In this document: positions 1 to 64,000 of the stretch, piece by piece
How positions within the stretch are numbered: the stretch's first letter is position 1
Layout of the letters: each line of letters starts with the position of its first letter
Source of the DNA: Armigeres subalbatus
Lineage: Eukaryota > Arthropoda > Insecta > Diptera > Culicidae
Length of the DNA stretch: 64,000 nt
Direction: 5' to 3'
Assembly (NCBI RefSeq): GCF_024139115.2
Contig: NC_085141.1
Coordinates: forward strand, 246,496,096 to 246,560,095
The notes under the pieces: generated by a model
What the model saw: the letters and a program-made list of their open reading frames with translations, nothing else
Database searches by the model: none
What the model was told of the DNA's origin: nothing
Program-made: the position numbers and the translations under genes

Positions 1-640
1 GACTTGTAGTGTCGAATATGCTCTGGAAGAGCGTCGGAATAAATGATTTACTCATTGGTTTCGGCTTGTGATGTCGAAGACGCTCTGGAAGAGCGTCGGA
101 TTGATAAATTTGCTCATCGGTTTCGACTTGTAGTGTTGAAGACGCTCTGGAAGAGCCTCGAATTAAATGATTTGCACAGCGGTTTCGACCTGTGATGTCG
201 AAGACGCTCTGGAAGAGCGTCGGATTGAATGATTTGCACATCGGTTTCGACTTGTGATGTTGAAGACGCTATGGAAGAGCGTCGGATTGAATGATTGCAC
301 ATCAGTTTCGACTTGTGATGTCAAAGACGCTATGGAAGAGCGTCGGATTGATAGATTTGCTCATCGGTTTCGACTTGAAGTGTAGAAGACGCTCTGGAAG
401 ATTAAATTATTTGCACATCGGTTTCGACTTGTGATGTCGAAGACGCTCTAGAAGAGTGTCGAATTGAATGATTTGTTTATCGGATTCGACTTGTGATGTC
501 GAAGATGCTGTGGGAAGCGTCGGAATGAATGATTTGCTCATCGGTTTGGACTTGTAGTGTCGAAGACGCTCTGGAAAAGCGTCGGATAAAATGATTTGCA
601 CATCGGTTTCGACTTCTGATGTCGAAGACGCTGGATTGAC
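1..640. repeat. 61-62 bp minisatellite array
   Basis: About ten tandem copies of a 61-62 bp unit run in from the left edge. The phrase cggtttcgacttgtgatgtc recurs at about 118, 180, 242, 303, 365, 419, 481, 542 and 604. One unit is short (54 bp). Each unit contains the palindrome gacgctctggaagagcgtc, so single strands could form a series of small hairpins. Units differ by point changes. Open frames inside it are translations of the repeat, not genes. Diverged relatives occur at 4762-4916 and 5146-5400. Confidence 0.9.
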
Positions 641-664
641 AAATGTGTTGTTTCTCAACGGTTT

Positions 665-680
665 TGACGTAGGACTACGT
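665..680. repeat. 16-bp boundary motif, left copy
   Basis: The sequence tgacgtaggactacgt lies just inside the minisatellite. Its exact reverse complement lies at 4681-4696, just before the minisatellite-like sequence resumes. The pair brackets the 665-4696 block and may mark element ends. The motif is itself nearly palindromic, so the match could be less meaningful than its length suggests. Confidence 0.5.
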
Positions 681-1204
681 CTGTGTTTTCTATATTGGGG
701 TACACTTTACGATTGCGAAAATCTGGGACCGTCACGAAAATATGATAGACTTTAAACTTTAATATCTAAGCCGTTTCTCGATGGATTTTCAATTTTTTTG
801 GACCATTCGATCAAGGATGAGTCAACGCTTCTTTGTATTTATTTGAAAATACTGATTTTTAACTATTTATTGTCGATAATTGATAAAAAGTTTAGAAATA
901 GGTAAACTAACCAATCACGTACATGCATTACTAGCACAGACATCAAAAATCAATCACTTGCGGGTTTGGATCTAATCCTCAGTTTGAACAAGATTTTACG
1001 CATAGCAGACGCATCAAAGCGATCTTAGCGGAGAGAACACAGCATCACGGAGACGCTAATAACATTTTCAAAGAAAATCCATCGCATTGGTGGTGGTGCT
1101 CGATGTGTTGCTGCAGATCATTCAACCTCAACGAACCAGAATTTCATATGAAGAAAAGGTTGACCATAAAAATATCACTGTGGCGATCCCGCACCGCCAG
1201 TGCC
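681..1204. other. unassigned AT-rich sequence
   Basis: No gene, tandem repeat or RNA recognised. It lies between the 61-bp array and the first copy of the composite repeat module, and probably belongs to the repeat block bounded by the 16-bp motif. Confidence 0.3.
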
Positions 1205-1225
1205 GATGCTGAAAATTGATTACAA

Positions 1226-1440
1226 ATTGTGGTGTCAGTTAGTTGGAAAGGAACATTGGGAAAAGAAAATTGGTTCTTCTCAGGACCAACATTTTATAAA
1301 AAGAAAAAGTTAATTGCGAAAATGGACTGTTTCGGTGGCAACGGGTTTGGCGTGGTAGCTTGGTTGCTGTTAGCGATCCCATCCATTAAAATTTTCTACA
1401 TCATCTCCCTCCGACGCGCTATCAAATTCGCTATTTACGA
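1226..1440 (+). repeat. composite repeat module, copy 1
   Basis: First of four main copies of a module of about 190 bp containing ttggttcttctcaggaccaa and ggtttggcgtggtagcttgg. The others are at about 2728-2915 (with a partial duplicate at 2620-2727), 3336-3510 and 4066-4250. Copies read partly open in the same frame (FGGIGFGVVAWLL), but the frame is not conserved at the ends, so I treat this as repeat sequence rather than a gene. I do not recognise the family. Confidence 0.7.
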
Positions 1441-1660
1441 TTGAGTTTTGAATTTTGAAGAAAGTTTATTTCGGATCAACTTTCTTTTGTATAAAATCCA
1501 TGAAGACGCCACTTTTGTGAAAACTATCTACCTACAGCAACTACCCATTAGTGAACGTCGCTTGGACAGACAGATGTCAAGAGATAATGTTTGGTAATAT
1601 GAAGAACACTAAATTAATGATTTCGTGTGTGTTACTTCTACGTGAAGTTAAACGATTTAC

Positions 1661-2155
1661 AATGACATGGAAATGCTAATATCATCTTCCAAACTCGGAC
1701 GTACATGTTCATGATAGCATTAGAGGCGAAAGTATAGAATTGATAGTTCCGTTAGGATACGGCAGGCATGAAGAATGTTTTTATAGAAGTCGATTTGAAA
1801 GCGAGCGGAGGGCAATATTTGTGATGGCACATATCACACGACCTTCCTTCTGCCAAGCTCCCGTATGAAGGGGGAGGGAAGAATATCAGTGTGGAAGCAG
1901 CCAGTGGAGATATATCAGCTTCCACACTGATATTCTTCCCTCCCCCTTCATACGGGAGCTTGGCAGAAGGAAGGTCGTGTGATATGTGCCATCACAAATA
2001 TTGCCCTCCGCTCGCTTTCAAATCGACTTCTATAAAAACATTCTTCATGCCTGCCGTATCCTAACGGAACTATCAATTCTATACTTTCGCCTCTAATGCT
2101 ATCATGAACATGTACGTCCGAGTTTGGAAGATGATATTAGCATTTCCATATCATT
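1661..2155. repeat. near-perfect 238-bp-arm palindrome
   Basis: Left arm 1661-1898 and right arm 1918-2155 are reverse complements at 237 of 238 positions by my base-by-base reading. The one mismatch is a g/a near the outer end. The loop is 19 nt (1899-1917). Transcription through it would give an exceptionally stable long hairpin RNA. A 12-bp direct repeat, taatatgaagaa, lies at 1595-1606 and 2155-2166 and may be a target duplication or chance. No coding capacity is evident. Such identity implies recent origin, gene conversion or an assembly fold-back artefact. Confidence 0.95.
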
Positions 2156-2319
2156 AATATGAAGAAACTTCGTCTTGAGTCAAATTTCTGTTGTCATTCC
2201 TCGCAACAATACGCATCTTAGATAAACAACATCTCATAACCAAATTCAGAATCTTTCGAGAAAGTTTCATTGGATTCTTAGAATTCATAATTCTCCGAAC
2301 GGTCCGGTGTCTGTGGAAA

Positions 2320-2530
2320 CCCGATCGAAATGGCTCGCGCGCGCGTGAAAGCTGCTTTCTTATATCTAATGAAGTAATCCCATTAGCCCCGCCCCTTCAT
2401 TAATCGTTATGAGTGCCCATTATATTTACACCATATCAGCTCACAAAGGGGCGGGGCTTACGGGTTTAATTTATTAAATACAAGAAAGCTGCTGTTCGGC
2501 GCGCGCGAGCCATTTTGATCGGAATTGCAC
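2320..2530. mobile_element. GC-rich TIR element, copy 1
   Basis: Imperfect terminal inverted repeats: gatcgaaatggctcgcgcgc on the left pairs with gcgcgcgagccattttgatc on the right. The pairing continues inward through agcagctttctt / aagaaagctgct, and inner cccgcccctt pairs with aaggggcggg. Length is about 200 bp with no coding capacity. This foldback unit was amplified together with its surroundings: copies 2 and 3 sit at 3035-3245 and 3605-3800. Confidence 0.75.
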
Positions 2531-2534
2531 AGAA

Positions 2535-2960
2535 GGCGGTCCGACATTCGATGCAGTGAAGCGGACACAGCAGCACGAAGTGGGTGGCAGTATGGCAATG
2601 CTGCAAATTTACACAAGCGATTGGATGCAGTTAGTGATTGGAATGGGAATTGGGAAAAGAAAATTGGTTCTTCTCAGGACCAACATTTTACAAAAAGGAA
2701 GAGTTAATTGCGAAAATGGACTGTTTCGGTGGCAGTTAGTTATTGGAATGGGAATTGGAAAAAGAAAATTGGTTCTTCTCAGGACCAACATTTTACGAAA
2801 AGGAAGAGTTAATTGCGAAAATGGACTGTTTCGGTGGCATTGGGTTTGGCGTGGTAGCTTGGTTGCTGTTAGTGATCCCATTCATTTAAAATTCGCTACA
2901 TCATCTTCCTCCGACGCGCTATCAAATTCGCTATTTACGATTGATCTCATAACCAAATTC
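2535..2960 (+). repeat. composite repeat module, copies 2a and 2b
   Basis: Contains gatgcagtgaagcggacaca followed by a partial duplicate of the module (2620-2727) and a fuller copy (2728-2915). The internal duplication makes this unit of the larger tandem array about 110 bp longer than the next one. Confidence 0.7.
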
Positions 2961-3034
2961 AGAATCTTGCGAGAAAATTTAATAGGATTCTTAGAATTTG
3001 TCATTCTCCGAACGGTCCGTTGTCTGCGGAATCC

Positions 3035-3245
3035 CGATTGAAATGGCTCGCGCGCGCCGAAAAGCAGCTTTCTTATATCTAATGAAGTAATTTCATTAGC
3101 CCCGCCCCTTCGTTATTCATTATGAGTGCACATTATATTTACACCATATCAGCTCACAAAGGGGCGGGGCTTACGGGTTTAGTTTATTAAATACAAGAAA
3201 GCTGCTGTTCGGCGCGCAAGCCATTTTGATCGAAATTCCACAGAA
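3035..3245. mobile_element. GC-rich TIR element, copy 2
   Basis: Same terminal and inner inverted repeats as the copy at 2320. Together with the flanking module it forms a higher-order tandem: the phrase aaccaaattcagaatctt recurs at about 2240, 2950 and 3530, giving spacings of about 710 and 580 bp. Confidence 0.75.
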
Positions 3246-3335
3246 GGCGGTTCGACATTCGATGCAGCGAAGCGGACACAGCAGCACAAAGTGGGTGGCA
3301 GTGTGGCAATGCTGCAAATTTACACGATTGGATTG

Positions 3336-3510
3336 GATGCAGTTAGTTATTGGAATGGGAATTGGGAAAAGAAAATTGGTTCTTCTCAGGACCAACATTT
3401 TACGAAAAGGAAGAGTTAATTGCGAAAATGGACTGTTTCGGTGGCATTGGGTTTGGCGTGGTAGCTTGGTTGCTGTTAGTGATCCCATTCATTAAAATTC
3501 ACTACATCAT
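3336..3510 (+). repeat. composite repeat module, copy 3
   Basis: Nearly identical to copy 2b over ttggttcttctcaggaccaa through ggtttggcgtggtagcttgg. The near identity indicates recent tandem duplication. Confidence 0.7.
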
Positions 3511-3604
3511 CTCCCTCCGACGCGCTAACCAAATTCAGAATCTTGCGAGAAAATTTCATAGGATTCTTAGAATTTGTCATTCTCTGAACGGTCCGTTGTC
3601 TGCG

Positions 3605-3796
3605 GAATCCCGATCGAAATGGCTCGCGCGCGCCGAAAAGCAGCTTTCTTATATCTAATGAAGTAATTTCATTAGCCCCGCCCCTTCATTATTCGTTATG
3701 AGTGCACATTATATTTACACCATATCAGCTCACAAAGGGGCGGGGCTTACGGGTTTAATTTATTAAATACAAGAAAGCTGCTGTTCGGCACGCGCG
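3605..3796. mobile_element. GC-rich TIR element, copy 3, cut at right end
   Basis: Left TIR and inner palindrome are as in the other copies. The right TIR stops abruptly at about 3797 where reverse transcriptase sequence begins, so a LINE fragment joins exactly inside the terminal repeat. Confidence 0.7.
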
Positions 3797-4078
3797 ACTA
3801 CCTTGGCTTGACCCTCGACAGCAAGCTTATTTTCAGGCAACAGGTTGACAAAACGGTGACAAAGTGTAACGTCTTGTTGAAACTACTGTACCCTTTGATC
3901 AACCGCCGGTCGTCATTGTCCCTGAAAAATAAGATTGCTGTCTACAAGCAAATCATCCTCCCTGTGATCGAATATGGCATGCCGGTCTGGGAGAGCTGCG
4001 CTAAAACCCACCACCTCAAACTTCAACGGGTCCAAAACAAATTCCTGAGGATGATCCGGCAAGCGTTTGGATGCAGTT
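3797..4078 (+). pseudogene. LINE reverse transcriptase C-terminal fragment
   Basis: Reads YLGLTLDSKLIFRQQVDKTV near the start, then LYPLINRRSSLSLKNKIAVY, VIEYGMPVWESC and RVQNKFLRMIRQAF. This is the region downstream of the RT catalytic core in Jockey-clade LINEs, and the Juan-like element at 12.2 kb has the same series of motifs. There is no start codon, catalytic YxDD or 3' end. It begins within a TIR element and ends in the repeat module beginning ggatgcagttagttatt, so it is a sandwiched fragment about 280 bp long. Confidence 0.85.
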
Positions 4079-4290
4079 AGTTATTAGAAAGTCGCATTTG
4101 GAAATGAAAAATGGTTCTTCTCAGGACTAACATTTTATGATAAGAAAGAGGTTATTGCGAAAATGAATTGTTTCGGTGGGATCGGGTTTGGCGTGGTAGC
4201 TTGGTTGCTGTTAGTGATTCCATCCATTCAAATTTACTGCATCATCTCCCTCCGATTCACTATCAAATTTGCTAGTTGCGATTGAGTTTT
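4066..4290 (+). repeat. composite repeat module, copy 4
   Basis: More diverged copy following the RT fragment without a gap. The module resumes at ggatgcagttagttatt, as in copy 3, suggesting the RT fragment joined or was captured at that point. Confidence 0.65.
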
Positions 4291-4761
4291 GCACTTTGAA
4301 GAAAGTTCATATCGGATTGTCGGATCAACCTTTTGAATAAAGGCCTTTTTGGAGGACATCATCCTCAAAAATTGACAAAATAAAGGAGAAATAAGCAGTG
4401 GCGTGAAACCAAACGGAAATATATTTATTTGCAACGTTTGATTTTCGCCCGCGATGTAAGCGTACGTGGCAAAGTAAGGATTGTGATGTCCCCGACTGAA
4501 AGCCAGTCGAGTGGCTTTAGCGGCCGATGAGTCATGTTAATTCCACGGTTAGAGACTCAAAGTCCATCCAACTGGGAACAACTAATCGACTTCTTGATTG
4601 AGTTGGCCTCCGAGCAGTTTGCTCAATGTTAATAAAACGAGACAAATTATTATGGCAAATACCATCATTTTCGAATAGCTACGTAGTCCTACGTCACCTT
4701 TGCGTACAACCCGATTGGGCTGCACCTTTGAGTTTTTACTTTGAAAAAAAGTTGAAGGCAT
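4291..4761. other. unassigned sequence with 16-bp boundary motif
   Basis: No gene recognised. The inverse copy of the 16-bp motif is at 4681-4696. The remainder shows no tandem structure I can see. Confidence 0.4.
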
Positions 4762-5400
4762 AAATGATTTGTTTTCTCATCGGTTTCGCAATGTGATGTG
4801 GAAGCTGCTGTGGTAGAGCACTGGATTGAATGTTTTGACTTGTGACGTCACAGACGCTCTGGAAAAACGCCGAAAAAAAAAGTTATTTGTTTTCTTATTG
4901 GTTTGACTTAAACGAGTTAAGGTCACTCCTGACAGAATCCAAGCTTCAAAGTGCTCGCGTTTTCGGGGGCACACCACTCGATACGGAAGCAACGCTCAAC
5001 TGACATTTTTATTTTTTCACGCATGCTGCGACGCAGCAAAGCTGGATCAACAAAAATGACAGTTGTCCGCCGCCTCCGTATCGAGTGGTGTGCCCCCGAA
5101 AACGCGAGCACTTTGAAACTTGGATTCTGTCAGGAGTGACCTTAAAATGTCGAAAGAATTCTGGAGTAGTGCCGAAGCAAATGATTCGTTTTCTCATCGG
5201 TTTCCACTTGTAATATTGAAGGTGCCAGATTGAATGATTTGTTGTTCTTATCGGTTTCGACTAAACATGATTTTTTTTCGGAATAAATTATTTGTTTTCC
5301 TATCGATTTTCTGCTTGTGTTGGCGAAGGTGCTCTGCAAGAGTATCGGATTGTTGCAGCTTTTGATGGTGAAGGTGGTGTAAAAGAGGGGCGGATTGTTC
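4762..5400. repeat. diverged 61-bp-minisatellite-like sequence, split by a MITE
   Basis: Phrases such as aatgatttgttttctcatcg and tcatcggtttccacttgtaa recur at irregular spacing and match the unit of the array at 1-640. The TTAA MITE at 4921-5141 interrupts it. It looks like an old, decayed segment of the same minisatellite. Confidence 0.6.
4921..5141. mobile_element. TTAA-flanked foldback MITE, copy 1
   Basis: Both ends are reverse complements for about 90 bp, starting ggtcactcctgacagaatcc on the left and ending ggattctgtcaggagtgacc on the right. TTAA lies directly outside both ends (4917-4920 and 5142-5145). TTAA duplication is typical of piggyBac-type insertion, but the ends lack the usual CCC. 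The centre holds the small palindrome gctgcgacgcagc. A second copy is at 29442-29654. Confidence 0.85.
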
Positions 5401-6184
5401 GCGTCAAAGCAACGTTAATGCGGATCAGCAGAACACAACTATTCAAATTTGAATTTCGGAGGTGTTGTGTGAGAGTACCGGACTTATTGGCTTGAGCTTA
5501 AAGGGCATAGTATGTTTGGCGAACCACCGATAATTGTTTTGATTTTCCCATTGGAAGGCCATCAAATTGTATTGGATATAGACTGCCGGATCGAATTCTA
5601 TTGGTTTTGGATTGCAATGCTGAAAATATTTGCAAAAAAATTAGAAGGAATACAGCTGGAGGATCATGAATCTGAAGCAGTTGACATTTTCAGAATGTTA
5701 AAAAAAGGCTGGATTAATTTGCTTAGTAAATATGTATTTGCGTATTTGTATGTGAACTTTGAATTGAAATATCGAACTTGGATTGTTTTTGGTATTGGTT
5801 TTTCAATTGGTAGAACAAAATACATAACCATGCAATGTCAGGCATAAATAAAACTTTCAATTAATTACTGTGGAAATGCTAAAGAACACATAAATAGTAA
5901 ACCGAGAACTAGTTGTAATGCAGAGCCATGGAAGATGAGGAGAATGAAAAAAAACTTGATCATTTTATATGAATGTTTGATTTTATTATTCCAATATAAA
6001 AACGTTCCAATGTTGGTCTGGGAATAAAACTTTGTTCATGGAATAGGAATATTGGATTTGCTTTTCGGGTTCATACATTGGATTTGAGTATCAGATTGGA
6101 AAATCATATTGAAATATTTGAATTCCAATTTGAATTAGGATGATTTTGAATATAGGAATTGAGTACGGATATTGGATACTGGCA
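5401..6184. other. unassigned sequence
   Basis: A 111-codon open frame at 5512-5847 has no recognisable domain and unremarkable composition, so I do not call it a gene. Around 5866-5945 the text actgtggaaatgctaaag followed by a short spacer resembles the tail of the tRNA-derived SINEs seen elsewhere in the window, so a decayed SINE end is possible (low confidence). Confidence 0.35.
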
Positions 6185-6219
6185 CGCGCGATTAGACAGC
6201 ACACCCCGTAATAGCTCGT

Positions 6220-6451
6220 TCGGCAGAACTGGGCCGCACAGATCCCACAGGCATTTGGACACCAGGCGCGAAACTGCAGTGGCCCAGACAGATCCGGTCT
6301 TTGTAGGAAATGTGGTGGATAAGGACACGTTGCTAGGGACTGTACGAAGCAACCGCGATGCCTGCTCTGCAAACCGGAGGATGGAAACGACCACATGACG
6401 GGTGGCTTCCAATGCCCTGCCTACAAGAAGGCGATGGCGGGCCGAGATTAA
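6220..6451 (+). pseudogene. R1-type ORF1 C-terminus, gag-like zinc knuckles
   Basis: In the frame of position 6251 the sequence reads AFGHQARNCSGPDRSGLCRK, then CGG, a stop codon, GHVARDC, and then a third CxxC...H...C set ending in GGFQC. These are three CCHC knuckles; the first has lost its leading cysteines. Such knuckles bind the element RNA in the ribonucleoprotein. ORF1 ends KKAMAGRD with TAA at 6449-6451, sharing bases with the ORF2 start. Confidence 0.8.
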
Positions 6452-8870
6452 TGGAGATCATCCAGTTGAATCTCAACCATTGCGACACCGCACAGCAGCT
6501 GTTGTGGCAGTCGACAACAGAAGCAATGTGCGACGTGGCAATTATTGCTGAGCCGTACCGGATTCCTTCTGACAACGGCAACTGGGTGGCGGATGCTACG
6601 GGGATTGCGGCTATCCAAGTGATGGGCAGATTTCCTATCCAAGAGGTGGTAGACAGCTCAAGCGAGGGTTTCGTAATCGCCAAAATTAACGGGATCTTTG
6701 TGTGTAGCTGTTACGCACCCCCAAGGTGGACTTTGGAGCAGTATAACCGGATGCTGGACTCACTCACGGAGAAGCTGATCGGCCGAAAACCAGTGATCAT
6801 CGGAGGCGATTTCAATGCTTGGGCAGTGGATTGGGGAAGCAGACTGACTAACGCCAGAGGTTACAGTTTGCTGGAGGCGCTGGCTAAGCTGGAAGTAAGA
6901 TTGTGCAACGAAGGTACCGTTAGTACATTCCGCATTCCATCATCGATGTCACGTTCTGCAGTCCGTCGATGGCGAGGAACATGAACTGGAGAGTTTGTGA
7001 AGAATATACCCATAGCGATCACCAGGCGATCCGATATAGTGTTGGAACGCGAACGCCGACGGTACGACGGGAGATAAGGTCTAGTTGGCGAAGATGGAAG
7101 ACGAAGGACTTCGATAAGGATCTTTTTATCGAAGCACTTCGAGTGGACAGCGACGCTACAAACCTTGACGCAGACCAGCTGACGGAAACGCTAGCGAGGG
7201 CTTGCGATGCGACGATGCCGAGGAAATTGGAGCCAACGAATAGCCGACGGCCAAGTTACTGGTGGAACGAAAATCTTGCCAACCTTCGCGCTGCCTGTCT
7301 CAGAGCTAGGAGACACGTTCAGAGGACACGGTCTGAAATGGTCAGAGAGGAGCGAAAGATAGTTTTCCGTGAAGTTAGAGCGGCTTTCAAACGGGCGATC
7401 CAAATCAGCAAGTCTAACTGCTTCAAGGAGTTGTGCCGGGAAGCTGACGCTGTTCCTTGGGGTAACGCTTATCGAGTTGTGACAAAGAAGATCAGGGGTC
7501 CAGCGACGCCAGCCGAAATGTGTCCGGACAAGCTGAAGATCATCGTGGACGGTCTTTTCCCGCAGCATGGTTCTACGACGTGGCCGCGTACGCCGTACGA
7601 AGATGAAGACCGAGTAACCGCTGCAGGTATGCAAGTCACCAATGACGAGCTATTATCAGTGGCGAAAGGTTTGAAGTTGAAAAAAGCTCCGGGTCCGGAT
7701 GGAATTCCAAATGTGGCTCTAAAATCCGCGATTTTGGCGTTCCCGGATCTGTTCAGGATTGTGCTGCAGAAGTGTTTAGTAGACGGTAATTTTCCGGACA
7801 CGTGGAAGATCCAGAAACTGGTGCTGCTGCCGAAACCAGGAAAACCGCCGGTGAATCCAGCATCGTATAGGCCCATATGTCTGCTGGATACACTGGGGAA
7901 GCTTCTGGAAAGGGTTATCCTTAATAGGCTTACACAGTTCACGGAGGGTGAGACTGGCTTATCGGAAAAACAGTTCGGATTCCGCAAGGGCAGATCGACT
8001 GTGGATGCAATCAGGTCAGTCATTGAAGATGCAGAGAGGGCATCCAAGAAGAAGAGGAGCGGCAATCGGTTCTGCGCGGTAGTGACGATTGACGTCAAAA
8101 ACGCGTTCAATAGTGCCAGCTGGGAGGCCATCGCCGCAGCGCTGCATGGAATGCGAATCCCCGACTTCCTGTGTAAGATCCTTAGGAGCTACTTCCTGAA
8201 CCGGATTCTGGTTTACGACACGAACTCCGGGCAGAAGTCGATCAGGGTTACGGCGGGCGTTCCACAATGGTCCATACTAGGCCCGACGTTATGGAATGTG
8301 ATGTACAACGGGGTGCTGATGCTGAAGTTGCCCAAAGGTGGAAAGATTTACGGATTCGCGGATGATGTCGTGCTACCCATCTGTATCACCCTGGAGGAAG
8401 ATATCGAGTGTTATCGGCGAAGAGATACCAGAAACGTAAGGAAGGAGGTGAGAATCCGATCGATGGCGAGATGGCAACAAGAGTGGGACAGTACGGTGTG
8501 GATGAACAGAAAGCATGGTGAAGTGAACTTTCACCTGACGCAGTTTCTGTCAGGTCACGGATGCTTCCGGAAGTACTTACATCGGTTTGGACATACTAAT
8601 TCACCGTTATGTTCAGAGTGTGAGAATGTCGAAGAGACTCCAGAACACGTGGTATTCGATTGCCCAAGGTTTGCGGAAGTACGTAGGGCAGGTATTCCCC
8701 TACGGGCGAACAAAACCACAGAGCGAATGTGTCACGAAGAAGGCACGTGGAATATGGTCAGCAGAGTCACGACGCAAATACTGTCCGAGCTGCAGCGTAG
8801 ATGGAGAAGTGACCAGCGAATAAGCGTAGAACGGGGCCAAAACCTATCGGATATAGACGAATCCAAGTAA
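6451..8870 (+). pseudogene. R1-type ORF2, endonuclease and reverse transcriptase, broken
   Basis: ORF2 starts with the ATG at 6451 that overlaps the ORF1 stop (TAATG at 6449-6453). The endonuclease half shows VAIIAEPYR, CYAPP, GGDFNAW and, after a frameshift near 6935, HSDHQAIRY. The RT half shows KKAPGPDGIPN, LLPKPGKPP, SYRPICLL, QFGFRKGRSTVDAI, TIDVKNAFNS, AGVPQWSILGPTLWN and YGFADDVV. Straight after FADDVV (about 8370) the protein jumps to LEEDIECYRRRDTRN and RKHGEVNFHLTQFLSGHGCF, so the RT thumb region is deleted in frame. The C-terminal zinc motif CSEC...HVVFDCPRF remains. No long-ORF2 function can be expected. Confidence 0.88.
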
Positions 8871-8883
8871 AAATAAGATGAAG

Positions 8884-9209
8884 ACACACGACGGTATTAA
8901 CTTTGACAGATCCTAAAGCACAGCATTTGGATGATCATTCTAAAATGCTTATAATAAATTCTAGACAAAATGTAATTAAAATCGGATTGATGTATGATAC
9001 GGAAAAAGTTCCGAACTTTATGATAGATACATTTTTGGAAAATATTCAAAAAATTGAGATAAGCTTCCAGATATGTAATTCAGAACTTTTTCCGTATCGC
9101 ACATCAATCAGATTTTAAATACATTTTATCTAGAATTTATTATAAGCATTTTAGAATGATCTTCTAAATGCTGTGCTTTAGGATCTGTCAAAGTTAATAC
9201 CGTCGAGTG
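8884..9209. mobile_element. foldback MITE, about 125-130 bp arms
   Basis: Left arm about 8884-9017 pairs with about 9080-9209. Outer ends are acacacgacggtattaactt and aagttaataccgtcgagtgt. The loop is about 62 bp. It lies exactly between the end of the R1 element and a fragment of RTE 5' leader. No coding capacity. Confidence 0.88.
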
Positions 9210-9628
9210 TATTCTATAAACAGCTGTGTGTATCCGCAAGCAGGCTCCACCAAAGCGCACAAGTCCAAGTGCTGGTGTTAGGTGGGAAGCTAAACAGACC
9301 TGACCAATAAGTCACCTATAAAACAACAAATTACGAACGAAATAACAGATAATACGACTCGATATTATCGCCCTGCACTCAAAACTTTCGACAGTGTACA
9401 ACACGCGTCAATGTCGAACGCAGCGGCTTAACATTGGGTTGCTTCAGGATGGTAGACTAGTCCAAGACTACGCGCAGCAGCTGTAAGTGGCACTCCCAAC
9501 GGAAGAACAGCTGGGTGCAGTTTCTTTTGATATTCGATCCGCCATTGGTAGCACCGCAACCGTTGTACTTGGCACGGTGCCCCGGAACAGAGAAACGACT
9601 GATATGACGGCGAATGTGACCAGTTAGT

Positions 9629-9963
9629 GCCCGAGCAGGAGCGACGACCTCGATAACAGAAATTGGTATGATTTAGCCTTGCATAAGAGGTAAAATACCA
9701 AAAAATAATACCAAAAACTTATATGCAGAATACTTGAGACATACCATGCTTAGGTGTTTCAATACCAAACGAATAATAATTGGTTATGCATTTGGTATTG
9801 AAATTCAATTTAATAACTGAGTTTGTTATGGCTTAAGTATTGTGCATATTAGTTTTTGGTATTATTCCTTTGGTATTTTACCTCTTATGCAGGGCTAGTT
9901 CATAACAGAGTATGGTATCAATAACAGAATTAAGTATTATTGAGCCAATTTCTCCTGCTCGGG
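9629..9963. mobile_element. MITE with cccgagcaggag termini, carrying an inner MITE
   Basis: Outer inverted repeats gcccgagcaggag and ctcctgctcgggt interrupt the RTE fossil after gaccagtta. Related termini (cccgag..agca) occur near 12077, 22908 and 29080, suggesting one broad MITE family. A second foldback (9676-9895) is nested inside. Confidence 0.7.
9676..9895. mobile_element. TA-flanked inner foldback MITE
   Basis: Termini gccttgcataagaggtaaaa and ttttacctcttatgcagggc are near reverse complements, flanked by TA on each side (tta before, cta after). It is nested within the larger MITE at 9629-9963. Confidence 0.8.
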
Positions 9964-10140
9964 TGGAGGACAAGAATGCAGCATTGGCGAGATTGCTGCA
10001 ACACCGCACGGCTGCGAACAAAGCACGAAACAAACGAGTATGGAACTGACAAAACTCGATTTTCCGGATGAAAAAGCGCCAGTAGGAAGATCAAGACCGT
10101 GAAGAGACTATCGGGCTAGTAACCCACAGATGTTCTATGA

Positions 10141-10690
10141 AAAGCAGGCTTTGGAATTCTCATTCATATGAATAAAAATCTGCGATTTCCATTAACCGGA
10201 GTGTGATTTTTCATGTTCCCCTGTGAGACAACATTTTTATTCGGATAGAATGGCGGGTGATAAATTCGTGTGCGCCAACTCGCTGGATAATTTAATTTTA
10301 CTCCAAAAATTTTCCTTTTCGTCGCCCCTCCAGATAAATTTTACAAGCAAATTTACAAAAAATTAGGACCGCAATGGGATTCGAACCCAAAACAGTTTTA
10401 AAATGTTTGGAGCGCGCACTAACCACGCCCCCACATGAACTGATTGAAAGCGATGAGAAAAACTGCTGTATTGAACCTTCTACTAATTGTAGCGCATCGT
10501 CAGATTCAATCAGTTTGGAGAGGCAGAGTAAGCAACATTTGATTTTTGCGAAACATGGGAAGAAGGATAACAATTTTTCGCACCATCGATTGTGCTGGTT
10601 TATCGCACTGTTGTAATTCATCCGGATAAAATGGATGGTGGACAGATCTATTGTCGTGTGAGTGAGTGAGAAATCCGAACCCTGATGAAA
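10141..10690. mobile_element. insertion in RTE fossil containing a tRNA-like segment
   Basis: Alignment to the RTE copy at 61.8 kb breaks at about 10141 and resumes at about 10698 (ccgttcacgtaag). Ends resemble weak inverted repeats (ggaattctcattca / tgagtgagaaatcc). Inside, on the minus strand near 10360-10440, tggttagtgcgcgc and gggttcgaatccc resemble pol III A and B boxes with tRNA spacing. No intact cloverleaf is evident, so it is a tRNA-derived or tRNA-like segment rather than a tRNA gene. Confidence 0.55.
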
Positions 10691-11143
10691 AATTGAGCCG
10701 TTCACGTAAGAACCACGTGCCGCAGCCTGACACGTGTAAGGACATAAACGGGGACCTTTGTAGAACGAACGTGAGGTGATCCAAAGGTGGCGGCAGTACT
10801 ACGAAGAGCACCTGAATGGCGATGTGGCAGAGAACGATGGCGGCATGGTGACGAATTTGGGAGCACTCGCGCAGGACATACGTTTTCCGGCTCCGGATCT
10901 CCAAGAAATCCAGGAGGAGATGGTCAACTAAAAAATAACAAACCCCTGGGGCTCTATTTAAACACGGTGGTGAGGCACTGGCTAGGCTAGAGCATTGCAC
11001 TGGGAGGATGAGGTACTGTCGTAGGAGTGAATCTGAATGGATGGAAGGTGTCGTATGCCCCATCTACAAAAAATGGCGATAAGCTGGATTGCTGCAACTC
11101 TACCAATCAATAGCATTGCTGCACGCCGTTTGCAAGGTACTCC

Positions 11144-11469
11144 TAGAGATGTCGCAAATTAATCGATTATTTCGATTAATCGATTAATCGTTGCGATAAT
11201 CAATTAATTTTGAATCGATTACTTCACAACGATTAATCGATTCAATAATCGACAAAAATCGAGAGTAATCTATTAGTTACTAATCGATTAATCGGGATTT
11301 CACGACAGGTCTAAGATGGCGATTACTTCGATTAATCGATTTATCGTTGTGATAATCGATTAATTTTGAATCGATTACTACTCAAAGATAAATCGATTCA
11401 ATAATCGTCAACAATCGAGAGTAATTGATTAGTTACTAATCGATTAATCGAGATTTTACGACATCTCTA
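11144..11469. mobile_element. hAT-type MITE with ATCGATTA-rich interior
   Basis: Ends TAGAGATGTCG and CGACATCTCTA are exact inverted repeats. The 8-bp target duplication ggtactcc flanks it at 11136-11143 and 11470-11477. Those signatures are typical of hAT elements. The interior is two diverged tandem halves of about 160 bp saturated with attaatcgattaatcg palindromes. It interrupts the RTE fossil. Confidence 0.92.
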
Positions 11470-11595
11470 GGTACTCCCCTAAATTTGATGCCGTCGACTA
11501 ACATCAATTGCAAGAGAGTTCGTGGGGTAGTACCAGGCAGGATTCATGGGCGAACGCTTCACCACGGACCAGGTGCTCATCGTACGCCAAATTTA

Positions 11596-12032
11596 GACCA
11601 ACATTTGATAAGGGCGGAACAGCCAAAATTTATTCCTTCTGATTCTTTGTCCACTTCTTCTTCTTCTTCCTAGTGTCATTACATCCCCACACTGGGACAG
11701 AGCCGCCTCGCAGCTTAGTGTTCATCAAGCACTTCCACAGTTATTAACTGCGAGGTTTCTAAGCCAGGTTACCATTTTTGCATTTGTATATCATGAGGCT
11801 TACACGATGATACTTTTATGCCCAGGGAATTCGAGACAATTTCCAATCCGAAAATTGCCTAGACCGGCACCGGGAATCGAACCCAGCCACCCTCAGCATG
11901 GTCTTGCTTTGTAGCCGCGCGTATTACCGCACGGCTAAGGAGGGCCCCTCTGTCCACATATAAAGCTATATATGTAGACGAAGAATCAGAAGGAACAAAT
12001 TTTGGCTGTTACGCCCTTTTCAAATGTTGGTC
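11596..12032. mobile_element. TA-flanked MITE hosting a SINE
   Basis: Termini gaccaacatttgataagggc and gcccttttcaaatgttggtc are near reverse complements. Arms continue to about 50 bp (gccaaaatttattccttctg against cagaaggaacaaattttggc). TA flanks both ends, and removing it rejoins the RTE fossil (cgccaaat to gaaatattgcac). A SINE occupies its middle. Confidence 0.88.
11655..11950 (-). mobile_element. tRNA-derived SINE, copy 1
   Basis: On the minus strand it starts with a tRNA-like head (ttagccgtgcggtaatacgc as A-box region, gggttcgattcccgg as B box) and ends in a (GAA)n tail (ttcttcttcttc on the plus strand). The body has ctgtcccagtgtggggatgt. Target duplication tgtccac is at 11648-11654 and 11951-11957. 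The family resembles mosquito Feilai-type SINEs. A close copy is at 38629-38916. Confidence 0.9.
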
Positions 12033-12076
12033 TAGAAATATTGCACACATGCTGCGAATACAACGTACTCACACAT

Positions 12077-12199
12077 CATCCCGAGCAGCACAAGTCAGGC
12101 AAATCTGGTTGCAACAACTTGGATTCAGAATAGCTATATAAAAATCTTATTTTGGCCAACTATGTTACATATGCAGTTTCTCGAACAAACGGTTAAAAT
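12077..12199. other. MITE-like end and Juan insertion site
   Basis: Begins tcccgagcagcacaagt, a terminus like those of the MITE family at 22908 and 9629. The opposite end is not seen. The Juan-like LINE inserted 3' of this at agaaacagca. Confidence 0.4.
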
Positions 12200-12430
12200 A
12201 GAAACAGCATTTTTTTTTTGACTAATTTTATTTCCTAATTATCTAATACATGCATTCATCTCTTAGACTAGGTGTTCCGTGTTTTCTTAACACTATCATC
12301 CTTATTTGCTATGTTACTTTTTAGTTATTATTAATACATTTCAATTGCCTCTGGCAGTTAGAATGTTTCCTCATGGTTCAATGTAGGAATTACAATGTTT
12401 TAACTTAAACTAAACTTAACCTAATTTATA

Positions 12431-14894
12431 CTAAGGGTACAAGGAGCTTATCGTTGCAATAGAAGATTGCAACGATTTTTGTCTAAAATTGGAAATTATT
12501 TTGTTGGACATTTGTTGCAATGTCTCAATATTAGAAATTCTATGAAGTTCATTGGTACTATACCACGGAGGCAACTTCAGAATCATTTTCAGAATTTTAT
12601 TTTGAATCCTCTGAAGTGCCTTCTTTCTGGTATTGCAGCAACTAGTCCATATTGGCACAGCATACAACATGGCAGGTCTAAAAATTTGTTTGTAAATCAA
12701 AAGTTTGTTCTTAAGACAAAGTTTTGATTTTCTGTTTATAAGTGGATATAGACACTTAATATATTTGTTACATTTGGCTTGAATGTGATTTTTAAAAGTT
12801 AATTTTTGATCTAGCAGAAGTCCTAAATATTTAGCTTCGCTAGACCAATTAATTGGAACCCCATTCATAGTGACAATATGTCTGCTAAAAGGTTTCAAAT
12901 AAGAAGCTCTCGGCTTATGTGGGAAAATTATAAGCTGAGTTTTGGAAGCATTCGGGGAAATATTTTATTTTTGCAAGTAAGTGGAGAAAATATCCAAACT
13001 TTTTTGCAATCTACTTCAAATGACACGAAGGCTACGCCCTTTGGCTGAGAGACCTGTGTCATCTGCAAACAAAGATTTTTGACATCCTGGTGGTAAATCA
13101 GGTAAGTCAGAAGTAAAAATGTTATACAAAATGGGCCCCAGTATGCTGCCTTGGGGAACACCAGCCCTTACAGGTAATCTATCAGATTTAGAATTTTGAT
13201 AGTTTACCTGCAGTGAGCGATCTGATAAATAATTTTGGATCAGTTTAATAATGTACAGAGGAAAATTAAAATTCATCAATTTTACAATCAAACCTTCATG
13301 CCAAACACTGTCAAATGCTTTCTCTATATCAAGAAGAGCAACTCCAGTCGAATATCCTTCAGATTTGTTGAGCCGAATTAAGTTCGTAACTCTTAATAAC
13401 TGATGAGTGGTTGAATGCCCATGGCGAAAACCAAATTGCTCATCAGCAAAAATAGAATTGTCATTAATATGAACCATCATTCTATTTAAAATAATCTTTT
13501 CAAACAGTTTGCTTATTGAAGAAAGCAAACTGATTGGGCGATAACTAGAAGCTTCAGCTGGATTTTTGTCCGGCTTCAAAATTGGAACAACTTTGGCGTT
13601 TTTCCATGTATCTGGGAAGTATGCCAATTGAAAACATTTGTTAAATAAATTAACCAAAAAGGATAAAGAGCTCTCAGGAAGTTTTTTGATAAGTATGTAG
13701 AAAATGCCATCATCACCCGGGGCTTTCATATTTTTAAATTTTCTAGTAATAGATCTCACTTCATCCAAATTAGTTCTCAACGAAGGGTCAAAAACATTAT
13801 CTTGGTTGAGAATGTCTACGAAGCTTCGTGTAACCTGATCCTCAATTGGACTAGTGAGACCTATAGACTAAAATTATGGGCACTCTCGAACTGCTGAGCA
13901 AGTTTTTGAGCCTTTTCGCCATTTGTTAATAAAATTTTATTTCCCTCTTTAAGCGCTGGAATTGGCTTTTGAGGTTTTTTAAGAATTTTCGTTAATTTCC
14001 AAAAGGGTTTCGAACTGGGATCCAACTTCGAGACATTATTCTCAAAGTTGGTATTTCTCAGAATAGCGAAACGTTTTTAATTTCATTTTGCAAATCTCGC
14101 CAAATAACTTTCAACGCGGGATCGATATACGTTTTATATAAATCCCAATCAGCTCTATGATAATTAAAAGTAGAGCTGATTGGATTATAAATGGCTTCGT
14201 GTGAGATTTCAAACGTCACAGGAAGGTGATCAGAGTCAAAGTCAGCATGAGTTACCAATTGGCCACACAGCTGACTTGAATCCGTTAAATCTAAATCAAT
14301 TGTAGAAGGATTTCGACTGGAAGAAAAACAAGTTGGGCCATTGGGATATTGAATAGTATAATATCCCGCAGAACAATCTTCAAATAAAATTTTGCCGTTG
14401 GAATTGCTTTGAGCATTATTCCATGAACGGTGTTTGGCATTGAAGTCACCAATTACGAAGAATTTTGATTTGTTGCGAGTCAGAATTTGAAGATCAGCTT
14501 TCAACAAATTCTTTTGCTGCCCATTGCATTGAAAAGGCAAATAGGCTGCAATGAAGGAAAATTGACCAAAATTTGTTTCAACAGAAACTCCCAAGGTTTC
14601 AAAAACTTTGGTTTCAAACGAAGAAAATAATTTATGTTTGATACGTCTATTAATGACAATGGCGAACCCACCACAGGCGCTGTCAAGACGATCATTTCTG
14701 TAGATAAAATAATTTGGATCTCTTTTAATGGAGAGTCCGGGCTTTAAATAAGTTTCTGTTATAATGGCAATATGCACATTATGAACTGTTAGGAAGTTGA
14801 ATAATTCATCTTCCTTACCCTTTAGAGAACGGGCATTCCAATTTAGAACTTTCACACAATTATTTAGATCCATTAAAACGGAGTCCGATAACAA
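12431..14894 (-). pseudogene. Juan-like ORF2, endonuclease and reverse transcriptase, broken
   Basis: Endonuclease segment (14894-14058): VLNWNARSLKGK, IAIITETYLKPG, FFVIGDFNAKHRSW, FDSDHLPVTFE. RT segment (about 13780-13016): KAPGDDGIFYILIKKLP, VVPILKPDKNPAEASSYRPI, FGFRHGHSTTHQL, LLDIEKAFDSVWH, AGVPQGSILGPILYNIF and the catalytic LFADDT. C-terminal segment (12898-12431): AKYLGLLLDQKLTFKNHI and RIQNKILKMILKLP. Breaks: a frameshift near 14080, a stop at about 13868, a frameshift near 13020 and a stop near 12965. The sequence between the frames still reads as ORF2, so damage is from small changes. Confidence 0.9.
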
Positions 14895-15309
14895 TTTTTT
14901 GTGTGTACTTTATACCAACCTGAACAGCTTCAGGAATGGTATTTGCTTTGAACATTGCATCAATCATGTGATGCAATTGTTCAGTTAAAAAATTAAAATC
15001 GGAAGCAGTCATGCTACCTGAATCGGCAACATGACCATTATTTTCCGTTGGGACATGGGTATAAACCTCATTTTGAGAAGAGAAATTTTGTCTACCAGCA
15101 GCGATGTTTGCATACGTAGGTACATTCGAAAAATTGGAATTTACTGAAGTGCTTGCTACCCGTTGACGAGCGGCAAAATTTGTTTGTGAATTGTGGTGGG
15201 TATGAATTGCTCGACCGGTAACTGGTTTCGAAATTTGAGCGTTTGAAAAATTTCTACCCGTCGAATCTGGGATCCGATTGGAATTTCCGTCATCAATTTT
15301 GCACGGAAT

Positions 15310-16269
15310 TCAAAACTTTTTGCGTGAAGGGCATTCCCAGAAATTGGATTTATGATTGCCCCCACAATTTGCACATTTAAATTTATTGGAATCTTCTCTC
15401 ACAGGACATGCGTCCTTGGCGTGAGAGGTTCCACCACAAATCATGCATTTAGCATCCATGTGACAATGTTTGGTTCCATGACCCCACTTTTGGCACTTAC
15501 GGCACTGGGTGGGGTTTTGAAATTTCCCCAGGCCTGCGGAAATGTTCCCATGTAACACGGACATGGGACATAATACAGGCCTTTTCCAACTTTTCATATT
15601 ATTTAGTTCACTTTTGTTAAAATGAACTAAATAAAATTCTTGAGAAATGCCCCTCTGGGAAGTACCAGAGTGGGATTTCTTTTTCATCTTAATTACTTGG
15701 ACTGGTGAAAATCCAAGTAATTGAGAAATTTCAATTTTAATCTCATCCAGTGATTTATCATCACTGGGGAGACCTTTCAAGACGACTTTGAACAATCGCT
15801 CAGTTTTGTCGTCGTATGTGAAGAATTTATGGCGCTTTTCAGTTAAATACTGAAGAAGACGTTTGCGATCGTCAAAGGATCCCAGCAAAACGCGGCAGTC
15901 ACCCTTCCTAGCAATCTGAAATGAAACCTTGATCCCCCGAAGGTTACTCAAAATCTCATTCCGGAAGCCAGAAAACTCGGCAACAGATACCACAATTGGC
16001 GGAATCCTTTGCTTTTTCGCATGAATCGAATCACCTGGGCTAGAGGTACATTCGATTTGCTCAATTTCATCATTAATCAAATCGAACTGATTGCTCAGTT
16101 CGATTGGAGAAGAATTATTTCCGATATTAGAGTTAGAAGGAATATCTGAATTCTCCAGCTTCCTTCTATTTTTTCCGCGCTTGGGCAGGACGGTCTTGAA
16201 ACCTTGTTTCTTTGAAGGAAGTGGAGAATTCAGAGACTCCCCCTTCCTCTTGTTTTTGTTAATACTCAT
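15310..16269 (-). CDS. Juan-like ORF1, nucleic-acid-binding gag-like protein
   Basis: 319 codons open from the ATG at 16269 to the stop at 15310. The N-terminus is lysine-rich (KNKRKGESLNSPLPSKKQG). The C-terminus has three CCHC knuckles: CRKCQKWGHGTKHC, CMICGGTSHAKDAC and CANCGGNHKSNFWEC. The middle (VLKGLPSDDKSLDEIKIEIS) matches the region before the knuckles in Jockey-type ORF1. It would coat the element RNA. Length is somewhat short: the stop follows soon after the third knuckle at ECPSRKKF, and similar sequence without an open frame continues to about 15160, so the C-terminus may be truncated. Confidence 0.85.
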   Translation of the reverse strand: MSINKNKRKGESLNSPLPSKKQGFKTVLPKRGKNRRKLENSDIPSNSNIGNNSSPIELSNQFDLINDEIEQIECTSSPGDSIHAKKQRIPPIVVSVAEFSGFRNEILSNLRGIKVSFQIARKGDCRVLLGSFDDRKRLLQYLTEKRHKFFTYDDKTERLFKVVLKGLPSDDKSLDEIKIEISQLLGFSPVQVIKMKKKSHSGTSQRGISQEFYLVHFNKSELNNMKSWKRPVLCPMSVLHGNISAGLGKFQNPTQCRKCQKWGHGTKHCHMDAKCMICGGTSHAKDACPVREDSNKFKCANCGGNHKSNFWECPSRKKF

Positions 16270-16545
16270 TGCTGAGCGTGGAGACGTGACCTTCTAAGAG
16301 GTTTTTCCCAGAACGGTGTCCCTGCAGGATTACCACCGCTTGTCGGAATTTTACTTCCGCAAACGGGTCCAACGTAAAACGAAGGCACGGGTCCTTGCAA
16401 AGATCGTAACGGGATCAGTGGGTACAAATAGCGCTAAGAAGCACCGTTGAAATTAAAATAGCTTCGGGTAGTATTAAAAACTTCCTTCCGCAAAGAGAGA
16501 AAGAACCGCACAGCACGAAAGCACGATGCGGTCTGAGAAACAGCA

Positions 16546-18329
16546 CTTAAATGGACATGCTCATGTGTACGAGTGGAGATAATTGCGAATTATAGTTGGA
16601 ATTGTAAATGGTACCCTGTGGGTGTAATCAGCTTATGTTCATGTTATGAACAAATCACATTCGTTCTGATTAGTAGATTGCTTTTTGTTATGCAGTTAAC
16701 TATTTTTTGCTCGTTATTGATTTTGATCTCGATTATACCTTGTGTAACTTACTTAGTTATATCATATTCAAATTCAATATTACAAAACATGAAGAAAATT
16801 CCCTGTTTATGTAAAGGACTAGTTTTAGCCAGGAAGGTTCATGCTCCCCCTTAAAGCTGCCCTTGAATGTATGTATAATTCAATAATAGTAAGATATGAA
16901 TTTGCATGAATTCAAAAATAGAAAGGATTAGTGATGGCACGCTGTATATTCAAATGAGCGCCGTTCTCCTGATATTGCTAGTTGCTGACAACTTATTGTT
17001 TCTATATGTCTAGTGAGCTATCCCCTTCAAGAGGAATCACAATCTTTCGAATGATGTAACGCACCAAGCATGCCACCCTGGCGTACTTTTCCGATGGCAT
17101 GTACGATCAAAGCATAAACACCCGACGAAGTGACTCGCCATCGACTGTTTGTCACGACAAATTCTCGAGCATCTCAATGAGCAGCAAATAATAAGACTCA
17201 CAAAGGTAAGGCAGGTAAGGTTGAATCGGTTAATTGGAAATGTGACATCAATTGTGTTCACATACGCGACAATGAAGCGACTAAAATGACAACATCTGTG
17301 ACACCACGGTACCCACAGACATATCTCAGATTATTTCCGTTTAATAGCCTCGTTTACGTAATTTATAACATTCGATGGGAACTGCATTTTACCCAATGCA
17401 AGATACTCGAAAGATATAACGCTGTTTCATTGCTCCCGTGTTACAAAGAAACAGGACAAAACTTATAATGGAGAAGATAAATTCTGATTATAATTAACAA
17501 GGCAAGGCATGATATATTTTTATTACCGCACTATTTGGAGGGTTTGCTGCTTGTAAACTGGTTGTTAATGACCGTGCAATCACTTCGGCGATCGTGTGAC
17601 CGTGCAGTGTTATGCTTTTGGAGACCCTGACATTAAAATGCCGGTCCCGAATATGATCAATATTGGTACGTATGGGAATGGAACTTCGTTATTCCGCTAT
17701 CAACACATGTTATTATAATGGGCCGCAGGTAATAGCGAAATATAAATCCAGTTGCATCATCATTTCGTTTTTTTAGTTGTTGAAGTGGTCGTCTACATCG
17801 AAAAGTGAGATTATTGCTAATGAAGTTTCGTGATTAGGGGTGGAGCTAGCCTACTAACTAATAGAATATGTACCATCTATTTTATCCTGTGAATACGAAC
17901 TTTATCTCTAAAAATCAAAACAACCTGTACCGACTATAACGGCAAGATGTGATGATTAGCCCATCTATTTTCTGTCGGCAGGATCGTTACCTATGCACCT
18001 AGCGATTATTGATCGATTCGTTTGAAATTTTCAGGCATAAACCAGAAATTATCATAGTTTTAGAAAGTCGATTGAGCATGTTGGCTCAACGGTTCCGAAT
18101 CTATACAGAGTCTCTTTGGTGGCCACTTTTGTATTTGTTATTCTTACCCACGTTGTCTTTTCATATTTAACTGTGGAACTTATTTGCGAAGCTTTTGCAC
18201 AAATTTGGAAGTATGATGGTCAGTTTTGGGCACATCTGGAACCAGTTCCGGAGCCTGAAATAGTTTTGGAATTCTTTGTTGAAATTCTTATACCTTAGAA
18301 CTACAGAGCAGTGCTTGAAATTCTTTGTA
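16546..18329. other. unassigned, mostly unique-looking sequence
   Basis: No repeat family recognised. A 44-codon stretch between stops at about 17054-17185 (FSDGMYDQSINTRRSDSP) reads protein-like but has no start or convincing splice context. A possible donor acaaag|gtaagg follows near 17206. I do not call a gene. Confidence 0.3.
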
Positions 18330-18337
18330 TCTACACT

Positions 18338-18705
18338 CAGTGTTGGTAAAAACACAACATCACAAAACTCATGAACGATTCAAATCAATCGTGAGCTGAA
18401 ACTCATGGCTGAGTTGAATCATCCATTTGAATAATCGTATGTTTTCTTTTGTTCTTCTTATCTAAAAACAGTGAACTAATGTTCGTAGTAAAGAACAATG
18501 AATACTCTTACGAGTGTCAACAAAAAATTACTCACAAATAGATTTTGAATGTTTTTGGAGCGAAATGATTTTTTGGTAAATGAGTGGAATGATGCGTTTT
18601 AGCATGAAAATCTCAGGCGTGATGCATTCCTTCAGAATCGCAAACAAGTTTACTCGCGCGGGAGTGCTCATTGATTAAGATTTATGAATGATTTTACCAA
18701 CACTG
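18338..18705. mobile_element. hAT-type MITE (cagtgttggtaaaa ends)
   Basis: Ends cagtgttggtaaaa and ttttaccaacactg are exact inverted repeats. Flanks tctacact and cctacata agree at 6 of 8 positions, an eroded 8-bp target duplication. No coding capacity; interior 368 bp is AT-rich with aactcatg/catgagtt motifs. Confidence 0.85.
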
Positions 18706-18904
18706 CCTACATATCCAATAGGCCCAATTCCTCATTCCAGAGAACTGACAACGTAAGTTTTTTTTGTGCACAGGCAAAAGGTTAAAACCAGATAACTCAT
18801 GATTTTGTGTATCTTCTCCTTATGTCAGCATCGATTCCAAAAGTGCCAAATCCGGAGATGCTAAGTTCGATGAGCTCGGATGGGAAACATCTCGACTCTC
18901 TGGG

Positions 18905-19530
18905 AATATTTATCTTTATCTTTATTGTTGTTGTATCAACAGGCTACATTTGGCCCCAATGATGTAGAGTATTTGAAAAAAGTGAACATTAAAAGATGCT
19001 GTCAAGGGATAATACAAAATAGGTATAAAACATTTAAACAAGCATAGTCATTGTCTTCGTCTGTTTATGCTTGCGAAGAACGATAAATATTCGGCGTAAC
19101 ATGCTCCGTGTGGCGTGTAAATCGAAGAGTGATGCGACTCTGTAGAAGACACGCAGCCTCAACATATGGCTGTTACGGAGCATGCATAGCTGGACGTTCA
19201 GGTCTATTTGTTCCAACATAGCTCCACAGTCGATTCGTCCCTGCAGGGTATCGGCGATCATAATGGCTTTGTCGACATCTCTCCTTGAGCGAAGTAGCTC
19301 CAAGTTGATCAACTGACATCGGCTTTCGTAACTCGGTAGGCGAAACGGATCCAGCCAAGGTAGCCTACGAAGCGCGAATCGAAGGAAACAGTGTTGAACA
19401 GATTCGATTCTCTCAGCACCGTTGATGTAAGACGGACTCCAGACAACAGAACAGTACTATAGAGTCGAGCGCACCAGGGAGCAATAGAAAGCTTGTAAAC
19501 AGTATATGTCGGTGAAATTTTTCGCAACTC
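18905..19530 (-). pseudogene. LINE 3' fragment, RT C-terminal domain
   Basis: On the minus strand, in shifting frames, it reads YINGAERIESVQHCFLRFAL, RLPWLDPFRLPSYESRC, QLINLELLRSRRDVDKAIM and IADTLQGRIDCGAMLEQIDL. This is the C-terminal part of a Jockey/CR1-type RT. It ends at about 18908 in repeats of ataaag (tatctttatcttta on the plus strand), a LINE tail. It is 5'-truncated, as usual for such insertions. At its upstream side it abuts RTE leader sequence at 19531. Confidence 0.75.
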
Positions 19531-19733
19531 TGCAGATGGGGCTGCGAAATGGTGAGTTGACATCTGTGAAGGAGCAACCTACACAGCTCTAGTCCTCACA
19601 AGTTCCAATCCAATCTCACGCTTCCACGGGTCTTCCGATGACAATCGACCGCCAGCTAAGGGTTTTGTACTTAGCTGATACTGCAGCCTGGGCACTGTTG
19701 TCCTTCTCACATCAGCTAGAGTGAGTGGGTGCG
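19531..19733 (+). mobile_element. isolated RTE 5' leader fragment
   Basis: gggctgcgaaatggtgagtt through gctagagtgag matches the first 190 bp of the complete RTE element at 25341-28894, with about 90% identity by eye. Similarity ends at gggtgcg (19733) where LOA-like sequence begins. It is either a target into which the LOA-like element inserted, or a chimera. Confidence 0.75.
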
Positions 19734-20620
19734 ACCAAGGGGACCATCGTCCCTAACCCCTAATCCCAAGGCGTTAAGCGACCCGTGCCGAGGGGATGCA
19801 TGGCCAGGAGGGTGAAATAATGAGCTAGACCTTTAACGGAGCCTGTGGGATACCTGGGCACCCTCCACAGTAATTGTCCCTTACCGCGTTATGCTGGGCT
19901 CTGGCGTGGTGGACCTCTTTTCCCGAGCAACTCGTGGGACCAAAATGGAAAACCAAGTCAATTCTTCAATTAGTGGTGGTAGTGTATGCGACAACCCCTT
20001 CGCAAGAGGTGGGTTGTTCAGGTCTCCGCCTAGGAGGCCAGAGGCAATAGTCGGCAGCTCGGTGCGCAGCGCCAGCATGGGTCACTTAACCATCTCCCAG
20101 GCTACGCCGGTAGAGGTTATGGACGGCCCATGACTTATGGAGGCGATGAACCGCAAACGCGATGGGCTTTCGGCCTTCGATGTGCGGAACAGCTGGACGC
20201 CAGGACCTCAAGAGGAGCTTGCTGAAACTTCGAAAGTCGATGTTGGACGCCAAGCTGGAGAGGGTGGTCGGGACGGCCAAGTGTAAACCCGTGAAATCCG
20301 TGGAGTCGAGGTTTACCCAGACTAAGGCCCAAGGATTCGCGGACTCGGGCAAGGTCGAATCGACCGAGGGCGTGCCAGCGAAGACGGTGGTGCCAAAGTC
20401 TACCCAGACTGAGGCTCAAGTATTCGCGGGCACGTCGGTGGTGACTGCTCCAACGGAGCAGACACAAAAACGGGGGAGACAGTCTCCCTGGGGGCCGCTC
20501 CAAAACGCGGAGGGTTACTACCCCGAACAAGGGTAGTGGGGCTGGGAAGCTGAACTCCGGCCAGGTACCTCCAAAACTGGGGAAGGAAGGACCTGGTTAC
20601 GGCAGGCAGGCTTGGCATTT
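19734..20620 (+). mobile_element. LOA-like LINE, 5' half
   Basis: A leader with cctaatcccaaggcgttaag and cccttaccgcgttatgctgg is followed by ORF1. ORF1 continues after a 1.1-kb insertion as tcctggaccctggtcaagaa (21770-21870). ORF2 and the 3' end are absent. The assignment to the LOA/Lian type rests on the leader and ORF1 wording (SWTLVKNKRKPKTSR) and is from family knowledge, so moderate. Confidence 0.65.
19945..20536 (+). pseudogene. LOA-like ORF1, frameshifted
   Basis: Starts at ATG 19945 (MENQVNSSISGGSVCDNPFA) and is open to a stop at 20131. It continues in another frame from about 20180 (LKRSLLKLRKSMLDAKLERV, then PKSTQTEAQVFAGTS) to a stop at 20534. The paired SRFTQTKAQ and KSTQTEAQ phrases are short internal repeats. 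No zinc knuckle is present because the 3' part is missing. It would be the RNA-binding protein of the element. Confidence 0.65.
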
Positions 20621-21720
20621 GCTCGCACAATGAGCTCAATGAGCAAAAAAAAGTTCATCAAAAGTGAGCAACAAAATATCTGGGATATGATCAAAACATA
20701 CAAAAAAGATGCTCTTCGTTGTGGGAAGAATGAGGAGCGGCTCTCATTGAGAGAAACCGTTTGTCTCAATGAGCCTCTTTGAGAAGCATCATTTTTGTTG
20801 TTCTTTCCAACTGAACGTACAGATAAATAAAAGCACACTTCATACCATCGGTACCCGCACAACAGTCTTACACATTCGTACTTTTATGAGACCAGCATGA
20901 GAATAGGGACCGTGTATAGCATCCATGAACGGGTAGAAATGAACACCATTCTATCTTTACATTAACTATTTACTGCTTCTAAGCAACAGGCAGCTTGATG
21001 TAGGCAATTTTACATTTATCTGGTTAGCAATTACAAATTTAACTGCAAAGAGATTATTGACGAAATTATCTTATACTAGACGAACTGCCCGATCTCTCTC
21101 TCTCTCTGTCAATCATTTAGTTGATTGACAGTTTTCCAGCTTCCCCCACCAGATTTAGAAACTTTTTGAATACACAGCGGAGCCCAAGCCGAATTGATTG
21201 GTGAGGAAATCTTGCAAATCGGTCATATTAAACCGCATGACTCTAGTAGTCTAGTAGATACCGTTTTGACCGATAAATACAAGATTTGTTCGACTACTTC
21301 AATTTTGATTAAAATATACTAAGCTCTTTTAAGAGAATGTCTTCAACGTGTAAAAATAAAATGTCCTTAACCCGCATTATGACAATGATTGAATTGTTTT
21401 CCAAACAAACACGATAAATACAATAACCTACTGGCTACCCTTCAGATTAGCCAACTAATTATCATAAATTTATTCGCCATCACCAATTCCGTCCTTCGAG
21501 AAAAGAGGCTCAAAGATACTCAATGAGCAACTTTTTCCTCACCTCATTGAGTCAAACCATTTAGTTATCATTGAGAAATGAATATATTTCGGAGCTACCC
21601 GAAAAAAGAGAGAAACGCAAAAGTACAAAAGAGAAGAGCAAAGATTCGTGTGTCGAGAGCAGTGAGCATTTTTTTTCTTCTCCTGATTCGCTCTGAGGAG
21701 CATTCCATCCCTGACGGCAG
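20621..21720. mobile_element. 1.1-kb insertion within LOA-like ORF1
   Basis: ORF1 sequence stops at about 20620 and resumes near 21720-21770. The inserted DNA has ctcattgag/ctcaatgag words near both ends (20630-20790 and 21515-21575), suggesting a DNA element with subterminal inverted motifs. No protein is recognised. A short (ct)n run is at 21095-21115. Exact ends are uncertain. Confidence 0.5.
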
Positions 21721-21872
21721 GCTGAGAGCTCTCAGCCGCACCAGACCAGGGAAATAGAGGGGGATGACGCCTCCTGGACCCTGGTCAAGAACAAGAGGAA
21801 ACCGAAGACGTCAAGGGCCGAAAAGAAGGCGAATGAGGGTAGCAAGAAGTCTAGGGTAGGCGCCAATGATCA
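21721..21872 (+). pseudogene. LOA-like ORF1, continued, truncated
   Basis: Reads DDASWTLVKNKRKPKTSRAE and KKANEGSKKSRVGAN, a basic stretch typical of LOA/R1-type ORF1. It stops at about 21872 where minus-strand CR1 sequence starts, so the element lacks its 3' half. Confidence 0.6.
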
Positions 21873-21879
21873 TAAGAAG

Positions 21880-23560
21880 TGGCTTACTGTGTGAAAGCAG
21901 TGGTTCCATAATGACCAGTTCGAACAGCTTCGAAACGGCACACAATGACGTAATCCCTCGATAGTTGTTCACATCGCGTTTGTCTGCTAACTTCCAGCAG
22001 GAGGAAAAAATACCATTGATGATCGAAGATCTGAACAAGAAAAGAAGTGGAACGAGCAAACTGTCGATTTGGCTTTTGATAAAGACGGCCGGTACGCCGA
22101 CGGGTCCGGGCTTATTTGACGATTTTAGCTGACTTGCAGTTCTCAGGATCATGTCATAATCGATGTTGATTGCACCCAAAGACTGGTTGTTTAGGGGAAC
22201 GTTCCTTGCTGCGATAGAGACTTGGCTGTCACTCATCCTTTCGTCACTGAAAACGCTCGCGAATTTTTCGGCAAATAGGCGGCAAACTTCCTGAGTAGTT
22301 AAGGCGATTTCACCATTCAAATTCATTGTCGATGGAAGCCCAGATTCCTTGCGCTGTTCGTTGATGTAGTTCCAGAATGATTTTGGTTCAGATTTGAATT
22401 TGAGCTTAAGATCTCGTTGGTACCGTGCAAAGCTTTGCCGACATGCTCGTTGGTATTCATGATTAAGCCTCACATAATGATTTCTTAGAGGTAGCGTTCG
22501 ATGTTTTGAGAAAATTCTAAAAGCTGCTCTCTTAGTGGACTTCATTTTTCGTAGTTCAGTCGAGAACCATGGAGCGATCCTTTCTGCAATCTCTTTGGCA
22601 CGTGTCGGTCAATTACATACGCCAATATGTGCGAAAAGTTAGACGTTTCAACGTTGTTTGGGGTCCAAAACAGTTGACCAGTCAATGCTAGTAAGCACGT
22701 TCACGATACTGCAGTGGTCGGCCTTTGAAAAGTTGTAGGAAACGGAAGAGGGATGAGTGTTGCCAACAGGTATTTGAAGGTTTTCGAAAATGGCTATCAG
22801 TGGGGAGTGATGAGGAACATGTTTTACAAGGTGCCACCGGAATGAAGGGTGCTTTATCTTGGATGGCAACAAAGCACAGGTCTAACGTGCGAAGGTTCTC
22901 GTTCCCCAAGCAACACAAGTTCAACAAAAAATGTTGCAGCAACATGATTGTGACTAAATCCGGTCACATATGATTTTCAATAACCTTTGTGAAACATGTG
23001 TGCTGCTAGGGTCTCTACGTTATTAATCTGGGTTAGCCTTGCTACGCTGCGCTGTAGCTATCAAGGAGTCCAACGACACCAGTATGATATTGCAAGCGTT
23101 CAGGGTCTGGATACCAACCAGGCATGTTGAAGTCGCCCAAGATGCAAATCTCGGCTATCGGAGATGCAGGAGATGCAGATTCTAATATAGCGAAGACGGA
23201 CTTACAGTGAGCGTCAATAAGGTGATTATCTCCAACTAGATCCGGGGCTATGTACAGCGCGCACAAAAACAATTTACGGTCACCCAATTTTAAGGATATC
23301 CAGATTTGTTCTAGACAGGCCCAAGAAGCGTTTTCAATAGTCTTCGCTTTCAGTCCGGAGTGAACTGCTACCATAACTCCACCCCCGGTGGACTTCCGCC
23401 TCTTTAACGGATTTCTATCGCAGCGGAAAACCTCATAATCAGATCCGAACACCTGACAGGAAAGCGTTTGTGAGTTCAACCACGTCTCTGTCAGGACAAT
23501 AACATCGTAGCAAGAATCTGAGACAGTCAAGCGATAATCATCGATGCTAGAGTTCATTTC
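21880..23560 (-). pseudogene. CR1 ORF2, endonuclease and N-terminal RT, broken
   Basis: Endonuclease (23557-23042): MNSSIDDYRLTVSDSCYDVI, VLTETWLNSQ, GGGVMVAVHS, ICILGDFNMPGW. After the MITE gap it continues (22920-22640) with LDLCFVAIQ and a degenerate HHSPL site. RT part (22545-21880): KFKSEPKSFWNYINEQRK, LKSSNKPGPVGVPAVFIK, VNNYRGITSLCAVSKLFELV. It ends before the YxDD motif. Confidence 0.8.
22905..23025. mobile_element. small MITE in CR1 endonuclease
   Basis: Ends ccccaagcaacacaagttca and tgtgtgctgctaggg are roughly inverted and interrupt otherwise continuous CR1 endonuclease sequence. The terminus resembles tcccgagcagcacaagt at 12077. Confidence 0.5.
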
Positions 23561-25290
23561 TCCGACGTTTTGTAGTAGATGCTGATGTGTTCTGTCGTAT
23601 TAACGGGGCGTCGCCAACGTTTTTGGAAGTCAAGGGAACAGAGAGTTTCAAGGTGGTACTAGAACATGGAAGTTGATCACGCAGAGAACTGATGCTAGCA
23701 GAGTCATACTTGCCTGAGAGTGGTGTTTGGTGTTTGACCCCTACACCAGGCTCAAACCCAGGGCTAGAACGACTCTGAAGACAAGAAGCATTGCGGTGAG
23801 ATCCGGAGGGACTTAGCACGACTGGGTTGAGCGGTTTGGGGTCCCCCATGAGGCGGCAGGCAATGTGTTCTGGTAATGGCGACCGGTTTTCAGGAGGGTT
23901 GGGCAAGGATACATTGACGAAAGGCAGCATAAGTGCCTCAACGACACAGGTTCTGCTAGGGCGTCGCAGTGTCCAGTTGGTATCGATTGCGGAGGGACTA
24001 GAAACAGCAAACGATGCATGGTACGGAAAGCGCGAAAAAACTTGATACTTGCCTCTGATAGGGGTTCGGAAGACCCCATCCTCCAACTCAGACGCAGGAC
24101 CGGGACGGCTGCAGGTCAGTGGCAGCGGAGGCACGACTGCGCTGAGAGGCATAGGGGCTTCCTTACGGCTTGCGGAAGATGTGCGTCCCGGTTTCAGCTC
24201 GGTGCAGTTTACGGAGGTAGATGGCGACTGATTTGTTGATTGGCGTTGACTGGAAGCGACGATTACATCAGGGACAGAAATGCATGAATGAATTCGGTAC
24301 TTGCCTGTAAATGGAGTTCGGAAGACCCCATCTCCCAGCTCACACACAGGACCGGGACGGCTGCTGGTCGCTGGCAGGGAAGGCTCGACTGTGGTGAGAG
24401 GAATAGGGCCTTCCTCGAAGCTTGCGGCAAGTATGCGTCCCGGTGTGGCTTGACTATTGCTTACTCCATAACTACAACTTCCTCTGAAGATACATTCAGT
24501 GGATCGACGGCTGTGGCAGCAGGTCTCGGGCGCCAAAAATTTTCGTCAGATCTGTTGTCGCAGAACTCCCTGTAGACAATTCCTTTCGGCCATGTGGAGG
24601 TTGATAATGCTTTGGATTTCAAGTCCATGCTCAACCCCACTTTGAAGGATACAAAGGTTAAGGTGCTGATGTCTCTTCCCTTGGCGACAAGACGGGTAAC
24701 CTGTATGTCTTTGCTGTCCAGGCGTATTTTAGCTAAGGCACACACTTGATCGGCAGTAACATCTCTGGCGATCCGAGACAAATATAACCAAAATTTGGGC
24801 TGAACAATTCCAAACGATGGAGAGAGTGTATTACCAGTCCCGAGCATCATTGAAGGCTGTTTGTCCGGAATGTTGTCATCAGTCATACTAAACAATCTTC
24901 GACTTCTGTTTACAGTAGAATGGATGCCAGCGCACATGGATGTCTTGGGAGTGCACAAGCTCGAATTGATCAGTTTCGCTAAATTTGTCCGGAATTTCAA
25001 TTTCAGTTTTCAATTCTTCTAAAATCTCGGATTTTCAGATTCAGCATGATATCGCTGTGCGAGTTTAGTGCATCTCCTTGTCCGACCGCATAGGCGGCCC
25101 GGGCGGCATTACGGAAGCGCATTTCCTTCATCAAATTTGAGCATGAAGTACATAACCAGAAAACTAACGGATTTTTCATACTTTCTTCAAACGCATCGGC
25201 CTTGACTCCGCAGTAACGGGAAAGTAACCTGCATTTCATCGATTTCACCAGTACATGAACAGCACACGAGAGACATTTTACTGCTTCGGT
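23547..25290 (-). pseudogene. CR1 ORF1, PHD-like zinc finger and internal repeats
   Basis: N-terminal part (25290-25003): CXXC-type finger with KSMKCRLLSRYCGVKADAFE and FWLCTSCSNLMKEMRFRNAA, matching the PHD-like finger of insect CR1 ORF1. Next (25000-24461): WLYLSRIARDVTADQVCAL, VTRLVAKGRDISTLTFVSFK and STWPKGIVYREF, an RRM-like segment of the same protein. Then (24536-23547) a proline/serine-rich region with repeated SRPGP...GVFRTP..GKY units of about 83 residues. Frameshifts near 25003 and 24500 break it. Confidence 0.75.
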
Positions 25291-25529
25291 ATTTTAAACA
25301 GTTACGCAGCTAATTTTCTTTCTTCCGCGTAGGTGCTCTGTACGGGCTGCGAAATGGTGAGTTGACATCCGGGAAGGGGCGCCTAACATAGCTCTGGTCC
25401 TCACAAGTTCCAATACTCACGCTTCCACGGGTCTTCCGATGACAATTGACCGTCAGCTAAGGGTTGCGTACTTAGCTGGTAGTGCAGCCTGGGCACTGTT
25501 GTCCTTCTGACATCAGCTAGAGTGAGAGG

Positions 25530-25690
25530 GTGCGTCCTGTGGGGTCTGCCTAGGATGTGGTAGGGTACGACAGTGGGCTCTGTTGAACTCCTATAAAAAG
25601 CTGGCTGTGTCCCCAAGCAGGCCCTATCAAAGCGACCGTATGCCGCTCAAAGCGCACTAGCCTAGTCCTGGTGTTGGGTGGGACTTTAAA
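25530..25690 (+). promoter_or_regulatory. shared RTE 5' leader with TATA-like box
   Basis: gcctaggatgtggtagggt, a TATA-like ctataaaaag at 25591-25600, and agcgaccgtatgccgctcaa recur almost unchanged in the leader of the different RTE family at 60670-60790, and in decayed form at 9211-9290. It is plausibly an internal promoter or RNA-processing module. Function is inferred from conservation only. Confidence 0.5.
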
Positions 25691-25824
25691 CAAATTTGAC
25701 CCGACTGACCGAGCGTCTGTTCACCAAGGAGGTGCGGCTCCAACAGCGTCTGTTCTGGCATCCAGCGGCTGAGTATGAAATGCTATGCCCCAGAAGCTAT
25801 ACCTAAGATGGCAGCCCCATCCCG

Positions 25825-28800
25825 GTGGATAGGGAACCTTGGGCCAACAACATACTGTTCCCGAAACATCAATTTGTTCGAGAATCCGATAATGAAAGAA
25901 TACGGACTGATTTTACGGCGACGACTCTTAGCGCGAAACAACGGACACGAATAGGAACATGGAACGTTTTAACCCTAGCCCAGCAGGGTAAATTGGCACA
26001 ACTTGCCAATGAGGCACGCCGCATGAAGCTTGAGATCCTGGGACTGAGTGAAGTCCGTTGGCCAAACTTTGGAGAACACAGAACGCCGTCAGGACAAGTT
26101 CTGCTATACTCTGGTTTACGAGGTGAACACGCTCCCCGGCATCGCGGAGTTGGCTTCCTACTAAGCGCTCAGGCACACTCTGCGCTTATGAAGTGGGAAC
26201 CTATAAGTGAAAGAATAATCGTTGCCAGATTTAGAACACGGGTCCGAAACCTTACTATAATCCAATGTTATGCGCCAACCGATGCTGCCGATCTGCAAGA
26301 CAAAGAGAACTTCTACAGTCAACTCAATGCCGTCGTAGATAGAATTCCGAAGGGTGATATCAAGACCTGTTGTGGCGACTTCAATGCGAAGATCGGATCC
26401 GACAACTCGAACCATGAGCGCATTATGGGACGCCATGGTCTCGGAGAAATGAGCGAAAACGGAGAGCTGTTCGCAGAATTTTGTGGTAATAACGACATGG
26501 TGATCGGGGGATCGCTCTTCCCTCATCGACCGGTTCACAAGGTCACGTGGGTCTCCCGTGACGGCTTTACAGAAAATCAAATCGACCACATCTGCATCAG
26601 CCGAAAATGGAAACGTAGCCTTCTTGATGTACGGAATAAACGTAGTGCCGATATCGCGTCTGATCATCACCTCCTCATCGGCGAAATACGCCTGCGCATT
26701 GCGCGGATTCGTCGGCAGGAGGAAAGAGTTGGACGACGATTCAACACACGCCGACTGGAAGATGCCACGGTGAAACGGTCCTTCGTTGAAGAACTGGAGA
26801 CGCGTGCTGCAGATATTCCGGAAGGTGGCAGCGTGGAAGACCAATGGACCGCCATCAAGAATGCCTTCATCACCACCAGCGAGAACAATCTGGGCGAACT
26901 ACGCACCCAGAGAAAACAATGGATCACCGATGAGACCTGGAGAAAGATAGAGGAGCAAAGAGAAGCCAAAGCCGCGATAGAGCGATCGAAAACCAGAGGA
27001 GCCAAAGTCTTAGCCCGTCAACGATACGCGGCTCTTGAGAAGGAAGTAAAACGCTCATGTCGACGGGACAAGCGAGCGTGGGCAGACTCTCTGGCCGACG
27101 AAGGAGAGAGAGCTGCCGCAACCGGAGACATTCGCCTCCTCTACGATATCTCACGACGCTTAAGCGGGGCGAAGATGAATGCAACGATGCCTGTGAAAGA
27201 CGCGAATGATCAGTTATTGACCGACCCAACTGATCAGCTGAAACGCTGGTTCGAGCACTTCGAACAACTTTTTCAAGTGCCAGCCAGGCCACCACCACCT
27301 CGGCATGATCTGCCTAGGATCCGACGTATGACGCACATCAATATCGAAGCTGGAGATTCAAACACCCATGCAAAGCATGAAATCGAATAAGCCCCAGGGG
27401 TCGATCGCATATCAGCCAAGATGCTTAAAGCTGACCCAATGACATCCGCTCAACTCAACAACTGCATCGTTTATTTCGTAATATCTGGGACACCGCAACT
27501 TTCCCGGTCGACTGGATGCAAGGTATCTTAGTGAAGGTGCCCAAAAAGGGTGACCTGACTGTATGCGATAACTGGCGAGGCATTATGTTGCTGTGTACCG
27601 TTCTCAAAGTTCTGTGCAAAATTATCCTAGCCCGGATTCAGGAGAAGATCGATGCGACTCTCCGGCGGCAGCAAGCCGGATTCCGTGCCGGAAGATCCTG
27701 TGTAGACCATATTGTCACGCTCCGCATCATTCTGGAGCAGGTCAACGAATTCCAAGAGTCCCTTTACTTGGTATTCATTGACTACGAAAAAGCTTTCGAC
27801 CGTCTCAATCACGAGAATATGTGGGGCGCCCTGAGACGCAAGGGAGTTCCTGAGAAAATCATCGGCCTCATCGAGGCACAGTATGAGGCCTTCTCGTGTA
27901 GAGTGCTGCACAATGGGGACTTGTCCGACCCTATTCGGGTCGTAGCTGGTGTGAGGCAAGGATGTATTCTATCACCGTTAGTTCCTCATCGTAATCGACG
28001 AGATTCTGGTAGATGCGATTGACCGTGAACCAAACCGCGGGCTGTTATGGCAGCCTATAACCATGGAGCACCTAAATGACTTCGAATTGGCGGATGATGT
28101 TGCACTCCTCACGCAACGACGCTCTGATATGCAGAGTAAGCTCAACGACCTTGCCAAGCGCTCCTCTTCGGCAGGTTTTGCCATCAACGTCAACAAAATC
28201 AAATCGTTAGATGTAAACACGGTGACTCCTTCCAGTTTCACAGTAGCCGGGCAACCAGCGGAGAATGTAGAAAGCTTCCAATATCTTGGTAGCCAAATGG
28301 CATCAGACGGCGGTACCAAGATCGACATAGGCGCACGGATAAAGAAAGCAAGGACTGCCTTTGCGAGTTTAAGAAATATCTGGAAAAACAGGCAGATAAG
28401 TGAACGCACCAAAATACGAATTTTCAACTCTAACGTGAAATCTGTGCTGTTATACGCTAGCGAAACATGGTGTGTATCAGTGGAGAACACTCAACGGCTG
28501 CAGGTGTTCATTAACAGATGCCTGCGGTATATAATTCGGGCCTGGTGGCCTCACAACTGGATCTCAATCAACGAGCTCCATCGTCGTTGTCACCAGAGGC
28601 CGATAGCAACAGAAATTCGGGATCGAAAGTGGGGCTGGGTCGGCCACACTCTCATAAGGGCGGAAACGAAATCTGTAAACAAGCATTAGACTGGAACCCA
28701 GAGGAACATCGCAGCAGAGGCAGAACCAGAGGCTCTTGGCGGCGAAGCCTCAATAAAGAAATAAAAGAATTCGACCGATATCTAACCTGGCAACAGGTTA

Positions 28801-28826
28801 AAGCGATAGCTGGGCAACGCTCATGA
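25825..28826 (+). pseudogene. RTE endonuclease-reverse transcriptase, broken
   Basis: First open part (25825-27390, 521 codons): EN motifs RIGTWNVLTL (residue about 40), LGLSEVRWP (about 71), CGDFNAKIG (about 184), QIDHICISRKW (about 251) and SDHHLLIGEI (about 279). Then come the basic linker and RT N-terminus. A stop follows at 27388, then the RT proper (27516-28022): WRGIMLLCTVLKVLCKIIL, QAGFRAGRSCVDHIVTL, FIDYEKAFDRLNHENMW, AGVRQGCILSPL. After a frameshift near 27985 it continues to 28689 with LADDVALL and FQYLGSQMASDGGTK, then to 28826 in another frame (GSWRRSLNKEIKEFDRYLTW). The RT active site pair DD is intact. Confidence 0.9.
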
Positions 28827-29092
28827 TGGAGATCTTTCAAGTCGGCCCTTTGCACCACCGGAGGTGTACAGGATCCATAAGTAAGTAAGTAAGTGTAGGT
28901 GCTCTGGGGTAAACAAACGCACACGATGACGATGGGACGGTACGGTTGCAAGTAAAGTGCGGCTAGAGTACAAATAAGGGGAAACACGACTGACACCACA
29001 GGACCGATGTAATATCCGTGGCAATTTTCTCAACTTTTCCACTAACTACGCAAACACAATCAGTGCAATCCCGAGTGGACGAAAATAGCTCA

Positions 29093-29393
29093 ATAATATC
29101 AAATGTTGATAAGATAGCAAAATGAGATATGGACCTGTTTGATATAAGAGATAAAAGATCAGACGACAATATCAACAATTTGCACTGAAATATCATGAGG
29201 AGATCAAGTTATGCTATTTGTAAGAAGTGATCAATATCATGTGCCATTAGTTTGTTCTTATCCATAGCATATCTTGATATTCAAATGATATTTCGGTGCA
29301 AATTTTTGATATTGTTGTCTGTTCTTTTATCTCTTATATCAATCAAATCCATATCATGTTTTGTTATTCTGTTAATGGCTTCTGCCCGGGAAT
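29093..29393. mobile_element. foldback MITE, about 110-bp arms
   Basis: Left arm about 29110-29220 (gatataagagataaaagatc) pairs with about 29265-29375 (ttttatctcttatatcaatc). The loop is about 45 bp. Outer ends tcccgagtgga and tctgcccggga suggest membership of the cccgag MITE group. AT-rich with many gatat words. Confidence 0.75.
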
Positions 29394-29441
29394 ACAAAAG
29401 TGTACAAGATGTGTAAATCTCAATACGACTAATGAACTTAA

Positions 29442-29654
29442 GGTCACTCCTGACAGAATCCAAGTTTCAAAGTGCTCGCGTTTTCGGGGGCTCGATACGG
29501 AAGCAACGCACAACTGTCATTTTTATTTTTTCACGCATGCTGCGACGCAGCAAAGCTGAATCAAAAAAATAACAGTTGTCAGCCGCCTCCGTATCGAGTG
29601 GTGTGCCCCCGAAAACCCGAGCACTTTGAAACTTGGATTCTGTCAGGAGTGACC
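29442..29654. mobile_element. TTAA-flanked foldback MITE, copy 2
   Basis: Same family and orientation as 4921-5141. TTAA lies at 29438-29441 and 29655-29658. The left arm lacks about 8 bp (cacaccac) present in copy 1. Confidence 0.88.
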
Positions 29655-29717
29655 TTAACAGGGTAAAACCGACAAAATTAAGCCGTGAGCGACGAACACA
29701 CAACTATGCTACCACGA

Positions 29718-29873
29718 TGACAATAGATATAGTGAAACCATTGTGCTTGCCACACAAGATACATATGCAATGCATGCAATGGCGGACACAAAAAAAGTTT
29801 CCAATGAATAACTGTGGAATTCCTAAGTAGAAAAGCTAACCAAGTTCCAGTTGGAATGTAAAGCCATTGAAGA
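29718..29873 (+). mobile_element. Feilai-like SINE, 5'-truncated
   Basis: Plus-strand 3' part: gtgcttgccacacaagatac, aactgtggaattcctaagta, and ccaagttccagttggaatgt then gccattgaagaag. It matches in inverse the SINE at 51896-52163. The tRNA-like head is missing. Confidence 0.75.
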
Positions 29874-31640
29874 AGTTTACATTCAAAAGTTGAATCTGTA
29901 TAAAATTTTCAAATAAACTAATTTTGAATATTTTAATACAATCATTGTATTGAAATCATGCAATTCTGTTGTATTTTTACGCAGTATCTGTATAAAAAGC
30001 TTACATTTTTTGCATTAAAACCTTGCTGATTCTGTACATTCTAAGAATTTATACAGAATTTTAGGATTTGTTTTGTGGGTGTAACTACTATCCTTAAATA
30101 GACCTGAACCTATAGTGACCAGAATAGTATCATGCCATTTTTAGTCTCTCCCGTAAAGTAGCCCACTTATGAACAATAACGTTACTATCAATGCGATTAG
30201 CATAATACATATTCATATTATTTTAAAATAATTCAATTAGTGTCTCTCGAGAGCGATCCGGTATGTCACCCGTTACATGCCCAACACTTTAACTCTAGAA
30301 CACATTTTACCACTGACTTGTCCGATCGGACGCTTGCCATACAGATTGAAACCCTCTCTGGCTGACTGAAACTATGCACGAATCGATTATAACTTAATTG
30401 GCCGACCGTGTTTGCCAATCCGATTAGGCTCTGGCGCATAACAAGCGGATTTATGTCAACGCGAAATGGCTATCGATAATGATCGATGATTTATGTTCGC
30501 GAGAACTTTAGTGCGACAGTTGGTTGACTAGCTGTGTGCTAAACTTGAACATGTCGATGTTTTGTAGCGGAAGCAGGTAAATGTACATTGTTTTACATTT
30601 GAAATACTTTTTTCATTTGACCTTTTTATCGAAGAAGACCTTCTAATATCTATTTTAAATGGCAAATTTGACTTAAGCTGGTTGCGACAACTACAATTTT
30701 CTTACGCTTGATCCCATAGGGCCATTCGATGATTGACACAATCCAAATGTCAATAACTCCATTATCTTCAATGTTACTGGTTTCGTACTCCAGTTTGCCA
30801 TTTTCAGCTCACTTGACCCAAACGAGACTTCACTATTCATGAATGGCCGTTGCCTTTACGGATTTCTAGCCCCTAATTAAGATACAACAATGGTTGAACG
30901 TTTCCAGCATGGAGCAATAAACGTTTGATTTCCAGCAAGCGGCAATCCTAGACGGTTAGACGTCACATCTGATGAATGAAAAAAAAATCGTACAAAAAAT
31001 ACCCGAGTCAAAATAGGCAATAAAAGCCGGTTAGACCTCTTACACGGCGTCAACTTCTGACACAACTGACCACGTGTGTCAGTCGAAAAAAAATGAACAT
31101 TTGCCACCTCCACCTTGAAACTGTCTGAAGCAGGTTGAAGCCAAGATTGTTTGTGAATGTCTTCTCAATCATCAATCTGTGCTGCCACGTCTTCTCGGAT
31201 CAGATTCGATCATCAAACGACGATCTACACAATCGAAAGGGATGAAGGTCAAAGATTACTAATAAACGGGCCGAGCCCTCCAGTGCGGCTTTTGCGAAGG
31301 GCATGGGAAGACCATTTATTACGAAGCAAACAAAGTTATTTTCAACCTGAATAAGTTGCCCTTCCGATTGAGGTGTGTCGTTGAATGGGAATCTAAAACT
31401 AATTAGTTTCAACGTTCAGAGGTGTAATTCAAATTTAACAGTTTCCGTCAATCCTGAATATGTATGAGATTGAAGCAAACAATGTATGAAATAAATATTT
31501 GAATCTAAGTCTTTAAAATTTTAATTTGATGCAATAAAAAACCATTTCCTTTTTCCTAATACAGCATTATTGTTCTTACAGCCTCATGGCAAATAATTTA
31601 AAACAATAAAGGTAATAAACTATAGCAAGGAAGATTGTCG
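29874..31640. other. mostly unique-looking DNA, possible host flank
   Basis: No repeat family recognised apart from weak inverted words around 29895 and 30045 (ctgtataaaatttt / aatttatacagaatttt). Around 30470-30590 there is ctatcgataatgatcgatga (contains a DRE-like tatcgata), then ATG with nine codons and a possible donor gaagcag|gtaaat. This could be a promoter and first exon but is unsupported. Confidence 0.3.
31157..31354 (+). CDS. hypothetical 65-codon ORF
   Basis: MSSQSSICAATSSRIRFDHQ at the start, ending LLRSKQSYFQPE. An in-frame stop precedes the ATG directly. An AATAAA signal follows at 31490. Composition is plausible for a protein, but there is no domain, no strong start context and no conservation evidence, so it may be chance. 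Confidence 0.2.
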   Translation: MSSQSSICAATSSRIRFDHQTTIYTIERDEGQRLLINGPSPPVRLLRRAWEDHLLRSKQSYFQPE

Positions 31641-31714
31641 CTGTTGTCACTGGTGAGACCCCAAAGGCCGCTACATAAAAGCTCTGCAAAATACTGTTTC
31701 TGAATGTAAAAACA

Positions 31715-32545
31715 CAGATTAATCCACCCAGCGTTGGTGGTGCCTTATAAAAATGAGAAAATCACATAAGAGAGGTCAAATTAGCATTTTAGGGGGAAAT
31801 ATTTTACTATCTTCATCAATTTATATTTATTTGCGGTGATTTGAATGCATTGCAGCAGAACCTAAAAAAATCGATTTTGTGTGTGTGTTTTTGTTCCTCT
31901 TGGCAAAAACCAATGTTTTTTCAATAACTCTGGGACGCAATGGCCAATCGACCAGTTTTCAATAGGAAACAACTAGACCGCATTCCGTTTCGATTGCAAC
32001 TTGTTACGAGCAAATAATGTTAAGTACCAAGGAATGTAATTATTGCAAAAGAATGCAAAAAACAAGCAACAAAAGAGAATAGCAATAAGTCTTTGTCCTC
32101 ATCTGCAGAGGATAAAGACAATGTTGCGTTCCATTTTATCTGCAACAAATTTGGAGAGGTAATTGTTGTGAAGTTTTCAAGCTAAGGTAAACACAAATCA
32201 TGTTAACAAATAGTTAAGTTTATCTCCAAACATTGATAAGTGATACTTATTTAACCAAAAACATCATCGAAAACCGACGTTTTCTCTAAATGCGCGGCAT
32301 GCGATCATTGTCCTGTTCTGTTGCAGTTTGGGACAAACGCTTGTTGCGAGTTGAATTTTTTCCAAAATTTACAAGAGAGGACAATGTTGTTGTCATTGGC
32401 AATATTGTTGTTTTACATTCCTTGCTGAGTACCAAAAAGTGTGTCTCACAATTTTGTACACATACACACACATACAGACATTACCTTAATTCGTCGTGGT
32501 AAACAACACTACTTCTATCAAAAGTTCGTTTTTGGAGTGATCCTA
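31715..32545 (-). mobile_element. interspersed repeat with internal CA microsatellite (repeat R), copy 1
   Basis: Starts with gattaatccacccagcgttg and ends with aaaagttcgtttttggagtg then atcctatagcc. The interior has tacacatacacacacataca at about 32457-32477. The same parts in the same order occur at 54592-55325 and 60265-60590, and in inverse at 44675-45105. Apparently non-coding and non-autonomous. I cannot name the family. Confidence 0.7.
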
Positions 32546-32935
32546 TAGCCCAGTGTTTCCCAACCCAACCAAAATGCGTAGAATCGAATAAAGATGGTTT
32601 CGTGTTGGTCAGACTTCGGCAAGGGGTCTATTTAACCCTTTTCTCCCCTATTTTCATGGGAAATATTAAAAAGCATAAAGTAATCACATTTATTTTAACC
32701 ACATCAAGCAAATTTGCAGCAGAATATTAAAATATCTGTAGTAGGATATATCCTCATTTTCGGACGTTAAGTGTTGTCTGCTTTGCCCTACTCATAAAAA
32801 ATAAAAAAATAGATACATCACCTGATATTGGGAACAGAGGGAAACACAGCGAATTCAAATCAAATAATGTCTACACAAACTTCTTAGGCATATATTTGTT
32901 GTGCAGCCTTCGTCAGATGTCTATTTAGACCAGGA
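32546..32935. other. unassigned AT-rich sequence
   Basis: Nothing recognised between repeat R and the GC-rich hAT-like end. Confidence 0.3.
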
Positions 32936-33055
32936 CTGCCCAACGTACGGCCCGCGGGCCGGATGCGGCCCTTGACTCCAATTTTTTGTGGCCCGCGGCG
33001 TATGAGAAAAAATACCGGCCCGAAAGCCGGTATCTACCTGGTTCGAGAAGCTCCT
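32936..33055 (+). mobile_element. hAT-like element terminus, one end only
   Basis: caggactgcccaacgtacgg followed by the GC palindrome cggcccgcgggccgg and gatgcggccc is the usual wording of hAT (Charlie/Tip100-type) ends. No matching opposite end is seen in the following kilobase, where another MITE sits, so it is a fragment or solo end. Confidence 0.65.
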
Positions 33056-33093
33056 TCATATTATTTATTTATACTGTTACAGTAGGTTAATAC

Positions 33094-33317
33094 TATAGAC
33101 ACTAAAGGTTCCATAGACGAGCGCAGGCATGGTTGGGTTATTTCGATTAAGTGTGTTTTTCCACTTTTTCACAGTGTACCACGCGAATTTGACGTCACAC
33201 GCTGCGTTGCTTGGGTTGCAATAGTGACGTCATGCTCGTTTGGCTACACTAACTGACAGTTCGTTTGGCTACACTCGCCTTCGCCTCAGCTCGTCTATGG
33301 AACCTATAGTGTCTATA
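33094..33317. mobile_element. hAT-type MITE with 8-bp target duplication
   Basis: Ends tatagacactaaaggttcca and tggaacctatagtgtctata are near-perfect inverted repeats. gttaatac is duplicated at 33086-33093 and 33318-33325. The interior holds tgacgtca-like words and two tttggctacact repeats. Confidence 0.92.
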
Positions 33318-33685
33318 GTTAATACTGATTAAAAAATAAAATCTGCAAGCACGGAGTCGAATAATGCAGCACAGTTTTGCTGTTAATGAGATTTTGGCAA
33401 TACGGATGAAATTTTTCCAGGACAAAGAACTTGTTAAAAATGCACATCGGCTGTTGGTGATATCGTGTTCTCTATAGAAAAAGCCTCCTTAAGTAGTATT
33501 AGTTTCTCATAAAGCACGGTGAAGAGTTAAAATCTTCAAAGAAGATTTGTAAACTACGTTACGTTAGTGATGACCTTTGTTTAAACTTAAAAATCACTTT
33601 AATAAAGATTATTTTAAAAAAAACTACGTTACGTGGAAAAGCCTGCTTCTGATTCTACCTGCTCACAATCGATCGAAGAACTTAA

Positions 33686-33925
33686 CCCTTATCCTCCCTT
33701 GATACTTTTTAGGCACTAAAAAAGACTTCAAAAAATCATAACTCCGTTGATTCTCAACCGATTTTGACGATTCACCTACCAAACGAACCGGTTAGGTTTC
33801 TAGTTTTCAAACCTGAGAAGAGAATCGGCATTGGCCACATGGTTCGGGAATAATTCCGGGGTCGAATGGGGTACCTTTTTTCTCAAATAAAATGACCATG
33901 CTAAAAGTTTCAAAACTAATTTTTT
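33686..33925 (+). repeat. outer terminal inverted domain, left
   Basis: Unique domain shared with the right end. Key phrases are aaatcataactccgttgatt, ccaaacgaaccggttaggtt, and gaataattccggggtcga. Only scattered differences separate it from the right copy, so the two ends are recent or co-evolving. Confidence 0.9.
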
Positions 33926-35390
33926 GATGTGTCCTACTTCATGAAATCACGAGACATGTTCAATAGTGCCTGTTCCAAGGTTCCCTGGTGGGTTTGGACA
34001 GGTTCTGCGGCATTCCGGGGACCTGGTTCCCCCAGGACGTGGCCACTTTTCGATTTGATTCGAAACCCATCTTGCGATGTCTCAAACTTCATGATTTTGC
34101 GAAACAAGCTCAATAGAGTCTAATTTGAGGTACCTAAGTGGTTCTGGTCAGGTTCCGTGGCATTCCGAGGACCTGGTTCCCCCGGGGAAGTGGCCACTTT
34201 TTGATTTGATCCAAAACCCTGCTTGCGACGTCTCAAACTTCATAATTTTGCGAAACGAGCTCAATAGAGTCTAATTTGAGGTAGCTGAGTGATTCTGGTC
34301 AGGTTCCGTGGCATTCTGGGGACCTGGTTCCCCCGGGGAAGTGGCCACTTTTTGATTTGATCCGAAACCCTTCTTGCGACGTCTCAAGCTTCATGGTTTC
34401 GCGAAACAAGCTTTAAAGAGTCTAATTTGAGGTAACTGAGTGGTTCTGGTCAGATTCCGTGGCATTCCGGGGACCTGGTTCCCCCGGGGAAGTGGCCGCT
34501 TTTTGATTTGATCCAAAACCCTTCTTGCGACGTCTCAAACTTCATGATTTCGCGAAACGAGCTCAATAGAGTCTAATTTGAGGTACCTGAGTGGTTCTGG
34601 TCAGGTTCCGTGGCATTCCGGGGGCCTGGTTCTCCCGGGGAAGTGACCACTTTTCGTTCTGATTCGAAACCCATCTTGCGACGTCTCAAACTTCATGATT
34701 TCGCGAAACGAGCTCAACAGAGTCTAATTTGAGGCCCCTGAGTGGTGCTGGTCAGGTTGCGTGGCATTCCGGGTGCCTAGCTCCCCCGGGGAAGTGGTCA
34801 CTTTTTGATATGACCTGAAACCCATCTTGCGATGTCTCAAACTTCATAATTTCGCGAAACGTGCTCAATAGTGTCTAATTTGAGGTACCTAAGTGGTTCT
34901 GGTCAGGTTCCGTGGCATTCCGGGGACCTGGTTCCCCCGGGGAAGTGGCTGATTTTTGGATTTGATCCGAAACCCATCTTGCGACGTTTCAAACTTTATG
35001 ATTTTGCGAAACGAGCTCAACAGTCTAATTTGAGGTACCTGAGTGGTGCTGGTTAGGTAACGTGGCATCCCTGGAACCTGGGTCCATCAAGGAAGTGGTC
35101 CCTTTTGATGTGTTCTAAAATCCATTTTGCGACGACTCAAACTTCATGATTTCACGGAACGAGCTCAATTAGAAGGTACTTGAGTGGTGCTAGTCAGGTT
35201 CCGTTGCATCCCGCGATCCTAGTTCCTCCGAGAAATGGCCACTTTTTGCGGTGACGATTTCTTGCGACGTCTCAAACTTCATGACTTCGCGAGACCTGGT
35301 TTTCCCGGGGATGTGGTCATTTTTTAATGTGAACTGAACTGAACAATATTTTGACGTCTCAAACTTCATGATCTCGCGAAACAAGAAGAC
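33926..35390 (-). repeat. 151-bp satellite array, left arm (inverse orientation)
   Basis: The phrase gcgaaacgagctcaa recurs at about 34099, 34251, 34401, 34553, 34704, 34854, 35005 and 35156, i.e. every 150-152 bp. The outermost unit (ccaaggttccctggtgggtt) is matched by the outermost unit of the right arm. Units become more diverged towards the centre. Open frames of about 60 codons inside are satellite translations. Confidence 0.92.
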
Positions 35391-35590
35391 GTTTCTCATT
35401 ATGTCAGTAACCTGGTGCCCTCGGGGATGATTAAACTGCTCTATGTATTCTGAATCCTGAATCATGTAATCTGTAACATGAACAACGAAACATGAAATTC
35501 TAAAATGTTGTACATGCTCTCGAGTATTCTGAGAAATTTTGTACTTCTGGATAGTTTCCACCTTGATATGATACAAGTGATACGATTCAG
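35391..35590. other. centre of the foldback element
   Basis: Orientation of the 151-bp units switches here. It includes tgaatcctgaatcatgtaat and aacatgaacaacgaaacatg. No ORF of note and no transposase remnant. Confidence 0.6.
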
Positions 35591-38145
35591 GATGGGTTTA
35601 AAAACGCATAAAAACCTGCCTGGTAAACCAGATTCCCTGAACGCCACGGAACATAAGATGCACCACTCGAGTATCTTGCAAAAATCTCTATTGAAAATGT
35701 CTTGTGAAACCACGAAGTTTGTCGAGAGATGGGTTTCCGATCACTACAAAAAAAGCCCACATCTCCAAGAGAACCAGGTTCTCAGAATGTCACGAAACCT
35801 GACGAACATCATTCAGATACCTCGAAATAGAATCTATTGAGCTCGTTTCGCTAAATCATGAAGTTTGAGACGTCGCAAGAAGGGTTTCGGATCAAATCAA
35901 AAAGTGGCCACTTCCCCGGGGAAACCAGGTCCCCGGAATGCCACGGAACCTGACCAGAACAACTCAGGTACCTCAAATTAGACTCATTTGAGCTCGTTTC
36001 GCGAAATCATGAAGTTTGAGGCGTCGTAAATTGGGTTTCGGATAAAATCGAAAAGTGCCTACTTGCCCGGAGGAACCAGGTCCCCGGAATGCCACGGAAT
36101 CTGCCCAGAACCACTTAGGTACCTTAAATTAGACTCTATTGAGCTCGTTTCGCGAAATCATGAAGTTTGAGACGTCACAAAATAGGTTTCGGATCAAATC
36201 GAAAAGTGGCCACTTCCCCGGGGGAACCAGGTCCCCGGAATGCCACGGAACCTGACCAGAACAACTCAGGTACCTCAAATTAGACTCTATTGAGCTCGTT
36301 TCGCGAAATCATGAAGTTTGAGGCGTCGTAAATTGGGTTTCGGATCAAATCGAAAAGTGCCTACTTGCCCGGAGGAACCAGGTCCCCGGAATGCCACGGA
36401 ATCTGCCCAGAACCACTTAGGTACCTTAAATTAGACTCTATTGAGCTCGTTTCGCGAAATCATGAAGTTTGAGAGGTCTCAAGATGGTTTTCGGATCAAA
36501 TCGAAAAGTGGCCACTTCCCCGGGGGAACCAGGTCCCCGGAATGCCACGGAACCTGACCAGAACCACTCAGGTACCTCAAATTAGACTCTATTGAGCTCG
36601 TTTCGCTAAATCATGGAGTTTGAGACGTCGCAAGAAGGGTTTCGGATCAAATCGAAAAGCGGCCACCCCCCCGGGGCCACCAGGTCCCCGGAATGCCACG
36701 GAACCTGACCCGAACCACTCAGCTACCTCAAATTAGACTCTATTGAGCTCGTTTCGCTAAATCATGAAGTTTGAGACATCGCAAGAAGGGTTTCGGATCA
36801 AATCGAAAAGTGGCCACTTGCCCGGAGGAACCAGGTCCCCGGAATGCCACGGAATCTGCCCAGAACCACTTAGGTACCTTAAATTAGACTCTATTGAGCT
36901 CGTTTCGCGAAATCATGAAGTTTGAGACGTCGCAAGATGGGTTTCGGATCAAATCGAAAAGTGGCCACTTCCCCGGGGGAACCAGGTCCCCGGAATGCCA
37001 CGGAACCTGACCAGAACCACTTAGGTACCTCAAATTAGACTCTATTGAGCTCGTTTCGCGAAATCATGAAGTTTAAGACGTCGCAAGAAGGGTTTCGGAT
37101 CAAATCGAAAAGTGGCCACTTGCCCGGAGGAACCAGGTCCCCGGAATGCCACGGAATCTGCCCAGAACCACTTAGGTACCTCAAATTAGACTCTATTGAG
37201 CTCGTTTCGCGAAATCATGAAGTTTAAGACGTCGCAAGAAGGGTTTCGGATCAAATCGAAAAGTGGTCACTTGCCCGGAGGAACCAGGTCCCCGTGATGC
37301 CACGGAATCTGCCCAGAACCACTTAGGTACCTCAAATTAGACTCTATTGAGCTCGTTTCGCGAAATCATGAAGTTTGAGACATCGCAAGAAGGGTTTCGG
37401 ATCAAATCGAAAAGTGGCCACTTGCCCGGAGGAACCAGGTCCCCGGAATGCCACGGAATCTGCCCAGAACCACTTAGGTACCTCAAATTAGACTCTATTG
37501 AGCTCGTTTCGCGAAATCATGAAGTTTAAGACGTCGCAAGAAGGGTTTCGGATCAAATCGAAAAGTGGCCACTTGCCCGGAGGAACCAGGTCCCCGGAAT
37601 GCCACGGAATCTGCCCAGAACCACTTAGGTACCTCAAATTAGACTCTATTGAGCTCGTTTCGCGAAATCATGAAGTTTGAGACATCGCAAGAAGGGTTTC
37701 GGATCAAATCGAAAAGTGGCCACTTCCCCGGGGGAACCAGGTCCCCGGAATGCCACGGAACCTGACCAGAACCACTCAGCTACCTCAAATCAGACTCTAT
37801 TGAGCTCGTTTCGCGAAATCATGAAGTTCGAGACATCGCAAGAAGGGTTTCGGATCAAATCGAAAAGTGGCCACTTCCCCGGGGGAACCAGGTCCCCGGA
37901 ATGCCACGGAACCTGACCAGAACCACTTAGGTACCTCAAATTAGACTCTATTGAGCTTGTTTCGCAAAATCATAAAGTTTGAGACATCGCAAGATGGGTT
38001 TCGGATCAAATCGAAAAGTGGCCACGTCCCGGGGGAACCAGGTCCCCGGAATGCCGCAGAACCTGTCCAAATCCACCAGGGAACCTTGGAACAGGCACTA
38101 TTGAACATATCTCGTGATTTCATGAAGTGGGACACATCAAAAAAT
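35591..38145 (+). repeat. 151-bp satellite array, right arm
   Basis: gagctcgtttcg recurs at 35840, 35990, 36141, 36292, 36443, 36594, 36745, 36896, 37047, 37198, 37349, 37500, 37651, 37802 and 37953, a strict 149-151 bp period. Two unit types are recognisable: type A (ttccccgggggaaccagg with cctgaccagaac) and type B (ttgcccggaggaaccagg with tctgcccagaac). Units around 37050-37650 are nearly identical, and A and B alternate between 35880 and 36500. Confidence 0.93.
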
Positions 38146-38380
38146 TAGTTTTAAGACTTTTAGCATGGTCATTTGATTTGGAAAAAAAAGGTACCCCACT
38201 CGACCCCGGAATTATTCCGGAACCAGGTGGCCAATGCCGATTCTCTTCTCAGGTTTGAAAACTAGAAACCTAACCGGTTCGTTTGGTAGGTGAATCGTTA
38301 AAATCGGTTGAGAATCAACGGAGTTATGATTTTTTGAAGTCATTTTTTAGTGCCTAAAAAGTATCAAGGGAGGATAAGGG
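38146..38380 (-). repeat. outer terminal inverted domain, right
   Basis: Inverse counterpart of 33686-33925, ending in gtatcaagggaggataaggg directly before TTAA. Confidence 0.9.
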
Positions 38381-38628
38381 TTAATGTAAAAAATAAGGCA
38401 CATGTAGCAGTCTTCATAAGAGGAATTTGTGAACATTTCTAAATCACAGAGGAATTAGCAGATTCGATTCTTATGAAGGAAACAACTACCGGTATCGACC
38501 TGGGAAAAGATGTTAAGACCTGTACTACCCATGATTTAACATTAAGCTGCAGCAACACGTAGAACTTTTATTATCCAACATGCAAACTATTGAAACAATT
38601 TGGCACAATTGATTGTCGAAAACTGATA

Positions 38629-38916
38629 TCCTTCTTCTTCTTTTTCGCATTACATCCCCACACTGGGACAGAGCCGCCTCGCAGCTGAGTTTTCATTAAG
38701 TATTTCCACAGTTATTTACTGCGAGGTTTCTAAGCCACGTTACCATTTTTGCATTCGTATATCATAAGCCTAACACGATGATACTTTTATGCTCAGTCGA
38801 GACAATTTCCAATCCGAAAATTGCCTAGACCGGCACCGGGAATCGAACTCAGCCACTCTCAGCATGGTCTTGCTTTGTAGCCCCGCGTCTTACCGCACGA
38901 CTAAGGAGCGCCCCCC
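38629..38916 (-). mobile_element. tRNA-derived SINE, copy 2
   Basis: Close relative of the SINE at 11655. The 13-bp target duplication tcgaaaactgata is at 38616-38628 and 38917-38929. Minus-strand head has cttagtcgtgcggtaagacg and gagttcgattcccgg (A and B boxes). The 3' tail is (GAA)n. Confidence 0.93.
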
Positions 38917-38939
38917 TCGAAAACTGATACACTTCTCTA

Positions 38940-40715
38940 ATCAGATAGAAGAAAAGTTCCTGCAAATTTGTTGAATATTCTGGAAAAATCGAAGCCTTTC
39001 ACAGCAGTAGTAGACAGCAGACCCGCTTTTCTCAGGAGAAAAAACGCCGCTTGGAAGAAGCGAAGTGCGAGGAGATAGAACAGTTGTGCCGTTCTCAAGA
39101 AAAACGCAAGTTCTATCAGAAGCTCAACGCATCCCGCAAAGGATTCGTGCCGCGAGCCGAAATGTGCCGGGATAAGGATGGGAGCATATTGACGGACGAA
39201 CGTGTGGTGATCGAAAGGTGGAAACAGCACTACGAGGAACATTTGAATGGCGCTGAGAGTACAGGCAGTGACAGTCAAGGCAGCGGAGGAGATGCCTACG
39301 TCAGTTCAGCCAACCAGCCCCCACCTTGAGGGAAGTTAAGGATGCCATCCAACAGCTAAAGACCAATAAAGCAGCTGGTAAGGATGGTATCGGAGCTGAG
39401 CTCATCAAGATGGGCCCGGAAAAGCTAGCTACTAGCCTGCACAATCTGAGAAACTGAACAGCTACCGGAGGTGTGGAAGGAAGGGGTTATATGCCCCATC
39501 TACAAAAAGGACGACAAGCTGGAGTGTGAGAACTTTCGAGCGATCACCATCCTTAATGCCGCCTACAAAGTGATTTCCCGCTCGAAGACGGACCAGATCT
39601 TTACTGTACGGCAAATCCTTAAAAAATGCCGTGAATACCAGGTCCTAACGCACCATCTTTTCGTTGATTTCAAGGCGGCATACGACAGTATATAGACCGC
39701 GTAGAGCTATGGAAAATTATGGACGAGAACAGCTTCCCTGGGAAGCTTACCAGACTGATCAAAGCAACAGTGGATGGTGTGCAAAACTGTGTGAAGATTT
39801 CGGGCGTTCGTTCAAATCGCGCCGGGGACTAAGACAAGGTGATGGACTTTCGTGCCTGTTGTTCAACATTGTGCTAGAAGGTGTCATGCGGAGAGCCGTC
39901 TGTAACAGCCGGGGTACGATTTTCAACAGATCCAGTCAATTTATTTGCTTCGCGGATGACATGGACATTGTCGGCCGAACATTTATTTGCAAAGGTGGCA
40001 GAACTTTACACCCGCCTGAAACGTGAAGCAACAAAAGTTGGACTGGTGGTGAATGCGTCAAAGACAAAGTACATGCTTGTGGGCGGAACCGAGTGCGACA
40101 GGGCCCGCCTGGGAAGCAGTGTTACGATAGACGGGGATACCTTCGAGGTGGTCGAGGAATTCGTCTACCTCGGATCCTTGCTAACGGCTGACAACAACGT
40201 GAGTCGTGAAATACGAAGGCGCATCATCTGTGGAAGTCGGGCCTACTACGGGCTCCAGAAGAAACTGCGGTCGAAAAAGATTCGCCACCGCATGAAACAT
40301 GGACAATGCTCGAGGAGGACTTGCAAGCACTCGGAGTATTCGAGAGACGGGTGCTTAGGACCATCTTTGGCGGTGTGCAGGAAGACGGTGTGCGACGGCG
40401 AAGAAAGAACCATGAGCTCGTCCAACTCTACGGCGAACCCAGTATCCAGAAGGTAGCTAAAGCCGGAAGGGTACGATAGGCAGAACATGTTGCAAGAATG
40501 CCGAATAGCAACCCTGAACAGATGATGTTTGCTTCCGATCCGGCAGGTACGAGACGGCGTGGAGCGCAGCGAGCGAAATGGGCAGACCAGGTGCAAAACG
40601 ACTTGGCGAGCGTGGGGCGTATCCGAGGATGGAGAGATGCGGCCTCGAACCGTGTATTGTGGCGTCAAATTGTTGATTCAGTGTTATCTGTTTAGATGTA
40701 AACTAAATAAATGAA
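38940..40715 (+). mobile_element. RTE-like LINE (family A), 5'-truncated
   Basis: Starts within the linker between endonuclease and RT and runs to a short 3' end (gtaaactaaataaatgaaat). Its proteins resemble family B at 60.6 kb but differ clearly in sequence. The endonuclease is absent. Confidence 0.85.
39040..40694 (+). pseudogene. RTE-like reverse transcriptase (family A), broken
   Basis: Frames in order: EKRKFYQKLNASRKGFVPRA and ERWKQHYEEHLNG (39051-39329); LKTNKAAGKDGIGAELIKMG in another frame; WKEGVICPIYKKDDKLECEN and THHLFVDFKAAYDSI (39471-39695); GLRQGDGLSCLLFNIVLEGV and CFADDMDIVGRT (39830-39990); YLGSLLTADNNVSREIRRRI (to 40456); and the C-terminal ARMPNSNPEQMMFASDPAGT with the final WRDAASNRVLWRQIVDS (40498-40694). 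FADD is intact. At least five frame changes occur, plus a stop at about 40480. Confidence 0.87.
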
Positions 40716-40721
40716 ATGAAT

Positions 40722-41025
40722 CATTAGACCGGTAGTCCTACGGACACGAGACCTGGACGATGCTCGTGGAGGACCAACTGCGGTGGACCGGGCACGTAGC
40801 CAGAATGTCGGACAGTAACCCGGTAAAAATGGTTCTCGACAACGATCCGTCGGGCACAAGAAGGCGAGGTGCGCAACGGGCAAGGTGGATCGATCAGGTG
40901 GAAGATGACTTGCGAACCCTCCGTAGACTGCGTGGTTGGCGACGTGTGGCCATGGACCGAGCCGAATGGAGAAGATTCTTATATACCGCGCAAGACACTT
41001 CGGCCTTAGTCTGAATAAATAATAA
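40722..41025 (+). pseudogene. RTE-like family B 3' end, internally deleted
   Basis: Reads RPVVLRTRDLD-type sequence then, from 40760, LRWTGHVARMSDSNPVKMVL, DNDPSGTRRRGAQRARWIDQ, and a terminal WRRVAMDRAEWRRFLYTAQ. It matches 63070-63510 but skips about 180 bp (the FERKVLRTIYGG part). The tail is (AAT)n. It follows family A directly. Confidence 0.88.
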
Positions 41026-41029
41026 TAAT

Positions 41030-44000
41030 CAATACAATTCGAATTCTGTGGTATTTGTAACTTGATTTGATAGCGAAGACCCTATGGCCACTTCGAAAAC
41101 CTCTGGGTGTGTTTTCTTTACATTTCATACAATGTTTAACACAATTTACGTACAATCCTTACGCGGATCTACTTCTACCAACTTCTGCTGCTCAAACGAT
41201 AAATAAACAATCCGCTTCCAGTTTTGGACATAACATAGATCTGGAAGCTTGGTTCAGAAGTCATCGAACTGAGAACTACAGCTCATTTTCAGTAGCACCA
41301 GTCAAAAGTGTCAGCTTGCGAATTTGATTCCAAGTATCCTTGATGTAGTTCTAATTATACTGTACCGATCATAAAAAATCTAAATACTAACTTGCCCTGG
41401 GATTTTTGGATAAATATTGATTACTTGTGAGCAATGCTGGCTGCCAAACCTTCACCATAATTTACATGCTAGTTTTATTTATTGTCCATGAAAAAATGTT
41501 CATGTTTTATCGTGGTTTTCTGGGTTTTTATTGATTTTTATGATGAAAATCAATATAGGTACCAATAATGAGGGTATGTAAAATCCTTTCCAAGCATGAT
41601 TCGATCTGAAATTGTTTTTAGGTGATCCATAATGATGATATTAATTACTAGCTTTTTTTTACCTTTTTACAATAATATGTTTTACAAAATTAAACTTTTG
41701 ATTAGGTTCCAAACCCGATCAAGCAACAAAATTGTCAGCGTTGGAAAGATTGGAGCTTCCTCAATAAGCTCCATGAAAAACATTTCACGCATCCTCACGC
41801 AATCGTGAGTTGTTTTTATTTGAATATAGTGAAGTTTTCTAAGAGAAGCAAGGCGAAAAAAAATAATATTTATGGTTTTAGGCGACAAATCTCATAATAT
41901 GGTTCGCTTACAAAGAAGAGCTGGACTTTGATGAAAAGCATACGCATTTTTCGGATGTAAAAGGTTGCTAAGAAATAAAGCGGTTGAAGTGCAACGAATT
42001 TATCTGATCTGCTCCTTTGATTGTAATATCAATACATTATCCAGGGACTTTAACATTATCCGATGACAAATTCATATAGTCGAAGTGAACAAACTAAGCA
42101 CATCTTCGGAAATCTTAGTAAGTAATAATTAAAGAATTAAAATCAACATAATAATCATACTCAATGACAGAGTCAGAGGAGGACACCACTCGTCGCAAGC
42201 ACGCTGTAGTTCCCAAAAGCAGCGTTCCTACGCCACGTGGTGCTCTACCTAATAACAACAACTGACGCCGCCGGTGGTCATACTTCACTGATAGTTTAAT
42301 ACAAAAAGCACAAAAACAAAAAAATACGCATTGCTGTTAATTGAATGCATTTACAGCCGACAAAATGATTAGCATAGTTTTGGCCACGCTTTTACACTGC
42401 GTACTCCCATGTGTAAAGTGTTAACGTGTTAAGATTTGCATTTGGCTCTTTATTAGAAAGTGTTAGCTCTGGAACCTGAACCTAATAGGGTAAATGATGT
42501 ATCTTGGACAAGCGCAGGACATTCATTAGAAAATATATCGAGATTGAATAGTATAAAACAATTGAAAACTACTAGGTTCATCCAAATACATAACCTATGA
42601 TTAGTCTTGTGTCTCCAATGCCCAATTTTTGAGTAAATTACGTTTACTAGGTGTAAACTGTGATATACTGCGAACTGAAATATTAGGGGTATTCACGTAG
42701 CGCTTGGTATTCAGTGTATTTCTTGTATACGTGGTATATTTAGCCAAATATTTACGAGCTGGTATTTCTTTCGAAGGAAATCAGACTTACGCGACTGTAT
42801 GCCGATACACTTCGATTTTGATGTGTATTCGTTTACACCGATTTACAATACTATGTTCAAGGGTATTGATATGATATTTTTCAGAAAATAAATAACAAAC
42901 GTGAAATCTTGCTCTAAATAATCGAGACTCGACAAGTTCCTATGTGCGTACCGGTTTGGGTTGTAAATGACATTTGAGCGAGGCTGCTTTTCTCATTCTT
43001 ATATGCTGCGTTTCAACGGGGCAAGTGAATTAAACAACTCAGTTGAGTTCAATTGACTTGCCAAAAGTTGAACATATTCAGCTTTCTTTTCGTTCAAGTG
43101 AATTAAATGAAGGTGCTTACACGTTCAATTCGCGTTTAATTTAAGTGACTTGCTTAATTCACATGTCTTGTCTAAACTTAGAATTACGGATAGCGCTAAA
43201 TAATAGTCTAAATATAATATGCATGCAATATTCATCAGTGCGCCCCTTGCATCAGAAGCATTTTAAAAACTTCCATCTTTCATTCTCAAATCGGCTACAA
43301 CAAATCGTCCCAGACCATTTGAACAATATACAATTATTCTCTCTTTTCGCTATACTTTGATATAGAACAGATAATTTTGTCCATTTACACATCAATATAC
43401 CGAGTACACTGCGTGGAGCATTCACATGAAAGCAGTGGTAAACATTTAGCAAATACGCCTTGTTAAAAATACCACCCTACATGAATACCCCTATTTTCTT
43501 TTTGGACATCAAATATACAATTTCGACATGGAAAATGCATATATTTTGGACAGAGTCATTTTCTCCTAATTTAAAAATGGCCACCTACAGATCTCAATGG
43601 TATGACTTACCTACACGTATCCATATTCATTTAATTGCATTTATTTGCTTAACTGACATAGATTAAACCAGAAATTAACATTGTTTCGCAATCTTATCGA
43701 TATCATTGAAAACAGCCTGAAAGTTGGCAATTAATGGTTCATCCATGTACTGTATATGGGGTGACCAATAAATGTCTGATGCATAAAAACTAACTTCATT
43801 TTGGTCACTCCTTTTTCATCCGTCTCTAGTTCATGTTAAGCAATTGGAATATGTTAGTATCTCAATTACAATCAAACTTTGGCCGCAGGACCTCAAGATT
43901 GCCGTTTGAACCAATTTAAACGTGTTTCAGGTGCATGTTACGAAGAGTCCTATAATGCATGTTCTCCTCCATACTGGCGTCCAGCGGGCACTTTGGTAGA

Positions 44001-44460
44001 AAGCTACACATTTTAGATAATTTTAAAGATAAATAATAGTTGATTTGTGAATTCTCATCAGGAGCCGCTAGAGTTGAGGTAAAAGTATGCAATGATCATA
44101 CTTTCGATAAAAATTTTCCTACACATTATCTAAAATTGATCGAAGAAGCTCAGGCTTGTCCAAAATATGTACATGTCCAAAATATATCATTTACCCTATT
44201 CGATGAATTCCTAGGTATTAAGTGCTAGTTCTGTAAATCAAAAGTGTAAAAAAGTGAAAGCTAAATAATTAAAAACCTTATTAACTATGTTCCACGATTC
44301 AAAGAAAATAAAAATCTTCTGTTTACCTCGAAATCACCACAAGTTATGAATTCAATTACGGCAGATGAAGTTCGTCTTAGTTTGATTGAATATCAAGTCA
44401 AATCATGACAACAAATTACATGAAATGTATTTAGTTACACATTCATTTTTCATGGCAAAC
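41030..44460. other. 3.4 kb of unassigned AT-rich sequence
   Basis: No LINE, MITE or SINE clearly recognised. A small palindromic cluster of caagtgaattaa words is at 43020-43160. Several 60-70 codon frames look random. Best viewed as old repeat-derived or intronic DNA. Confidence 0.35.
42164..42265 (+). CDS. short protein-like ORF of 33 codons
   Basis: Reads MTESEEDTTRRKHAVVPKSS, then VPTPRGALPNNNN and stop. Composition (acidic start, basic and proline parts, asparagine run) is more protein-like than nearby frames. No clear splice sites or start context. It could be an exon piece, a small ORF, or chance. Confidence 0.22.
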   Translation: MTESEEDTTRRKHAVVPKSSVPTPRGALPNNNN

Positions 44461-44674
44461 ATACACTGGCCCACATAAAATATGGATATTCATAAGTTAC
44501 GCCTTATGAAACACCAAAAGTTCATTTCTTAATCGATTCATAAGGCTTCTATGAAAATCATAATCAATAATATTAATTTCATACATATGCCTTATGAATC
44601 TTATGTCATTTCATATGTTCATCCAGTTCATCCACCGAAAAATTGATTGTTTTGCTTTGTCTGCATCCCGTCCG

Positions 44675-45105
44675 ACCTTTTTGCCTTTCTCGTACAACAA
44701 AGTTGTACCGAAAGGCTATCATTTCACTCCGAGAACGAGCTTTTTATAGAAGCCTCGGAGACCCATAGTGTTATATACCAATCGACTCAGCTCGAAGAGC
44801 TGAGCAAATGTCTGTCTGTCCGTGCGTATGTATGTGTGTATGTGTGTGTGTATGTGTGTGCACAAAAGCTAAGAAAAACATTAGACAACTTTTCACATAG
44901 TAATTCTTAACCGATTTTCTCGCAACAAGTTTCATTCGGGGACAAAGCCTAGTAGATCCCTATTGAATTTTAAAGCGATCGACCGTTGCGTTTGAAAGTT
45001 ATAAAGAAAATGGTACATCGAACCTTATCAACGCCATATAAGGTTGGTGTCTTGGCTAAATGCGAGAAAGGCATTATCACCACTCGGTGAATTAAGTTGG
45101 GTTTT
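44675..45105 (+). mobile_element. repeat R, copy 2
   Basis: ttgcctttctcgtacaacaa with caaagttgtaccgaaaggct, then a TG-rich microsatellite (44826-44866), and finally gcgagaaaggcattatcacc. It is the inverse of the copies at 54592 and 60265 and the best view of both ends of this family. Confidence 0.75.
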
Positions 45106-45258
45106 TTAAATTAAATAAAACTATATTCGGCCAATTATTGTCCATTAATTGCTTCATATTGCGACCGGAGCGGCTCGCGTGCGATGCACGAAATACGAAG
45201 CAGCCCTAGCTAGTGGATGGTTGCTCTGTGATGACAAGTTCAGTTTGTAAAGGCTTGT

Positions 45259-46375
45259 AGAGGAAGAGGCACCGGAATCGGTTGTGGGAGGAATTTTGTC
45301 GTCGGCGCGAAACGATGGATTCGTTAATCCTGAGGTGCAGCAGGAGCAGGACATTATGAACGGAGGACCAAGCAGTTTGCGAATTTGGTTTATCAGCAGA
45401 AATGTAAGTAATCACTGTAATGAAATTTCACTTTCTTGATGATTTGATGATTTTTAATGAAAATTTCTCTTTATTTCAGCACTTTAATGATTTCTGGAGA
45501 CAAAGGATTGTTTTCCGGGCCCTCAACCGTTGTCAGCCGTAGCTATAACGAGGGTGCCGATCTTTTTGCCGATGGTGATGGAATTGTATCGGTACTAAGA
45601 GCAGCCCTTTCTGGTTCAGAAGATTGATTATTGGCTAAACATCCTAAACAGGGTTGACGTTGGAGGTACGAATTCAGGCGCTGAATTTAGATGGTAGTAC
45701 GTTTGTATTACGACTGATTGGGCCACAAACATCTGGAAGGCCAGAAACAACCAGGAAATGGAAATGGAAATGCAAAGACATGCGTCCGAATAAGAAAATG
45801 TATATATGTATAAGAGTGTGCAAGTTAAGTGACGTCTTACGCGGCCGGAAAAGGTCGCAGCTGTTGGACCACGAAACTATCGACGATGCGTTATTGACGG
45901 ATTATGGATATGTACGAAAGCGATGACGGAAATTTGAGCGATTGATTCCATTTTGCTTGGGACAGGAATCGCGGTACCCGGAAGGACATTATACAGAGTA
46001 TGCATTGAAAAGAATCCGGTGTTCGAATGAAGCTGAGTTCCGGGTTTATGTGATGCTATATAATTATAACGGTGGGAGCTTCCAGTGGCAGTTGGGCCAA
46101 GAAATTTTTATTTCGTAGAAACTTTGATTGCAAGCCTGTTTTGCAACACTGGGTAATGAATATGCAAGGTTCTTCCGCTATGGTCCAAAATTACTTACAT
46201 ACGTTAATACTCCCATTCTGTTAAATACTGGTAATTTAATCAAATTCATACATGTTTTTAGAAACCTGTTGAGGGCCTACGCGTATTGGACACCTGCTAG
46301 AATTCAAATCAAAAACACTGAAGCAACTGTCCGTTCCCGATTGCAACGGACTTTGGGCAAAAGAGTCAATTTTGG
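45259..46375 (+). pseudogene. gene-like segment with splice-like signals, identity unknown
   Basis: A frame from 45259 reads APESVVGGILSSARNDGF and NPEVQQEQDIMNGG, up to agaaat|gtaagt at 45401. An intron-like stretch ends tttctctttatttcag at 45478. After it, one frame reads MISGDKGLFSGPSTVVSRSY and NEGADLFADGDGIVSVLRAA before a stop at 45625. Joined across the intron, the two best frames do not agree without a frame change. A 90-codon frame follows (45654-45926). I recognise no domain. It may be a decayed captured gene fragment. Confidence 0.35.
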
Positions 46376-46734
46376 ATGATCACCAACGCAAAACCAGTTT
46401 TATTAAATCCAGGATACTTTCAAGAAGATTTGCTTCGCGTCATTTTACAATCGATCAAGCTTCCTGGACTATAGAGCCCCGGAAAGACCGACGAAGACAA
46501 AATGTTCAAAATCCCGACGTCAACATCTATTTCACCAAAACCACCCCGGAATATAATCAAAATCGAAGCGAGCTCACATGCACTTTCGGTCGGCTTCTTC
46601 GGTCTTTTCTCGGTTCCGCACTGAATTTCAAGGATTCCGCAAGCAATGCATTGGGACTGGAAGGTCGACCTAAGTTGCAGGTAAGTTTTCCCTAATTTTG
46701 ATTGTGTCTCTGAAGTGGTTTTGAAAGGAATCCT

Positions 46735-47815
46735 TCAGAATTCCGACGGAGATCCTTCAGAGATTCTGACGGACATCCTTCAGAGATTCCGACGAGAATC
46801 CTTCAGGGATTCCGATGGGAATCCTTTAGGGATTCCGACGGGAGGGATTCTGACTTGAATCCATTAGGGATTCCGACGAGAATCCTTCAGAAATTCCGAC
46901 AAGAATCCTTCAGAGATTCCGACGGGAATCCTTTAGGGATTCCAACAGAAATCCTTCAGAAATTCCGACGAGAATCCTTCAGAGATTCTGACGAAAATTA
47001 TTCAAGGATTCCGACTAGAATCCTTCAGAGATTCCGACGAGAATCCTTCAGAAATTTCGACGAGAATCCTTCAGCGATTCCGACAAAAATCCTTCAGGGT
47101 TTCCGACGGGAATCTTTCAGAGATTTCGACGGGAACCCTTCAGGGATTTCGACGGGAATCCTTTTGGGATTCCGACGTGAATCCTTCAGGGATTTCCATG
47201 GGAAACCCTTTTGCGATTCCGACGTGAATCCTTCAGGGATTTCCATGGGAATCCTTCAGGAACTCCGACTGGAATCCTTCACGGATTCAGACGGGAATCC
47301 TTCAGGGATTCCGACGGGAATCTTTCAGGGACTCTGACGGGAATCCTTCAAGAATTTCGACAGGAATCCTTTAAGAATTCCGACAGGAATCCTTCAGGGA
47401 TTCCGGCGGGAATCCTTCAGGGATTCCGACGGGAATCCTTCAGAAATTCCGACGGGAATCATTCAGCAATTCCGACCTCAATAGATTCTGACGAGAATCC
47501 TCAATAGATCCTGACGGGAATCCTCAACAGATTCCGACGAAAATCTTCAGAGATTCCGAATGTAATCCTTCAAGGATGCCGACGGGAATCATTTAGGGAT
47601 TTCGACTGGAATTCTTTAGCTCTTTAGACTGAAATTCTCCAAGGATCCCGACGTGAATCCTTCAGGGATTCCGACGGGAATCCTTCATGGGTTCTGACGG
47701 GAATCTTTCATAGATTCTGACGGAAATCCTTCAAGGATTCCGACGATATTCCTTCAGGGATTCCGACGGGAATCATTCAGGGAGTCCGACAGGAATCCTT
47801 TAGGGATTCCAAAGG
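46735..47815. repeat. 23-bp minisatellite
   Basis: About 46 copies of a 23-bp unit close to atccttcagggattccgacg followed by gga. Because 23 is not a multiple of three, three successive units are read in three frames, giving the peptide cycle ILQGFRRE, SFRDSDGN, PSGIPTG. That explains the 160- and 98-codon open frames here, which are not genes. Confidence 0.95.
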
Positions 47816-48526
47816 AAATTGTCTGTGTACTTCCAAAGGATCAAGAAACTGGATTAGCTGTTAATTGCAGGCGAAATTGTTAGCCAAATGCGTAGTTACA
47901 GACTACCAAGGCAATGCACTTCGCTTCATTAAATAAGAAATAATAGTGAAAAAGGAACTGACTATATGGAGAAATAAAATTAAGAAAAACTCTAGCATGC
48001 GCATCAACACACTTAGCACCAGACTAAACTCAAGGAACTAAACGGAAGGAACGAGCACCTAAAAAGGATCGGCAGGTGGAAAAGAAAATTCTATAATCTA
48101 TTTTATTTTTTATTCAAGTTTAATTTCATTTTAATGTACTTTGTTTACAATTATTGTCAAAATAAAACGAAACCGTATTCTCAAATTATTTAATTAAATT
48201 ATTGATGTTTTCAAGAATAATACCTAAATTTCACAAAATTATATTCATACTGCGATCTCAGGAGCTTCATAAGATAAACTTACGAAATTTCATAAGGCTA
48301 CTCTATGGATTTCATTGACAGTTATTATGACACTTATTCGTTCTACTTCATCCAGGAGTTCATTCTATTTCATAAGGCTAACTTATGATTTTCAAACCGA
48401 TTCCTTGAGGCTAATTTTCATAAGGCAAAATTATGAACATCGAAAGGTTTTTTACGGCAGTGTAGATCATCTGCTGTTGACATATAGAAAATAGACTCAT
48501 TTGTCGTAGTCATGGGTTCACTGTTA

Positions 48527-48932
48527 TGGAACGTACACACGGTCAAGCAGTTTGACCAACATTGACTCCACCTTCCGTTTATTCCAACATCCATCAAGTC
48601 TTATCAACAGCGACACGAACAATCAATTTATTCGACCAACAATATCACACACGAACGACCGAAGCACCAACTCGAGCACCAACCATCAAAAAATATATGG
48701 GGGTTTGTGCAACTTCACTACAAATGCTCAAACATGTTCGGCGAACCTTGACTCCACCCCCGACAACTCAAACCAAAATCAAACCGTTTTAATTTTTTCC
48801 AACCGAGCCGCCAACTGTCAAATGGTTAATCGAAAAACTTCACACACGTTCAAACAAAGCAGCAACCGAAGCGATTTCTTGGGGGCGGAGTCAATGTTCG
48901 TCAAACTGCTTGACTGGTGTGTACGTTGCATT
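48527..48932. mobile_element. MITE with about 45-bp TIRs
   Basis: Left ggaacgtacacacggtcaag and cagtttgaccaacattgact pair with right agtcaatgttcgtcaaactg and cttgactggtgtgtacgttg. Inside, ccttgactccacc recurs. The 136-codon frame across it is not a gene. Confidence 0.88.
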
Positions 48933-49600
48933 AGGCATGGGGTTCAGAACAACAGCAATTAGACTACTCTGATACAAAAATGTTTTCATTGCTCGTGAGT
49001 ATTTTATGAAAATCCAAGGCACTATTAGTGTCATTTGTTGGTCGTGTGTGAATTTCGAACAAAAACATGATCAGAAAAGCTTCTCTGTTTTTAATTTATT
49101 TTTTTAATCGATGAGTTAATTTTTCATTTCTCACCCACTGTGCCTGGTCACTCAGGCCAAAATTTTCCATGTCGATGTCGATGACGAAGTGCTCCGGTAA
49201 TGGATTGATTTGATGAGATTGTTTCAATATGTTTCTACTATAAGATCATGTTTTAACTAAATGCAAACCGTTCGAGAGCCTGATAGAGAAAAATTGCGAA
49301 CAAATTTATCGGCAAAAAATTAGATTAAACAAAGGAAATCGGAAATCGAGAAAAAGGCATCAAATAAAATAGAGTAAAATGTTTTGGATAATTACTGCAT
49401 GGCTCGTTTTGTGTTTTTTGATGAGGGATCGTTATGCATACTGAGCATAAAGTTAGGCACAAATAATCTTTTACTAATTATCATTTCTTGTATTAGCTTA
49501 ATAAATCATGGTCAAGTCCGGAAAATTCAAAATTCATAAATTTAATATGTAGCAAGATTTCAAAACCAGTTTCTAGAAAACGCTTCCAGACCATGTCAAT
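48933..49600. other. unassigned AT-rich sequence
   Basis: No feature recognised. Confidence 0.3.
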
Positions 49601-49609
49601 TTGTGCAAA

Positions 49610-50290
49610 AACTCTCAAAAATGCATCTATTGAGCTTGTCTTTAAAAATCGCGAAGCAATATGGGTATCGAAGCTAACTACTTCCCTGAGGGAACCAGGT
49701 CCCCAGGAACACTTCCGAACGGAGCTAATGGATCTAAACATTCTTTTAAATTAATATACTGAGTTTGTGCGTAGTTTTATTTGTCAAAAGTTGGGATTCA
49801 AGGCGAAATTAAATTTAACCTCTTTCCTGAGAGGACCAGGTTCCCGGGAACACTTTTAGAACTGGCCAATGTATCCAATGTTTTTGAGCTAATCGAATTT
49901 CATCCACTTCTCTGAGGGAACCAGGTTCCCGGGAACAATTCCGGACATGGCCAAAAACTCTCAAAAGTCCATCTATTGAGCTTATCTTTCAAAATCCTGA
50001 TGTTTGATACGTCGCAAGATAGGTTTCGGAGCGAATCGAAATCATCCACTTCCCTGGGGGAACCAGGGGCCTCATTGCGCATCTCCTTTCGACAGCTCTT
50101 TTGTTTGATACTTTGCATAGTTTGCTCGATGCGAGTCGAGGTGCGCAATGCCACCCCAGGTTCCCTTCCGAAAGTAGCTAATGTGTCTTTCGTAATCATG
50201 AAGTTTGATATATCAGAAAATTGGGTTTTACATCAATTGAAAAGTGTTCACTACCCTAGGAAATCTGGTTTCCTGACTTCTGATACTAGT
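49610..50290 (+). repeat. diverged second locus of the 151-bp satellite
   Basis: Matches the right-arm unit of the foldback element: tctattgagctt..ctttcaaaatc, gatacgtcgcaagataggtt, tcggagcgaatcgaaat and cacttccctgggggaaccag. About four to five units remain, with strong point divergence. No outer inverted domains are visible here. An 88-bp MITE interrupts one unit. Confidence 0.85.
50068..50155. mobile_element. 88-bp MITE within diverged satellite
   Basis: ggcctcattgcgcatctc and gaggtgcgcaatgccacc are near inverse copies. ccagg is duplicated at 50063-50067 and 50156-50160. Removing it restores the satellite text ggggaaccagg-ttccc. Confidence 0.82.
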
Positions 50291-50631
50291 CAATAATGGT
50301 TGAGGACGTTTGCAGTCTTGGTACCCAGGACCTCCCCCCTTTAATAAATCAGACCGGATTGATACCATGGTCAAATCAACGCTGTTATTTTTTTCGAATC
50401 GATATAATCGTAGTAACTTCATTAAGTCTAGTTTTCAAGACAATAGTAATTTCATACTATTTCAAATTCTTGACGAAAGAAAGATCCGGCTTATCAATAG
50501 ATTCACATCGAAAGATTACTAAACAAAGATAATTCGCCCATCTATTTTATCGTTGAATACCGAGAATCTTGTATGTGAAAATTTTAAAATTACATAAATG
50601 AATATCAAAATGTTACATGCAATTACCCTAC

Positions 50632-50780
50632 CTGAATTGCTTTGTTTTCTCCTGCAAATTCGTCACCAGCGTACGCCTCAGCGGTGCCGGAGAAGTACCG
50701 GGTGAATCCGTTGAAGCTTGTTGTTGTTGCTGCTGCTGCGCCACGATCGCGCGCGCCAAAACAAGATCTTCTTCCCTCAT
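50632..50780 (-). CDS. candidate host gene first coding exon, polyglutamine
   Basis: ATG at 50780-50778 (atc before it, so A at -3) opens 49 codons plus two bases: MREEDLVLARAIVAQ, then seven glutamines (mixed CAG/CAA), ASTDSPGTSPAP, LRRTLVTNLQEKTKQF. It ends at cag|gtaggg, a good 5' splice site at 50632/50631. An in-frame TAA 13 codons upstream of the ATG fixes the start. Codon use and amino-acid order look like real protein. No domain is recognised; later exons would lie at lower coordinates beyond repeat-filled intron, and I cannot identify them. Confidence 0.55.
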
Positions 50781-51540
50781 GATCACGTCGTTTCTCCAAA
50801 ACTGATTCACAAGTTTTGCTTAGCAGCAGGTGTTGTCTTCCGGCTTAAAATGCACCAAAACCTTCTTCAATTACGTCCAACCGAGCTCACTGTTTACACC
50901 TCACCAAACAACCACAAAAAACACTTTTCTTTTTACAATTATTCACTGCTGAAAGAAGCCTGTGCATACAGTCAGCTAGAATATCATTTGCTTATTTTTA
51001 GACCATTCATTGCAAACATACGGACGGAAGTACCACAATTATTACCCGTTGCCTAACGACTTAAATCACGATAATCTCACACAGAAGGAAAGCGACCGCG
51101 ATCTTATCCAAATATGTATGTTACGGGAAACACCTCCAAGTGGGCACGAAATTATTTGACTTCAGTAACTTTTTTGGCGCTCACCAAACTGAAACTAAAA
51201 GAGCTACCGTTCGATCCCGCACCAGCAGAGTATCTCTCCTACAGTGTTGTGGCAACACTAGCCAGTAGTCCCCGAAACTGTGTAACCTTAAAGCTCGAGC
51301 ACCGGCCACCGAAACTCGTTTTCAAGAGTCGACCCCGCGCGAAACATGAACCTTATTAGTGCATATGCTGTCCCTAGAACTAGACTTCGACTTGGATAGG
51401 CATGGAATAAGCGCGCGCTAGTTGAGCCAAAACATCGATCACCACGACTGACGGATACCGACCGACTGATGCTTGGGTGCAGAACTTTAAACTTCTCAGC
51501 GCACAATGTTTACTCTCGATATTTTTTTTCTGTTGTATAT
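50781..51540 (-). promoter_or_regulatory. possible 5' UTR and promoter region of the exon at 50.7 kb
   Basis: This stretch lacks recognised repeats, is less AT-rich than its surroundings, and lies upstream of the minus-strand ATG. It contains no TATA box I would trust. The hAT MITE at 51600 bounds it. Assignment is by position only. Confidence 0.3.
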
Positions 51541-51599
51541 TGTCGCTTGTCTACAATGCCAGTGTTTTTTTCGGTTATAGGTACTTACTGTACCTAGAC

Positions 51600-52272
51600 C
51601 AGTGATGGGAAATGTAAGTGAGCAAAATGTCAGGGGATTGTTATTCCTAATCCGCTATTTTTTCTCGAAAGAACCAATTCATAAGATTTTATGAACATGT
51701 AACGCCATAAGATTCCTAGAACTTTGACTAACAGATCATTCTTCCGAGTAAAAGTGTGAGAAATAAGTGTTAAATAACAAAAATGTTACGGAATGTCTTG
51801 GAATAAATGTCATTTGACACTAATTCGGCTCTCACATGGCCGCTTTCAAATTAAGAGCAATGAACTCTTAAAAAGTTATGAGATCCTTTAAGGGCTTCTT
51901 CTTCAATGGCTCTACATTCCAACTGGAACTTGGCCTGCTTTTAAACTTAGTATTCTATTAGGATTTCCTCAGTTATTAATTTAAAGCTTTTCTATGCCCG
52001 CCTTTGCATGAGTATGTATCTTTTGTGGCAAGTACAATGGATACACTATGCCCAGGGAGTCGAGAAAATTTCAAACCCGGAAACATCCTAGACCGGAACG
52101 AGAATCGAACTCGCCATCTCCGGATTGGCAATCCTACGCCTTTACTCACAAGGCTACTGGAGACCTTTAAGGGCTATGTGTTCATAGAAACATTACAATT
52201 GTAAATGAATTGTGAAAAAAAAGTTATTAGCAAACCAGTCCCATGACACCGAAATGACATTTCCCAACACTG
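51600..52272. mobile_element. hAT-type MITE hosting a SINE
   Basis: Ends cagtgatgggaaatgt and acatttcccaacactg are near inverse. Flanks acctagac and atcctagac suggest an eroded 8-bp duplication. The SINE at 51896-52163 accounts for part of its length. Confidence 0.75.
51896..52163 (-). mobile_element. Feilai-like SINE, complete
   Basis: The 11-bp target duplication cctttaagggc is at 51885-51895 and 52164-52174. Minus strand: gtagccttgtgagtaaaggc, attgccaatccggagatggc, gagttcgattctcg (B box), then ctccctgggcatagtgtatc, ccaagttccagttggaatgt and a (GAA)n tail. Confidence 0.92.
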
Positions 52273-53677
52273 ATCCTAGACTTTAGTGCTACTGATGGCA
52301 CTTTCCGTTTGATAAATATTGGTTCACAGGTGGTGGTGGTCGAACAACTGATGTCATTTCATATGCCCACTGGATAACTCACTCATCACTGTAATGGTTA
52401 TCTCTTCTTGGTAGTGTGATCCTGGCGTTTGCTCTCTGGAACATGTAATGTGGATCTCTTTATGTGACACACCCTTCCGATGCCAGCGAAGATCTGTAAC
52501 GCCGTTTGCCGCATTTGTTGTACTATCGGACTCCTCACAAAATAATGTTAGAATTTCTAAATTTATAATGACGAGACATCAGATTTTCGGTACGTTTATA
52601 TCTTTTGAATAAATCAATTAATATCTTAGTACATTTTTCAAATATATTTCAAATGTTCTAATTAATAACCAAGACCTTTACAGCAGAGAAAAACCCGGGG
52701 GCACACGGCGTACGTTTCGAAAAACAATCGGAAGAATTAGACAGAATTTTTATCTTAATCTTTTACCTTGATCAATTAATAGTGAGGTTCCGGGATCCAA
52801 AGTAGTAGCAGTAGGTTATGGATGACCACTAAGGTAAAGACTTCTACCGTTTGTTAGAGAGATTTTGTTATCCAGAGACATTTTGTCGGCATAACTAACT
52901 ATAATATCGAGCTGGTAAAATTTATCTTTCAAAATCTATGCATCTCGAAACCTTTTACTTTTCACAACGTTCAAATTGTGAACGTGATCATAATAATCTG
53001 CTCAACCCGACCACATAGCACCCTGTCACATTTAATTGCTCAGTCTGGGTTTCCAGCCAACTGCTCCGCGTGTATGTCAGGCTGCACTGATCGAAATTAC
53101 CCATTAGCAAAAGTAATTAAACAATTTAAAAACCCTATAAGGTCTCAGAACACGCCTTTCGCTGCACTCGGGTGCAGGTTAGGCTCGACGTGATCACTTT
53201 ATCAACGTTTTTCGATTTTTTGCGCCTATCCCTTTTTATTATGGTTAGCCGCTTACAATTAAGTTGTGTCGTGCACTGGCTGCTTTGGGATTTAAAATTT
53301 ATGTTTGTAATGATGTATGCATCTATCTATACGGACGGCCAGCAATGCGGCTGCTCAATTTGAAAGGGTATTGCTGGTTCTGCCGATGATGGCGAGAGAT
53401 TGCGGGGCGCAAATTATAGTCCTGCTGAGTGATCAACATGAAAAGTATATCACAGATTGTGATAAATTGGTTTTCCATTGAAAAAAAAATATGAACATGT
53501 ACTGTACTTGATTTGGAATTGGTTTTGAAAGTTGTGCGCTAAATATTTAAAGTAAACGATTAAAACTAAACTAGACATATTTTATCATTCATTCAACCCA
53601 CTAAGAACAATGATTATAAATAAACTTACTTGATCTTTTCCATCGAATTATGTTCTTGTTTATGAATTGCTTCGGAT
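52273..53677. other. unassigned sequence
   Basis: No element or gene recognised. Frames of 60-70 codons have no domain. Confidence 0.3.
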
Positions 53678-53685
53678 GTTTAAGG

Positions 53686-54510
53686 TAAAGTGACCAGACG
53701 TCCCGGATTGTGCGTCTCAATGAACTAAAAGGAGGAATGTGGGAATATTAGGGATTTTTATAATTAAGGTACAAAATTAAAAGTGTCTAGTAATTTTCTA
53801 AGAAGTTTGACCAGAATCTAGAAAAAATGGGACGTCAGAAAATGTGTTAAATCTGGAGTATTCTTAAATCTGCAAAAATCTAAATAATCAAGAAAATGCT
53901 TCAAACATGCGAAATTTCACCTTGAACCAACGACGGTCGTTCAGTTGGACACTTACATAAGACAGTGGACAACGGACAACATTCAGTAGATAAATGAAAA
54001 GTGTTTCGTTTATCGAAGACTTTCCACGACTAAAACGGAAATCGATCTTTCAACTCATAATACACATCATATAACTACAAAATATGCTCAGACGACAAGC
54101 GCCGTACAGCCACGATGTCTAGATTGTAAATCATTTCTTATTTCAAATACACAGGATTCTGTTTTTACACGATATACATTTTCTTAATTTTGCATTCATC
54201 CTAAAAGTTTAACGCATATTAATTATCAGGTGATTTTTGAATTATTTAGGATTTTTTGGAACATATTGCGGTAAATTAAAGTCACACGATCAAAAATACG
54301 AGCGAATAAAAATCGTGTAAAAACAAAATCCTGTGTATGCTTTAAAAACAATGGTTTTTGGGGATTTTGCTTCTATGAAATCGAACGATACCATCCTACT
54401 AGATGTTGCAGGTTGATAGGAGGAAAATCTCATCGACGATTTGATACGCTTTCAAAATATATAATGCATATGGTGTCCCGGATTGACTCAAGAGAAATCT
54501 GGTCACTTTA
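53686..54510. mobile_element. 825-bp hAT-type element with 8-bp target duplication
   Basis: Ends taaagtgaccagacgtcccg and (inverse) taaagtgaccagatttctct share at least 13 bp. gtttaagg is duplicated at 53678-53685 and 54511-54518. tcccggatt recurs near both ends. No transposase. A smaller MITE is nested within it. Confidence 0.88.
54148..54337. mobile_element. nested TA-type MITE
   Basis: acacaggattctgtttttac and gtaaaaacaaaatcctgtgt are near inverse copies. TA lies at both ends. Length is 190 bp. Confidence 0.85.
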
Positions 54511-54591
54511 GTTTAAGGTCAACGTTCCCAACAATCTAAATTTATTTACGCTTTGACGACATTAAAAAATTCAAACAAAAAAATAAAAACC

Positions 54592-55325
54592 CAGAATAAT
54601 CCACCTAGCGGTGATGGCGCCTTTCTCGCGCAAAAAGGTAATAAATGTAGCCTTTACGCTTACACCTCGATGATGTACAAGAAAGGCAAAACAGTTACAC
54701 CGTCTAATGTTATGATAGAAAATTTACACTAGTAGACGACAGATGGCTCTGCCAAAAGTTTCTCGAATTTCCTATATTCGAATTTTGACTTTCGGACAAT
54801 TTCATAGTACTATGAAACTGAACGAAGAGCATACTTACGCCTAAATGCGTGCAACACGAGCATCTTTATAGTACGATGAAACTCTTAATGGGAGCAAGCC
54901 ATGGATAAACTTTAAAAATATTCATAGATGCAAGGCATTTTTCATAACACATTATTGTTCTATGTGACTATGTCTCATCACTATTTTAATATTATCTATT
55001 TTTTGCAATTTGCAATTATTATGAAATTCAATAGTGATCAACAGCGTTTTAGTCTCTGGCGGATGCAACTTGTTGCAAGAAAATCGGTTAAGAGTTTCTA
55101 TGTGAAAATTTGGCTAATGTTTTTATGGCATTTTGTGCACACACACACGCACACACATACACACACATACGCACACACGGACAGACAGACATTTGTTCAG
55201 TTCATCGAGCTGAGTCGAATGGTATATAACACTAAGGGTCTCCGGAACTTTTATCAAAAGTTCGAATTTGGAGTGAAATGATAGCCTTTCGGTACAACTT
55301 AGTTGTACGAGAAAGGCAAAAATAA
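54592..55325 (-). mobile_element. repeat R, copy 3
   Basis: ataatccacctagcggtgat, then cgcctttctcg, caacttgttgcaagaaaatc, a CA microsatellite (55138-55185), catcgagctgagtcgaatgg and gcctttcggtacaacttagt followed by tgtacgagaaaggcaaaa. The inside (about 54660-54930) has extra sequence not found in the other copies. Confidence 0.72.
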
Positions 55326-55404
55326 ACCAAATAATTGAAAAATATGTATGTACCTTCAAATATGATCAAGAAAAACAATATCATTCCTGCTACATATTTT
55401 CCCA

Positions 55405-55550
55405 TCATCCATTTGGAAAATGATCCATAGAAAACTACATTTTGATCCATAAAAATACAATTTTGTGCAATTTTTATCGTGATTATGATCCATAACTTCG
55501 GTAATATGATCCATAGTTTTGGATATATGATCCATAATATTGGTCATTTG
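55405..55550. repeat. short minisatellite of atgatccata units
   Basis: atgatccata or tgatccata occurs five times. The last three units are an exact 21-bp period starting tatgatccata (about 55487, 55508 and 55529). Confidence 0.75.
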
Positions 55551-55621
55551 ACAAACTTTCGAGTGTTTCTTGTTTTGAAGTCAGAATCCAGCTTAGGCTT
55601 CTGGCACCCAATCAATAAGAT
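55547..55621 (+). repeat. 75-bp direct repeat, copy 1
   Basis: tcagaatccagcttaggctt with cacccaatcaataagat is repeated with about six differences at 57391-57464, 1.84 kb downstream and in the same orientation. Confidence 0.85.
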
Positions 55622-56224
55622 AGCCTTTTTAAAATTATTGTTTTGAATAGTATGATTCTTCATATAGATAAGAATTCATTTTTTGCTGATGAGCAGTTCC
55701 GTTTTTGTCATTGACATTCAACCACTTTCCAACTAAGATTTACGAATTTGATCCGACTTAATAAAATCTAAAGAGAATTCTACTATGGTTGCTTTTCTTC
55801 ATATGGAGAGCATTTCGGAGTGATTAACCGGAGGTTTTATTAAAATTGATTCATATTAATTTGTTTTTGTATATATTATAATGAACTGATCTAAAATTAT
55901 TTATCAGATCACTCTGTACAGGTAAACTATCCCTGTACAAAATCTGATAGATTTCTCGTGACAGAGCTGGCCTAACACTTTATATCATACTGATTGCATA
56001 CCTGATATTATTCTATCAGGAAATCAAAAATCGTTGATTGCCTTAGAGTAATTTGTTATGGATTATAGCAAGGATGTTTTCGATAATTAAGTAGTTTGTC
56101 AATAACTCATTCCAGAGGTTAAATGTCGAAAAATATCCGCACCAGAAGTCCACCATAAAACACGTTTTAAAATTCAACTTCTGGTATGAGTAATCGACAA
56201 ACTAAATGATCGATTACTACATGA
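55622..56224. other. unassigned AT-rich sequence
   Basis: Nothing recognised. Confidence 0.3.
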
Positions 56225-56760
56225 TCCAAAACATGCTTGGATTGTAAAAAAGTTTGGACACATTTTCCATTGACAAAATTTTCCAAAATTTCTTCAAATC
56301 CTTCCGAAACTCAGCTTCTCCCACATAATCCGAGTGCTATTTGAAATCTTCAAACAGATGTGTTGTCACTATGAATGGGGTTCCAATTAGACTAGCGAAG
56401 TCCAAGATTTAGGACTTATGTATAGCATGAATTAATTAACTATCAAAAACCACACCGAAGGTATACAAGCGAAAAGGTACGAATATAGTAAGTAGTTATA
56501 GAAAATCAAAACCATTTACTAAAATAAATTGTTTTATTTACAAACTAATTGTTAGACCAGCCATGTTTACATATACTGTGCCAATATGAATTATTTGCTG
56601 AAACGCCAGGAAGAATGCATTACAGAGGATTCAAAATAAATGTTGAAATTGATTCTGAAGTTGCTTCCCTGCACACCAAAACATTATGAATATTAGGCGA
56701 TTTGAATGAATTGACACAAAAGCACATGACGTAAACTCAATCGTATATGTTTTTCAACGT
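56225..56760 (+). pseudogene. ancient Juan-like RT C-terminal fossil
   Basis: Plus-strand words keep the order of the Juan-like ORF2 C-terminus: KKFGHIFH-like wording, then VTMNGVPIRLAKS (compare VTMNGVPINWSSEA), FIYKLIVRPAMF (compare LIYKQIFRPAML), ALQRIQNKC (compare ALQRIQNKILK) and LPCTP. Stops and frameshifts are frequent. It is much more decayed than the copy at 12.2 kb. Confidence 0.8.
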
Positions 56761-57390
56761 CAGATGATTTAAATATGCCACGGAACCTAAAACACAGCTC
56801 CAGGTGCGTTGCCGCACGAATGCACAAGCCGATGATAAGTGCAAATTGCATATAACCTGTTATACTTCGATCACCACTCATCCAAGAAGTAAAGATAGCT
56901 GAGGGGTAACATTCTAGGCTCTCACTCAGAGAGTTTGTGTTCGACGCTCATTCGGTTCTCTTTTTTTTCAAAAACATATTTATAAACAATTTTTATTTTC
57001 TAAAACTCAATACCAAATTTTTGAAACGACTTTTCTGCGATTGTAAACAAAGTTGAAAACATCGATTCGCCAAATCTAATCCAGCACCACTAACAGGTAG
57101 CCGAAGTATTTACCTATATGTTGGACTACATAGCTACACATGTCTTTTAATCGAAATAATTAGGTTTTCATGTTGCCAATCTAAAAGAAAATTAAATTTC
57201 AAATCCGAAAAATCTAACTATTTTCGGCTAAAATGTGTTTTAACATTTTAACAATCATTTTAAAATTGACGCCCTTCACCCTTGCTGGGGTGATGGGCCA
57301 AGCGACGGCAAGCGACTGAAGCGAATGCAGTGACGTTTTATTTTAGTATTACAAAAAAATCCCGGGATATGGAACAAAAAATGTTTCCAG
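56761..57390. other. unassigned sequence
   Basis: No element or gene recognised. A weak tRNA-like stretch near 56896-56935 (ctctcactcagagag, gtgttcgacgctc) does not fold convincingly. Confidence 0.3.
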
Positions 57391-57464
57391 TTGGCAAACA
57401 TTCGAGTGTTTCCCAGTTTGAAGTCAGAATCCAGCTTAGGCTTCTGTCACCCAATCAATAAGAT
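57391..57464 (+). repeat. 75-bp direct repeat, copy 2
   Basis: Partner of 55547-55621. Confidence 0.85.
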
Positions 57465-58228
57465 CATACAATTGGATCGAGTGTTGGAATGTGCATATTT
57501 TCATTTTGTGCGTTTATTATAAAGACTTGCAGCTCTGTTCGAACTTAATCGTTTGTATTATGACACTTTTGGTCTACAAGCCCTACGAGAAATAAGTTTT
57601 CGTAAATAATTCCTCAGATAAAGGTGTTTTGTAATTTTAAATGAATTTTCATGCACATATTTGGGGCATGCGAATAAGTGCAATATTCAATCAAACTAAG
57701 TGTTATTTATAATGCGAATAAATTTGTCGCTTGTAGAATTTATCTAATTTAATCGATAATAATGAATATTCACTTGTTGGGAATATTTGTGTTTTCACAT
57801 GGCCGGGGTAACCCATTTTTCTACTCAAATTTTCGATTAGCAGATTTAATTGATAACAAATCGTATGGATATCCTACAAAAAATATACATAAAAATTGAT
57901 ATTGTATGATGTTCGTTTTATTTTTGCGAACGAAGTACCACAAGTCAGTCAAAAAGCCGCTTGGTGCGATTTGGCTAAGCCCCGACCACATGTCGTTGAA
58001 TTACCAATACTTTTTACTGTATTTCTTTCAAATTGATACATTCAAGGGGTAGACAAAATTCAGAAAATATTCGCCCTGCCTTACGCCGTATGAATAAAAA
58101 ATATTCCATTGTGTAATCAATGATATACTTAAAAGCTTTTAATGACAATTTATGGACTGGAAAATTAATTAAAAATGAAGATGGTACAAATATGCAATTA
58201 TGTACAAATGCAATAAAGCAATTTTCAA
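57465..58228. other. unassigned AT-rich sequence
   Basis: Nothing recognised. Confidence 0.3.
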
Positions 58229-58430
58229 TATAATATAATATCATAATTATTATGATTTGCTTTTTTGCTAATTCCAAAAGACGAATTCGAGAACGTTTTT
58301 GTGGTATGGTAGAAGCTGTGGGAGTTTTTCTCCAAATCTCCCACAGCATACTCTACCACAAAAACGTTCTCGAATTCGTCTTTTGGAATCTGCAAAAAGC
58401 AAATCATAATAATTATGTTATTATATTATA
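58229..58430. repeat. 202-bp hairpin with 13-nt loop
   Basis: Left arm 58229-58324 and right arm 58338-58430 pair almost throughout; the stretch ccaaaagacgaattcgagaa with cgtttttgtggta is exact in both. A few mismatches occur near gtatggtagaagc and in the AT-rich foot. It could be a MITE or a hairpin-RNA locus. The foot is tataatataata and no clear target duplication is seen. Confidence 0.9.
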
Positions 58431-58849
58431 TAGTTGTTAAATCGATTGTTTAAATTCGAAATCATTTAAAAAATTTAAAATCAAATTTTATTCCATCATA
58501 ACATTTTCTATCACTTTGCGAATGTTTCCTGAAATTCCTGAAATTCATTCAATTTACAAGCAGACAACGCAAGAAACATACACCCCCCTATGCTGCTCAA
58601 GCACTTCGGCGCCAACAGCACTTTTTTCGTGGTTCTTGTGACGACCGCCAGACGTCAAAATGATCTACTACCTATGTGCTTTCTTGCCTCATATAGGTAT
58701 TTACTTCTATCAGTGCTAAAAATAGAACAGAAGCACGGCTTGCTGTACGCGCTGTACGGGCTGTGTACAATGCGATGCCTGATGCAAGCTTTAAATAAAC
58801 AGTCCAAGCTTGTGTTGCTGATGCTACGATGCGATGCCGACCGATGCGC
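58431..58849. other. unassigned sequence
   Basis: Less AT-rich from 58590. A 106-codon frame without recognisable domain (58590-58910) crosses into the next MITE and is not called. Confidence 0.3.
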
Positions 58850-59073
58850 AGTGGCGGAAACCCGTACAAAGAAAGATTCGTTTTTTTCGCGAAGCTCACA
58901 CATATTGTGAATGAGCTAATTCCTTAATTTGTTGATTGTAGCTTGTTAATTTAATTTTTGGTAACTTGGTGTTAAAAAGTTGATGCTGTAAAGCATCTCC
59001 TAAACAAATGTGTATGGGCAAATTAAATTCGAAAAATTCTTTTAGTCTGACATTTATATGGGGCCCGCCACTG
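58850..59073. mobile_element. possible hAT-type MITE (cagtggcgg ends)
   Basis: cagtggcgg at the left and ccgccactg at the right are exact inverse 9-mers of hAT-like type. Only tgcg is shared by the flanks instead of 8 bp, so the call is tentative. Confidence 0.45.
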
Positions 59074-59254
59074 TGCGACGGCACATTGCCATTCCTTTTT
59101 TCACCCGCATTCGTACGGGAGAGCGTTGAACAAAGCACGATGCATTTTGAAATTGCTATACATGAGTATGTGATATAGGGTATTTGTGTTTTTCTTAGCG
59201 CATGACTTAGCGCATTAGCAATAAGACATGAGAAAAGTTATGTATGACGTTTAA

Positions 59255-59520
59255 GGTGATTATAGAATGAAGCTCGTGGTGAATTTCAAATTCACCACAC
59301 GTTTATCTTCATACATTTCCAAAAGCCCAAATATGGCGTAACAGTTTTCGTACAGTGTCGAAACTCAAATTATGATTGTTCAGCTTAACTAAGCAAACGA
59401 TCTACCATTATTACAGCCCCATACGCGTTATGGTTCTTTCATCTCGTGCGCTTGAAAAAAATATTGGTAAAGCACGTGGTTTACAAAATGGCCGATTTCT
59501 GGCTTCATTCTATAATCACC
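59255..59520. mobile_element. TTAA-flanked MITE (ggtgattatag ends)
   Basis: ggtgattatagaatgaagc and gcttcattctataatcacc are exact inverse copies, with TTAA at 59251-59254 and 59521-59524. A further small palindrome gtggtgaatttcaaattcac lies inside. The family differs from the TTAA MITE at 4921. Confidence 0.93.
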
Positions 59521-59524
59521 TTAA

Positions 59525-60180
59525 CATAGGAGAGGGTTTTCAATTAATGAACGGATATCGGATAACGGATATTTGTAATTTCCATAGGGCACCCGTACCT
59601 TGAGTGTAGGTAGTGGGTTCTTATTATATATTTCCCATTATTATACACATATGTTTCCTTTCGTTGCGGTATGATGTAATTATGCCATCACACCAATATA
59701 ATTTTTCATAACAAAATTGACTTCCTCACATCAATGGTGAATCAACTTTTACGAAGCTATTTTGAATAATTGGTGAGGTGAAATAAATCTCATTTTAAAA
59801 TCAATATTTTATATTATCAATTATATATTATCAATTATTAATGTAATGAAACTGTTTATTTTCAATCACGAAACGTGCACTTCGAGAATAGTTGGTAAAT
59901 CCAAACCACTATTCACTTGGATCGTAGTGCAATTTGCACCAGTTCTGATCAATCACGGAGTAGCAACCATTGATATGTACAGTCAGTCTAAGCTAAGCTA
60001 AGCTGAAACTGTATAGTTTCAATCAACAAACGATAAAAACAAATATTTTCTTTTCTCAATTCGTTAATATTTCCAGTATATGAACATTTACCCTAGCAGG
60101 ATAAACTCTAATGCTATATAGAGGCAATAATCATATCTCCAATTCGATGATTTATGTTTGCATGTATCTTCTCACAAGTT
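59525..60180. other. unassigned AT-rich sequence
   Basis: No element recognised. Confidence 0.3.
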
Positions 60181-60189
60181 AAGAGTATT

Positions 60190-60258
60190 GATGGTGCTGC
60201 GGTATAGTATGCGCTTCCCACCCCAGAGATCACGAGTTCGAATCCGAGGTAGGGCGTT
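60190..60258 (+). other. tRNA-like segment
   Basis: gctgcggtatagtatgcgc and, 40 bases later, cgagttcgaatccgagg resemble pol III A and B boxes. No complete cloverleaf was seen and it runs into repeat R. It is probably a SINE head or tRNA pseudogene. Confidence 0.45.
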
Positions 60259-60264
60259 TTGCTT

Positions 60265-60590
60265 TTTTGCACGTGAAAACAGTTTTTTCGCCGTAACTTC
60301 GGAACGCAATGTCCGATGGATCTAATTTTCAATAGCAAACAATGGGATTGAATTCTACGTCGAATGGAACTTGTTGCGAGCAAATTGGATAATGCTAAGT
60401 ACCAAAAAGTGTGTCTCACATTTTTGTACACACACACACACACACACATACAGACATCACCTCAATTCGTCGAACTGAGTCGATTGGTATATAACACTAT
60501 GGGTCCCCGGGCCTTCTATCAAAAGTTCGGTTTTGGAGTGATCCTATAGCCTTTACGTATACTTTGTATACGAGAAAGGCAAAAACGCTA
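60265..60590 (-). mobile_element. repeat R, copy 4
   Basis: tgttgcgagcaaattggata, accaaaaagtgtgtctcaca, a CA run (60427-60448), cgtcgaactgagtcgattgg and tatacgagaaaggcaaaa. It is closest to copy 1 at 32.4 kb. Confidence 0.75.
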
Positions 60591-60850
60591 TATCGGACAT
60601 CGGGCAGCAGGGACTATGTCCAAGGGCTTGACGATCATTCCCCAGGCCATCTGCGAGTTGTGGGGCTTGCCTAGGATGTGGTAGGGTTTGACAGTGGGCC
60701 CTGTTAAACCTCTATAAAAAGCTGCATGTATCCGCAAGTAGGCCCCACCAAAGCGACCGTGTGCCGCTCAAAGCGCGCAAACCCAAGTCCTGGTGTTAGG
60801 TGGGACGCTAAACAGCCCTGACACGATGGCCCTTCGACGAGACAGGAGGT

Positions 60851-61492
60851 TTGCGCAGGCCCAAAAAGCCGCCTGGAAAACCAATCATTACGAACAATAT
60901 AAGAGATAATGCGACTCGATATAATCGGCAGAGACCTAGGCGACGAATACAGGATCACGATTGGAAGCTTGGAACATGGAACTGCAAGTCGCTAGGTTTC
61001 GCAGGTTGCGACCGGATGATCTACGATGAATTACATCCCCGCAGCTTCGACGTCGTGGCGCTGCAGGAGATTTGCTGGACAGGGCAGAAAGTGTGGAAAA
61101 GCGGGCACAGAGCGGCTACCTTCTACCAAAGCTGTGGCACTACCAACGAGCTGGGAACCGGCTTCATAGTGCTGGGTAAGATGCGCCATCGTGTGATTGG
61201 GTGGCAGCCAATCAACGCAAGGATGTGCAAGCTGAGGATTAAAAGCCGTTTCTTCAACTATAGCATCATCAACGTGCACAACCAACACGAAGGGAGACCC
61301 GACGACGAGAAAGAAGCGTTCTACGCACAGCTGGAGCAGACATACGATGGATGCCCACTGCGGGACGTCAGAATCGTCATCGGTGACATGAACGCACAGA
61401 TAGGAAGGGAGGAAATGTATAGACCGGTCATCGGACCGGATAGTCTGCAAGTCTGCACACTGTATCGAACGACAACGGCCAACGATGCATAA
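60851..61492 (+). pseudogene. RTE family B endonuclease domain, truncated by frameshift
   Basis: Reads KLGTWNCKSLGFAGCDRMIY, VVALQEICWTGQKVW, TGFIVLGKMRHRVIGWQPIN, SIINVHNQHEGRPDDEKEAF and IVIGDMNAQIGREE. These are the N-terminal, glutamate and GDxNA motifs of apurinic-type LINE endonucleases. A likely original ATG lies at 60826 in another frame. The frame ends at 61490; the domain continues out of frame (FAASRGMVVRSTFFPRKNIH). Confidence 0.85.
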
Positions 61493-61859
61493 ACTTTGCA
61501 GCCTCCCGCGGAATGGTAGTCCGAAGCACCTTCTTTCCCCGCAAAAATATCCACAAGGCCACATGGAGATCACCTAACCAAGAAACGGAAAACATTGGTA
61601 GCACCGCAACCGCTGCACTTGGCACGGTGCCCCCGGATCAGAGAAACGACTGATATGACGGCGAATGTGAGCAGTTAAAGGAAGAGAAGAATGCAGCATG
61701 GGGGGCGCACGAGGGCGAACGAGGCACGATATAAATAGGCGCGGAACAGACAAAACTCGATTTTCCGGAGGAAAAAGCGCCAGCAGGAAGATCGAGACCG
61801 TGAAGAGACGGAGCAACTGTACCGCGCTAATAACACACGAAAGTTCTATGAGAAGTTAA

Positions 61860-63512
61860 ACCGTTCACGTAAGGGCCACATGCCACAGCCTGATATGTGT
61901 AAGAACATAAACGGGAACCTTCTAACGAACGAGCGTGAGGTGATCCAAAGATGGCGGCAGCACTACAAAGAACACCTGAATGGCGATGTGGCAGACGAAG
62001 ATGGCGGTATGGTGATGGACCTTGGAGAACGCGCGTAGGACACAATTCTACCGGCTCCGGATCTCCAGGAAATCCAGGAGGAGATTGGCCGGCTGAAAAA
62101 CAACAAAGCCCTGGGGTTGACCAACTACCAGGAGAGCTATTTAAACACGGTGATGAGGCACTGGCTAGAGCGCTGCACTGGGTCATTACCAAGATTTGGG
62201 AGAAGGAAGTTTTGCCGCAGGAGTGGATGGAAGGTGTCGTGTGTCCCAACTACAAAAAGGGCGATAAGCTGGATTGTAGCAACTACCACGCAATAACATT
62301 GCTGAATACCGCCTACAAGGTGCTCTCCCAAATTTTATGCCATCGGCTAGCACTAACTGCGAGGAAGTTCGTGGGGTTTATGGGCGAACGCTCCACCACG
62401 TACCAGGTGTTCGCCATTCGCCAAGTACTGCAGAAATGCTGCGAATACAACGTGCCAACATATCATCTATTCATCGACTTCAAAGCAGCATATGATACAA
62501 TCGATCGGGACCAGCTATGGCAGCTAATGCACGAACACGAGTTTCAGGGGCATTCTCGAGTCCCTTCGAAACCCACAGAGGGTTACGGCAAGGTGATGAT
62601 CTTTCGTGTCTGCTATTCAACATCGCTTTGGAAGGGGTAATACGAAGAGCAGGGATTAACACGGGTAGTACAATTTTCAAAAAGTCCGTCCAGCTATTTG
62701 GCTTCGCCGACGACATAGATATTATGGCACGTAACTTTGAGAAGATGGACGAAGCCTACATCAGACTGAAGAGGGAAGCCAAGCGGATCGGACTAGTCAG
62801 TAACACGTCGAAGACGAAGTACATGATAGGAAGAGGTTCAAGAGAAGACAATGTGAGCCACCCACCGCGAGTTTGCATCGGTGGTGACGAAATAGAGGTG
62901 GTAGTAGAATTTGTGTACTTGGGCCCACTGGTGACTGTCGAAAATGATACCAGCAGAGAAATTCGGAGACGCATAGTGGCTGGAAATCGTACGTACTTTG
63001 GACTCCGCAAGACACTCCGATCGAATAGAGTTCGCCGCCGTACCAAACTGACAATCTACAAAACGCTCATTAGACCGGTAGTTCTCTACGGACACGAGAC
63101 CTGAACGATGCTCCTGGAGGACCAACGCGCACTTGGAGTTTTCGAAAGGAAAGTGCTGCGTACCATCTATGGTGGGGTGCAGATGGCGGACAGTACGTGG
63201 AGGAGGCGAATGAACCACGAGTTGCATCAGCTGCTGGGAGAACCATCCATCGTTCACACCGTGAAAATCGGATGACTGCGATGGGCCGGGCACGTAGCCA
63301 GAATGTCGGATAGTAACCCGGTGAAAATGGTTCTCGACAACGATCCGACGGGCACAAGAAGGCGAGGTGCGCAGCGGGCAAGGTGGATCGATCAGGTGGA
63401 AGATGACTTGCGGACCCTACGTAGACTGCGTGTTTGGCGACGTGTAGCCATGGACCGAGCCGAATGGAGAAGACTCTTATATACCGCACAGGCCACTTCG
63501 GCCTTAGTCTGA
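61860..63512 (+). pseudogene. RTE family B reverse transcriptase, broken
   Basis: Segment 61951-62640: WMEGVVCPNYKKGDKLDCSN, TLLNTAYKVLSQILCHRL, HLFIDFKAAYDTIDRDQLW. After a deletion and frameshift near 62540, 62560-63104 reads HRGLRQGDDLSCLLFNIALE, LFGFADDIDIMARNF, KTKYMIGRG, YLGPLVTVENDTSREIRRRI, KLTIYKTLIRPVVLYGHET. A TGA follows at 63102, then ALGVFERKVLRTIYGGVQ, a stop near 63272, and LRWAGHVARMSDSNPVKMVL through WRRVAMDRAEWRRLLYTAQ. FADD is intact. Confidence 0.9.
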
Positions 63513-63689
63513 ATAAATAATAATAATAATATCGGACCTTTGCTAAACCTATTTCCAATATTTTTTTTATCCCAGTTCGCACTACTTTCAAGTGGAGTAA
63601 GGATGAAACCAGATACCAACAGGACGCAACAGATCAGTTACTCATCGACTGAATTGATCAGTTAATTTATTTGAAAAACGTTGATATGT

Positions 63690-63865
63690 CACCAGTTAGC
63701 CTTGCGAGCAAAGTCGTAGGATTGCCAATCCGAAGATAGCGAGTTCGATACTCGGTCCGCTCCAGGAGGTTTTTGGGTGGAAAACATTCTCTACTCCCTG
63801 GACATAGCGTATCAATTGTACTAGCTACACAAGATACATATTCATGCAATAGCGGGCATAGAAAA
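63690..63865 (+). mobile_element. Feilai-like SINE, 3'-truncated
   Basis: Head ttagccttgcgagcaaagtc with attgccaatccgaagatagc and B box gagttcgatactcg, then ctccctggacatagcgtatc and atgcaatagcgggcatagaa. It breaks off at aaaagcta, where the usual tail is replaced by a second B-box-like gaggattcgagtccc (63876-63891). Confidence 0.82.
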
Positions 63866-64000
63866 GCTAAGGGTTGAGGATTCGAGTCCCATCGAAGGGA
63901 AAGTGGTTACCTCCAATACATTTTTCAAATCAATATCTTCCACTAATATACATATTCACATATGAGTTTTCATAACATTGTAAATAGAAAAGCTTTCAAT
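63866..64000. other. unassigned window end
   Basis: Starts with a B-box-like gaggattcgagtccc; nothing else recognised. Confidence 0.3.

Follow-up and report, generated by a model that had tools for sequence, protein, structure and literature searches.

The locus considered here raises the question of whether a foldback transposon, whose long inverted ends are built of tandem repeats, can belong to the piggyBac superfamily, and how its arrays arose and are transmitted. In the window (the whole stretch of 64,000 nt from Armigeres subalbatus that was analyzed), an element of 4695 bp is located at 33686-38380 between TTAA flanks. As the initial annotation had recognized, its termini are inverse to each other; they are identical over 38 bp. 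Both ends contain CCCTTATCC and start with CCC. The element is composed as follows:

33682..33685, no strand: TTAA target-site duplication, left (sequence)
33686..33906, + strand: left TIR outer (flanking) domain, starting with CCCTTATCCTCC; 96% to the right domain
33907..34029, + strand: left diverged partial monomer, fixed in the TIR (nhmmer 1.3e-14)
34030..35227, + strand: left array (arm A), ~8 monomers of ~151 bp (TRF, nhmmer)
35228..35386, + strand: inner monomers of arm A, decayed (monomer-model comparison)
35387..35625, no strand: centre, conserved among copies, without transposase frame (frame view, copy alignment)
35626..35770, - strand: inner monomer of arm B, decayed (monomer-model comparison)
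35771..38034, - strand: right array (arm B), 15 monomers of 151 bp, some of them nearly identical mutually (TRF, monomer comparison)
38035..38150, - strand: right diverged partial monomer, fixed in the TIR (monomer comparison)
38151..38380, - strand: right TIR outer domain; 96% to the left domain
38381..38384, no strand: TTAA target-site duplication, right (sequence)

TRF with a period of 151 detected arrays at 33984-35292 (8.8 copies) and 35771-38076 (15.3 copies), arranged head-to-head. With decayed and partial units counted, the monomer model matched 11 units on the left and 17 on the right, close to the "about 10" and 17 initially reported. Full monomers at a minimum of 140 bp number 7 and 16, and the count by monomer boundaries is 8 and 15. 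Long inverted ends built of tandem repeats are the structure of the foldback class. The outer domains of ~230 bp had been described as inverse and unique. They are indeed inverse, but not entirely unique: their inner ~116-123 bp are a diverged monomer, 72% identical to the array consensus and 97% between arms. Arms A and B are unlike each other in length and in sequence. A centre query, which covers the inner part of 35228..35386, gave alignments of 86-100% in 16 of 17 copies, the window copy included. The centre at 35387..35625 has a weak trace of a more decayed monomer, equalled by 2 of 500 shuffles. The ORF view revealed only short open frames and no transposase inside the element, the Rfam search of the element returned no family at the gathering score, and folding of a 303-base array stretch gave nothing above shuffles (z -0.28).

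Counting copies in the genome, as the initial annotation had proposed, gave 98 occurrences of the exact 20-bp end, against 0 for the reversed-pattern control. TTAA precedes 85 of the 98 ends; random flanks other than TTAA, which that annotation had considered contrary to its reading, are not the rule. All 40 scored genome matches of the outer domain show 93-100% identity. The copy-by-copy analysis covered copies other than L001-L030, which were cut out in the outer-domain search. TTAA is present on both sides in 22 of 23 two-ended copies (16/17 and 6/6, the latter picked with a TTAA-containing pattern), the lone exception being L039, whose right end reads TTGT. Paralogous empty sites were observed, clearly for one copy and more weakly for a second. 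When the two flanks of L043 are joined at a single TTAA, they align over the junction to L032 with 91% identity (363 aligned positions) and to the window with 89% (337 aligned positions). Thus, the insertion is TTAA-precise and accompanied by duplication of TTAA. The head-to-head arrays move along to new sites, and the outer domains remain conserved among copies. No empty site of the window copy itself was found inside the window. Exact-pattern scans of viral contigs (two) and prokaryote genome contigs (one) returned nothing, as expected for a mosquito repeat. The paralogous empty sites carry GTAA, as for L043, or other bases, never TTAA.

The ends of piggyBac elements typically start with CCC, as seen here. 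In the part of the literature considered, CCC/GGG ends are mentioned for piggyBac, and many bee elements have CAC (PMC10140906). Homology beyond this signature comes from a sister family in the same genome, which shares TTAA plus CCCTTATCCTC, i.e., the same terminal 15 bp with TTAA included. Two of its copies were read, L060 and L061+L062. Each is bordered by TTAA on either side, has inverted 149-bp arrays, and contains a piggyBac transposase (PF13843) in three pieces, which in L061 cover 1-178 (1e-36), 183-293 (4.9e-21), and 297-349 (1.3e-6). The genome has seven further pairs of sister ends and four single ones. The first L061 frame matches the solved piggyBac structure 6x67 (6.2e-18), with the DE of the query aligned to the DE of 6x67. 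A piggyBac transposase is thus encoded by a demonstrable relative of the same build, and the window element can therefore be regarded as a piggyBac foldback, a counterpart of Galileo, in line with the initial proposal. Very likely, with a probability of roughly 0.92, the element is a non-autonomous foldback within the piggyBac superfamily, mobilized in trans and with arrays of the origin proposed below. Named relatives of the sister transposase come from Culex pipiens pallens (59%).

The initial annotation had suggested looking for a full piggyBac transposase copy sharing the ends. A piggyBac transposase, in three pieces, is present in the sister family and was not found in the window family. 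PF13843 was found within 12 kb of window-family ends in 0 of 85 cases among the 116 of 207 candidates scored, a count that is a lower bound, and no coding copy of the window family was found. The outer domains of the two families match at 157 of 221 bases. Past the shared 11 bp, the ends diverge, and the centre of the window family has only a 19-bp match to the sister family. An origin of the window family from the sister family by simple deletion was considered and rejected, since its centre does not derive from the sister interior and the ends diverge after 11 bp. Among other piggyBac genes of the genome, L051 and L052 have no recognisable ends in the fetched stretch; another piggyBac element, L053, has ends beginning with TTAA-CCCT. 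Arrays or outer domains of the foldback kind are absent from all three.

The arrays vary among copies. In 17 copies, 0-13 monomers were detected in the left-type arm and 3-30 in the right-type arm. The closest relative of a full monomer is in the same arm of another copy for 255 of 329 monomers, which indicates that arrays travel with the element; for the remainder, it is in the same arm of the same copy (48), the other arm of another copy (18), or the other arm of the same copy (8). There is some homogenisation within copies (13% of best matches in the same copy vs. 6% with shuffled copy labels). The flanks of L054 and L055 are 80-85% alike, most simply as parts of a duplicated segment, yet the two copies contain 5 and 8 monomers. 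In the outer-domain tree, A and B ends are separated with 5 changes, compared with 11.5 when shuffled, and the A end of the window copy falls outside the A cluster, which points to exchange between ends. Such exchange is at most occasional, because neither outer domains (95.2% within a copy vs. 95.3% between copies, A-B) nor arms (87.6% vs. 87.3%) are appreciably more alike within than between copies. The origin of both whole arms by one inverted duplication was considered and dropped, since mirror order is confined to the outermost monomers (mean 89.5% at offset 0 vs. 88.4% at offset 1).

The initial annotation further inferred that the element has become satellite-generating. The exact monomer 25-mer has 218 genome matches, of which the analysis covered the first 100 listed (C1 and part of C2). 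Among these, 91 are within 10 kb of a listed end, the longest monomer cluster is 5.9 kb, and no long free arrays were seen (100 of 218 matches, assembled sequence). The label "satellite-generating" is thus not supported. One further array is present in the window:

49582..50259, - strand: relic array of a related monomer, without detected outer domain nearby (nhmmer)

It matches the window-family model at 3.8e-19 (whole window) and 7.7e-21 (excerpt), and the sister model at 5.7e-18 (excerpt).

This relic array, at 49.6-50.26 kb, and the 9 of 100 listed exact monomer matches more than 10 kb from a listed end would fit the capture of a pre-existing genomic 151-bp satellite by a piggyBac MITE, the inverted arms then being satellite insertions. 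The probability of such a capture is small. The TIR itself contains a fixed diverged monomer, copies resemble each other more closely in the first array monomer (95-96%) than in the arrays (87-89%), and the sister family has an equal inverted arrangement; nor was a long free array seen among the matches listed. The outer domain and the monomer of the window family also have five 8-mers in common (shuffled mean 0.44, maximum 4), though their local alignment is weak, with 39 (left) and 3 (right) of 500 shuffles being as good. Inverted arrays are known to mislead assembly, and the arms could in principle come from one array collapsed or duplicated in inverted form. Such an artefact, raised initially as well, is very unlikely, to the point of being negligible, because of the many copies at distinct sites and the paralogous empty sites; there are 22 further two-ended copies elsewhere, with flanks unlike except in L054/L055, and the differences between the arms also argue against it.

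Targeting of TTAA is also a property of Sola3. Kolobok uses TTAA too, but it has RR (AG..) termini, in the part of the source considered (PMC6004289), in contrast to CCC here. An element of such another superfamily has a very small probability: the transposase encoded by the sister refutes Kolobok for the sister family, and L053 starts with the same TTAA-CCCT in this genome. A more even choice concerns the source of the transposase. The window family may be moved by its own lost or unsampled autonomous partner instead of the sister transposase, for which the chance is nearly even; the limited match of the families, over 11 bp beyond TTAA and in the outer domains as noted above, favours it. Nothing speaks directly against it, and piggyBac transposases of other systems accept ends that are identical over a short terminal stretch.

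With the element regarded as a piggyBac foldback, the following mechanism is proposed. The element would be cut and pasted in trans by a piggyBac transposase that recognizes the shared terminal CCCTTATCCTC, supplied by the sister family or by an unsampled closer partner; the sister transposase is thus a candidate mobiliser of the window family. The arrays probably originated when part of the TIR was duplicated in tandem, prior to the divergence of the two families. Array length would shift by slippage or unequal crossing-over, and the two ends may swap sequence now and then. The arms may also be a working part of this piggyBac lineage, with monomers adding binding sites, so that the transposase would assemble on arrays of sites instead of short ends. 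By analogy with Galileo of another superfamily, inverted arms would be kept in two families ~30% apart because each monomer offers extra binding sites. There is no single 7-mer that occurs in outer domains as well as monomers and does so in both families; any shared binding site would therefore be degenerate or family-specific, which slightly lowered the probability of this functional role, already rather doubtful.

Mutator and P are the superfamilies in which foldbacks with arms built of repeats are described, in the parts of the sources considered (PMC4079207, PMC3573991, PMC3688188, PMC5225508). Their presence in piggyBac, a coding member included, indicates that this build arose in a third DNA transposon group as well. 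Transposase-coding relatives have tandem arms too, so decay by gene loss alone does not explain the arms. piggyBac is a workhorse of gene transfer in insects and mammals, and its ends are regarded as short; a natural family with kilobase repeat ends therefore offers a way to test what end architecture does. The gain and loss of monomers can be measured in copies that have common flanks but are unequal in array length.

The target-site duplications of FB and Galileo are 7-9 bp. Foldbacks of the Mutator or P type (FB, Galileo, Tetris, and Muta1) have longer target-site duplications and the matching transposase, whereas the element here has the 4-bp TTAA and a PF13843 relative. The comparisons below refer to the parts of the cited sources considered. 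Like the window element, CMITEs of corals (PMC2872659) and Xmix/Xstir of Xenopus (PMC6004289) are non-autonomous, target TTAA, and are tied to tandem repetition. Inverted arrays are not described there for CMITEs or Xmix; the arrays of CMITEs consist of whole elements, and Xmix, with an amplified internal segment, is assigned to Kolobok. Long-TIR piggyBac elements of bees share TTAA and the piggyBac transposase, with TIRs of ~200-490 bp in few species, and tandem-repeat arms are unmentioned in that part of the source (PMC10140906). Muta1 of Aedes aegypti is likewise a mosquito foldback (type 2) with subterminal tandem repeats in its TIRs and is coding, as is the sister family here, but it belongs to Mutator and has an 8-9 bp target-site duplication and 12-bp repeats (PMC5225508).

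In Tetris of Drosophila virilis, an outer flanking domain is likewise followed by tandem repeats within the inverted TIRs; the middle is variable, array length changes, a short stretch is common to the outer domain and the repeat, and the element contains no transposase (PMC4079207). Its repeats are ~220 bp rather than 151 bp and also form long free satellite arrays, none of which were seen here among the matches listed; its target-site duplication is 8-10 bp, its authors placed it in Mutator, and its coding partner was not found, in contrast to the coding sister family here (PMC4079207). Galileo of Drosophila is a member of the P-element superfamily with a THAP transposase, and binding sites in its repeats have been shown, while they are a conjecture here (PMC3573991, PMC3688188). 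Galileo and the families described here are alike in having long, internally repetitive inverted ends, within a DNA transposon group that has coding members and shorter copies (PMC3573991, PMC3688188).

The window element belongs to a foldback family (F1) that inserts at TTAA, inherits its arrays, differs in array length between copies and has a transposase-coding relative of the same build (F2).

33686-38380: F1 element of the window, 4695 bp, TTAA on either side

Its termini are identical over 38 bp, and its outer domains, ~230 bp at each end, are 96% alike. Head-to-head arrays of a 151-bp monomer follow, with 8.8 copies on the left and 15.3 on the right (TRF), or 11 and 17 monomer-model matches when partial and decayed units are counted. 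No open frame longer than 135 aa is present. A diverged monomer makes up the inner part of the outer domain; it is 97% identical between the arms and ~72% identical to the array consensus. Between the arms, the first array monomers show 97% identity and have three variants in common that are private among the 22 units compared. Pairs deeper inside are hardly closer at the same rank (89.5%) than one unit off (88.4%). Mean identity is 88.0% within 7 left monomers, 93.0% within 14 right monomers and 89.5% between left and right. A tree of 26 units, with two short decayed units excluded, intermixes the arms (7 changes versus a shuffled mean of 7.6), although bootstrapping did not settle it. The right arm contains near-identical units (R04, R06 and R07, 98-99% alike) and an exact repeat of 215 bp at offset 453.

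The genome searched comprises 1,335,692,571 bases in 2076 contigs, including three of 319, 465 and 430 Mb. A 239-bp outer-domain query returned 314 candidates, and all 40 that were scored, the window's two ends included, matched at 93-100%. Twenty regions were analysed: 13 span a complete pair of ends, and 7 surround single matches. With the window counted, 17 elements are two-ended; the other four regions (L047-L050) are truncated or fragmentary. TTAA is found on both sides in 16 of the 17, the exception being L039 with TTGT on its right. Six more copies have TTAA on both sides, in a sample biased by its selection with a TTAA-containing end pattern. Genome-wide, 98 exact matches to the 20-bp end were counted, 85 of them directly after TTAA, and the backwards pattern has none. 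The number of monomer matches ranges from 0 to 13 in arm A (left type) and from 3 to 30 in arm B (right type). The centre aligns at 86-100% in 16 of the 17 copies, the window among them. Leaving aside inserts in L032 and L034, every copy matches other copies over 99-100% of its length; the family also includes an 811-bp derivative, L044. The A-ends of L033, L034 and L035 lie on three chromosomes and do not differ at any of the ~228 bp compared, which suggests recent movement.

The initial annotation asked for empty sites at TTAA. The flanks of the F1 copy L043, fused at one TTAA, match through the junction both L032:3941-4302 (91% over 363 aligned positions) and window 61706-62042 (89% over 337 aligned positions). 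Neither alignment has a gap in the 120-bp stretch that contains the site, which reads GTAA, and a third, more distant one agrees in its course. Two weaker alignments for L032 (70% over 200, 77% over 74) follow the same course and have different bases at the site itself. The matching sequences are paralogous repeats rather than allelic empty sites, and none reads TTAA at the junction.

Other repeats in the window are as follows.

4917-5145 (229 bp) and 29438-29658 (221 bp): two copies of a TTAA-flanked, near-palindromic element with termini GGTCACTCCTGACA; another TTAA-targeting MITE family
8897-9197 and 59251-59524: one more inverted-repeat element at each place, flanked by TTAA, whose ends differ from those above
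46729-47819: 1.1-kb minisatellite with a 23-bp unit
25807-27387: retrotransposon ORF; three best relatives from Malaya genurostris (80-87%), others from Culex; the window is mosquito DNA

For 255 of 329 full monomers from the 17 F1 copies, the closest relative lies in the same arm of another copy; for 48 it lies in the same arm of the same copy, for 18 in the opposite arm of another copy and for 8 in the opposite arm of the same copy. Mean identity in arm A is 88.2% within and 89.3% between copies, and in arm B 87.1% and 86.6%. Both measures agree, indicating that the arrays spread with the element. Copies are also homogenized internally, but to a lesser extent, since same-copy best matches make up 13%, compared with 6% when copy labels are shuffled. 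L054 (C2:50.37 Mb) and L055 (C2:50.59 Mb), 0.22 Mb apart in opposite orientation, have both flanks in common (80-85%) and are most simply one insertion inside a duplicated segment. Their monomer matches number 5 and 8, so array length probably changes after insertion. Outer-domain identity is 95.2% within and 95.3% between copies. In the outer-domain tree, A and B ends are largely separated (5 changes versus a shuffled mean of 11.5), with a few ends, including the window's A end, on the opposite side; exchange between ends therefore appears at most occasional.

It was proposed earlier that the element generates a satellite. An exact monomer 25-mer occurs 218 times, 113 of them inside 27 loci read (the 20 F1 regions, the window and the six TTAA-pattern copies). 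Among the first 100 places in the assembly, 91 are within 10 kb of a listed F1 or F2 end and 9 are single and more than 10 kb away; the longest cluster spans 5.9 kb. No long free array is found among these 100 exact matches, a scope that leaves aside monomers lacking the 25-mer and collapsed or unassembled arrays, and the proposal finds no backing there. The richest cluster among them (C2:145133649-145139606, 15 matches) adjoins an outer-domain match. The window also holds an old array.

49582-50259: remains of an array built from a related monomer, outer domain not detected nearby; broken near 50068-50160 by an apparent small hairpin insert (by eye)
50632-50780, minus strand: apparent first coding exon with a glutamine run and splice donor (by eye), which would place the relic array in an intron

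A transposase copy with the same ends was also sought. At least 124 matches to the piggyBac transposase domain PF13843 occur in the genome (116 of 207 candidates scored). Among the matches scored, none is within 12 kb of 85 F1 ends, and at least 3 of 21 F2 ends, from two elements, have one at that distance. F2 was discovered with the 14-mer TTAACCCTTATCCT (138 occurrences versus 8 for the reversed control), as one pair among the first 100 places listed brackets a transposase. At least 8 pairs and at least 5 single ends of F2 occur in the genome. The description rests on two copies, one found as a pair (L060, 5.9 kb, TTAA on both sides) and one from a single end (L061+L062, 7.4 kb, likewise flanked by TTAA, with a single base of its 30-bp right end mismatched). 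Both have TTAA+CCCTTATCCTC in common with F1. The outer domains of the families are homologous (nhmmer ~1e-21, identical at 157 of 221 aligned bases), and the inverted F2 arrays consist of 149-bp monomers ~67-69% identical to those of F1, with one full monomer per arm in L060 and 8 left and 10 right in L061+L062. Three open frames lie between the arms of each copy.

L061: PF13843 positions 1-178, 183-293 and 297-349
L060: PF13843 positions 1-145, 183-293 and 297-349

Both copies have ACAG|GTAAGT where the first frame stops, and two short stop-containing stretches part the three frames, so a gene of three exons, with predicted splicing, is likely. The first frame of L061 matches the solved structures of Trichoplusia ni piggyBac (6x67, 6.2e-18) and piggyBat (9c0f, 5.9e-15), and its DE aligns to the DE of 6x67. 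The second frame contains DNF, presumably the second catalytic Asp, and the third several CxxC motifs, presumably the cysteine-rich domain. Relatives in Culex pipiens pallens (59%) bear the name piggyBac transposable element-derived protein 4-like. A different piggyBac (L053, C1554:19400-23000) has TTAA-CCCTCTACTTCCCA ends, open frames of 375 and 292 aa and no arrays, so piggyBac elements of this genome do not all share the foldback build.

A piggyBac transposase would mobilize F1 in trans. The monomer may have arisen by duplication of part of the TIR, as the F1 outer domain and monomer have five 8-mers in common (shuffled mean 0.44, maximum 4) and the TIR carries a fixed diverged monomer. Unequal crossing-over or slippage could alter array length, and gene conversion could be the route of exchange between ends. 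Both families retain inverted arrays despite diverging from each other by ~30% in outer domain and monomer; this suggests, without proving it, a role for the arms in transposition. No 7-mer is common to the outer domains and monomers of both families, which argues against a common binding site.

In titles, abstract openings and some passages of the open-access papers listed, a set without subscription papers and Repbase reports, no piggyBac foldback was found described. Tetris (PMC4079207), Galileo (PMC3573991, PMC3688188) and Muta1 (PMC5225508) are structural counterparts but belong to other superfamilies. Tetris has long free arrays of its repeat, whereas F1 has none among the 25-mer places listed. 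Bee piggyBacs with ~200-490 bp TIRs (PMC10140906), coral CMITEs (PMC2872659) and Xenopus Xmix (PMC6004289) are partial precedents.
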